In this document: positions 1-37,224 of the stretch, piece after piece
How the letters are laid out: every line of letters begins with the position of its first letter
Numbering within the stretch: the first letter of the stretch is position 1
Source: Oscillospiraceae bacterium
GTDB taxonomy: Bacteria > Bacillota > Clostridia > Oscillospirales > Acutalibacteraceae
Length of the DNA: 37,224 nt
Reading direction: 5' to 3'
Assembly (NCBI GenBank): GCA_015065505.1
Contig: SVQE01000022.1
Coordinates: 1 to 37,224 of the forward strand
Made by a program: the position numbers and the translations under genes
Notes under the pieces: generated by a model
The model's input: the letters and a program-made list of their open reading frames with translations, nothing else
Told to the model about the DNA's origin: nothing
Database searches by the model: none

Positions 1-50
1 AGCGGGAGTTAGTTAACTCAATTTAAAATTTAAATCGGGTTCCTTTTCAT

Positions 51-132
51 CGTTGTTTAATTTTCAAGGTCCTTGCCTGCTTCTCTTCACAAGCAGCTTG
101 TATATAATATCAAATCAGTATTTGTTTGTCAA
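51..132 (-). promoter_or_regulatory. Strong leftward promoter and rRNA-operon-like leader
   Basis: On the minus strand a near-perfect sigma-A promoter is visible: TTGACA (127-132), a 17-base spacer, and TATTAT (104-109). It is followed leftward by a short palindrome (CAAGCTGCTTG) and the string CCTTGAAAATTAAACAACG (51-69). That string closely resembles the conserved leader/spacer sequence that precedes 16S or 23S rRNA in Clostridia. No ORF follows before the window edge. I infer the start of a leftward rRNA operon whose 16S gene would lie just outside the window. The promoter itself is clear; the rRNA assignment rests on the leader motif alone. Confidence 0.6.
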
Positions 133-274
133 CAATTTTTTTCAAAAAAATCGATTTTTTTTAAATTGTAACAATTATAACAAATTGTTAGATATTTATT
201 TTAAAACTTAAGTACAAATTGCTTCATTTAAACGAATCACCAAGCAATATATATAATGTATATAATATATATAC

Positions 275-332
275 TTGAATTTGACAAAAACATTTGATAT
301 AATGGCAAAAGTAAACAAATTAAGGGGGTGAT
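275..332 (+). promoter_or_regulatory. metA promoter and ribosome-binding site
   Basis: TTGAAT (275-280), a 17-base spacer and TATAAT (298-303) form a sigma-A promoter. The better-looking TTGACA at 281-286 is only 11 bases from the -10 and is probably not the -35. Transcription would start near 310, leaving a leader of about 25 bases, so there is no room for a SAM riboswitch. AAGGGGGTGAT (322-332) is the ribosome site and fixes the TTG start codon at 336. Confidence 0.65.
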
Positions 333-335
333 ATT

Positions 336-1250
336 TTGCCTATCAGAATTGATAACGAGCTTCCTGCAAAGCAGAGGCTTGAAATGGAAAACATATTTGT
401 TATGAGCAATTTGCGCGCTGATACGCAGGATATCAGACCGCTTAAGATTATAATACTTAATCTGATGCCCACAAAGCTTGAAACAGAAACACAGCTTTTA
501 AGGCTGCTTTCCAATTCTCCGCTTCAGATTGATGTTGACTTTCTTCAGGTTGAAACTCACGAAGCTAAAAATGTTCCTAAAAGCCATATGGATAAATTCT
601 ACTGGACCTTCGACCAGATTAAAGACAACAGATATGACGGAATGATTATAACGGGCGCGCCCGTTGAGCATCTTGAATATGAAGAGGTTGACTACTGGGA
701 AGAGCTTTGCAAGATTATGGATTGGAGCAAGCACAATGTTTATTCCACCTGGCATATTTGCTGGGGCGCTCAGGCAGGGCTTTATTATTATTACGGAATT
801 AAGAAATACAAAACCGACAAAAAAGTTTTCGGTGTATTCCCCCACTATTCCCTTGATGAAACACATCCGCTTATGAGGGGGCTCGACGATTTATTCTATG
901 TTCCCCATTCCCGTCACACTGAAATAAGAATGGCGGATATTGCAAAGGTTAAGGATTTGCAGATTATATCATACAGCGAATATTCGGGCGTTCACATTAT
1001 TTCGGATATGGCTTGCAGGAAGTTTTTCATCACAGGTCACAGCGAATATGACAGAGACACACTTGCAAAGGAATATTTCAGGGATGTTGAAAAAGGGCTT
1101 GATATTGATATGCCTTATAACTACTTCCCGAACAATGATATAAAACGCGTTCCGCAGATGAACTGGAAGGGCGCTGCAAATATTCTTTTCAACAACTGGC
1201 TTAACTACTTTGTTTATCAGAAAACGCCTTATGATTTGAATACTTTATAG
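336..1250 (+). CDS. metA: Homoserine O-acetyltransferase, MetA family
   Basis: This cytoplasmic enzyme acylates L-homoserine in the first committed step of methionine synthesis. The 304 residues match the full family length. The start is TTG, chosen because a strong Shine-Dalgarno lies just upstream and the N-terminus (MPIRI) is family-typical. The catalytic cysteine C142 lies in HICWGAQAG, with H235 and E237 in TGHSEYD and K47 in the usual place. Residue 111 is Glu (GAPVEHLEYEEV). In this family Glu at 111 marks acetyl-CoA users, whereas Gly there marks succinyl-CoA users, so the product is probably O-acetylhomoserine. The gene stands alone, with its own promoter and a terminator after it. 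Identification is secure; acyl donor choice is inferred from residue 111. Confidence 0.96.
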   Translation: MPIRIDNELPAKQRLEMENIFVMSNLRADTQDIRPLKIIILNLMPTKLETETQLLRLLSNSPLQIDVDFLQVETHEAKNVPKSHMDKFYWTFDQIKDNRYDGMIITGAPVEHLEYEEVDYWEELCKIMDWSKHNVYSTWHICWGAQAGLYYYYGIKKYKTDKKVFGVFPHYSLDETHPLMRGLDDLFYVPHSRHTEIRMADIAKVKDLQIISYSEYSGVHIISDMACRKFFITGHSEYDRDTLAKEYFRDVEKGLDIDMPYNYFPNNDIKRVPQMNWKGAANILFNNWLNYFVYQKTPYDLNTL

Positions 1251-1252
1251 TT

Positions 1253-1300
1253 AATCCCTCAATCGCATAAATGCGACAGCTCCCTTTAATTAAGGGCGCC
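1253..1300. repeat. Short palindromic intergenic repeat remnant
   Basis: This stretch contains GCATAAATGC and CCCTTTAATTAAGGG as small inverted repeats within an ATCCCTCA...CAGCTCCCTTT...AAGGGCGCC framework. It resembles the dispersed intergenic repeats of gut Clostridia that I recall with the same framework. Only one copy is present here, so repeat status is an inference. Confidence 0.35.
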
Positions 1301-1312
1301 GAGAATAAGTAA

Positions 1313-1348
1313 AAAAATAAGAGTTGTCACTCGACAACTCTTATTTTT
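1313..1348. terminator. Bidirectional rho-independent terminator
   Basis: The arms AATAAGAGTTGTC and GACAACTCTTATT form a 13-bp stem around an ACTC loop, flanked by A-run and T-run on either side. It lies between the converging metA (+) and the lipoprotein gene (-) and can serve both. Confidence 0.85.
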
Positions 1349-1352
1349 ATTA

Positions 1353-2267
1353 TTATTCAAATTTTACTGTGCATTCCTTTCTTATTCTGCCTTTTGCAGT
1401 GGGCTGCCACTTTGTTCCAAGCTTAATATCTGATTCTTTTTTATTAATTTTGATATCATTAAGTCTTGTGCAGTTAAAGAATGCATAATCGCCGATTTCT
1501 TTGATGTTTGAGCCGATTTTAACTTTAGTAATCTTATCAACATATGCAAACGCATCTTTGCCGATATATTCCAAAGTTTCAGGCATATCAAAATCAAGAA
1601 GCTCATAAACCTGGAAAAAGGCTTTTTCACCGATTGTTTTTAAGTTTTTCGGGAAATGAGTTATATTAAGGAAATAACATTTATAGAATGCCTTAGGTGC
1701 AATTTCTTCAACTTCGTCGGGAATTTCATAGGTTGGAATATCCTTATAGGTTTCAACCTCTTCTTTATCCTTACCGATTTTAATCTTTTCTTTCTTAAGC
1801 TTAACCTGACCGTATTTATCAAATTCAACACCCTTTGCAGGAGGATAATAAACAATAGTTTTCATATCCTTTGTGAATAAAACACCGTCAACAGCTGTGA
1901 AATACTCATTTTCGGGGTCAACTGCAAATTCAACCAATCTCTGGTTGTTTGTCATTGCCCATGAACCGATTTCCTTAACATTTTTGCCGATGGTTATTTT
2001 TGTTAATGATTCAGCATTGCAAATACCGAAATCGGCAATCTTGGTGATGGGATAGCTTTTGCCGTCTATCTCATATTCTGCAGGAATGTTATATTCCTTA
2101 ATAGTTGTTCTGTCTGTGTAGCCGGTTATTGCGATTTCGCCCTTTTCAAGCTTGAATTTTGAGTTATCAAGCGGGTCGGTTGAAGTGAAGCTGAGCTTAC
2201 AGCCTGAGAAACAAGCTGCGATAACAGTCAGAGTAAGCAGCAAGGTAATAATTCTTTTAGCTTTCAT
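1353..2267 (-). CDS. Lipoprotein with BspA-type leucine-rich repeats (LRR_5)
   Basis: The protein has 304 residues. It starts with a lipoprotein signal peptide: positive N-terminus, hydrophobic core, and lipobox FSGC with the lipidated Cys at residue 23. It should therefore be anchored on the outer face of the membrane. Two blocks of LRR_5 repeats follow, roughly residues 73-130 and 178-280, with the typical 'ITKIADFGICNAESLTKITI' and 'LKTIGEKAF' spacing. An insert rich in Lys and Glu lies between them. BspA-like repeats are ligand- or protein-binding surfaces; the partner here is unknown. The ATG overlaps the stop codon of the transporter gene by one base (TAATG) and has GGAGG upstream, so the two are translationally coupled. 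Family is confident; function is not. Confidence 0.85.
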   Translation of the reverse strand: MKAKRIITLLLTLTVIAACFSGCKLSFTSTDPLDNSKFKLEKGEIAITGYTDRTTIKEYNIPAEYEIDGKSYPITKIADFGICNAESLTKITIGKNVKEIGSWAMTNNQRLVEFAVDPENEYFTAVDGVLFTKDMKTIVYYPPAKGVEFDKYGQVKLKKEKIKIGKDKEEVETYKDIPTYEIPDEVEEIAPKAFYKCYFLNITHFPKNLKTIGEKAFFQVYELLDFDMPETLEYIGKDAFAYVDKITKVKIGSNIKEIGDYAFFNCTRLNDIKINKKESDIKLGTKWQPTAKGRIRKECTVKFE

Positions 2268-4018
2268 TATGCAGTTACCTCCTCTGTTACTTCGTCAGTT
2301 ACTTCATCGCTTTCAGAATCATCGGTTTCATCCGAATCATCTGTATCAACTATAGCTTCGCCTTTAAGAGCAGCTTCTCTTTCAGCAATTTCAGCAACAC
2401 ATTTATCATGCATTTCTGCAGTGAGGTCGTAGAACAGGAACGGAAGCGTTGACAACAGCAATCCGACAACTCCCAGAATTACATATGTTTCCATAACCTT
2501 TGTGAATACGGTGTCGTCGAAGAGAACGTCCCAGTCGGAAGTGAAGCCGCTGAGCTTGAAGAGTGCGGGCGAAACAAGTCCGAGAAGGGTTGCAACGGGA
2601 GTTGTGAACCATCCGAATATGTTAATCATATTATCTGCACGCTCGCCTGTTTTCCACTGATGATAGTCGAGAATATCTGCATTAAGACCGTCTGTAATAC
2701 CGTTACAAGCAGCCGACATACCGCTTCTGAGGAAAATCATAAGTGCAAGCAGCGGAACGCTGTTGCCGTTATGTAAGCCGAGAAGATATCCTGCAGTAAT
2801 AATCATCCACGCAGTACGGAAGAAGATAATTGATTTTTTCTTATCGAATTTTTTAACCATGAGAGGAGTTAACAGGTTACCTGCAACGGATGAAATACCA
2901 AGCAGGCTGATAATACCCGTGAACCACTCAATACGAAGTGAGTAAATCAGGCAGTAGTTAATAACGCCGTCTGCGATTGCATTCCACAAGCCGAAGGTGG
3001 ATGCGATATTAACTATCCAGAAATATTTATTCTTCAAAAGAGTTTTAGCACTCTTTTTGAAACTGATTTTCGGCGTTGCCTCTCTGTTTTCAGCAACTCT
3101 TTCCTTAACTCCGATAATCATAAAGCCCATTAATACAGAAGCAATGGAGATAATCGGAACGAATACCTGATAGGATTTAACGCTGAGGTAGCCGCCTGTC
3201 TGCTGAATCATAATCGGGAATATGATTCTGAAGATTGAACGGAAGAAGCCGAGGAAAATAGCTCCGATTGAATAATACTTCTGACGCTCAACAGTGTTAG
3301 GAGTAATAAGAGCGATGATAGCCTTCGGGTTATCCTGATACAAAGCAGAAAATCTTGTTCTTAATGTAAATAAGAAATGGAGAATAACAAGCTTTGTTGT
3401 GTAATCAAGAGTTGTTGGAACGAACGGAATAATGCAGGTAATGATTGTTACAGGGATTCCGTACATAACAAGGAAGGGCTTATATCTGCCGTATTTCTGA
3501 CAGAACTTAGCTCTTAAGAACCAGTTAACAAGACCGCCAACACCCGTTATAACAAGGATGTTTGCAATAATCTGAGGCATACCCTTGATAATTGCTTCAA
3601 ACGGCTCCTGGGGAATGAAATAGAATCCAATACCAACAATAGTGCACGCAATAAATGAAATTGCAGCAATCTTACCTTGTTTCTTTGAAAGCTTACCGAG
3701 GTTTTCAAAAATGGTCATACTCAGTGACTCAAGATAAAGCGTTGCATACTTAACAATGAGTGCAAGAATTGTAATGACTGTGAAATCCATTAACTTGATT
3801 TCAAAAATAGAACCGCAAAGATAACCTGCCGTGAAAGCAACGGTATCGTTACAGATGAATGTGAAACCGCAGATACCCATCATACCAAAGCAGTATTGAA
3901 GGAACTCTCTGATATTGGTGTACTCGCCCGGTTTCGGAGTTTTCCAGTTAGTCTTAAGGGCAGTAATTAAGTCGCCGACTATCTGTTTTAGTGACTTTTT
4001 TTGTTTAGTTTCTCCCAT
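2267..4018 (-). CDS. MFS transporter, GPH (sugar:cation symporter)-like
   Basis: This is a polytopic membrane protein of 583 residues with about 12 hydrophobic segments between residues 45 and 535. The overall pattern is that of the glycoside-pentoside-hexuronide:cation symporter branch of the major facilitator superfamily (long Lys-rich N-terminal cytoplasmic stretch, FGLWNAIADGVINY-type helix, HQWKTGERADNMINIFG region near the C-terminal half). It is longer than the usual ~450-500 residues. The extra length includes a strongly acidic C-terminal tail (last ~25 residues mostly Asp, Glu, Ser, Thr). The substrate cannot be read from sequence. It is the first gene of a two-gene operon with the LRR lipoprotein, has its own promoter, and uses GAAAGGGGAG as ribosome site. 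Confidence 0.8.
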   Translation of the reverse strand: MGETKQKKSLKQIVGDLITALKTNWKTPKPGEYTNIREFLQYCFGMMGICGFTFICNDTVAFTAGYLCGSIFEIKLMDFTVITILALIVKYATLYLESLSMTIFENLGKLSKKQGKIAAISFIACTIVGIGFYFIPQEPFEAIIKGMPQIIANILVITGVGGLVNWFLRAKFCQKYGRYKPFLVMYGIPVTIITCIIPFVPTTLDYTTKLVILHFLFTLRTRFSALYQDNPKAIIALITPNTVERQKYYSIGAIFLGFFRSIFRIIFPIMIQQTGGYLSVKSYQVFVPIISIASVLMGFMIIGVKERVAENREATPKISFKKSAKTLLKNKYFWIVNIASTFGLWNAIADGVINYCLIYSLRIEWFTGIISLLGISSVAGNLLTPLMVKKFDKKKSIIFFRTAWMIITAGYLLGLHNGNSVPLLALMIFLRSGMSAACNGITDGLNADILDYHQWKTGERADNMINIFGWFTTPVATLLGLVSPALFKLSGFTSDWDVLFDDTVFTKVMETYVILGVVGLLLSTLPFLFYDLTAEMHDKCVAEIAEREAALKGEAIVDTDDSDETDDSESDEVTDEVTEEVTA

Positions 4019-4049
4019 AGGGACTCCCCTTTCTTAATTAGTCCATATT

Positions 4050-4078
4050 ATTATATATAAATTTATACAAATTTTCAA
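4050..4078 (-). promoter_or_regulatory. Promoter of transporter-lipoprotein operon
   Basis: On the minus strand, TTGAAA (4073-4078), a 17-base spacer and TATAAT (4050-4055) lie about 30 bases before the transporter start codon. This is a well-spaced sigma-A promoter. Confidence 0.65.
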
Positions 4079-4110
4079 TAGATTAAGAAAAACTTTTGTC
4101 TAAATTAAAA

Positions 4111-4147
4111 ATAAACAAAAAAACAAGGCGGATATTGAATCCGCCTT
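4111..4147 (-). terminator. Rho-independent terminator ending the small-gene island
   Basis: The arms AAGGCGGAT (4125-4133) and ATCCGCCTT (4139-4147) close on an ATTGA loop. On the minus strand the stem is followed by GTTTTTTTGTTTAT. It lies just after the 186-residue gene and probably ends the transcript of the RHS-associated island. Confidence 0.85.
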
Positions 4148-4186
4148 AAATGTTTTTATAGATTATTGAAATACTGTCAGTTCGTT

Positions 4187-4747
4187 TTATTCATATTCAA
4201 TATCAACACTATCGGGATAGCTATCTTGTTCAACAAAGCAGCTATACAGATTAAAGCTTGCATTCTTTCCGTTCAAATCAAATGAATATGCTTTCAATTC
4301 TGCATTGACTCCATCAATTTTTAACTTTTTGCAATCAGCAGGCACAGCTCCCACATATACTGAACCGTAATACTTATTGCCTTTCTTTATTTCATATTGC
4401 GGATGTAGAACAATGTTATGATAGCTTGGATTAATCATCTCATTTTCTTCAATAGTGAAATTAACATAAATGTTGTGTCTGTTATTTAAAAGTCCCTCAA
4501 CTTTCGCTATAGTAACAACAAATTCGTATTCATTATTATCAGAAGAATTATTTAAAAATGAATAGACATATAGAGTTTGACCTCCGATAGTATGGCTATC
4601 GCCTATATACTCTGTGTTTTTAACCGGATTAATATCAATACCGAAATCATCGTTAATATTTTTGGGAAGCATGTTTTGAACAAGAGCAGTTATTGCTATA
4701 AAAGCAACAACGGCAATTAAAATAATTCTAATTTTTTTATTTTTCAT
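4187..4747 (-). CDS. Hypothetical membrane-anchored protein (186 aa)
   Basis: I do not recognise a family. Residues 1-25 are a short basic stretch followed by a hydrophobic helix (IRIILIAVVAFIAITALVQ) without a clear cleavage site, so the protein is probably a type II membrane protein with an external domain of ~160 residues. That domain is rich in alternating polar and hydrophobic residues, suggesting beta structure, and carries a single Cys near the C-terminus. AGGAGG sits 7 bases before the ATG. It is the last gene of the minus-strand run of small membrane or secreted genes that follows the RHS gene, so it could be an orphan immunity gene or accessory protein. That role is inferred from position only. 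Confidence 0.6.
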   Translation of the reverse strand: MKNKKIRIILIAVVAFIAITALVQNMLPKNINDDFGIDINPVKNTEYIGDSHTIGGQTLYVYSFLNNSSDNNEYEFVVTIAKVEGLLNNRHNIYVNFTIEENEMINPSYHNIVLHPQYEIKKGNKYYGSVYVGAVPADCKKLKIDGVNAELKAYSFDLNGKNASFNLYSCFVEQDSYPDSVDIEYE

Positions 4748-4783
4748 ACAAAACCTCCTATGCTAATTTTCCTGCAAAAGATT

Positions 4784-4885
4784 ACAGGGGACGGTGTTCT
4801 CTGTATTAAGCTATTGTGGAATACAGGGGACGGTTCTCTGTATTAATTTTTTTCATTGTAAAACGAAGAACCGTCCCCCGTTTTA
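4784..4885. repeat. GGGGACGG hairpin repeat, copy A
   Basis: This copy has two left arms (ACAGGGGACGG...TCTCTGTATT at 4784-4807 and 4823-4844) and one right arm (GAAGAACCGTCCCCCG). The inner left arm can pair with the right arm. One of five copies in this 1.5-kb region, all in the same orientation. Confidence 0.8.
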
Positions 4886-5056
4886 TTTTCCCTGTTAAAT
4901 TAAATCAAGAAGATATATCAAGCAAATAACGAGTGTTATAAGCAGTATAACTAATAATGAAATAATAAAAAAGGAATGCATGATTAAAGGCTTATCAAAA
5001 ATATTAAAAAAATGAATGCAACTAATTACTACTAATAATATTAACATAGCAATTAA
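4885..5056. repeat. 172-bp exact duplication, copy 1
   Basis: This stretch is identical base for base to 5822-5993 (offset 937). It covers the last ~54 codons of the 64-residue membrane protein gene plus 10 bases after its stop. Identity ends abruptly at the inner edge of repeat D in the other copy. Confidence 0.93.
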
Positions 5057-5089
5057 AACAGATAGCAAAACTTTATTCTTTTCATTCAT
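4895..5089 (-). CDS. Small two-helix membrane protein (64 aa)
   Basis: The product is almost entirely two hydrophobic helices (about residues 8-24 and 38-58) joined by a short FFNIFDKPL-type loop. No family was recognised. An upstream in-frame GTG at 5101 would give 68 residues, but it lies inside the ribosome site GAGGGGTG, so the ATG at 5089 is preferred (MNEKNK). Its 3' part is present a second time as an exact copy at 5822-5993. The gene lies between repeat copies A and B, in the island downstream of the RHS gene. In size and topology it resembles the membrane protein directly coupled to RHS, so a spare immunity gene is possible but unproven. Confidence 0.6.
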   Translation of the reverse strand: MNEKNKVLLSVLIAMLILLVVISCIHFFNIFDKPLIMHSFFIISLLVILLITLVICLIYLLDLI

Positions 5090-5110
5090 ATTATTGGTCA
5101 CCCCTCAATG

Positions 5111-5180
5111 GAATACGTGGGACGGTTCTCTGTATTCAGTTATTTACTTTGCGACACCAAGGAACCATCCCTTGCTTCAT
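5111..5180. repeat. GGGGACGG hairpin repeat, copy B (degenerate)
   Basis: The left arm is ATACGTGGGACGGTTCTCTG and the right arm is AAGGAACCATCCCTTGC. The linker CAGTTATTTACTTTGCGACACC is the same as in copy C, so B and C share a recent origin. Confidence 0.75.
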
Positions 5181-5195
5181 ATCAATTCATATTAT

Positions 5196-5627
5196 TCAAC
5201 CCAGTGTGTATTCTTTGAATGAATCAGTATTGTACTTGTTTTCAAAATCAGAAATAGAAAGCGTGTCTAAAAGCTTCTTTTGCTTTAGATCAATCAAATA
5301 TACACTTTTTTCATCATAAACACACAATTGATTATTGTTGTACAAAAACTTTGAAAATACTCCTTTACAAAGGATACTGTAATTATCTGTATAAAAACTA
5401 TTGTTTTGAGCGTTACTAGTAAGTATAAGATCTCCATGATCAATATATACAATATCTTCATCAACTTTTTTGTCAACTAAAAACAAATTATCATTGAATT
5501 CATAAACGATTTGACTTCTCAAGAAATACGACTTAATTGAATCGTTATTATGTTTTAAAATGAATATTGCGGTAATTATAACAAAAACTAATAATGATAG
5601 AATTACCAAATAATGCTTTTTTTTCAT
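5196..5627 (-). CDS. Hypothetical membrane-anchored protein (143 aa)
   Basis: No family was recognised. The N-terminus (KKK, then a hydrophobic helix LVILSLLVFVIITAIFIL) is an uncleaved signal anchor. The outer part of ~115 residues alternates short hydrophobic strands with Asn/Asp turns, including two blocks (FNDNLFLVDKKVDEDIVYID and YDEKSVYLIDLKQKKLLDT) that look like beta-propeller or WD-like blades, though too few for a propeller. GAGGAG precedes the ATG at good spacing. The stop lies 15 bases from repeat copy B and the gene is framed by copies B and C, whose linkers are identical. It may have been inserted or retained between them by recombination. Confidence 0.6.
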   Translation of the reverse strand: MKKKHYLVILSLLVFVIITAIFILKHNNDSIKSYFLRSQIVYEFNDNLFLVDKKVDEDIVYIDHGDLILTSNAQNNSFYTDNYSILCKGVFSKFLYNNNQLCVYDEKSVYLIDLKQKKLLDTLSISDFENKYNTDSFKEYTLG

Positions 5628-5708
5628 AACTACTCCTCACTTTTTAACATTATAAGTGAAGTATATCCCCCAATAATAAGAATAAAAAACGCCCTTCTCT
5701 TGTGGAAT

Positions 5709-5823
5709 ACAGGGGACGGTTCTCTGTATTCAGTTATTTACTTTGCGACACCAAGGAACCGTCCCATGTTTCATGTATTTAGTTAATTTCCTTCAAAATA
5801 CAAGGAACCGTACCCCGTTTCAT
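5709..5823. repeat. GGGGACGG hairpin repeat, copy C
   Basis: One left arm (ACAGGGGACGGTTCTCTG) is followed by two right arms (AAGGAACCGTCCCATGTTTC and AAGGAACCGTACCCCGTTTC). The second right arm runs straight into duplication copy 2. Confidence 0.8.
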
Positions 5824-5993
5824 TTTCCCTGTTAAATTAAATCAAGAAGATATATCAAGCAAATAACGAGTGTTATAAGCAGTATAACTAATAATGAAAT
5901 AATAAAAAAGGAATGCATGATTAAAGGCTTATCAAAAATATTAAAAAAATGAATGCAACTAATTACTACTAATAATATTAACATAGCAATTAA
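5822..5993. repeat. 172-bp exact duplication, copy 2
   Basis: This is the exact partner of 4885-5056, with no mismatch seen over 172 bases, so the duplication is recent or maintained by conversion. It is joined on one side to repeat C and close to repeat D (6001) on the other. Confidence 0.93.
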
Positions 5994-6065
5994 CAATGTT
6001 ACAGGGGACGGTTCTCTGTATTTAGTTGATTTCTTTGCGAAACAAGGAACCGTCCCCTGTTTCAT
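5832..6065 (-). pseudogene. Chimeric ORF: repeat-encoded N-terminus on truncated membrane protein
   Basis: The reading frame stays open for 77 codons. Residues 1-23 (MKQGTVPCFAKKSTKYREP...) are translated from hairpin repeat D, and residues 24-77 are identical to the end of the 64-residue membrane protein encoded at 4895-5089. The true 5' end with its ribosome site is missing, and no Shine-Dalgarno precedes the new ATG. I read it as a copy decapitated at repeat D, most likely silent, although the frame has stayed open across the join. Confidence 0.65.
6001..6064. repeat. GGGGACGG hairpin repeat, copy D (complete)
   Basis: This is the cleanest copy. The arms ACAGGGGACGGTTC (6001-6014) and GAACCGTCCCCTGT (6047-6060) pair perfectly over 14 bp around a 32-base linker, and TTTCAT follows. 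It makes a good reference unit for the family. Confidence 0.85.
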
Positions 6066-6138
6066 TTATAATTGAAATTACGAACAAAAATACCGATAAT
6101 AAAATTAAACTTCGATGAGCGTATTTTAAAGCTTTCAT
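6022..6138 (-). pseudogene. Truncated small membrane protein gene, cut by repeat D
   Basis: GAGGCGATTTAT precedes an ATG at 6138 with a proper ribosome site. The ORF begins MKALKYAHRSLILLSVFLFV, a basic start and a hydrophobic helix like those of the neighbouring small membrane proteins. After about 25 codons it runs into repeat D and stops inside it (total 38 residues). It is a real gene start whose remainder was lost at the repeat. The start does not match that of the duplicated 64-residue gene, so two different genes were joined here. Confidence 0.6.
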
Positions 6139-6196
6139 ATAAATCGCCTCACTTTACTCGATATAGTCCGGTAGGTTTCCTGAAATAATATTTATT

Positions 6197-6287
6197 ACAG
6201 GGGACGTTTCTCTGTATTTAGTTATCTCCTTCAAAACAAGGAACCGACACCTGTTTTATACAAATCAGGGTCCGTCCCCTGTTTCAT
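6197..6287. repeat. GGGGACGG hairpin repeat, copy E
   Basis: One left arm (ACAGGGGACGTTTCTCTG) is followed by two right arms (AAGGAACCGACACCTG and AGGGTCCGTCCCCTGTTTC). The outermost right arm ends at the base before the stop codon of the RHS-coupled gene. Confidence 0.8.
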
Positions 6288-6482
6288 TCACCATTTAAAA
6301 TAGTCTCTATAACGATAAAAGTTTACAATAATCATTAATATAAAAGAAACTCCAAATACAATTAAACTTGGAATGGGTGAACGTTTTGAATGCTCTATAT
6401 TACCTCTTATAATATATCCGTTGCTAAACATAAATAACGAAAAGGTAATTATTGAAATAATTTTGTATATTGTATCTTTCAT
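6288..6482 (-). CDS. Two-helix membrane protein, candidate RHS immunity protein (64 aa)
   Basis: The protein has two hydrophobic helices (about residues 8-25 and 39-55) linked by a polar stretch (RGNIEHSKRSPIPS), ending in a basic/aromatic tail (YRYRDYFKW). Its ATG overlaps the RHS stop codon by four bases (ATGA), so it is translated immediately after the RHS tip. That placement is the hallmark of immunity genes in polymorphic toxin loci. An all-membrane immunity protein fits a toxin tip that itself looks membrane-inserting, as in pore-forming colicins and their immunity proteins. No family was recognised; the immunity role is inferred from coupling and topology. Confidence 0.65.
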   Translation of the reverse strand: MKDTIYKIISIITFSLFMFSNGYIIRGNIEHSKRSPIPSLIVFGVSFILMIIVNFYRYRDYFKW

Positions 6483-9400
6483 ACTTTATCCCACCCTTCA
6501 ATTATTTTGAAAGTAAATTTTCCAAAACCTCGTTTCTTAACGCGAATAACTAAATCTTTTCCATTATTATGGCGTTCTAATCTAGTTGCCATTAGATTAA
6601 TATATCCACATATTACTCCACACGTGCCAGTAAATACCGCATCCACTATAGTTGGAACAACACTCCCGCCATCAGTAACTGGTAATAGCGCTAATCCAAT
6701 CGCTATTCCCGCACCACCAATAGCTGCAATAATGCCTATTATATCAGCGCTTGATTGTAAGTTTAATATAACTTTTTTTACCTCCTTTTTTTCAATAAAA
6801 ATGTATAAATACTTATAATCAGTCTTAAATCTTGATATTAATTTATTTAGTTTATCAATGTTTTTTGCTAAATCCTTTAATGCATTTTCTATCTTTTTCT
6901 TAGCTTTGTCAGATAGTTTCTTCTTGCTTCCAGTTGGATCCTCATTATTCACTGGATCATTACAACAGTATGCAAACAGATTAAGCCCGTTAACTTCGTC
7001 CTTACAATACTGCGCTATTTCCGGAATATCCGCATTTATAAATCTGCAAATTGAAGGGTCATAATATCTTGATTGAAGATAGTAATACCCCGTTTCATAA
7101 TCATAGTAATAGCCGCGGTAAAGAATCGGGTTGATTTGTGAAAGAAGAAGGTGTTCGGGATTTGTGTCGTTAGTATTTGTATAATCAATACTATGAACTC
7201 CGCCCCATTCATCATATTCATACTGGAATAATTCAAGCCCGTCTTCATCCGTTACAGCCATAACATCATTTTGCTGATTGGTGATATAGAGATACTGCGT
7301 TCCGTTGAAAACAACACCTATCGGCGCTCCGAAATTATCGTATTCAAAAACCATTGTGTTTGTTCCGTCAGTTTGAGAGAGGATAACTCCGTCGCGAGTA
7401 TTGAACTGAGTTGTAACTCCGTTAACGGTTTTACTTGTTCTTATTCCGTTTTCATCATATGTGTATGAATATGAATCGTCGCCCTCGGTTACGCTTGCAA
7501 GATTTCTGCCTGCGCTCCATGTGAAGCTTCTGTTTCCGAAGGTTAAAACGTTTCCGTTTGCGTCATAGGTTAAACTATCATTATTAACAGAAACGAGTAT
7601 ATCAGTCCAGCCTGATTGCGCATATGTGAAGCTTGTATTTGTTTTTTGAGTTGTGTTTATGGGTGTGTTTCGGGTGAATTTATACTTGATTTTGCTTGTT
7701 ACATTTCCTCTTGAATCATATGCATAAGTTGCGGTGTGAGTTGGATAATAATTAATATTAGCGCGAGTTATCTGACCATTGCTGTCGTAATAATAATCAT
7801 TATCATATCCTGAATAACCGTATCTTATAATTTGATTCGAGGAGTTATATTCTTCAAGAATATCATATGTAAAACATCCGCTATAATCTGTATATTCAAC
7901 GCTTTTTTCCGATATATTTCCATTTTCATCATATTCATATTCAGAGGAGCCCGAAACGGAATTATTAAATTTAAGCGAATCCTCGGTTATATTATAATCC
8001 TCACCCTCTTCATAGGAATACTCAATTTCGTTATTTCCTGTTGAATGAGTTATTGAATTATTCTTGATAACCGTTGAATATGCCGTTCCGAAATGGTTTT
8101 CGGATATATCTGTTTCGGCTTCAATCTGATTCGCTTCATCCTCTTCTATTTCGGTTGCCGAGTAGGAATAAACAAGGGAATTATCCGAAATTTTGCGAAC
8201 CTCATAATCCTCGCCGTCATAAATATATTTCAAGCCCGTATCAGTGTTTATCTTTTGTTCGAGCTCGCCATTGTCATAGATATATGTTAAATACGGCGTT
8301 GAGGAGTTATTATGATACTGATACTGCAAATTACCGCTGACGTCATCATAAACATAACGAATTGAGTCGCCGTTTGCATAAACGGTTGCGGTTAAAGTAA
8401 CTCCGTCATTTTGATATGTGTTTGAAACAGTTGTTACATTAGCTATTTTTACCGCCGTTTCCATTCCTTTTACATTATAATCAAATTCATATATATCAAA
8501 GGATTCAGTTGCTTTTTCACCGGTTGGATGATAAGTATATGTTGTTTCAACACCAAGGCGGTTTGTTTCCGAGGTCAAGTTTCCTGTTGTGCTATCGTAG
8601 ATATAGGTGTGACCCGCGGTTGAATCGGAATAGGTGTTTTCACTCGGCAAGCCTTCAAGCGTTTCGTCATAATCCTTAGGCTCAATTTCCTGAACAACCC
8701 TGCCAAGATTATCATAGAGCGTTCTTGTTATCTCTCCGTTTTCATTTGAAAGAAGAGTTTTGCCGGCAGCGTCATAAATATATGAAGAGTTATCATTTCC
8801 CGTTGCCGAGGTTAAAAGATTGCCGAGGCTATCATACGTATACGTTGTAACGGTTGAAACAGGCTCGTTATTTTCAATTTTAGTATATGTTTCCTGAGTT
8901 ATATTTCCAGCCGTATCATAAACATAGGAATAACTCTCGCCGTTGCTCAAGGTTTCGCTTAAAACTCTTCCGCTGCTATCATAAGTATACGATATTGTAT
9001 CAAAGCATGTCAAGGTGTTATCGTAAACGCTCGGAGCAGTTCCTTCAAAGCCTTCCTTTAAGGTTGCATATATAAGAATGTTTCCGTTATTATCATATGT
9101 ATAGTACTGATGGCTGTCGTCATATTGCTCATGAATCAATCTTTTGTTGTTATCGTAGGTATAACTTGCACTGTAGTTTTCATCACCTCCGGTGACTGTC
9201 ATTGATTCCAGCAAACCGCTGTTTGAGTTATACGTATATGATGTTACTTCATTTCCAACCGTTTCGGTTGCCACTCTGAATTTGCTGTCATATGTATATG
9301 CTGTTGTTGTTCCGTATTCATCGGTATATGAAACGGGAAGGAACGCATCGTTATACACTGTTGATGTTGTTTCGCCCGACGAGGTTAAGGTGGTATACAG

Positions 9401-10498
9401 CTTTTGATTATCCGTGTATGTATACTGTATCCAAGAACCGTTATCGTAGGTTATTTTTTTCAATCTTCCGTTTGAATAATACTCAATTGATTTATCATTG
9501 CTTTTAGTCATTCTGAAATCAGATGCATTATTAACATACTGATATTTTCCGAGATATGCGCCTGATTGGTCTTTAACCTGAATATATCTTCCCCACTTAG
9601 TTGTGTATTCAATATCGTTGTTATTCGGGTCGGTTATTGTTTTAACGCTGTAGTACTGAACATCAGGGTCATTAACAGCTTCAACCGCTTCATAATCTGA
9701 AACTGCAAAGGTTCTTGAGCCGTCTGTTATTGATATTTCATCAGAATTTGTTGTTCTTGTAAGATTTAAAGTATTGCCGTTATAATCCTCTATAGCGCTG
9801 AGATAGGCAATGCTGTTTAAAAGCCTTATTGCAAAATGATATTTATATTCGCCGTCATCGTAAAGATATTCGCTTGAAGTTTTGGTTACGGTTTTTCCGG
9901 TTATCTGGTCAACATATGTGTTTGCTGCAGTTCTGATAAAAGGCGTTTCACTGCCATCCGGCAGGGTTACCTTAAGATAGCTTCCTGCGGTTGCAATTTT
10001 TGAATGAATTGATTCAAACCAGTTTTTATCTGCGCTGTTATATATTCTTGTATACCCGAAATCGATTCCGTTATAGGAAAAATCGAAATCAGTTGAATAA
10101 TCGGTGTAAACTCCGATTGCTTTATCCGTGTTTGAAAAATTATTGTATATTTCAGTGCCTTTATTTCCGATTTTGGCATAAACGGTTGTTGTTTGATGCG
10201 CAGGAATAGTAAACGGCATAGAATAATCAAACCAGGTGTTTCCGTCAAAGCTGTATTTAAGAGTTGTTGTATCCGAATAGTTTTCTCTGTATAATCCAAC
10301 AAGTTCACCGTATCTATAAAAAATCGGAACGGGATTAAGAGATGCTTTTGCAACAATCTTCTCTCTCAAATCAATGTAATCCGAAAGCAAAAAGTTATCA
10401 ACCGTCATTGAAACAAAGGTTCCGAAAGCAAGGATTAACGAAAGTGTTAAGCTGATAATTCTTTTGGTTATTCTGGGCTTATAAGATTTTTGTTTCAT
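6479..10498 (-). CDS. Secreted RHS/YD-repeat protein with variable C-terminal tip (candidate polymorphic toxin)
   Basis: The protein has 1339 residues. Residues 1-31 form a long signal peptide (basic start, hydrophobic core 14-31). Residues ~50-260 are a beta-rich N-terminal region. From ~290 to ~1125 there are many YD repeats (YTYDSSGRVLSE, YVYDTAGNITQE, YIYDAAGKTLLS). Residues 1126-1190 are the RHS-associated core (TGYYYLQSRYYDPSICRF, then NLFAYCCNDPVNNEDPTG). The tip after DPTG is 149 residues: a Lys-rich charged helix region (1191-1252), two hydrophobic Gly-rich helices (1253-1274 and 1279-1304) and a cationic end. No nuclease, deaminase or ADP-ribosyltransferase motif is visible. RHS shells encapsulate a C-terminal toxin; the pore-former reading is my inference. 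AAAGGAG precedes the ATG. The downstream coupled gene is the likely immunity gene. Confidence 0.88.
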   Translation of the reverse strand: MKQKSYKPRITKRIISLTLSLILAFGTFVSMTVDNFLLSDYIDLREKIVAKASLNPVPIFYRYGELVGLYRENYSDTTTLKYSFDGNTWFDYSMPFTIPAHQTTTVYAKIGNKGTEIYNNFSNTDKAIGVYTDYSTDFDFSYNGIDFGYTRIYNSADKNWFESIHSKIATAGSYLKVTLPDGSETPFIRTAANTYVDQITGKTVTKTSSEYLYDDGEYKYHFAIRLLNSIAYLSAIEDYNGNTLNLTRTTNSDEISITDGSRTFAVSDYEAVEAVNDPDVQYYSVKTITDPNNNDIEYTTKWGRYIQVKDQSGAYLGKYQYVNNASDFRMTKSNDKSIEYYSNGRLKKITYDNGSWIQYTYTDNQKLYTTLTSSGETTSTVYNDAFLPVSYTDEYGTTTAYTYDSKFRVATETVGNEVTSYTYNSNSGLLESMTVTGGDENYSASYTYDNNKRLIHEQYDDSHQYYTYDNNGNILIYATLKEGFEGTAPSVYDNTLTCFDTISYTYDSSGRVLSETLSNGESYSYVYDTAGNITQETYTKIENNEPVSTVTTYTYDSLGNLLTSATGNDNSSYIYDAAGKTLLSNENGEITRTLYDNLGRVVQEIEPKDYDETLEGLPSENTYSDSTAGHTYIYDSTTGNLTSETNRLGVETTYTYHPTGEKATESFDIYEFDYNVKGMETAVKIANVTTVSNTYQNDGVTLTATVYANGDSIRYVYDDVSGNLQYQYHNNSSTPYLTYIYDNGELEQKINTDTGLKYIYDGEDYEVRKISDNSLVYSYSATEIEEDEANQIEAETDISENHFGTAYSTVIKNNSITHSTGNNEIEYSYEEGEDYNITEDSLKFNNSVSGSSEYEYDENGNISEKSVEYTDYSGCFTYDILEEYNSSNQIIRYGYSGYDNDYYYDSNGQITRANINYYPTHTATYAYDSRGNVTSKIKYKFTRNTPINTTQKTNTSFTYAQSGWTDILVSVNNDSLTYDANGNVLTFGNRSFTWSAGRNLASVTEGDDSYSYTYDENGIRTSKTVNGVTTQFNTRDGVILSQTDGTNTMVFEYDNFGAPIGVVFNGTQYLYITNQQNDVMAVTDEDGLELFQYEYDEWGGVHSIDYTNTNDTNPEHLLLSQINPILYRGYYYDYETGYYYLQSRYYDPSICRFINADIPEIAQYCKDEVNGLNLFAYCCNDPVNNEDPTGSKKKLSDKAKKKIENALKDLAKNIDKLNKLISRFKTDYKYLYIFIEKKEVKKVILNLQSSADIIGIIAAIGGAGIAIGLALLPVTDGGSVVPTIVDAVFTGTCGVICGYINLMATRLERHNNGKDLVIRVKKRGFGKFTFKIIEGWDKV

Positions 10499-10541
10499 AA
10501 ATATATTCTCCTTTCTTTAAATAATCCGGTTTTCTCACTAA

Positions 10542-10563
10542 GGGAGGGCTCGGAGTCCCTCCC
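10542..10563 (-). promoter_or_regulatory. Intergenic hairpin between secreted protein and RHS genes
   Basis: GGGAGGG and CCCTCCC form a 7-bp GC-only stem with an 8-base loop. On the minus strand it is followed by TTAGTGAGAAAACC, not a U-run, so it is a weak terminator at best. It may protect mRNA ends or set the ratio between the two genes. Confidence 0.45.
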
Positions 10564-10580
10564 AAGTATTCGGGAAATAA

Positions 10581-11003
10581 TTAACTATATGTTTTTTGAA
10601 CATTTTTTGTTATTTTGTCGTCCGAGCCGCCTGTTCCCGATATAACAAAAACAACGTGAGCACGATAAGTGCCTGTGCTTGAAAGCTGAACGGAATGACT
10701 CTTTGAATAATTGGTTGAAGTTGAATTATCGGTCCAGCTTCCGCCGCTTACTGTCACCCAGATTATGCCAACCTTCTTTTGGACTTTTGTTGTTATTGTT
10801 GCACTTTGAAAATAGCCGGTTCTGCCTTTATAGCTGTTTTTAACCGTAGCATATCCTGTACTTGAAATTGCAAACGAGGTTGTTGCTGATTCTGTATTAT
10901 TATATCTGTATATTATTTCATCATCAGAATCACTTGCGTATGCAACTGTTGTTAGTCCAAACACAAACAAAAAGCACAACAATAAAGCAATAAATTTTTT
11001 CAT
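10581..11003 (-). CDS. Small secreted protein, unknown family (140 aa)
   Basis: Residues 1-25 are a classical signal peptide (MKKFIALLLCFLFVFGLTTV, with cleavage probably after AYA). The mature ~115 residues are Ser/Thr/Gly-rich with alternating hydrophobics (ATITTKVQKKVGIIWVTVSGG, TYRAHVVFVISGTGG), suggesting an all-beta, Ig-like or C2-like sandwich. It has no Cys. An upstream in-frame ATG exists, but AGGAGGTG is placed for the start chosen here. It lies between the sigma/anti-sigma pair and the RHS gene on the same strand, so it may be an export helper, a wall-binding partner or a separate sigma target. The ribosome site is in a long hairpin (see 11013-11065). Confidence 0.7.
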   Translation of the reverse strand: MKKFIALLLCFLFVFGLTTVAYASDSDDEIIYRYNNTESATTSFAISSTGYATVKNSYKGRTGYFQSATITTKVQKKVGIIWVTVSGGSWTDNSTSTNYSKSHSVQLSSTGTYRAHVVFVISGTGGSDDKITKNVQKTYS

Positions 11004-11012
11004 AACAAAACA

Positions 11013-11065
11013 CCTCCTTCCCTTGTTGCTTATATTGCCTACAATATATACAACAAGGAAGGAGG
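11013..11065 (-). promoter_or_regulatory. Long hairpin covering the ribosome site of the secreted-protein gene
   Basis: The arms CCTCCTTCCCTTGTTG (11013-11028) and CAACAAGGAAGGAGG (11051-11065) pair over 15 bp with one bulge. The loop itself folds as TATATTG/CAATATA (11031-11037 with 11042-11048), giving a nearly continuous stem of about 22 bp. On the minus-strand RNA the 3' arm contains the Shine-Dalgarno AAGGAGG of the 140-residue protein, so folding would hide it. The stem is followed by TGTTTTGTT, so it could also act as an attenuator after the anti-sigma gene. Confidence 0.6.
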
Positions 11066-11084
11066 AAAAATGTGACATAAATAA

Positions 11085-11759
11085 TTATATTTTTTCAGAA
11101 ATATTTTTTGCAATATCAACTAATTCATTGTTAATTTTATCAGGAACAGATATTTCAAACCAATATTTATTATTTGTCCACGCTAATAATGTATTAATGC
11201 CGCTCCCGTGAATATAACCCGGAAAACCATTAACTTCTGTTTTTTCGTAATAATGCTCGTTATCTATTGAAATGTCAGAATTAAGAATATCTTGAGTAAA
11301 AACAATCTCTTCACCCTTTTCGTTTTCCCAAATTGCAAATACGCCTAATTCGTCTGACTCGTATTGTTTTAGCTCAAAGCCTTCGGGAACATATCCGAGA
11401 GTGTAGGCGGTTTCAATTGTTTCGGGAGTTGGAGCTGAATTCTCACTCAATGTAATCTGAGTGTTGGTTGAAAACACTCTTTCAATGAATTCAACAATTT
11501 TTTCTCTTGAAGCCGAAACGCTCATCAAGCCTGTTAAAAGAATGATTAATGAGATAATCGCTGCAATTAAAGCTCTTGAAAGCTTCTTTCTTGAAGCAAA
11601 GCTTATGCGCTTGTCCTTATTAATGAGCTTATTCATTTTTCTTTCAAAGGCTTCGGAAAAGTCAAAAGGAAAGCTATCTTTATCAAAATATTTTTCTGTT
11701 TCAATTAAATCCGCTTCCAAAAACGCTTTAATAAATAATTCCTTTTCAGCAGTCATCAT
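11085..11759 (-). CDS. Putative anti-sigma factor with DUF4367 domain
   Basis: Residues ~1-55 are a charged, helical N-terminal region likely to be cytoplasmic (EADLIETEKYFDKDSFPFDF, FERKMNKLI). One transmembrane helix follows at ~60-80 (ALIAAIISLIILLTGLMS). The outer part carries TLGYVPEGFELKQYE, FAIWENEKGEEIVFTQ and NGFPGYIHGSGINTLLAW, the pattern of DUF4367 domains. Proteins of this build are commonly encoded beside ECF sigma factors and presumed to hold them at the membrane. The start is the ATG at 11759 behind AGGTGAT; GTG at 11765 and ATG at 11756 are alternatives. It overlaps the sigma gene by 14 bases, supporting the pairing. The signal sensed is unknown. Confidence 0.75.
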   Translation of the reverse strand: MMTAEKELFIKAFLEADLIETEKYFDKDSFPFDFSEAFERKMNKLINKDKRISFASRKKLSRALIAAIISLIILLTGLMSVSASREKIVEFIERVFSTNTQITLSENSAPTPETIETAYTLGYVPEGFELKQYESDELGVFAIWENEKGEEIVFTQDILNSDISIDNEHYYEKTEVNGFPGYIHGSGINTLLAWTNNKYWFEISVPDKINNELVDIAKNISEKI

Positions 11760-12288
11760 TATCACCTATTACATTTAATAATTCAGCTTTACCCCTTATT
11801 ATTCGAGTGCTCACAGTGTTTGGCTTCAAATCAAGCAAGGAAGCAATATCCTTTATTTTCATATCGCAAACATAGTGATAATACATAGGGATTTTATAAA
11901 TATCCTTAAGATTTTTTATAGCCTCAACAACAGCTTCATAGCTTTCTTTTTCAAAAAGCATATTGAAAAAATCTTCGTCGGAAATTTTGAGGTTATCGCT
12001 GTATTCAAGAAATTTGATTTTATTATTCTTATTATAGATATTAATTGCTGAATTTCTTGCCGCCTTAATGCAATATGAAAGCGTTCTTTTTGAAATTGCC
12101 TCATCAATTGATTTCATATTATTTGCAATGCCAACGAAGGCGTTGTGAACTGCGTCTTCCGAATCCTGCTTATTATTAAGAATCTCAAAAGCAGCGGCAT
12201 ACATTCTTTCCCTATATTCATAATAGATTATTTCAAATTTACTTTTATCCTTATCATCATCAATAAGGGTTAAATAAAAGAAGAGCAT
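11746..12288 (-). CDS. ECF-type RNA polymerase sigma factor (sigma-70 family)
   Basis: The protein has 180 residues. Region 2 is at ~22-60 (YYEYRERMYAAAFEILNN, then QDSEDAVHNAFVGI, the usual core-binding and -10 region), followed by a variable linker. Region 4 is at ~118-170 (IYKIPMYYHYVCDMKIKDIA, SLLDLKPNTVSTRIIRGKAEL), a helix-turn-helix for the -35 element. Regions 1 and 3 are absent, as in ECF sigmas. AGGAG lies before the ATG. The overlapping downstream gene encodes the presumed anti-sigma, and the secreted protein and RHS genes follow, making them plausible targets. The target promoter sequence cannot be assigned from one locus. Confidence 0.85.
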   Translation of the reverse strand: MLFFYLTLIDDDKDKSKFEIIYYEYRERMYAAAFEILNNKQDSEDAVHNAFVGIANNMKSIDEAISKRTLSYCIKAARNSAINIYNKNNKIKFLEYSDNLKISDEDFFNMLFEKESYEAVVEAIKNLKDIYKIPMYYHYVCDMKIKDIASLLDLKPNTVSTRIIRGKAELLNVIGDNDDC

Positions 12289-12345
12289 TTTTATTCTCCT
12301 GATATATATAACAATGAAAAACGGAGTTTCTCACATCTTTTTATA

Positions 12346-12374
12346 ATTTTATTATATTTTTTTCTTTCAGTCAA
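12346..12374 (-). promoter_or_regulatory. Promoter of the sigma/anti-sigma operon
   Basis: On the minus strand TTGACT (12369-12374), a 17-base spacer and TAAAAT (12346-12351) give a housekeeping-type promoter about 60 bases before the sigma start codon. The operon therefore appears to be transcribed at a basal level by sigma-A. Confidence 0.55.
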
Positions 12375-12437
12375 TAAAAGCGGAGGTCTAAAGATAATTG
12401 TTTTCTGAGAAAACCAAGGTGCTAATTACTATATGTA

Positions 12438-12561
12438 TAAACAAGTAGGGGCGAGTTTCCAAACCCGCCCAAATCGAATACTATATGTTATAGTTCAGGA
12501 GGGTCAGGAGACTCTCCCTTACATTTTTTTGGCTGCTGAGACAGCCACTTTAACTTGTTTA
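12438..12561. repeat. Composite palindromic intergenic element (MITE-like)
   Basis: The ends TAAACAAGT (12438-12446) and ACTTGTTTA (12553-12561) are a perfect 9-bp inverted repeat. Inside lie three hairpins in a row: GGGCGAGTTT/AAACCCGCCC (12449-12470), GGAGGGTC/GACTCTCC (around 12498-12517) and GGCTG/CAGCC (12531-12546). The right end includes the stop codon of the WYL gene. It has no coding capacity. It may also terminate the WYL transcript. Confidence 0.5.
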
Positions 12562-13548
12562 CTTATAAAGCTTTGCAATGCCGGTTGCTCTTTCCTTAAC
12601 GGAATCTGCAAGTGATTTCGGCTCTACAACCTTGATTTTATCGCCGAAATTCATAATCCAGGAAACAAGCCCTTCGGATACTGCTGCATCGATTGTTGTT
12701 TCAAAATGGTCTGTATCAACTGCGGTGAGCGGAATTTTTGAACCGAAGCGATCCATAATCTGCTCTCTGAGGCTTAAATCACATAGCAAAACAACCTGTG
12801 AATTAACGCCCGAAAACATATTGAACATCTTTGATGTGTAATCGGCAACATCTATGCTGCCCTTATATTCGCTTACTTCATCAATGGGTCTTGCACATTC
12901 ATCAACAAGAGTTACCTTCTTGATGCGGTCGAGCCTTAAATTCATAAGGTTATCGTATTTTTCGTTGTTGCAGACAAGATAATAATGGTCGTCCTGCCAG
13001 ATAAGCGCATAAGGAGAAACCGTGAAGGTTTTTTCGGTATAGGACTTTTTGTTTTCCTTATCTATATTTCTTCTCTTATATTTGAAAGACACCTTTGATT
13101 TATTGATAATTGCTTCATTGAGAGCATCGATTACATAGTATATCTCTTCATTATCACATTTTGCGTTTGAATCGATATAAACCTGCGAAACGAGCTCCTC
13201 TGCCTGGTTTTTTGAAACAAGAGTTTCAAGCTTTTCAACAAGGCTCTGGGTTTTATTGGGAGTAATGAAGCCTGCCGATGTTACAGCGTCGATTAAAAGC
13301 CTTACCTCGGGAAGCTCGAATTTTCTTGTGCCGAGGAAGAAGCCTTTTTTCGGAGACATTGTTTTAACAATATCAAATCCGACGCTGCGGAGAACTGCAA
13401 TATCCGCATAAATTGATTTTCTTTCGCAGAGCATTCCGTCCTTCATTAATAAATCAATTAAATCAGTTGTTGAAAGCGGATTTGTTTCGTCCGAATAATC
13501 AACCAGATATTTATAAATAAGCAATGTTTTAGTTTTTGAACTTGCCAT
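12559..13548 (-). CDS. WYL-domain transcriptional regulator (HTH + WYL)
   Basis: The protein has 329 residues. The N-terminal ~70 residues form a DeoR/HTH_11-type winged helix (LSTTDLIDLLMKDGMLCERK, SIYADIAVLRSVGFDI). The WYL domain starts near residue 150 (KVSFKYKRRN, TFTVSPYALIWQDDHYYLVC, LMNLRLDRIKKVTLV), with a WCX-like C-terminal extension to the end. WYL domains bind ligands, in some cases nucleic acid, and switch the attached DNA-binding domain. GAGGTGA precedes the ATG and sits in the small palindrome TCACC/GGTGA. Targets are unknown; it is not obviously linked to the PBP gene upstream in transcription, and no phage-defence genes are adjacent. Confidence 0.85.
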   Translation of the reverse strand: MASSKTKTLLIYKYLVDYSDETNPLSTTDLIDLLMKDGMLCERKSIYADIAVLRSVGFDIVKTMSPKKGFFLGTRKFELPEVRLLIDAVTSAGFITPNKTQSLVEKLETLVSKNQAEELVSQVYIDSNAKCDNEEIYYVIDALNEAIINKSKVSFKYKRRNIDKENKKSYTEKTFTVSPYALIWQDDHYYLVCNNEKYDNLMNLRLDRIKKVTLVDECARPIDEVSEYKGSIDVADYTSKMFNMFSGVNSQVVLLCDLSLREQIMDRFGSKIPLTAVDTDHFETTIDAAVSEGLVSWIMNFGDKIKVVEPKSLADSVKERATGIAKLYK

Positions 13549-13573
13549 AAAATCACCTCAGTTGGTGATTATA

Positions 13574-15073
13574 TCACAAGTAATTCAGTTTTTCAACAAT
13601 TTCTCTGTAAATAGGAGCACAATCTTCATTTCCGCTTTTTCCGTTCTCTTTCATAACAACAATGGCGTATTCAGGGTTTTCGGAGGGATACACTCCTGCA
13701 AACCAGGTATTGAGAATTTCAGTGCCTAAAATATATCTTCCGGTTTGCGCCGTTGCTGTTTTGCCCGAGGACTTATGATAGCTATCCTCTGCGCTTTTAC
13801 CCGTTCCGTTTTCAACAACATTTCGAAGCATATTAAGCAATTCTTTTGATGTTTCTTCGCTTAAAACTCTTGTTGATGCTTTATATTTAACAATATCCTC
13901 ATTTGCGTTTTCATCAAGGCTTGAATAGACTAAGCGCACCTGATTTTTAACGCCCATATTGCCTATTGTACAGAGTGAATAGCACATCTGCAGCGGCGAA
14001 ACAGTCAGCTTGCCCTGACCGAAGCCGAAAAGAGATAGCTCACCTTTTGACGACAGCTCTTCTTTATTCGGAAGATTGGCTGTTTTGAAGCTCCATTCAT
14101 CATATAGCTTTATATCATCATTGAAGCCGAGCTTATCGGCGGTTGCAAGAAGCTTTTTACTGCCGAGCTTCTGAGCAAGATTAACAAAATAGCAGTTGCA
14201 GGAATTTGAAAGCGCATCGCTCAGATTTTCAAAGCCGTGATTATGATTTTTCTGGCAGGAAAACTCTGTGTCGCCCACCGTTGTTTTACCCGAGCAGTTA
14301 TAATAAAACTCAATATCATTTTCAAGCGCGCAGGCTGCAACAATTATTTTAAAAACCGAGCCTACATTATATTGTGAAAACGCTTTATTAAGATAACTTT
14401 TGTCGGGCTTTGAAATGCAGGTAAGAATTGAAGAGGTTTTAACATCCATTATCACAACGCAGCCGTTTTGCATATCGGACAGCGCGCTATAGGCTATTTC
14501 TTCAACCTTTTTATCAAGAGTTAATCTTATTCCTTTGATATTACTGAGGCTTTCTTCAAATTCCTCGCCCTCATCGCCCCGAAGCATTCTGCCGAGCGCG
14601 TCTATATGAAAACGCATTTCTCTTTTGCCGCAGGGCTCCACATATGACAGCAAGCCCGATGACGCTTTGCTTATTAACTGACTCTGAACACATTCATAAT
14701 CGCTCATTCTGAAGGTTTTAATGTATTTTTCATTGCCTATTTTCGATTCATCAACATATTTAACCAAGGGATAGCCTGCTTTGAGCTCATTTGTTATTTC
14801 GTTTATCTGTGAGGACGGAAAAAGGTTGTGCAAATCGGTTAATGTTCTCTCATTAGGACGAAGCACAGCGGCATATTTATCCCTATTATCCGTCAGCTTT
14901 TCAAGATTATAGTAGTAAATAACGGGATAGAGCGTTTCGAGGTTTAAAACATAGCTGTTATAGCTTTCGGAAACAGTGAAGTCATTGCTGAAAACAATAT
15001 ATGCAATTCTTCCGCAGATAGAAACAAACAAAAACGCTATTATGCATAGCATTGAAACAAATCTTTTTTTCAT
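13574..15073 (-). CDS. Class B penicillin-binding protein (transpeptidase, FtsI/SpoVD-like)
   Basis: This 499-residue peptidoglycan cross-linking enzyme is anchored by one N-terminal helix (residues ~5-28), with its active domain outside. The penicillin-binding motifs are SVFK (S239 nucleophile, K242), SCN (291-293) and K438-T-A in SSGKTATAQTG. FGQGKLTVSPLQM (351-363) is the usual segment between them. The third motif is KTA instead of the common KTG, a variation that can affect beta-lactam fit. The part before the transpeptidase domain is short (~185 residues), without PASTA repeats, so it is smaller than typical FtsI or SpoVD. GGGAGGG is the ribosome site and lies in a hairpin. It may act in division, elongation or sporulation; the exact role is unclear. 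Confidence 0.88.
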   Translation of the reverse strand: MKKRFVSMLCIIAFLFVSICGRIAYIVFSNDFTVSESYNSYVLNLETLYPVIYYYNLEKLTDNRDKYAAVLRPNERTLTDLHNLFPSSQINEITNELKAGYPLVKYVDESKIGNEKYIKTFRMSDYECVQSQLISKASSGLLSYVEPCGKREMRFHIDALGRMLRGDEGEEFEESLSNIKGIRLTLDKKVEEIAYSALSDMQNGCVVIMDVKTSSILTCISKPDKSYLNKAFSQYNVGSVFKIIVAACALENDIEFYYNCSGKTTVGDTEFSCQKNHNHGFENLSDALSNSCNCYFVNLAQKLGSKKLLATADKLGFNDDIKLYDEWSFKTANLPNKEELSSKGELSLFGFGQGKLTVSPLQMCYSLCTIGNMGVKNQVRLVYSSLDENANEDIVKYKASTRVLSEETSKELLNMLRNVVENGTGKSAEDSYHKSSGKTATAQTGRYILGTEILNTWFAGVYPSENPEYAIVVMKENGKSGNEDCAPIYREIVEKLNYL

Positions 15074-15076
15074 AAC

Positions 15077-15111
15077 AAAACCCTCCCGTTTAGTATTAAC
15101 GGAAGGGTTTT
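15077..15111 (-). terminator. Hairpin terminator overlapping the PBP ribosome site
   Basis: AAAACCCTCCCGTT (15077-15090) and AACGGAAGGGTTTT (15098-15111) form a 14-bp stem with one C/A mismatch and a 7-base loop. On the minus strand the 3' arm reads AACGGGAGGGTTTT and then GTT, so it has a terminator's U-rich end and also contains the Shine-Dalgarno of the PBP gene. It could reduce read-through from the U32 gene and limit PBP translation. Confidence 0.65.
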
Positions 15112-15117
15112 AATTAT

Positions 15118-16350
15118 TTATTTTCTTTCAACTCTGAAAATTGCATCGGGTGAAATATCGGCAGTGCATTTAAAGGAATAAGTATCGGTTGCTTTATTTG
15201 CAACATCAACAAATTCACCGTCGTTTTCGTTATACAGCTCTTCAACAGTTATTTGATAGGGCTTCTTATCGGGCTCAACAACCTCAAGAACGTCGCCCTG
15301 ATAAAATCTGTTTCTCTGGTCAACAGTTAATCTGCCGTTTTCATATGATTTATACAGCGCACAGACGTCCCAGTTTCTTATATATCCGCCCGAATTAAGA
15401 ACCTGGCCGTCCGTCATTCTGCCGAAATTAAATCCGCTTGTGTATTCCCTGTGACTCATTTTTTCCATTTCATCGAGAATCCACTGCGATGGCATAAACT
15501 CTGCTTTTCTGCCTGATGCAAAGTATTCATTAAGCGCATTTCTGTAGGCATAGGTTACTATTGCGGTGTAGTATTCGCTCTTTGCTCTGCCTTCAATTTT
15601 GAATGAATCTATTCCTGCTCTATCGAGCTCGGGAATATGATTAATCATACACAAATCTTTTGAATTGAAGATATATGTTCCGCTTTCATCCTGATTAATC
15701 GGGAAATACTCGCCCTGCCTTTTTTCTTCAACAAGGGCATATTTCCATCTGCATGGCTGAGCGCAGTCGCCGCGGTTTGCATCTCTTCCGACCATATAAT
15801 CGGACAGTATGCATCTGCCCGAGAACGACATACACATAGCACCGTGAACAAATACTTCAATTTCAAGCTCGGGATTTGTTTTATCCCTTATCTGCTTTAT
15901 TTCTTCAAGGGATAATTCCCTTGCGGTTACAATTCTTTTAGCCCCGAGCTCATAAAGAGCATTTGCGCTTTCGTAGTTAACAATACCAACCTGAGTTGAC
16001 ATGTGAATATCAACATCGGGCGCATATTTTTTTGCAAGCGATAAAACGCCCATATCGGCAATTATCATTGCATCGGCTTTAATCTCGGCTAAATACTTGA
16101 GATAATCGGGAAGAAACGGCAATTCGTTATTTCGGGGCAGCGTATTGCAGGTTACATAAACCTTTTTGCCCATTGAATGTGCCAAATCAACAGCCTCTTT
16201 CAGCTTATCATAGCTGAAATTTGAAGGATTTGTTCTCATTCCGAACATCTCGCCGCCGAGGTAAACAGCATCTGCGCCGAATTTAAGCGCGAGCTTAAGC
16301 CTTTCAAAATCACCTGCCGGGGATAATAATTCAATGTTTTGGTTTTGCAT
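15118..16350 (-). CDS. Peptidase U32 family protein (TrhP/RlhA-like RNA hydroxylation factor)
   Basis: The 410 residues start with the family signature LLSPAGDFERLKLALKFGAD and contain EVFVHGAMCMSFSGRCILS, the U32 pattern. Cysteines in CMSFSGRC and CAQPCRW would bind an iron-sulphur cluster. Despite the name, studied members (TrhP in tRNA wobble ho5U34 formation, RlhA in 23S rRNA C2501 hydroxylation) are prephenate-dependent RNA hydroxylation factors and not proven proteases. A TrhP-like role is most likely in a Gram-positive. The C-terminal ~80 residues form the usual beta-barrel extension. The gene lies 17 bases after mltG, a neighbourhood also seen in other Firmicutes. Only a weak AGGA ribosome site is visible. 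Confidence 0.88.
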   Translation of the reverse strand: MQNQNIELLSPAGDFERLKLALKFGADAVYLGGEMFGMRTNPSNFSYDKLKEAVDLAHSMGKKVYVTCNTLPRNNELPFLPDYLKYLAEIKADAMIIADMGVLSLAKKYAPDVDIHMSTQVGIVNYESANALYELGAKRIVTARELSLEEIKQIRDKTNPELEIEVFVHGAMCMSFSGRCILSDYMVGRDANRGDCAQPCRWKYALVEEKRQGEYFPINQDESGTYIFNSKDLCMINHIPELDRAGIDSFKIEGRAKSEYYTAIVTYAYRNALNEYFASGRKAEFMPSQWILDEMEKMSHREYTSGFNFGRMTDGQVLNSGGYIRNWDVCALYKSYENGRLTVDQRNRFYQGDVLEVVEPDKKPYQITVEELYNENDGEFVDVANKATDTYSFKCTADISPDAIFRVERK

Positions 16351-16367
16351 AATATTTCCTGTTTTAA

Positions 16368-17603
16368 TTAGTATTCAAGATAAGGAGCATATTTCTGAAT
16401 CTTTTCTTTGAATTCAGAATATGTGGTTGCAGTATAAAGCTTTCCTTTATTATCGTGGAAGAAGAACTTTGCATTTGACTTCTCGGGATAAAGCGCTGCT
16501 TCTATTGCCTTCTGACCCGGATTACAGATAGGACCTGCAGGCAAGCCTACAACTGTTGATGAATTGTTGGTGTTGTAGTAGGTTAAATAATAATCCGAGG
16601 TATGCGATGAGGTCTGTGAAAGTGCAGGAGCAACCTTATTGTTGATATAGTCAGCGGTTGACTGACAGCCGAGTGTCGGGAAGTTTGCTGTGTCGTCAAG
16701 TCTGTTGTGAATAACAGCGGATATGAGCTTCATCTGCGAATCATTTGCAGCTTCCTTCTGAATAATTGAAGCAATAGTCATAACCTCATATGTTGTTAAA
16801 TCGAGCTCTTCTGCGCGTTTTCTGTATTTATCCGTATACTTATTATCGCCGTTCTGAACGAATTTCTTAATTGTTGAAGCTGCGCTTTCATCAATATAGA
16901 ATTCATAGGTATCAGGGAATAGAAAGCCTTCAAGTCTGTAAGGAACAGCGTCAGTTGCCTTGAGGTCGCTGACAGTTGAATAGCTGAAATCGGTTGACTG
17001 AATAACAGAGAGCAGTGCCTGCTTATCGCATACATCGTTTTCGCTGAGCTTATTAACTATTTCGGGAATTGTGTAGCCCTCGGGGAAGGTTAAGGTTACG
17101 GTTTCACCCGTTGTGTTTTCGCCTTTGAGGGTTATAAGCATACCCTCAAGACCCATCTTACCGTTGAGATAATAAACACCTGCGTCATACGGTCCGTCAA
17201 GTGATGATGATGTTATAACCTTGTCACGAAGCTTTACAAAAAATTTGCAGAAATTCTTGCACTTAATAAGTCCGCTGTCAGCAAGAAGATCAATGGCATC
17301 GTCGCTGTCCTGAATCTCCTGAGTAAAGGAAACAGTTACGGAAGACTTTGTTTTTGTTATTGCAAGAATATCGTTCATACAGAAAATTGCATAAACGGAT
17401 ATAAGCATTGAGCAAACAATAACAATAAGGAAGAACATATATGTTGAGCCAACATTGCTTCCCTTTTTCTTCTTTTTGCCTGCTTTCTTTTTGCCCGTTG
17501 ATTCGGTTTTCACCTCTTTTGAAGGTGCATCTATTTCATTAGAAAAATAAATATCATTGCTTTCTGATTTTTCATCATTAACGCTAAAATCAAATTTATC
17601 CAT
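16368..17603 (-). CDS. mltG: Endolytic peptidoglycan transglycosylase MltG (YceG-like)
   Basis: This enzyme cuts nascent glycan strands at the membrane and is thought to set strand length. The 411 residues comprise a cytoplasmic N-terminus with a Lys-rich run (residues 38-48), one transmembrane helix (~55-78), a LysM-like region, then the YceG core: GFLFPDTYEFY (226-236), ASIIQKEA (278-285), FPTLGCQSTADY and VVGLPAGPICNPG. By alignment to the E. coli protein, the catalytic Glu is E284 in QKE. The first Glu of the usual EKE motif is Gln here, while the catalytic one is kept. GGAGG precedes the ATG, which overlaps the preceding gene by 8 bases. Confidence 0.92.
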   Translation of the reverse strand: MDKFDFSVNDEKSESNDIYFSNEIDAPSKEVKTESTGKKKAGKKKKKGSNVGSTYMFFLIVIVCSMLISVYAIFCMNDILAITKTKSSVTVSFTQEIQDSDDAIDLLADSGLIKCKNFCKFFVKLRDKVITSSSLDGPYDAGVYYLNGKMGLEGMLITLKGENTTGETVTLTFPEGYTIPEIVNKLSENDVCDKQALLSVIQSTDFSYSTVSDLKATDAVPYRLEGFLFPDTYEFYIDESAASTIKKFVQNGDNKYTDKYRKRAEELDLTTYEVMTIASIIQKEAANDSQMKLISAVIHNRLDDTANFPTLGCQSTADYINNKVAPALSQTSSHTSDYYLTYYNTNNSSTVVGLPAGPICNPGQKAIEAALYPEKSNAKFFFHDNKGKLYTATTYSEFKEKIQKYAPYLEY

Positions 17604-18171
17604 TTTTACCTCCGCGGTTACATATGGTTGTGCCAGGTGTTATTAAAATATCAACATTTTTATCGTGCTTATCAATCGGAAGGCTTTCCGTTAAAAGCTC
17701 ATCATAGCAAAGTCCGATTGAAATGCCGTTAAATTCATTTAAAAATCTGTCGTAATAGCCTTTGCCGTAGCCTATTCTATAACCATTTTTATCAAAAATC
17801 AAGCCCGGAACAATAGCTATTGAATCATTAAAGCTGTTTATTCTTTCGCATTCATTAATATCGGGCTCCCGAACCGAGAAGCTGCCGATTGATAGCTGAG
17901 TTAAAGAATCAATTAGATAAAAATCCATATTACCCATATCATCTTTACAATACGGAACTGCAACCCTCTTCCCTGCTTTTAATGAATGAATAATTATATC
18001 ATCCGTTTTAATTTCATCATCAAGAGAAACATAGGTTAAAACCGTTTTGCAGCTTTTATAAGCTTCAAGTGCATACAGCTTTTCCGATATTAATTTATCT
18101 TTATCGGCTTTATTGATAACCGATTTCCTTTTTAATTTATATAGCTTTCTTAATTCGTTTTTTATCTGCAT
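17596..18171 (-). CDS. 5-formyltetrahydrofolate cyclo-ligase
   Basis: This cytoplasmic enzyme converts 5-formyl-THF to 5,10-methenyl-THF using ATP, returning a storage folate to one-carbon metabolism. The 191 residues have the family's hallmark GYRIGYGKGYYDRFL (residues ~130-144), an Arg/Lys-rich N-terminus for nucleotide binding and VDILITPGT near the end. The length is normal. It overlaps the DJ-1 gene by 10 bases upstream and mltG by 8 bases downstream, so it belongs to a tightly packed operon. Confidence 0.93.
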   Translation of the reverse strand: MQIKNELRKLYKLKRKSVINKADKDKLISEKLYALEAYKSCKTVLTYVSLDDEIKTDDIIIHSLKAGKRVAVPYCKDDMGNMDFYLIDSLTQLSIGSFSVREPDINECERINSFNDSIAIVPGLIFDKNGYRIGYGKGYYDRFLNEFNGISIGLCYDELLTESLPIDKHDKNVDILITPGTTICNRGGKNG

Positions 18172-18701
18172 TGAATCTGCTCTTTAATCTTATTGGCTGT
18201 TTCTTCGCCTTTTAGCTTCTTAACGATTTCAAGACCGAAATCAATGCAAACGCCTGCGCCCTTTGCGGTTATTATATTTCCGTCGCAAACAACAAAATCT
18301 TCTGAAATCTCGGCGCCCTCAAGAGCATCTTCAAAGCCGGGATAACAAATTGCCTTTTTGCCGCTGAGCAAGCCTTTATGACCGAGAATTGAAGGCGCTG
18401 CACAGATTGCACAAACGGGAATATTAATATTCATTGCATTATCAATAACGCGCTGAACAGTTTCGTTATTTTCAAGGTTAAGTGTTCCCGGCATTCCGCC
18501 TGGAAGAACAACCGCTTCAACATTATAGAAGTCAAATTCGCTGATTTCGGTGTCGCAGTTTACCTGAACACCGCAGGAGGATGTTACCGTTTTTCCTGTT
18601 ACGCCAAGCGTTTTAACATCAATGCCGGCTCTTGTTATAACATCAACAGGTGCAAGCGCTTCAATAATTTCAAATCCATCTGCTAAAAATACATATACCA
18701 T
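18162..18701 (-). CDS. DJ-1/PfpI family protein (YajL-like)
   Basis: The 179 residues form a compact Rossmann-like DJ-1 fold. The conserved Glu is in DGFEIIEALAP and the nucleophilic elbow Cys in VCAICAAPSIL (~residue 99), followed by GLLSGKKAICYPGFE, typical of the DJ-1/YajL branch rather than PfpI proteases. Reported activities in this branch are protein or glyoxal deglycation and redox protection, and these remain debated. AAGGAG lies 8 bases before the ATG. It sits between the GNAT gene and the folate gene in the same operon. Confidence 0.9.
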   Translation of the reverse strand: MVYVFLADGFEIIEALAPVDVITRAGIDVKTLGVTGKTVTSSCGVQVNCDTEISEFDFYNVEAVVLPGGMPGTLNLENNETVQRVIDNAMNINIPVCAICAAPSILGHKGLLSGKKAICYPGFEDALEGAEISEDFVVCDGNIITAKGAGVCIDFGLEIVKKLKGEETANKIKEQIQCR

Positions 18702-18703
18702 AG

Positions 18704-19162
18704 TTATTCTCCTTCATAAATCATAACGCAGGGTTTTGAGAGATTATATCCTTCAAAGAGATATTCATTTATTTCGTCACTCTGATTAAACGATAAATTA
18801 TCAATGGGCACGCTTTTTGTAAAACCTCTTTTAAAGTAGAAGTCAACAAGCGCATCATTCGCAGGAATAAGGCAGATATATGAATAATTCAAGTTATGAG
18901 CGTATTCAATAAGCTCGCCCATATAGCCGCAGCCCCTGAATTCTTTTGCAGTGCACGCAGCATATACATATTTGCCCTTTATTCCATCAACAAAGCAATC
19001 AACAAGAAACATCATTGATGAGAGCTTATCATTTTGATAATATGCAAGGCATTCGCAGTTTTCTGCATTATCAACAAAGAATATTATATCCTCATCGCTG
19101 TCGCCGAATGCCTCTTTCCAAAGTGGAATTACATCATTTATGTTATCTGTTATTTTAATCAT
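18704..19162 (-). CDS. GNAT family N-acetyltransferase
   Basis: The 152 residues begin MIKITDNINDVIPLWKEAFG and contain the acetyl-CoA-binding region KYVYAACTAKEFRGCGYMGEL (the R/Q-x-x-G-x-G/A loop) and the late motif IPANDALVDFYFKRGF. The ATG at 19162 overlaps the end of the preceding DUF2156 gene (AATGATTAA), which favours this start over an upstream TTG at 19186. It follows the DUF2156 gene, itself a GNAT-fold protein; such pairs occur in Clostridia. The acceptor substrate cannot be told. Confidence 0.82.
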   Translation of the reverse strand: MIKITDNINDVIPLWKEAFGDSDEDIIFFVDNAENCECLAYYQNDKLSSMMFLVDCFVDGIKGKYVYAACTAKEFRGCGYMGELIEYAHNLNYSYICLIPANDALVDFYFKRGFTKSVPIDNLSFNQSDEINEYLFEGYNLSKPCVMIYEGE

Positions 19163-20051
19163 TGTAAACAGCCACACTTTTTTCAAGAATTATTTCGGGA
19201 TAATAGGATTGCTTTGCCTTGCGAAGTCCTTCAAGACCGAGGTCCTCTTCCCTGTTTACATATTCAAAATCCGAAATGCAGTTAATTGTGAATTCCTGAT
19301 TTATTATAGGATATGCGCCCTGAACATCAGCAAATGCCTTTTCAAAATGAGTTACAAAGCATTTGCCGTTCATCTGCGCTTCACCCATACAGTAAGCAAG
19401 AACTCTGCCGTTAGCACGGATTAAGCCGCCGCAGAAGCCAAGCTCATCAAAATGCTCGAAAGCGCGTTTAACGGCGTGAAATTCTTCTATATAATCCTCA
19501 TCGTCGGTTACTTCATTTTCTTTCAGCCACTGCTCGTGCATTGAAATGCAGTCGGCAATATTATCCTTTGAAAGCTTTTCAAATTTCCAGTCGGGATTAT
19601 TCTTCTTGAAATTGCTTATGTGATTTCTTTTACCGTGATATTTCTTTCCGCTGAGGGATGCCATTTTAGGAACGCTGTAGATATAATCATTAAAAGACAA
19701 ATCATATTTATATGTAAACTCACCGAGAAATGCTTCCTGAAGCATAAGCAAATAGCCTTCGGTAACGCCGTAAATCTTCGGCGTTGCGCCGAGTGCTTTT
19801 GCATCGGATATGATTTGCTTAACAGCATCGCTGAAATCGCCCTCACCAAGTGGAACGGAATATGCAACATCGGGCGCTTCGCCCCAACGGCATATAAAAA
19901 ACTCTTTGTATTTACAGATTTCAATAGCATAGGAATCCACCCAGCAGAAAACATTTCCGAAGGTGTATTCGCAGTTAAGGGAATTTGCGTGAACCAGGCA
20001 GGAATTAACCCAACTCATATCGCTGAGCTCGGGTGTTTTAAAATCGAGCAT
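19155..20051 (-). CDS. DUF2156 / LPG-synthase C-terminal-like acyltransferase-fold protein
   Basis: The 298 residues match the soluble, stand-alone relatives of the C-terminal domain of phosphatidylglycerol lysyltransferase (MprF). Typical features are SGKKYHGKRNHISNFKK near residue 134, AYCMGEAQMNGKCFVTHFEK in the middle and FEYVNREEDLGLEGLRKAK near the end. It has no membrane helices. MprF domains transfer aminoacyl groups from tRNA to lipids; for stand-alone members the acceptor is unknown, so no substrate is assigned. AAGGAG precedes the ATG, and the gene follows tmk by 15 bases. Confidence 0.85.
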   Translation of the reverse strand: MLDFKTPELSDMSWVNSCLVHANSLNCEYTFGNVFCWVDSYAIEICKYKEFFICRWGEAPDVAYSVPLGEGDFSDAVKQIISDAKALGATPKIYGVTEGYLLMLQEAFLGEFTYKYDLSFNDYIYSVPKMASLSGKKYHGKRNHISNFKKNNPDWKFEKLSKDNIADCISMHEQWLKENEVTDDEDYIEEFHAVKRAFEHFDELGFCGGLIRANGRVLAYCMGEAQMNGKCFVTHFEKAFADVQGAYPIINQEFTINCISDFEYVNREEDLGLEGLRKAKQSYYPEIILEKSVAVYND

Positions 20052-20066
20052 GATTATTTCTCCTTA

Positions 20067-20729
20067 TTAAAGCTCCTCATCAACTATCTGTTTAATTCTT
20101 CTATGTATTTCTTCAATAGAAAGCGGATTTACGCCGTCAGAACACTCAACAACCTTCCAGCCCTGTTTTTTTGCAGCATAAAGGGCTGAGGTTCTGCACT
20201 TCTGAAGAAATTCAACATTTGCCTCGTGAACATCCTTTTTATCTTCGTTGCCGTCATATCTTTTAGTCATAAGCTTTTGAGATATTTCAATCGGCATATC
20301 AAGATAGATAACCAAATCGGGTTTGGGAATTCCGATTTTATTGTATTCAAAATCCGCGCTCCAGTCGAGATATTCATCCCACTGCGATTTATCAAGCTTT
20401 TCCATCTGATAAATTGAATTTGAGGTTGCATATCTGTCGGCAAGAATAAGAATACCGTTTTCATAATCATTCTTCCACCTGAGCATAAACGAAGCGAATC
20501 TGTCAACAGCATAGAACGCACCTGCTGCATAGGGATTAACGGCATTTGCATCGCTTCCGAATTCGCCGCCGAGATACATATTAACAAGTGTGCTCGACTT
20601 TGACTCATAATCGGGAAGTTTGATTTTTTTATAGTTTACATCCCTGCTTTTAAGGTAATCCTCCAGCAGAGCGGTCTGGGTTGATTTACCGCTTCCGTCC
20701 AGACCTTCCATAATTATTAGTTTTCCCAT
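20067..20729 (-). CDS. tmk: Thymidylate kinase
   Basis: This enzyme phosphorylates dTMP to dTDP with ATP, an essential step of dTTP supply. The 220 residues show the P-loop GLDGSGKST (residues 9-17), the dTMP-binding DRFASFM and DRYATSNSIYQ segments, and LVIYLDMPIE. The LID region carries RYDGNEDKKDVHE. Its start overlaps the DUF896 gene by 13 bases; the ribosome site is weak (AGAAAAG), so expression probably depends on coupling to the upstream genes. Confidence 0.93.
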   Translation of the reverse strand: MGKLIIMEGLDGSGKSTQTALLEDYLKSRDVNYKKIKLPDYESKSSTLVNMYLGGEFGSDANAVNPYAAGAFYAVDRFASFMLRWKNDYENGILILADRYATSNSIYQMEKLDKSQWDEYLDWSADFEYNKIGIPKPDLVIYLDMPIEISQKLMTKRYDGNEDKKDVHEANVEFLQKCRTSALYAAKKQGWKVVECSDGVNPLSIEEIHRRIKQIVDEEL

Positions 20730-20938
20730 TTATCTTTTCTTTCAACTCTTCTTTTATTTCCGTTTTCATCAACAATATAAGTGCTTTCAAGCGTGCTAAT
20801 AAGGTTTGCTTTAACGGAGTTGATATATTCGTTTCTGAGAATTGCCTGCTCATCCTTTTCCTCCTTGGTTAAGCCCTCGGGAGTTTTGGACTTTCGTGCA
20901 AGCTCATTAATTCTCTTAATCATTTCGTCTGTTATCAT
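20717..20938 (-). CDS. DUF896 (YnzC/UPF0291) small protein
   Basis: The 73 residues are all-helical and strongly charged: ITDEMIKRINELARKSK, GLTKEEKDEQAILRNEYI. These are the signature of DUF896/UPF0291, small cytoplasmic proteins found widely in Firmicutes, with YnzC of B. subtilis as the model. The function is not established. The ATG overlaps the rpoD stop by one base (TGATG), so it is co-translated with the main sigma factor. Confidence 0.9.
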   Translation of the reverse strand: MITDEMIKRINELARKSKTPEGLTKEEKDEQAILRNEYINSVKANLISTLESTYIVDENGNKRRVERKDKWEN

Positions 20939-22062
20939 CAGTCTAAGAAATCCTTTAATTTTTTACTTCTGCTCGGGTGGCGGAGCTTACGAAGCGCCTT
21001 TGCTTCAATCTGACGGATACGCTCACGGGTTACATTGAATTCCTTGCCAACCTCTTCAAGTGTTTTCGGGTTGCCGTCGTCAAGTCCGAATCTGAGAGAA
21101 AGAACCTTTTCTTCCCTTGGGGTTAAGGTTTTAAGCACCTCTGCAAGCTGTTCTTTGAGAAGGCTCATTGAAGCTGCATCGGCAGGCGCTAATGCTTCAT
21201 CATCGGGAATGAAATCGCCGAGATGCGAATCCTCTTCCTCGCCGATGGGTGTTTCAAGAGATACGGGGTCCTGAGCAACTCTGAGTATTTCACGAACCTT
21301 TTCAACGGGCATTTCAAGATATTCCGCAATTTCTTCGGGAGTCGGCTCGTGACCGCTGATGTGAAGAAGCTGGGATTTAGCTTTTTTAACCTTATTAATG
21401 GTTTCAACCATATGAACGGGAATTCTGATAGTTCTTGCCTGGTCTGCAATAGCTCTTGTAATAGCCTGTCTAATCCACCAGGTTGCGTAGGTTGAAAACT
21501 TAAAGCCCTTTGTGTAATCGAATTTATCAACAGCCTTGATAAGACCGAGGTTGCCCTCCTGAATTAAATCAAGGAACTGCATTCCTCTGCCAACATATCT
21601 TTTTGCAATACTTACAACAAGACGAAGGTTTGCCTCAGCAAGACGCTTCTTAGCCTTTTCATCGTCCTCCGAAATCTTGATTGCAAGCTCAATTTCTTCT
21701 TCCGCAGTTAAAAGCGGAATTCTTCCGATTTCCTTAAGATAAACCTTAACGGGGTCGTCCATTGTTGCGTTATCGTTAACAGCGATTGAATCAACGCCGT
21801 CGGTTTCCTTGGGAATATCAACCTCAAGCGGAATTCCGTCGAGGGTTTCGGACGAGAAATCGTCTATGATATTAATATTTGCAAGCTCGATTTGTTCGTT
21901 GAGCTTTTCAAGCTCATCAACATCCATATCGAGTTCAACAATAAGAATATCGATTTCCTGCGCGGTCAGATGACCTGTTGCCTTACCCTTTTCGATAAGC
22001 TTTTTAAACGCCGCCTGCTTTCTTTCCTCATTTGTTGCCGGAGTGTTAGCATTTTTTTCCAT
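20938..22062 (-). CDS. rpoD: RNA polymerase primary sigma factor RpoD/SigA
   Basis: This is the housekeeping sigma factor. The 374 residues are the short Gram-positive form, without the large non-conserved insert of proteobacteria. They show a region 1.1-like start, region 1.2 ([18 protein letters not shown]), region 2 ([56 protein letters not shown]), region 3 ([17 protein letters not shown]) and region 4 ([34 protein letters not shown]). GAGGAG lies before the ATG. It follows dnaG by 18 bases, the conserved dnaG-rpoD arrangement of the macromolecular synthesis operon; rpsU is not at its head here. Confidence 0.98.
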
Positions 22063-22080
22063 AGTTTGTTCTCCTCTGAT

Positions 22081-23820
22081 TTATGTGTTTTTCCTGAAAA
22101 GATTTCTGAATTCATCATCATTTAAGCTTGATGCATCAGAAGCTTTTCGTTTATTTGATTCTTCATTTATTATTGCCAAACAGTCTTTAAACTCTTTCTT
22201 AGCATCAAGACTGTTGTTTGACCTTGCTATTATTCCCGAGAGCAAGCCCATTTCGCTGTCGCTCAGGAAGGATGAATATGTTATAAGCTCTGTTGATTCG
22301 CCGTTTCTGATTTTTTGCAGCGTCAATTCAAAAGTGTTTCTGATAAAGCCCGCTGAAAGACACTCGGTATCAAAATCATCGCAAAGCTTAATGCAATCGG
22401 GATAGAGTATCAAAAGCCCTAACAGCCTTTGCTGAGCCTTAATCTGCCTTGTTGAAACAGAATCGGCAAGCTCCTGACGGCGGCTTTCGCGAATACTTTC
22501 GTTAACAATCTTCTTATACTCACCCGAGGTTTTTCTTCTTGAATACTTGCGCCGGTAGTCGTTGAACTGAGTTTTTATACTCTGCTTTTCAACGCCGAGC
22601 TCCTCGGCAAGACGCGAGATATATAAATCCTGCTCAATCGGCGAAACATTAACAAGAATCTTAATTGCTTCATTTAAGAAATCAATTTTTCCCTGCGTTG
22701 TGTTTAGATTGTATTTGCTCTTAAGGCTGAGAATAGAAAACTCTATTTCGTTTGACGCGCCCTCGAGCATTCCCTTAAAGCGTTCTTTACCGACATTCTT
22801 AATTATTTCGTCGGGGTCTTTACCGCCGCTTAATACAGGGATTTTTATTTTAATATCAGTCTGGCTGAACAGATTAACAGCTTTATCGCGCGCCTTCTGC
22901 CCTGCTTCATCGGCATCGTATGCAAGAATAACTTCATTTGCATATCTGCTGATTAATCGAACCTGCTCGCTTGTTAATGCTGTTCCGCAGCCTGCAACGG
23001 CATTTGTGAACCCTGCCTGGTGCATTGCGATAACATCCATATATCCTTCGCAGAGGATTAGTGTTTCACTTCCCGAATCCTTTGCAAGATTCAGCGCGAA
23101 GAGTTCGTTTGTTTTCTTATAAACAAGTGTGTCGCCCGTGTTGATATATTTAGGCTTGCTGTCGTCGAGAACTCGTCCGCCGAAGGCAATAACATTTCCC
23201 CTTACATCAATAATCGGCGTCATTACTCTGTTGCGGAAAATATCGTAATAGCCCTTCTGACCTTTTTTAATAACGCCTGCAGCTTCCATATCCGAAATAG
23301 AGAAGCCTAGCCCTTTGAGATGCTTTAAAAGCCCGTCCCACGAATCGGGGGCAAATCCGAGACCGAAGCGCTTTATAGTTTTTTCGCTTAGCCCTCTGTT
23401 TAAGAAATAGTTATGCCCTGCTCTGCCTGCATCGCTCATCATATAGGAATTGAAGAATTTTGCGCTTTCCCTGTTTATTTCAAGGATTTTTCTTCTTTTC
23501 TTTGCAAGCGAATCATCGTAGCTGTTGTCATCGGGCATCTGAATTCCTGAGCGCTGTGCAAGCGCTTTAACCGCATCAATATAATCAAGGTTTTCAATTC
23601 GCTTAACAAAGCCTATTGCGTCGCCGCCTGCGCCGCAGCCGAAGCAATAAAACGACTGCGTATCGGGATAAACGGTAAATGAAGGCGTTTTTTCATTATG
23701 GAAAGGACAGAGGCCAACATATGTTCTGCCTCGCTTTTTAAGCGTTACATAAGTTGAGATTACATCATATATATCCGTTTTAAGTCTTAAATCCTGCATA
23801 AAGTTTTCATTCAAAGGCAT
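22081..23820 (-). CDS. dnaG: DNA primase DnaG
   Basis: This enzyme makes the RNA primers for replication. With the start used here it has 579 residues: CHC2 zinc finger (CPFHNEKTPSF, then FYCFGCGAGGD; ~residues 40-65), catalytic core with TOPRIM motifs (LILCEGYMDVIAMHQ and VILAYDADEAGQKA), and a C-terminal helicase-binding region. In-frame ATGs exist further upstream, but AAAGGAG stands 8 bases before the ATG at 23820 and the residues before it are translated intergenic repeat, so the shorter start is right. rpoD follows directly. Confidence 0.97.
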   Translation of the reverse strand: MPLNENFMQDLRLKTDIYDVISTYVTLKKRGRTYVGLCPFHNEKTPSFTVYPDTQSFYCFGCGAGGDAIGFVKRIENLDYIDAVKALAQRSGIQMPDDNSYDDSLAKKRRKILEINRESAKFFNSYMMSDAGRAGHNYFLNRGLSEKTIKRFGLGFAPDSWDGLLKHLKGLGFSISDMEAAGVIKKGQKGYYDIFRNRVMTPIIDVRGNVIAFGGRVLDDSKPKYINTGDTLVYKKTNELFALNLAKDSGSETLILCEGYMDVIAMHQAGFTNAVAGCGTALTSEQVRLISRYANEVILAYDADEAGQKARDKAVNLFSQTDIKIKIPVLSGGKDPDEIIKNVGKERFKGMLEGASNEIEFSILSLKSKYNLNTTQGKIDFLNEAIKILVNVSPIEQDLYISRLAEELGVEKQSIKTQFNDYRRKYSRRKTSGEYKKIVNESIRESRRQELADSVSTRQIKAQQRLLGLLILYPDCIKLCDDFDTECLSAGFIRNTFELTLQKIRNGESTELITYSSFLSDSEMGLLSGIIARSNNSLDAKKEFKDCLAIINEESNKRKASDASSLNDDEFRNLFRKNT

Positions 23821-23869
23821 AATCTCAACTCCTTTCATTAAAAAGTTTCGTGTTGCGAGTGCCGAGCTC

Positions 23870-24013
23870 CGAGTTCTCGGTATACGACCAACGGTTCCCA
23901 AAATTTGTTATCGGCTTGGAGCGCCGACAAATTTTGACCGTTCGGCAGTTCTTATTGCTCCCTTCATCTCCCACCGGGAGCGGTCGCAAACGAACCTCGC
24001 TTCGCTCATACAA
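23870..24013. repeat. Structured intergenic repeat upstream of dnaG
   Basis: A large imperfect palindrome is centred near 23918: ACGGT, CAAAATTTGT (23899-23908), TCGGC | GCCGA, ACAAATTTTG (23927-23936), ACCGT. Next to it GCTCCC and GGGAGC form a second hairpin. Base composition is richer in GC than the flanks. An ORF can be read through it but has no ribosome site or family. It looks like a dispersed non-coding element. Confidence 0.5.
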
Positions 24014-24038
24014 AAATTAATCTTAAATTGGTTTAATA

Positions 24039-25040
24039 CTATTCAATCCAGAATTTAGGTATAAACAGCTGATTGAAAGTTCTGACGCAGTATGTATCGC
24101 TCATTCCTGCGATATAATCGCACACTGCCCTTTCAATTCCTTCCGTCTGCGAAATATCATAATAAACGCCGGGAAGCTCAAAGGGATTATTCATATAATA
24201 ATCATATAGCTTTTCAATCATTACAACTGCTTTTGCTTCTTCACTTTTGCAAATCGGGTTTGTGTATACAGCGTGGAACATAAATGAATGAAGCTCCATA
24301 AACAGCTTATAAAACTCTTCGTCCATTCTGATTTTATCCGCGCTGTTTTCAACAACATTGATAACCATATTGTTGATTCTTTCACCCTTGGTCATTCCGA
24401 GTGCAATTCTTAAATCAAGCGGAATTGCTTCCTCTGTTAAAACATCGGCTCTGATTGCATCGTCTATATCATGGTTTATATAAGCAATTCTGTCTGCAAT
24501 ACGAACAATCTGACCTTCAAGGGTATAAGCTTCTTCGCCCTTTGTGTGACAAAGAATACCGTTTTTAACCTCTTCGGTTAAATTAAGACCTTCGCCATCC
24601 TTTTCTATTCTTTCAACAACGCGAACACTCTGTTCGTAGTGATTGAATTCAAAGGATGCGAGCTTATTAATTGCCCTTTCGCCAGCGTGGCCGAAAGGCG
24701 TGTGCCCCAAATCGTGACCGAGAGCAACAGCTTCGGTTAAATCCTCGTTCAAATCAAGCGCTCTTGCAATAGTTCTTGCAATCTGTGCAACCTCGAGAGT
24801 GTGGGTAAGCCTCGTTCTGTAGTGGTCGCCCGACGGCGCAAGAAAGACCTGCGTTTTATGCTTGAGCCTTCTGAATGACTGGGAATGAATAATTCTGTCT
24901 CTGTCGCGCTGGAAGCAGGTTCTTATTTCGCATTCCTCTTCTGCCCTGCTTCTTCCGCGGGACTCGCAGGCAAGGCATGCCCTTGGAGACAAAATCTTTT
25001 TTTCGTTTTCTTCTATCTTTTTTCTTATGCAATTCTCCAA
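24039..25040 (-). CDS. dgt: Deoxyguanosinetriphosphate triphosphohydrolase-like protein (HD domain)
   Basis: Members cleave dNTPs, classically dGTP, to the nucleoside and triphosphate. The 333 residues show the metal-binding HD motifs: LTHTLEVAQIA, ALGHDLGHTPFGHAGE and the later NHDIDDAIRAD. The RRLKHKTQVF segment before them is typical of the short Firmicute-type dGTPase. The start is TTG, supported by AAGGGGGT just upstream; the first residues read MENCIRKKIEE. Substrate range is not predictable from sequence. It is divergent from the phosphoesterase gene. Confidence 0.92.
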   Translation of the reverse strand: MENCIRKKIEENEKKILSPRACLACESRGRSRAEEECEIRTCFQRDRDRIIHSQSFRRLKHKTQVFLAPSGDHYRTRLTHTLEVAQIARTIARALDLNEDLTEAVALGHDLGHTPFGHAGERAINKLASFEFNHYEQSVRVVERIEKDGEGLNLTEEVKNGILCHTKGEEAYTLEGQIVRIADRIAYINHDIDDAIRADVLTEEAIPLDLRIALGMTKGERINNMVINVVENSADKIRMDEEFYKLFMELHSFMFHAVYTNPICKSEEAKAVVMIEKLYDYYMNNPFELPGVYYDISQTEGIERAVCDYIAGMSDTYCVRTFNQLFIPKFWIE

Positions 25041-25109
25041 AGAAATACCCCCTTAGTGTTTTACTCAGTATTATGTACTCAAAATTACAAAAAATTCCTT
25101 TTTTTATTA

Positions 25110-25153
25110 TTGATAAATTTTAAATATTTATTATAATAAAAAATGAGGTGAAA
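25110..25153 (+). promoter_or_regulatory. Metallophosphoesterase promoter and ribosome site
   Basis: TTGATA (25110-25115), a 16-base spacer and TATAAT (25132-25137) form a sigma-A promoter. ATGAGGTG (25143-25150) is the ribosome site, which places the start at the ATG at 25157 and not at the GTG inside it. The untranslated leader is only about 13 bases. Confidence 0.65.
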
Positions 25154-25156
25154 AAA

Positions 25157-26005
25157 ATGAAGTATTTTTTCATTGTTTTGGCAGTTCTTATACTGCTTGC
25201 AGCATTTCTCTACTATGAAAACAATAAAATAGACATAACCAAGTATTCAATAAAAAGCAAAAGCATTGACAGCAGAATTAAAATCGCCCATTTAAGCGAC
25301 CTTCATTCAAAGCCGTTTAAAGCTGTTTTAGCAAAGCTTAATGAAATAAAGCCCGATATTATCTGCGTTACGGGCGATTATATTAACGACCGCGCAAGAA
25401 ACAAGGATAAAATGCTTGATTTTGCAAGGGATTTGGTTGCAATCGCACCCGTTTATTATATTACGGGAAATCACGAAAGAAGGCTTGAAAGCTTTGATGA
25501 AATAATGCAGAGCCTTAAAGAGAGCGGTTTTAATGTTTTGCTTAATGAGGTTGCAGAAATTGATATTAAAGGAAATATAATAGATATTTTAGGTCTTGAC
25601 GAGAATATGGCGGACCATAAGGACTACAGAGCACGAAAAGCAGGAACCTTTGATTACAAGGATATGAAGCCATACTTTGAAGAGCTTGATAATAAAGACG
25701 GTTTCAAAATTGTTTTTTCGCACTGCCCCGAAAATTTTGAAGGACTCAAAGAAATGAATTATTCGCAGTACGACTTTGATATTCAGCTTTCGGGTCATGC
25801 TCACGGCGGTCAGTTCATTCTTCCGTTTATCGGTCCTGTTTTCTCACCCGGTCAGGGACTTTTCCCGAAATATGCAAGGGGCTCATTCGGCGAAAGACCG
25901 AAGCTGATTATTTCTCGCGGACTCGGCAATTCGGAATTTCCGTTCAGACTTTTCAATCACCCCGAAATAAATGTTATAAAATTATCGCAGGAACTTACAA
26001 AGTAA
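25157..26005 (+). CDS. Membrane-anchored calcineurin-like metallophosphoesterase (YkuE/YaeI type)
   Basis: The 282 residues start with one hydrophobic helix (residues ~3-20), placing the enzyme outside the membrane or anchoring it. The two-metal site motifs are all present: AHLSDLHS, VTGDYIND, ITGNHERR, FSHCPENF and SGHAHGGQF. GHAHGGQ plus RGLGNSEFPFRLFNHPE at the end is typical of the YkuE/YaeI group, whose members act on phosphodiesters such as UDP-diacylglucosamine-like or lipid-linked substrates; the substrate here is unknown. It has its own promoter and terminator, so it forms a single-gene unit. Confidence 0.9.
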   Translation: MKYFFIVLAVLILLAAFLYYENNKIDITKYSIKSKSIDSRIKIAHLSDLHSKPFKAVLAKLNEIKPDIICVTGDYINDRARNKDKMLDFARDLVAIAPVYYITGNHERRLESFDEIMQSLKESGFNVLLNEVAEIDIKGNIIDILGLDENMADHKDYRARKAGTFDYKDMKPYFEELDNKDGFKIVFSHCPENFEGLKEMNYSQYDFDIQLSGHAHGGQFILPFIGPVFSPGQGLFPKYARGSFGERPKLIISRGLGNSEFPFRLFNHPEINVIKLSQELTK

Positions 26006-26020
26006 AATTCGCATTAATTA

Positions 26021-26048
26021 ACGACATCTTTGAAGATGTCGTTTTTTT
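26021..26048 (+). terminator. Rho-independent terminator
   Basis: ACGACATCTT and AAGATGTCGT form a 10-bp near-perfect palindrome followed by a run of seven T. It ends the phosphoesterase transcript and separates it from the next operon. Confidence 0.88.
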
Positions 26049-26056
26049 GTTTTTTG

Positions 26057-26110
26057 CGTTTAACATTCGTTTAACCTTAACGAATATAATCGGAAACAGA
26101 AAGGGCGTGA
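26057..26110 (+). promoter_or_regulatory. Promoter of VTC operon with PhoP-like TTAAC direct repeats
   Basis: CGTTTAAC occurs at 26057-26064 and 26068-26075, exactly one helical turn (11 bp) apart, and a further TTAACG is at 26077-26082. TATAAT (26085-26090) is a good -10, but no -35 hexamer exists at 16-18 bases; the repeats occupy that place. The arrangement TTAACA-N5-TTAACC upstream of the -10 matches the known PhoP box layout of Gram-positives (TTAACA-like repeats with ~11-bp period). AAAGGGCGTG is the ribosome site for the ATG at 26116. Confidence 0.5.
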
Positions 26111-26115
26111 AACGC

Positions 26116-26826
26116 ATGAAAATTCAGACAAATTTCAACAGGTACGAAACCAAGTATTTAATAACTGCCGAGCAGCAAAAAGCAATTCTCGAGGCTGTTA
26201 AGGAGCATATCAAGCCCGATGAATTCGGCAAAAGCACAATTTGCAATGTTTACTATGATACACCCGATTATCTTTTAATCAGGCGTTCACTTGAAAGCCC
26301 GATGTATAAGGAAAAACTTCGACTTCGCAGTTACGGTGTTGCAAATAAAAAAACGCCTGTATTTCTTGAAATAAAGAAGAAATACAACTCGGTTGTTTAT
26401 AAAAGAAGAATAGTAACAACTCAAAGCGGCGCTAAATGTTTTATAAATAAAACCTCAGCGCAAAACACGCAGATAGCAAATGAAATCAAGTATTTCATTG
26501 AAAGATATAAAAACCTGCAGCCCGCAGTTTTCATTTCGTATGAGCGTGAAGCATTCTATGATAAAAGCGATGATACCTTCCGCATCACCTTTGATAAAAA
26601 CATACTGTGGCGCGACTGGGATATATCGCTGAGTAACGGAATATACGGAAACCCGATTCTTGGCAGAAATCAGGCGTTAATGGAAGTAAAATGCGCAGGC
26701 GCAATTCCTATGTGGTTTACAAAAATTCTCAGCGAAAACGGAATATATAAAACTTCCTTTTCAAAGTACGGAAGAGCTTATCAATCAATATTAAGAAGAA
26801 ACACAGGAGAGAAAAAATATGCTTAA
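26116..26826 (+). CDS. Polyphosphate polymerase (VTC) domain protein
   Basis: The 236 residues form a triphosphate-tunnel fold like the catalytic domain of yeast VTC4, which makes polyphosphate from ATP. The basic tunnel strands are visible: FNRYETKYLI at the start, VYYDTPDYLLIRRSLE, YKEKLRLRSYG, PVFLEIKKKY, VVYKRRIV, and LMEVKCAGAIPMW near the end. The start chosen fits the ribosome site AAGGGCGTG and begins at the conserved part. It overlaps the DUF4956 gene by 8 bases, and the beta-helix gene follows. VTC-DUF4956 pairs recur in bacteria; their product and purpose are not settled. Catalytic activity is inferred from fold. Confidence 0.85.
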   Translation: MKIQTNFNRYETKYLITAEQQKAILEAVKEHIKPDEFGKSTICNVYYDTPDYLLIRRSLESPMYKEKLRLRSYGVANKKTPVFLEIKKKYNSVVYKRRIVTTQSGAKCFINKTSAQNTQIANEIKYFIERYKNLQPAVFISYEREAFYDKSDDTFRITFDKNILWRDWDISLSNGIYGNPILGRNQALMEVKCAGAIPMWFTKILSENGIYKTSFSKYGRAYQSILRRNTGEKKYA

Positions 26827-27508
26827 TTCATTGTTTTCAAGTATTTTCACATCAAATGCAGAAAGCACAATTTCGGTTGCAGGGTTTTTAATCTGCCTTG
26901 CAGTTGCACTAATTCTCGGCGTTATGCTTTCATTTTGCAGTTCATATAAATCAAAAGCATCAAAAACCTTCAATACTGCGATAGCGCTTTTACCTGCGGC
27001 GGTTTGCGTTGTAATTATGATGGTAAACGGCAATATCGGCGCAGGCGTTGCGGTTGCAGGCGCGTTCAGCTTAGTTCGCTTCCGTTCTGCACCCGGCAGC
27101 GGCAAGGATATAGTAACCATTTTCTTAACAATGGGCTGCGGTCTGATTTTAGGTATGGGATATATTGCATACGCAGTACTTTATTCGGTAATAATGGGAA
27201 TAATAATGATAATTGCGAATGCGGCATATATAAATAAGAAATCTAACACAGTTAAAGTGTTAAAAATTACTATTCCCGAGGATTTAGATTACAACGGTAT
27301 TTTTGACGATGCATTTTCAAAGTATCTCAGCAGCTATGAAAACACATCTGTTAAAACAAGCAATATGGGTAGCCTTTATAAGCTTAAATATGATATAGTT
27401 TTTAAAGAAAGCTCAAAAGAAAAGGATTTGATTGATGAGCTCAGATGCAGAAACGGCAATCTTGAAATCAGCATTTCAAATCAGGAGGTTGCGGCAAATG
27501 AACTTTAA
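26819..27508 (+). CDS. DUF4956 membrane protein
   Basis: The 229 residues have a membrane half of about four helices (residues ~18-40, 50-68, 74-90 and 97-140, rich in Gly and Ala) and a soluble C-terminal ~85 residues. The segment AGAFSLVRFRSAPGSGKDI between helices is the diagnostic DUF4956 motif, with conserved Arg residues facing the cytoplasm or a channel. AGGAG precedes the ATG, which overlaps the VTC gene. Coupled expression suggests the two act together at the membrane, for example by passing polyphosphate or its signal across; this is inference. Confidence 0.87.
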   Translation: MLNSLFSSIFTSNAESTISVAGFLICLAVALILGVMLSFCSSYKSKASKTFNTAIALLPAAVCVVIMMVNGNIGAGVAVAGAFSLVRFRSAPGSGKDIVTIFLTMGCGLILGMGYIAYAVLYSVIMGIIMIIANAAYINKKSNTVKVLKITIPEDLDYNGIFDDAFSKYLSSYENTSVKTSNMGSLYKLKYDIVFKESSKEKDLIDELRCRNGNLEISISNQEVAANEL

Positions 27509-28874
27509 AAAAATATTATCAGCGGTGTTGATTGCACTTCTGATTACTGCAATTCTATGCTCCTGCTCAGCGAAAGCGACTGTAACACAGGTAGACACGG
27601 AAGATTTATTTACTGACAGAGATATTGATTATTCATATGAAGAAAGCGAAGCTAAGACGATTTCACTCAGTGATGAATCAATAACTATTGACGATGAAGG
27701 AATATATGTTTTAAGCGGTGATATAAACGACGGTCAGATTATTGTTGATGCAGGTGAATCAGATAAAATCCAGATAGTTTTAAACGGTGTTACAATCTCA
27801 TCGGATTCTGATGCCGCAATATATGTAAAAGCTGCAAATAAGGTATTTATTACCACCGCAAAGAACAGCGATAACAGCCTTTCAACAAACGGTGAATTCA
27901 CCGCAGACGGCGACACAGATATCGACGGTGTTATATTTTCAATGTGCGACTTAACGCTCAACGGCGAAGGAACACTTAATGTTGAAACTCAGTACGGCAA
28001 CGGTATCGTTTCAAAGGATGATTTGAAGCTGACAAGCGGTACTTACAGTATTAACGCTTCCAAAAACGGACTTGAAGCAAACGATATTATTGGAATCGGC
28101 GGCGGAACCTACGACATAGAGTCACAAAACGACGCCCTTCACTGCGATACTGATATAACAGTTACCGACGGAAGCTTTTCCGTCAGTGCAAAAGACGATG
28201 CATTCCATGCAGATAACAGTCTAACAGTTGCAGGCGGAACAATTGATATTTCAGTATCTCACGAAGGACTTGAAGGCAAAGAAATCCACATAACTAACGG
28301 TGATATAACTATCAAAGCAGATGACGACGGAATAAACGCCGCAGGCGGAAATGATTCAAGCGGTGTATCCGGCGGCAGCTTCAAGGATGAATTTGCTTCC
28401 CAGGAAGGCGTAATAATAGATATTTCAGGCGGAAGCGTCTATATAAACTGTGAAGGTGACGGAATAGATTCAAACGGCGATATAAGCATAAGCGGAGGAA
28501 GCATTGTTGTTGAAGGACCGCAAAACGGCGGCAACGGAGCACTTGACTACAACGGGGACGCAGAGATTAGCGGCGGAGCAGTGCTTGCAATCGGAAGCAG
28601 CGGTATGGCAATGAATTTCTCAGATGCATCGCAGGGCTCAATACTTGTAAACTTCAACGCATCATACACGGAAGAAACAATAACAATAACCGACTCGGAA
28701 TCAAATGTTATCTATACTTTTGATTCAACAAAAACAATAAACAGCATACTTTTCAGCTCCTCAGAGCTTAATAAGGGTGAAACATACACGGTTTCTATAG
28801 GTGAACAGTACCAGACGGTTACACTCAGTGACTATATCTACGGTTCATCAAACGGTATGGGCTTTCACAAATAA
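27498..28874 (+). CDS. Lipoprotein with Cthe_2159-type carbohydrate-binding beta-helix
   Basis: The 458 residues start with a lipoprotein signal (MNFKKILSAVLIALL, lipobox LCSC, lipidated Cys probably residue 23). Then follow many short repeats of the form 'ISGGSIVVEG', 'VAGGTIDISV', 'ITNGDITIKADDDGINA', rich in Gly, Asp and Asn. This is the right-handed parallel beta-helix of the Cthe_2159 (DUF4353) family, whose studied member binds acidic or cellulosic polysaccharide and Ca2+. The Asp-rich turns would suit Ca2+. AGGAGG precedes the ATG; it overlaps DUF4956 by 11 bases. It is the extracellular member of the VTC-DUF4956 operon. Confidence 0.85.
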   Translation: MNFKKILSAVLIALLITAILCSCSAKATVTQVDTEDLFTDRDIDYSYEESEAKTISLSDESITIDDEGIYVLSGDINDGQIIVDAGESDKIQIVLNGVTISSDSDAAIYVKAANKVFITTAKNSDNSLSTNGEFTADGDTDIDGVIFSMCDLTLNGEGTLNVETQYGNGIVSKDDLKLTSGTYSINASKNGLEANDIIGIGGGTYDIESQNDALHCDTDITVTDGSFSVSAKDDAFHADNSLTVAGGTIDISVSHEGLEGKEIHITNGDITIKADDDGINAAGGNDSSGVSGGSFKDEFASQEGVIIDISGGSVYINCEGDGIDSNGDISISGGSIVVEGPQNGGNGALDYNGDAEISGGAVLAIGSSGMAMNFSDASQGSILVNFNASYTEETITITDSESNVIYTFDSTKTINSILFSSSELNKGETYTVSIGEQYQTVTLSDYIYGSSNGMGFHK

Positions 28875-28876
28875 CT

Positions 28877-28901
28877 AAAAGGCAGGTTCAACCTGCCTTT
28901 T
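28877..28901. terminator. Terminator between converging genes
   Basis: AAAAGGCAGGT and ACCTGCCTTTT pair over 11 bp around a TCA loop, with T-rich flanks. It ends the + strand operon and overlaps the stop codon of the converging minus-strand YigZ gene, so it may serve both directions. Confidence 0.88.
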
Positions 28902-29520
28902 ATGCTTTTGCAAATTCTGATTTAATGAATGTTACTTCGTATTTACCGTTGCTTATGTCTTTAAGCTTATCCTCAAGCGCTTCTTTATATGCCTCTTTAA
29001 CTGAGAATGTAATTTTTACGCTGTCTGCAAATTCGGTGTTGCGGATAACTGCATTAAACTCGGACAAAAGAATGTTCATTCTTTCATAGAAGTTATAATC
29101 AACATTTGTTTCAAGCACCGCACATTCAGCCATTGTTATAATGCCCCCTGCTTCAAGGGCAATCTTTGAAGTGTGCGAATACGCGCGAACAAGACCGCCT
29201 GCACCCAGAAGAGTTCCGCCGAAATATCTTGTTGCAACAACGCAGACATCAACAATTCCTGCTTTAAGAATTGCATCAAGAACGGGAACGCCTGCAGTTC
29301 CGCTCGGCTCGCCATCGTCGCTGCAGCGCTGGATATTGTTTTCCCTTAAAACAAATGCGGAAACATTATGGGTTGCATCCCAGTGCTTTGATTTAATTTT
29401 TGAAATAAACCCGGCAGCTTCCTCCTGCGTTTTAACAGGGCAAACATAACCGATGAATCTTGATTTCTTTTCAATAAAAAAATCAGAGGCTTCATTTTCA
29501 ACAGTTTTATATTCCTTCAT
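28900..29520 (-). CDS. YigZ/IMPACT family protein (UPF0029)
   Basis: The 206 residues have the UPF0029 N-terminal domain (FIEKKSRFIGYVCPVKTQEEA, HNVSAFVLR, CSDDGEPSGTAGVPVLDAI, VVATRYFGGTLLGAGGLVRAY) and a DUF1949-type C-terminal domain. It is a cytoplasmic protein; eukaryotic IMPACT regulates Gcn2, while the bacterial role, possibly ribosome- or RNA-linked, is not established. GAGGAAGT precedes the ATG closely. Confidence 0.92.
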   Translation of the reverse strand: MKEYKTVENEASDFFIEKKSRFIGYVCPVKTQEEAAGFISKIKSKHWDATHNVSAFVLRENNIQRCSDDGEPSGTAGVPVLDAILKAGIVDVCVVATRYFGGTLLGAGGLVRAYSHTSKIALEAGGIITMAECAVLETNVDYNFYERMNILLSEFNAVIRNTEFADSVKITFSVKEAYKEALEDKLKDISNGKYEVTFIKSEFAKA

Positions 29521-29882
29521 ACTTCCTCAACGAAAAACAAAAACGAAAAACGAAAAACAAAGGCAACATTAGCCCGCTTATTTTAAGGGAGAATAAGGTT
29601 AAAATCGTTATCTTTCGCCCATCTTGGCGATTAATAATTTCCTGAATACGAAAGTATGCAGTCAATTATGTAATCACCAATCTGAACAAAATCTAAAGGA
29701 TTTTAACTGCTGCGCACCTCATTCTTAGGATTTTAGTGCAAGAACAAGGCATAAATAAATGGGAAGGCTTTGTGCCTCCCCAATTATTTTAACGCAGTTA
29801 TTGTGCTAAAAGACAAGAATTGAGGCTTATTATCCCTTAGAATAATCGGGCTCCTTCTGCTGCCTATTTTACTGCAATTATA
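29521..29882 (-). other. Structured non-coding region of ~360 bp
   Basis: There is no convincing ORF. Beside the YigZ start is a run of CGAAAAACAAAAA-type short tandem repeats. On the minus strand several hairpins follow one another: CTGCATAC/GTATTCAG (one mismatch), TCGCC/GGCGA, AAAATC/GATTTT, and GGGAGGC/GCCTTCCC near 29761-29780. TAAAATCCTAAGAATG and TAAAATCCTTTAGATT are imperfect direct repeats. It could be a dispersed repeat or a structured RNA; I do not recognise a known RNA family. Confidence 0.4.
29761..29781 (-). terminator. Probable terminator downstream of rpmE
   Basis: GGGGAGGC, ACAAA loop, GCCTTCCC (one mismatch) is followed on the minus strand by ATTTATTTATG. It lies about 100 bases after the rpmE stop. 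The tail is only moderately T-rich, so confidence is limited. Confidence 0.5.
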
Positions 29883-30086
29883 TTACGCTTTCTTTGCGAT
29901 TCTCTTGTTGAATCTGTCTACACGACCGCCTGTATCAACAAGCTTCTGCTTTCCTGTGTAGAAAGGATGGCATTTTGAACAGATATCAACTCTCATATCG
30001 CCCTTAGTGCTCTTTGTTTCATATGTTGCACCGCAAGCGCACCTAACAGTACATGTTTCGTAATTTGGATGAATTCCTTCTCTCAT
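29883..30086 (-). CDS. rpmE: 50S ribosomal protein L31, zinc-binding type
   Basis: The 67 residues are the normal length. Cysteines in CTVRCACG and ICSKC form the zinc ribbon, so this is the C+ (zinc) form, the one replaced by YtiA/RpmE2-type paralogues under zinc shortage. It ends FNKRIAKKA, as is typical. GAGGTG lies before the ATG at 30086; a longer frame upstream has no support. It has its own promoter. Confidence 0.97.
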
Positions 30087-30120
30087 TAGTTTCACCTCAC
30101 TTATATTATCAGCGCAGATA

Positions 30121-30149
30121 ATTATAACAAACAGTATTTGAAAATGCAA
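30121..30149 (-). promoter_or_regulatory. rpmE promoter
   Basis: On the minus strand TTGCAT (30144-30149), a 17-base spacer and TATAAT (30121-30126) lie about 35 bases before the rpmE start and just after the addA stop codon. Confidence 0.7.
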
Positions 30150-30170
30150 GTGTTTTTTTAAATTTATTTG

Positions 30171-33100
30171 TTATAACTTATATATACAGGGTTTATCAAG
30201 GCAAAATGAATAGAGCATTGCCTCTTTAACGGGCATATTAAGAGCTTTTGAAACAGCCTGCTTATAAAACGCAATCTGATTTTTATATAAATCAAGAAGC
30301 TCGTTTTCGTCCTTGACATAATCCGTTTTGTAGTCAACAAGCACGAGCTCGCCGTTTTCTTCAAATACGCAGTCCGCAATACCCTGAACAAGAATTTCAT
30401 CATCAAACTCGGTGTTCTCAATCTCGGATGCTTTAACAAAGGATTCAACCTTTATTTCGCGGTAAATTCTGTCGCTTGAAAACATTCTCTGTGCAAAAGA
30501 GCTGTTAAAGAAGTTATTAAGCTTTTCTCTGTTTAAAGCATCAGCCTGAATGTCGCTGATATAGGCATCATTTTGCAGACGGCTGATTTCTTCTTCAAGA
30601 TTATTCTTTGCACTTTCATAATCGCAATACTGCATAAATGCGTGCATTGCAGTTCCCCTTTGTGCAGGGGTTAAATCATTTTTGGAAAGAAACGCAGGCT
30701 TTGACTTTGCAAAATATTTAAACTCGCGGTCTCTTTCATCAAGCGCAGAGGCAAATCTTTTCGAGCTGAACGAGGCAAGCTGACTCCTGTTATATCTGAA
30801 CGAAAGCTTTTGAGCAATCTCGCTTACAAGCGTTTTATTTGACGGAACTGTTTCCTCCTCGGTTATAACCGCCTCGGATTCATCATTAAGAAAATCAATT
30901 TTATAATCAAAATCCCAGTCATAGTCGCAGCTTATAATGCCGTCGCAAAGCTTTCTCAGGCTTCCGCCGTCCTTATGAATCAGCGCAGTTAACAAAATCA
31001 AATCAGCATCATTGGTTATGCGTTTAACCGTTATCGGCGAAATATAACCGCCGATTATTTTCTTTGAAAGATTGTTAATATGCGCCGAAGCATTCTTCAT
31101 TGAAACAAAGCTTATGAACTGCTCTTTTGCTCTTGTAATTGCAACATATAAAAGCCTGAGGTTTTCGCTCATTGAAGCACAGCTGTTTAAATTCTTTATG
31201 CAGTCATACTGAAGCGAATTATATCTTATCAGCAGGTTTTCATCGTTAACCTTAAGACCTATTCCCTTTTCAAAGTTCATCAGCACCAAATCGCTTAAAT
31301 CATTCTGATTATATTTATGCGTTGATGATGCGAGAATACATACCGGAAATTCAAGACCCTTTGATTGATGCACGCTCATAATTGAAACGCAGTTTTCTTC
31401 ACTGTTTACAACCGATGCGCCCTCAACACTTATTCCCGAGGATATTATTGAATCAATATACCTCATAAATGCTGTTATGCCCACATTTTCTCCGTTATCA
31501 AAATTATGGGCTAGTTCAAGGAACTTAAGAACATTGAGCTTGCGCTGTTCGGCGTTGCCCATTGCACTGATAACGGAAATATATGATGTTTCACTGAGCA
31601 GCTGCCTTAAAAAGCTTTCAATGCTCATTGATGAAGCATATTTTCTGTATAAATCAATATCCTCAATAATCTTTTTAAAGGTTTCTTTATCCCTGCAGAT
31701 TGAAGAATAAAGATTTTCGTTTTTGTTATTGGCTCTTACGCTTGCGATATCGTCTGCGCTGTATCCGTAGAAAACGGACATAAGCGTTGCAAGAAGCGGA
31801 ATATCCCTTGAGGGATTATCAATTACCCTTAACAAAGAAACTAAAATTGATATTTCATTGTTTTCAAAAAGATTTGTTTTGTTGTTTGCAGCAACGGGAA
31901 TTGAATACTCACTGAAAACCTTTGTGTATGTATCAATTCTGTTTTTGGTGTAGCGAAGCAGCACGGCAAAATCTGAATACTTTATATTTCTGTATTCCTC
32001 ATCACCTATTTTAATCTGCTCTTTTGCTCTGATTTTTGAAAGAATCAGATTTGCAATCTGCCTTGCTTCATACTCGGTGTCATCCTCACCCTCGGGCACC
32101 TCAACAATATTAAGCTGAGCGCTCGGGATTTCGCTTTTGCGATATTTAGCACCGCAGTAAAGATAATCCTCTTCACCGTAATCAAGCTCACCGATTTTTT
32201 TGCTCATTAAGTTGGAGAAAACAAAATTTGTGAACTGACAAATGCCGTCCCTTGAACGGAAATTTCTGTCGAGAATTATCTTTTGATTAATACTATCCGA
32301 GTCGGGTGAATAGCTTAAAAATGAATCCTTTTTGGAATTAAAGATATTCGGCATTGCGAGTCTGAAACGGTATATGCTCTGCTTAACATCGCCGACGGTA
32401 AATCTGTTTTTGCCGTTTGAAAGCATTTCAAAGAGCATATCCTGAGCAGAGTTTGTATCCTGATACTCATCAACAAGAATTTCATAGAAATTGCTTTCAT
32501 ATTCCCTTGCAAGGTCGGTTCTTACTATTTCACCGTTTTCCTTATAAAACAGAAGATTAATTGCAAAATGCTCTATATCAGAAAATGAAAATGCATTCAT
32601 TTCCTTTTTGACTTTAAGCGTTTTATTGCAGTATTCATTAACAAGCGAGCAGAGATATTTAAGCTTCGGATAAAGATATTCGTTATCCTTTTTAAATTCC
32701 TCCGAGGACGCCAAAACAAGCTTTGCAATATCCTTAACTGCATCCTTATACTGCGCTCTTCTGTCCGTTACAGTTTGCTTTGCAAGACCGCTGTAGCCCT
32801 TTTTGCTTCTTGGCATGGTTATAAACGAAATGCTTTCAATGGCTTTTTTCATTTCATCCCAGGTGGCGTTAAGGCATTTTTCAATGGCTATGAAATTTTG
32901 CAAGTCGCTTTCAAGAAGCTCGCAGTACTTTTCATACATCTCGTCCGTTTCATCCATTGAAATCAAGCAGTCATCAATAACGGATTTAAAATATGAAACT
33001 ATGTATTCAATTTCAGAGAACACATATTTCTTTATTTCGCTTTCATCAATGGAAACATCGGGGTTATATAATTCGCAAACGCTTTCAAGCCAATCAAACG

Positions 33101-33659
33101 GAAATGCCTGAGCTGAAATATACTGAGCAACCGTTTTAACAGCCTTTATTAAATCGTTATCGTTTTTAGATGCCGACAAAAGCTCAACAAGACCGCGGAA
33201 ATCCTCATTTTCGGTTTTATAATGCTCTTCAATAATTTCCTCAATAGCGTTATCCTCAATGATTAGCTGCTGGGAATTATCAAGAATTGTGAAATCCTGC
33301 GAAATATTAAGCTTAAAGAAGTTTTCGCGGACAAGATTTATGCAAAAGGAATCTATTGTGCAGATTTTTGCACTCGGAATCAGCGCAAGCTGATTTAAGG
33401 CATTGATATTATCGGGCTGTTTTTTAATTATATCGTGCAGCGCTGATGAAATTCTGTTTTTCATTTCAGCAGCCGCAGCATTCGTGAATGTTACTATCAA
33501 CAGCTTATCAATACCTGCATCTATTGATTCATCACATATTAAATTTATAACACGCTGAACAAGAACAGCAGTTTTTCCCGAGCCTGCCGCAGCAGATACA
33601 AGAATATTGCTGTTTCTTGCATTTATTGCATTTTCCTGCTGTGGGGTCCAATCAGGCAT
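30171..33659 (-). CDS. addA: ATP-dependent helicase/nuclease subunit A (AddA)
   Basis: This is a subunit of the AddAB double-strand-break resection enzyme, the Gram-positive counterpart of RecBCD. The 1162 residues carry a UvrD-like helicase: Walker A SAAAGSGKTAVLVQR (residues ~22-36), motif II VDEYQDTNSAQDM, later motifs including SVHQSKGLEFPV and LYVAITRAKE. A C-terminal RecB-type nuclease domain has LVDYKTDYVK. The length is normal. The ATG overlaps the addB stop by 8 bases. AddAB acts in recombination repair and degrades foreign linear DNA. Confidence 0.97.
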   Translation of the reverse strand: MPDWTPQQENAINARNSNILVSAAAGSGKTAVLVQRVINLICDESIDAGIDKLLIVTFTNAAAAEMKNRISSALHDIIKKQPDNINALNQLALIPSAKICTIDSFCINLVRENFFKLNISQDFTILDNSQQLIIEDNAIEEIIEEHYKTENEDFRGLVELLSASKNDNDLIKAVKTVAQYISAQAFPFDWLESVCELYNPDVSIDESEIKKYVFSEIEYIVSYFKSVIDDCLISMDETDEMYEKYCELLESDLQNFIAIEKCLNATWDEMKKAIESISFITMPRSKKGYSGLAKQTVTDRRAQYKDAVKDIAKLVLASSEEFKKDNEYLYPKLKYLCSLVNEYCNKTLKVKKEMNAFSFSDIEHFAINLLFYKENGEIVRTDLAREYESNFYEILVDEYQDTNSAQDMLFEMLSNGKNRFTVGDVKQSIYRFRLAMPNIFNSKKDSFLSYSPDSDSINQKIILDRNFRSRDGICQFTNFVFSNLMSKKIGELDYGEEDYLYCGAKYRKSEIPSAQLNIVEVPEGEDDTEYEARQIANLILSKIRAKEQIKIGDEEYRNIKYSDFAVLLRYTKNRIDTYTKVFSEYSIPVAANNKTNLFENNEISILVSLLRVIDNPSRDIPLLATLMSVFYGYSADDIASVRANNKNENLYSSICRDKETFKKIIEDIDLYRKYASSMSIESFLRQLLSETSYISVISAMGNAEQRKLNVLKFLELAHNFDNGENVGITAFMRYIDSIISSGISVEGASVVNSEENCVSIMSVHQSKGLEFPVCILASSTHKYNQNDLSDLVLMNFEKGIGLKVNDENLLIRYNSLQYDCIKNLNSCASMSENLRLLYVAITRAKEQFISFVSMKNASAHINNLSKKIIGGYISPITVKRITNDADLILLTALIHKDGGSLRKLCDGIISCDYDWDFDYKIDFLNDESEAVITEEETVPSNKTLVSEIAQKLSFRYNRSQLASFSSKRFASALDERDREFKYFAKSKPAFLSKNDLTPAQRGTAMHAFMQYCDYESAKNNLEEEISRLQNDAYISDIQADALNREKLNNFFNSSFAQRMFSSDRIYREIKVESFVKASEIENTEFDDEILVQGIADCVFEENGELVLVDYKTDYVKDENELLDLYKNQIAFYKQAVSKALNMPVKEAMLYSFCLDKPCIYKL

Positions 33660-36600
33660 TTTCGGTCTCCTTTACTATTTCTTCAATCGCGTCGGGATTG
33701 CTTAAATCCTTAAGCGTTCTTTCAAACACTTCTTTTCTGTTTTTGCAGATATCGCTGTAATCGCAGAATTCGCAGGTTTTATCATGATTTTTTCCGTTTG
33801 CCGGATTCTGTGAAATCAAGCCGCTGTGAAGGTTTATGCCCATTGAGGAAATAAGGCTGTCAACCTTCTTTGAAACTGCGCCGAGCTGAGCTGCAGTTAT
33901 TATATTTCCGCTGAAGCCCTTTGATTCGGAATACTTAACGGGAATGAATCTGCCTTCAAGGTTATGCTCCATATGCTTTGCGATTTCGTTTTCTTCATCA
34001 TTGAGAACAACACCGCGCATTAAGAAATCTTTATTCTGCGCCTTTTCAAGCTCATTATAGTCATTTCTGTCAAGGCTTATAACCCTTCTTGAAGAATGCA
34101 TATACAAAACGCCGCTTGAAATGCCCTTATATTCGCTTTCGCTCTGGGCAAGAGTGAACAGATAAATAAACATCTGCAGGTTAAGACCGTTGATTATATC
34201 GGACATTAAGAATTCCTTTGTTCCCGTTTTATAATCAACTACTCTGATGTATTTTCTGCCGTTTTTCTCAAAGGTGTCAACTCTGTCAACAGCGCCTTTT
34301 ATTCTTACGCTGCCGCCGTCATCAAGGTTAACAACCTTTGAATCAACCTCGTCGCCCTTTTGCGTATCGCCTATTCTGAGCTCAAACGCTTTTGCATCAA
34401 AATCGGATTGTGAAAATTCCTCGCTGAGCCTTAAAACAACGAAAACAATCATTTTAGATAGGCGCATAAACTGATATTTAAAACGCGAGGTAAACTCTTC
34501 GGAATTACCCATTTTGTTTTTAAGATAATCGGAAAGAGCGTTGTTAACAAGAATAACTATTTCTTCCTTTGAAAGCTGTGAAAGAGTTTTACAGCCCGTT
34601 TCTTTTATAATTGTTTCAAGAACATAGTGAATAACCGTTCCCGTTTGCATCGGGTCCATTTCAGCCTTCATAATGGGACGCGCATTTAAACCGAACTTGC
34701 AGAAATATCTGAAAGCGCAGTTATAGTAATCCTCAATTCTTGAAGCGGAAAGATACATATCCTTGCCGAAAATATCAACGGCAAGCTTTTTATCGTTTAA
34801 TGTTATTTCGTTGTTATCAATAAGCCTTGAAACAGCTTCAAGCCTTGATTTATAGTTGTTTTTTAATGAGAAATATTCTTTCAGCGATGAAATAAACTCA
34901 TTATTATCATTGAAATGCGAGGCAAGAAGCTCAAACGCATTTTCGTCGCTCTGAATGCTGTCTAAATTATAATCATCGTCCGAGGACTGAGTTTTGATGT
35001 TAACAAATATATTTCTTATTCCTCGGATAATTGAAGATTCGCTGTTATTCTGTGCACCGGAAATATATGAAACATAGAGTTTTTCCCTTGCTGATGACAG
35101 CGCCATATATGCAAAATACATTTCCTGCGCGTTGAGCGCTTTGCCATAGGAATAAAGCTTGAAATCGTTATTTATCAGCATTGCTCTATCGCTTTCAGAG
35201 AGCAAGCCCGAGGAAATAACGCTCTGTGGGAATTCGCCCTCATTTGCGCCAACAATGAATATAACCTTCGGATTGTCGCACCTTATTCTGTTTGCGCTTC
35301 CGAGCTGAACATTATCAAGTCCTTCGGGAAGGCTGCTTAAATCCTCATTACTTATCATAAGGGCAAAAAGCTTATAGTATTCTCTGAGAGTTATAACCTC
35401 GCTACCGCCTGTCTGAGCAAGCTTATCGAGGATTTCCATAAGCAAATCCCAAACGCGCTCAAGCTGTTCGGATAAAAAAGATTTGCCGTTTTTATCGAGT
35501 GTAATTGCAAGCTCCTTAAGCTTTTTATCAGCACTTAAATCAATCAGAGCGTAATATAGAGCTTTTGAAATATCCTGAGCGTTTGCCGAAGCGCATTTTC
35601 TTTTGAACCTGCTGATTATATCGATTATATATTTTCTGTTTTCGTTAAGCTTTATGAGCTGATTTTTATCCTTTTCGCTTAATTCTTCGGTGAAACCTCG
35701 CGGACTTTCGGTGAACTCATTTTTCCACTTAGAGCCCGTTATGTTCCAGACAAAAGCATAGTTTTCAAGCGAGTTGATTTCGTTATCATCAATTTCTGTA
35801 AGCCCTGTTTTCAAAAGTGAAAAAACATCCTCACTTCTCAGCGAATAAACAACACTTCTGATTAAAAAATTAACAAGCATAATCAAAGGCTGAGAGGAAA
35901 TCTTCTGCCTTTCGTCATTAAAAAACGGAATATCGTATTTACTGAAAGAAAACTGCAGCTCTTTCTGATATTTATCAAGGTCACGGCAGATAACCGTTAT
36001 ATCCTTTGCGCGACAGCCGTTTCTTAAAAGCTTTGAAATTTCGCACGAAACTCTGTCGCATTCGTTGCTGATATTCTTTGCACAAAACAGATTTATATTT
36101 TCGGGAATACTCTGAACTTCTTCAACAATATTTGAAAAAGCGTATTCTTCAACCAATCTCAGTTCTTCATTCAATGCTCTTTTATTGCCCGAAAGAATCG
36201 TTTCGCTTTCGATTTCGCAACCTATTTTCTCTGCAACGCCCTTAAGAATGCCAATATTCTGATTAACATATGAAAACATTCCGTTTTCATCCGAAGACTC
36301 GGGGTTATCGGTGCAGAAGGTTATATAAACCTTATCAGCCTGCTGAAGAATTACCTCAATAATCTTGTATTCCTGTGCAACAAAGCCTGAAAAGCCGTCT
36401 ATAAACACGGTTTTTCCGAGGAAATAATCAAGATTTACAAGCTTGTGATAAAGCCTTGTTAATTCGTTTTCACTATCAAAATAAACGCCCTCAATAAGCG
36501 CGTCGTACGCCTCAATAATAAGCGCAATATCCTTAAGCTTAAGAGAGAGCATCTCCTTATCAACGCTGTCGCTCGCTTTGATAATATCCTCAACAAAAAC

Positions 36601-36993
36601 TCTGCAGGATTTCATTTCATCATAAATCTTTATAACACTGTTTATGAATGAATTATTCTCGGTGTTTTTGTTAAACAAAACAAGGCTGTCCTGAACTGTT
36701 TGGATAGCCTTTTTCATCATAACCGCCCTTGCGCCCTTGGTTAATACGGGCAATCTGTCGCCGCCGTATAATCTTGAAATTTCGTTTGAAAGCCTTGAAA
36801 AAGAAAGATTTTCAACGCAGCCGATTCTGCCCTCTCCGAGTTCCTTTAAAAGTCTTTTTTCCGAAATGAAGGAAAACTGCTCGGGGGTTATTAGAACAAT
36901 ATTTGAATTTTTGTTTTCGGTAAGCTTTTTGATATTTGAAAAAACAAATTCTGTTTTTCCGCTTCCTGCTCTGCCGTAAACAAGATTTAACAT
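33652..36993 (-). CDS. addB: ATP-dependent helicase/nuclease subunit B (AddB)
   Basis: The 1113 residues start with Walker A YGRAGSGKTEFVF (residues 6-18), followed by a helicase-like fold that lacks most active motifs, as in known AddB, and VGANEGEFPQS. The C-terminal nuclease has RVVDYKTGTKEF. The iron-sulphur cluster cysteines are an upstream one in YNCAFRYFCKFG and the C-terminal trio C1074, C1077, C1083 (CEFCDYSDIC). GGAGGAG is placed before the ATG, and the gene begins two bases after the preceding stop codon. Confidence 0.97.
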   Translation of the reverse strand: MLNLVYGRAGSGKTEFVFSNIKKLTENKNSNIVLITPEQFSFISEKRLLKELGEGRIGCVENLSFSRLSNEISRLYGGDRLPVLTKGARAVMMKKAIQTVQDSLVLFNKNTENNSFINSVIKIYDEMKSCRVFVEDIIKASDSVDKEMLSLKLKDIALIIEAYDALIEGVYFDSENELTRLYHKLVNLDYFLGKTVFIDGFSGFVAQEYKIIEVILQQADKVYITFCTDNPESSDENGMFSYVNQNIGILKGVAEKIGCEIESETILSGNKRALNEELRLVEEYAFSNIVEEVQSIPENINLFCAKNISNECDRVSCEISKLLRNGCRAKDITVICRDLDKYQKELQFSFSKYDIPFFNDERQKISSQPLIMLVNFLIRSVVYSLRSEDVFSLLKTGLTEIDDNEINSLENYAFVWNITGSKWKNEFTESPRGFTEELSEKDKNQLIKLNENRKYIIDIISRFKRKCASANAQDISKALYYALIDLSADKKLKELAITLDKNGKSFLSEQLERVWDLLMEILDKLAQTGGSEVITLREYYKLFALMISNEDLSSLPEGLDNVQLGSANRIRCDNPKVIFIVGANEGEFPQSVISSGLLSESDRAMLINNDFKLYSYGKALNAQEMYFAYMALSSAREKLYVSYISGAQNNSESSIIRGIRNIFVNIKTQSSDDDYNLDSIQSDENAFELLASHFNDNNEFISSLKEYFSLKNNYKSRLEAVSRLIDNNEITLNDKKLAVDIFGKDMYLSASRIEDYYNCAFRYFCKFGLNARPIMKAEMDPMQTGTVIHYVLETIIKETGCKTLSQLSKEEIVILVNNALSDYLKNKMGNSEEFTSRFKYQFMRLSKMIVFVVLRLSEEFSQSDFDAKAFELRIGDTQKGDEVDSKVVNLDDGGSVRIKGAVDRVDTFEKNGRKYIRVVDYKTGTKEFLMSDIINGLNLQMFIYLFTLAQSESEYKGISSGVLYMHSSRRVISLDRNDYNELEKAQNKDFLMRGVVLNDEENEIAKHMEHNLEGRFIPVKYSESKGFSGNIITAAQLGAVSKKVDSLISSMGINLHSGLISQNPANGKNHDKTCEFCDYSDICKNRKEVFERTLKDLSNPDAIEEIVKETENA

Positions 36994-36995
36994 AA

Positions 36996-37224
36996 TTACT
37001 CCTCCGGTTTTATTAATCCTTCTTCCATCATTCGTTTATGTGCTTCAAGCATAAAATCATACATTGGTCTTGCAATATCAAATGCAAGCTTCATTTCGTT
37101 AATAAGCTCGGGTGAGTTGATGCGCTGCATATCAAAGCCATTATAGTAAAACTGATAGTTTTTCGCAAGCAAAAACGGCTTTAATTCCTCGGGTGCATCG
37201 GGATATACTTCTTTTTTATAAGAA
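36996..37224 (-). CDS. Unidentified protein, C-terminal part only
   Basis: The reading frame enters from the right edge and ends in TAA two bases before addB. The last 75 residues are visible (…YPDAPEELKPFLLAKNY, then FDMQRINSPELINEMKLAFD, ending MMEEGLIKPEE). They look soluble and helical, with no metal-binding or membrane features. I do not recognise a family. The tight spacing means it is in the same operon as addB-addA. Confidence 0.75.
   Translation of the reverse strand, partial: SYKKEVYPDAPEELKPFLLAKNYQFYYNGFDMQRINSPELINEMKLAFDIARPMYDFMLEAHKRMMEEGLIKPEE

Follow-up and report, generated by a model that had tools for sequence, protein, structure and literature searches.

An RHS gene and the small gene coupled to it very probably form, judging from their sequences, a polymorphic RHS toxin and immunity cassette of some kind. 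Both lie in the window, the whole 37,224-nucleotide stretch of DNA that was analyzed. We favor the reading, at a probability of roughly 55%, that the C-terminal tip of the RHS protein is a membrane-depolarizing toxin with a membrane immunity partner, working by analogy like Tse5/Tsi5 and the CDI ionophores. What is established here is the architecture of the cassette, its variability, the coupling of its genes, its hydrophobicity, and a correspondence across the genus between tip and next-gene topology. The cassette is made up as follows.

6479-10498, minus strand: RHS gene, with an ATG start, encoding 1339 aa
6929..10498, minus strand: RHS shell, residues 1-1190, a signal-like hydrophobic stretch at the N-terminus, then YD repeats up to the DPTG core end (profile matches, hydropathy, block identity to genus relatives)
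6482..6928, minus strand: variable tip, residues 1191-1339, 149 aa, a predicted membrane-active toxin (identity drop, hydrophobic windows, no convincing homologue)
6288..6482, minus strand: 64-aa two-helix membrane protein, the predicted immunity protein (ATG start, ATGA overlap with the RHS gene, AF2 hairpin)

The RHS core ends in ...CCNDPVNNEDPTG at residue 1190, where a PxxxxDPTG (P-x4-DPTG) motif, which would suit self-cleavage there, can be seen by eye. A Pfam profile search of the protein recovered RHS repeats (PF05593, E = 4.2e-30), and NCBIfam placed the RHS core domain at residues 1095-1190 (TIGR03696, E = 6.5e-17). By hydropathy only, the N-terminus has a window of 1.96 at residue 14, following a basic start. 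Among the protein's three Pfam matches up to E 1, there was no cell-wall anchoring domain, PAAR-like N-terminus, or LXG domain.

Within the tip, these elements were distinguished.

6833..6910, minus strand: Lys-rich amphipathic helix, tip residues 7-32 (low-confidence AF2 model, helical moment)
6677..6742, minus strand: first hydrophobic helix, residues 1253-1274, with GxxxG at 1264-1268 (AF2, hydropathy)
6587..6664, minus strand: second hydrophobic helix, residues 1279-1304, with GxxxG at 1294-1298 (AF2, hydropathy)
6482..6559, minus strand: charged tail at the C-terminus, tip residues 124-149, which may form a beta-hairpin (low-confidence AF2 strands at 124-134 and 137-144)

The AF2 model of the tip (mean pLDDT 48) has three helices and two strand pairs that flank the hydrophobic helices. 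The helical moment of tip residues 7-32 is 0.64, and none of 5000 shuffles of these residues reached it; the net charge of the tip is +14, with +11 falling within the first 60 residues. Its two best non-overlapping 19-residue hydropathy windows score 2.43 and 1.64; the first was reached by 31 of 2000 shuffled tips and both by 3. Glycine motifs amount to two isolated GxxxG and two AxxxGxxxA, and the tip contains no strict glycine zipper of the form (G/A/S)xxxGxxxG or GxxxGxxx(G/S/T), and no GxxxGxxxG.

The partner was modeled by AF2 (mean pLDDT 77.6) as helices at residues 2-31 and 39-63. Its two best 19-residue windows score 2.42 and 1.52, with 26 of 2000 shuffled sequences reaching the first and none of the 2000 reaching both. 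A sequence-only reading of this DNA had proposed the DPTG core end, a 149-residue tip with a Lys-rich helix and two hydrophobic helices at these residues, and an ATGA-coupled 64-residue two-helix gene; our coordinates and models bear out each of these elements. GC3 is 21.5 in the tip and 20.3 in the partner, compared with 33.8 in the core (25.5-39.6 across sampled 149-codon core windows). Tip and partner share a low GC3 that sets them apart from the core, as expected of one exchangeable cassette, and the partner gene was found with no other tip in the 80 genus genomes.

Our survey of the genus parsed 69 RHS tip/next-gene cassettes in 35 tip clusters. Tips were called N-terminal-type if their hydrophobic segments lay only near the start (a 60-residue cut) and were followed by at least 60 residues. 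Under these thresholds, which were fixed after the tips had been seen, 11 of the 35 clusters were N-terminal-type and 14 were internal/C-terminal-type. The tip studied here belongs with the latter, although its first segment, at tip residue 63, is just beyond the cut; it also fails the second cut, with about 40 residues after its last segment as opposed to 60. Membrane-type tips are common in the genus (14 of 35 clusters), and the rarity that the sequence-only reading had claimed for a membrane-active-looking tip on a Gram-positive RHS protein was not supported; its variable tip after the core and its coupled two-helix gene were. Export, toxicity, pore formation, and protection are all inferred.

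The topology of the next gene differed between the two classes. Among the 14 internal/C-terminal-type clusters, the next gene encoded at least one hydrophobic segment in 13 (12 by a stricter count) and at least two in 10, compared with 6 of 53 control ORFs (P = 2e-5). With the window's own cluster excluded, the latter count was 9/13 (P = 6e-5). Next genes with no segment followed 8 of the 11 N-terminal-type clusters but only 1 of the 14 internal/C-terminal-type clusters (P = 0.002). Taking the lower median in even-sized clusters gave 9/14 with at least two segments (P = 1e-4) and, for none, 8/11 versus 2/14 (P = 0.005); excluding three mixed-class clusters gave 9/13 (P = 6e-5) and 8/10 versus 1/13 (P = 7e-4). 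Membrane next genes are common overall (26/35 clusters), and for next genes with at least two segments the comparison between internal-type tips (10/14) and segment-free tips (4/10) was not significant (P = 0.21). A tandem RHS pair in one genome (G075), identical over 3174 nt, has a tip with early segments preceding a next gene with none and a tip with a C-terminal segment preceding a next gene with two. At another genus locus (L055), a 145-aa hydrophobic tip is likewise paired with a 64-aa two-segment gene. These data suggest that, as a rule in the genus, the position of hydrophobic segments in a tip goes with next-gene topology. The partner, modeled as a two-helix membrane hairpin as the sequence-only reading had described it, matches the tendency for internal/C-terminal-segment tips. 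Such a rule would be a simple, testable predictor of where an RHS tip of unknown action works.

The same survey bears on the idea that the hydrophobic helices serve delivery, taking some other toxic element, for instance the charged C-terminal tail, across the membrane. Early-only segments followed by at least 60 residues do characterize the N-terminal-type clusters, and segment-free next genes after 8 of those 11 are to be expected if the early helices serve delivery. Here, however, the helices are internal, with only the short stretch after them, and the next gene encodes little besides membrane helix. We therefore consider delivery an unlikely role for this tip.

Under the membrane-depolarization reading, the RHS protein would be exported by way of its signal-like N-terminus, and the YD-repeat shell, by analogy with the RHS family, would keep the tip until delivery. 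The tip would then act as a nonenzymatic membrane toxin. Its Lys-rich amphipathic helix would dock on the anionic surface of the membrane of a competitor, and the two hydrophobic helices would insert as a hairpin and oligomerize, so that the membrane would be depolarized or permeabilized. In the producer's own membrane, the 64-aa hairpin would block insertion or assembly; by analogy, this tiny two-helix protein probably protects the producer. For a pore domain, neither profiles nor sequences nor folds matched significantly in Pfam, NCBIfam, PDB, PHROGs, or the fold search. More tentatively, and with somewhat less than even confidence, the tip may be the founder of a new family of nonenzymatic membrane toxins on a secreted Gram-positive RHS shell, built in the order amphipathic helix, beta-hairpin, helical hairpin, beta-hairpin. 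It would then belong to a genus-wide envelope-directed arsenal in which segment position tells membrane action (membrane immunity) from passage (soluble immunity).

In its predicted features, the pair resembles known membrane-depolarizing toxin/immunity pairs, and the tip sequence is without a convincing relative in the collections searched. The experimentally described membrane-depolarizing RHS tip in the open-licence papers searched is that of Tse5, from the Gram-negative Pseudomonas aeruginosa. According to the accessible parts of the reports, this C-terminal tip forms membrane pores and depolarizes cells, and its immunity protein Tsi5 has two predicted transmembrane regions (PMC9637101, PMC10684867). 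Both cases combine an RHS protein bearing a membrane-type C-terminal tip with a two-helix immunity partner, here predicted from sequence; they differ in that Tse5, as described there, belongs to the T6SS effectors and has a PAAR-like N-terminus, and the protein here has a signal-like one and, as its nearest named record, an Oscillospiraceae MAG. If our reading is true, the Gram-positive case would show the same combination of a shell, a membrane toxin, and a tiny membrane hairpin occurring with a different export route. In the available text on the CDI ionophores of the CT-EC93 group, the CdiI immunity proteins are very hydrophobic two-helix hairpins of 72-100 aa (PMC11630599). The partner here is also a small hydrophobic hairpin, slightly shorter at 64 aa, and in both cases the toxin, here a predicted one, ends a large surface protein, with an entry part and then a membrane part. 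The carrier in that account is CdiA, not RHS (PMC11630599), and the ionophore is a predicted five-helix bundle, whereas for the tip here a pair of hydrophobic helices, perhaps with strand pairs, is predicted at low confidence.

Among Gram-positive bacteria, TspA is reportedly an antibacterial T7SS membrane toxin with a membrane immunity protein. In excerpts of the published accounts, TelE and EsxX are Gram-positive, antibacterial T7SS membrane toxins with an LXG domain; EsxX resembles the present case in having a membrane immunity protein, and both are also reported with non-membrane DUF5085 immunity proteins (PMC10434224, PMC12744356). They differ as T7SS substrates rather than RHS proteins and by a glycine zipper (PMC12744356), which in its strict form is absent here. 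A membrane protein adjoining TelE need not be its immunity protein, according to the same excerpts (PMC10434224, PMC12744356), which makes the immunity role of the adjacent partner less certain. WapA, in the portion of PMC12704120 available, shares a Gram-positive RHS protein, a signal peptide (here a signal-like N-terminus), and a variable C-terminal toxin with an adjacent immunity gene (here both predicted); Streptococcus suis WapA-CT1, however, exceeds 3100 aa, compared with 1339 aa here, includes a part that anchors it to the wall, and has SrtB and SecF-like partners. The pairing of a two-helix membrane toxin domain with a two-TM immunity protein also recalls W-TIP and Imm17. In the part of PMC3482391 at hand, W-TIP is a two-helix membrane domain whose second helix carries TIP and whose first carries RxxR, and Imm17 (two TM, WxW, and an R between them) and Imm-CdiI are two-TM immunity families. 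The tip here lacks the TIP tripeptide, and its first hydrophobic helix is free of RxxR, the tip's single RxxR being located after the second; the partner has no WxW motif.

These comparisons also weigh on the possibility that the tip inserts and binds a particular membrane protein or lipid, forming no pore, with the partner protecting or masking that target. The missing strict zipper and the strand pairs flanking the helices in the low-confidence AF2 model would suit such a tip. No evidence of any kind points to a target, however, and the two-helix immunity proteins in the accessible parts of the published work pair with depolarizing toxins (PMC9637101, PMC10684867, PMC11630599), so that we regard target binding as improbable.

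The sequence-only reading had named a match to a known non-toxin domain, or an invariant tip, as evidence against a toxin. Instead, the tip had no significant known-domain match in Pfam or NCBIfam and was 9-12% identical to the three nearest genus relatives, compared with 33-77% per 119-residue block of the core. Relatives carry unrelated tips at the same position, with a match to Amidase_6 in one family (E = 1.8e-17) and a weak one to Zn-dependent phospholipase C in another (E = 0.0012, short of the curated threshold). Across the 80 genus genomes, the next best matches were at E 0.0023 for the tip and 0.018 for the partner, and no convincing relative of either was found in the other 79. Nor was a convincing tip homologue found in viral contigs, genome contigs, plasmids, or samples of the family (397 other genomes), order (393), and phylum (397), the genus, family, order, and phylum samples overlapping one another. 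The genus gave 9 weak tip matches (E 0.0023 to 0.063), the order sample 11 (E 0.0038 to 0.0098), and the phylum sample 1 (E 7e-4). None of the reading frames inspected by eye (2/9, 9/11, and 1/1, respectively) was RHS-tip-like; several resemble what we take to be M23-peptidase-like coiled coil, MscS-like, nitronate-monooxygenase-like, and membrane-fusion-protein-like proteins.

Other candidates were set aside. Matches of the tip to PADLOC LeoB, LeoBC, BnzA, and TmtA (E 2e-4 to 7e-3) were sub-threshold and were taken as compositional because they place a Lys-rich helix and a hydrophobic stretch inside much longer profiles. Pore-forming alpha-xenorhabdolysin subunit A was too weak a match (profile E 0.095; XaxA structure E 4.6). 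Nine PDB sequence matches up to E 10 included none with RHS in its name, four PHROGs without an assigned function matched at a sub-threshold E of 0.01 to 0.1, and the fold search with the low-confidence tip model, which returned nothing at E <= 0.001, was uninformative. Kinship with a genus family of five tips that are hydrophobic at the C-terminus was not supported (hhalign probability 0.1, rank 56 of 78 tips), thin profiles making this a weak test. The fifth member of that family had itself joined weakly (best E 0.06).

The replacement of tips speaks against a non-toxin anchor that would hold a surface RHS protein in the producer membrane with the small partner assisting. The hydrophobic C-terminal part and signal-like N-terminus would be in keeping with an anchor, but relatives hold unrelated tips there, including the Amidase_6 and weak phospholipase C matches, and tip and partner are unique among genus genomes in which the core is conserved; we judge this very unlikely. 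Least probable is a membrane-bound enzyme or a decayed, inactive tip, which a sequence orphan could be, but the frames are intact, the genes are tightly coupled, and no catalytic family in Pfam or NCBIfam matched significantly.

Three features flank the cassette.

4780..6302, no strand assigned: palindromic REPIN-like repeat array interleaved with small ORFs
4187..4747, minus strand: 186-aa protein with one N-terminal hydrophobic segment, possibly an accessory or orphan immunity gene (homologue near a tandem RHS pair)
10581..11078, minus strand: 165-aa protein encoded upstream of the RHS gene; by eye it looks secreted (partial homologue near another RHS gene)

The first palindrome core starts 6 nt past the stop of the partner gene. 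We rejected the repeats as a signal of RHS loci: in other genomes they also lie beside genes that are RAYT-like by eye, and they are therefore not specific to such loci. A homologue of the 186-aa protein (41% over 159 aa) lies downstream of a tandem RHS pair in G075 (L059), and a partial homologue of the 165-aa protein (82% over 71 aa) lies 44 nt upstream of another RHS gene (G033:C7, L056).

The RHS gene and its small neighbor form a real, well-formed RHS cassette. The two genes lie on the minus strand and are coupled as the sequence-only reading had claimed, their ORFs overlapping as ATGA. The cassette and its surroundings comprise the following features.

6479-10498, minus strand, RHS ORF, 1339 aa (from ORF reading)
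6288-6482, minus strand, partner ORF, 64 aa (from ORF reading)
10581-12288, 5' of the RHS gene, sigma-70-family factor (ECF size), DUF4367 protein, and 165-aa protein
4780-6302, 3' of the RHS and partner genes, array of palindromes between small ORFs, core CAGGGGACGGTTC

In a profile search of the RHS protein, RHS repeats and an RHS core domain were both significant. The tip that follows the core (residues 1191-1339) carries its two hydrophobic stretches where they had been placed, and its residues 7-32 are Lys-rich and strongly amphipathic. The structural model of the tip is poor (mean pLDDT 48) and serves as a rough guide only, with helices at 7-32, 60-80, and 90-114 and strands at 38-45, 48-53, 124-134, and 137-144. 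In the partner, two hydrophobic windows jointly exceed 2000 shuffles, and a single-sequence model gives a helical hairpin (mean pLDDT 77.6). The orphan tip is probably membrane-depolarising, and the partner is probably a minimal, predicted membrane immunity protein.

Judged from sequence comparison, the RHS locus is a tip-swap cassette. By core-end search, 31 of the 80 genus genomes had matches, the source genome counted. Relative to the three nearest relatives (L094, L092, and L044), core identity was 33-77% per 119-residue block, with its minimum in block 834-952, and tip identity was 9-12%; two more relatives (L053 and L065) gave 23-57% per block for the core and 11% for the tip. Among the 80 genus genomes, the tip matched only itself at E ≤ 0.001 (runner-up E = 0.0023), and the runner-up match for the partner had E = 0.018. 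Sampling 398 genomes of the family, 394 of the order, and 398 of the phylum yielded no convincing relative of the tip, the weak matches having been partly inspected. GC3 was 21.5 in the tip and 20.3 in the partner, compared with 33.8 in the core, and none of the 149-codon core windows sampled came down to the tip value. The only named record retrieved with the N-terminal half of the RHS protein was an Oscillospiraceae bacterium MAG (SVQF01000005.1).

We parsed 101 core-tip junctions from 60 fetched regions and three loci and kept 69 cassettes, each a tip and the gene that directly follows it. The 32 left out had tips of <100 aa (17) or >340 aa (2), a tip ended by a contig edge (1), no next ORF of at least 50 aa starting at -40 to +100 nt (7), or a next ORF of >330 aa (5). 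The kept cassettes fell into 35 tip clusters, classed by hydrophobic segments with thresholds chosen once the tips had been viewed and with hydropathy windows that do not separate signal peptides from membrane anchors. Tips with internal or C-terminal segments made up 14 clusters, including that of the window; their next genes had at least one segment in 13 and two or more in 10. In 11 clusters, segments lay solely near the tip start; 8 of these 11 had a segment-free next gene, versus 1/14 for the internal or C-terminal class (Fisher, P = 0.002). Segment-free tips, among them one Amidase_6-matching family and one weakly like Zn-dependent phospholipase C, formed 10 clusters, all followed by a gene with at least one segment. 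Among control ORFs (100-330 aa, a set that begins at 100 aa and was drawn partly from loci fetched for repeats), 20/53 had at least one segment and 6/53 had two or more, the latter versus 10/14 for the internal or C-terminal class (Fisher, P = 2e-5) or 9/13 when the window's own cluster was removed (P = 6e-5).

These cluster values were upper medians. With lower medians, the internal or C-terminal class retained at least one segment in 12/14 and two or more in 9/14 (P = 1e-4 versus control), and segment-free next genes stood at 8/11 versus 2/14 (P = 0.005). Removing three mixed-class clusters gave 12/13 and 9/13 (P = 6e-5), and 8/10 versus 1/13 (P = 7e-4), respectively. Counted per cassette, next genes had at least one segment for 26/29 internal or C-terminal, 24/24 segment-free, and 5/16 near-start tips. 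Counting against the reading, two or more segments did not separate the internal or C-terminal class from segment-free tips (10/14 versus 4/10, P = 0.21); membrane next genes are therefore common overall (26/35 clusters).

A natural pair of tandem RHS genes in G075 is identical over 3174 nt from the start codon and divergent beyond. Segments occur at residues 9 and 43 of the first tip, whose next gene is segment-free; the second tip has one segment, at residue 145, and its next gene has two. The closest architectural parallel to the window's cassette is L055 in G033, where a 64-aa two-segment gene comes immediately after a 145-aa hydrophobic tip. The L055 tip falls in a small family sharing a C-terminal hydrophobic motif, to which no link of the window's tip was established. 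This family comprises the tips of L055, L081, L049, L095, and L059, one only weakly linked; four next genes are 219-242 aa with segments near residues 140-175, and one is 64 aa. Separately, a single genome (G073, L043-L048) holds 22 core-end matches; many of them lie in short ORFs that precede a tip and next gene, making the genome a large reservoir of displaced tip cassettes.

The proposed toxin would act on the cytoplasmic membrane from outside, and a membrane hairpin as sole partner would fit such action. Tse5 is argued, in PMC12744356, to need no cytosolic immunity because its RHS barrel encloses the toxin. As working analogues we take Tse5-CT/Tsi5, as described in PMC9637101 and PMC10684867, and CDI ionophores with two-helix immunity proteins of 72-100 aa, from PMC11630599. 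We suggest analogy only and claim no membership in those families, because the RHS protein showed neither the PAAR-like N terminus of Tse5 nor an LXG domain, the tip neither a strict glycine zipper nor W-TIP features, and the partner no Imm17 features. Set beside the five-helix bundle of CDI ionophores, the low-confidence tip model gives three helices and two strand pairs. Caution about adjoining membrane proteins as immunity proteins comes from TelE, whose neighboring membrane protein was not its immunity protein according to PMC10434224 and PMC12744356.

Upstream, the 165-aa protein looks secreted by eye, and in G033 a partial homologue precedes another RHS gene by 44 nt. The sigma-70-family factor, the DUF4367 protein, and the 165-aa protein are possibly regulators or a partner of the RHS gene.

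Downstream, four stretches of the palindrome array folded with z of -3.8 to -8.0. The source genome has eight copies of the 13-mer core (≤1 mismatch), seven of them within the array, and five Y1-transposase-family matches. Exact 13-mers occur in 27/80 genus genomes. RHS matches also occur in seven of the 27, where 9 of 12 sites are at RHS loci; a tenth adjoins an ORF in L157 that reads by eye as an RHS fragment. Repeats lie directly 3' of RHS next genes in the window and at G047:C39, G048:C10, and G061:C38, and 4/5 exact sites in these three genomes are within 70 nt of the next gene's stop. Most RHS loci lack the repeat, the 13-mer (≤1 mismatch) being present in just 4 of the 60 fetched RHS regions. 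In other genus genomes, repeats also flank genes reading by eye as RAYT transposases. The palindromes look like a REPIN/RAYT repeat able to gather at toxin-immunity islands.

Within the array, small hydrophobic ORFs at 5832-6065 and 4895-5101 are near-identical (197-nt direct repeat, 97%). Because the former begins within a palindrome, translated repeat makes up its first codons, and it looks like a truncated copy. Elsewhere, L143 (G042:C36:16000-26000, locus 1752-7728), in a genome with no RHS core match, looks like a polyimmunity island: 7 of its 11 consecutive small ORFs have one hydrophobic segment, and five copies of the 13-mer core lie among them.
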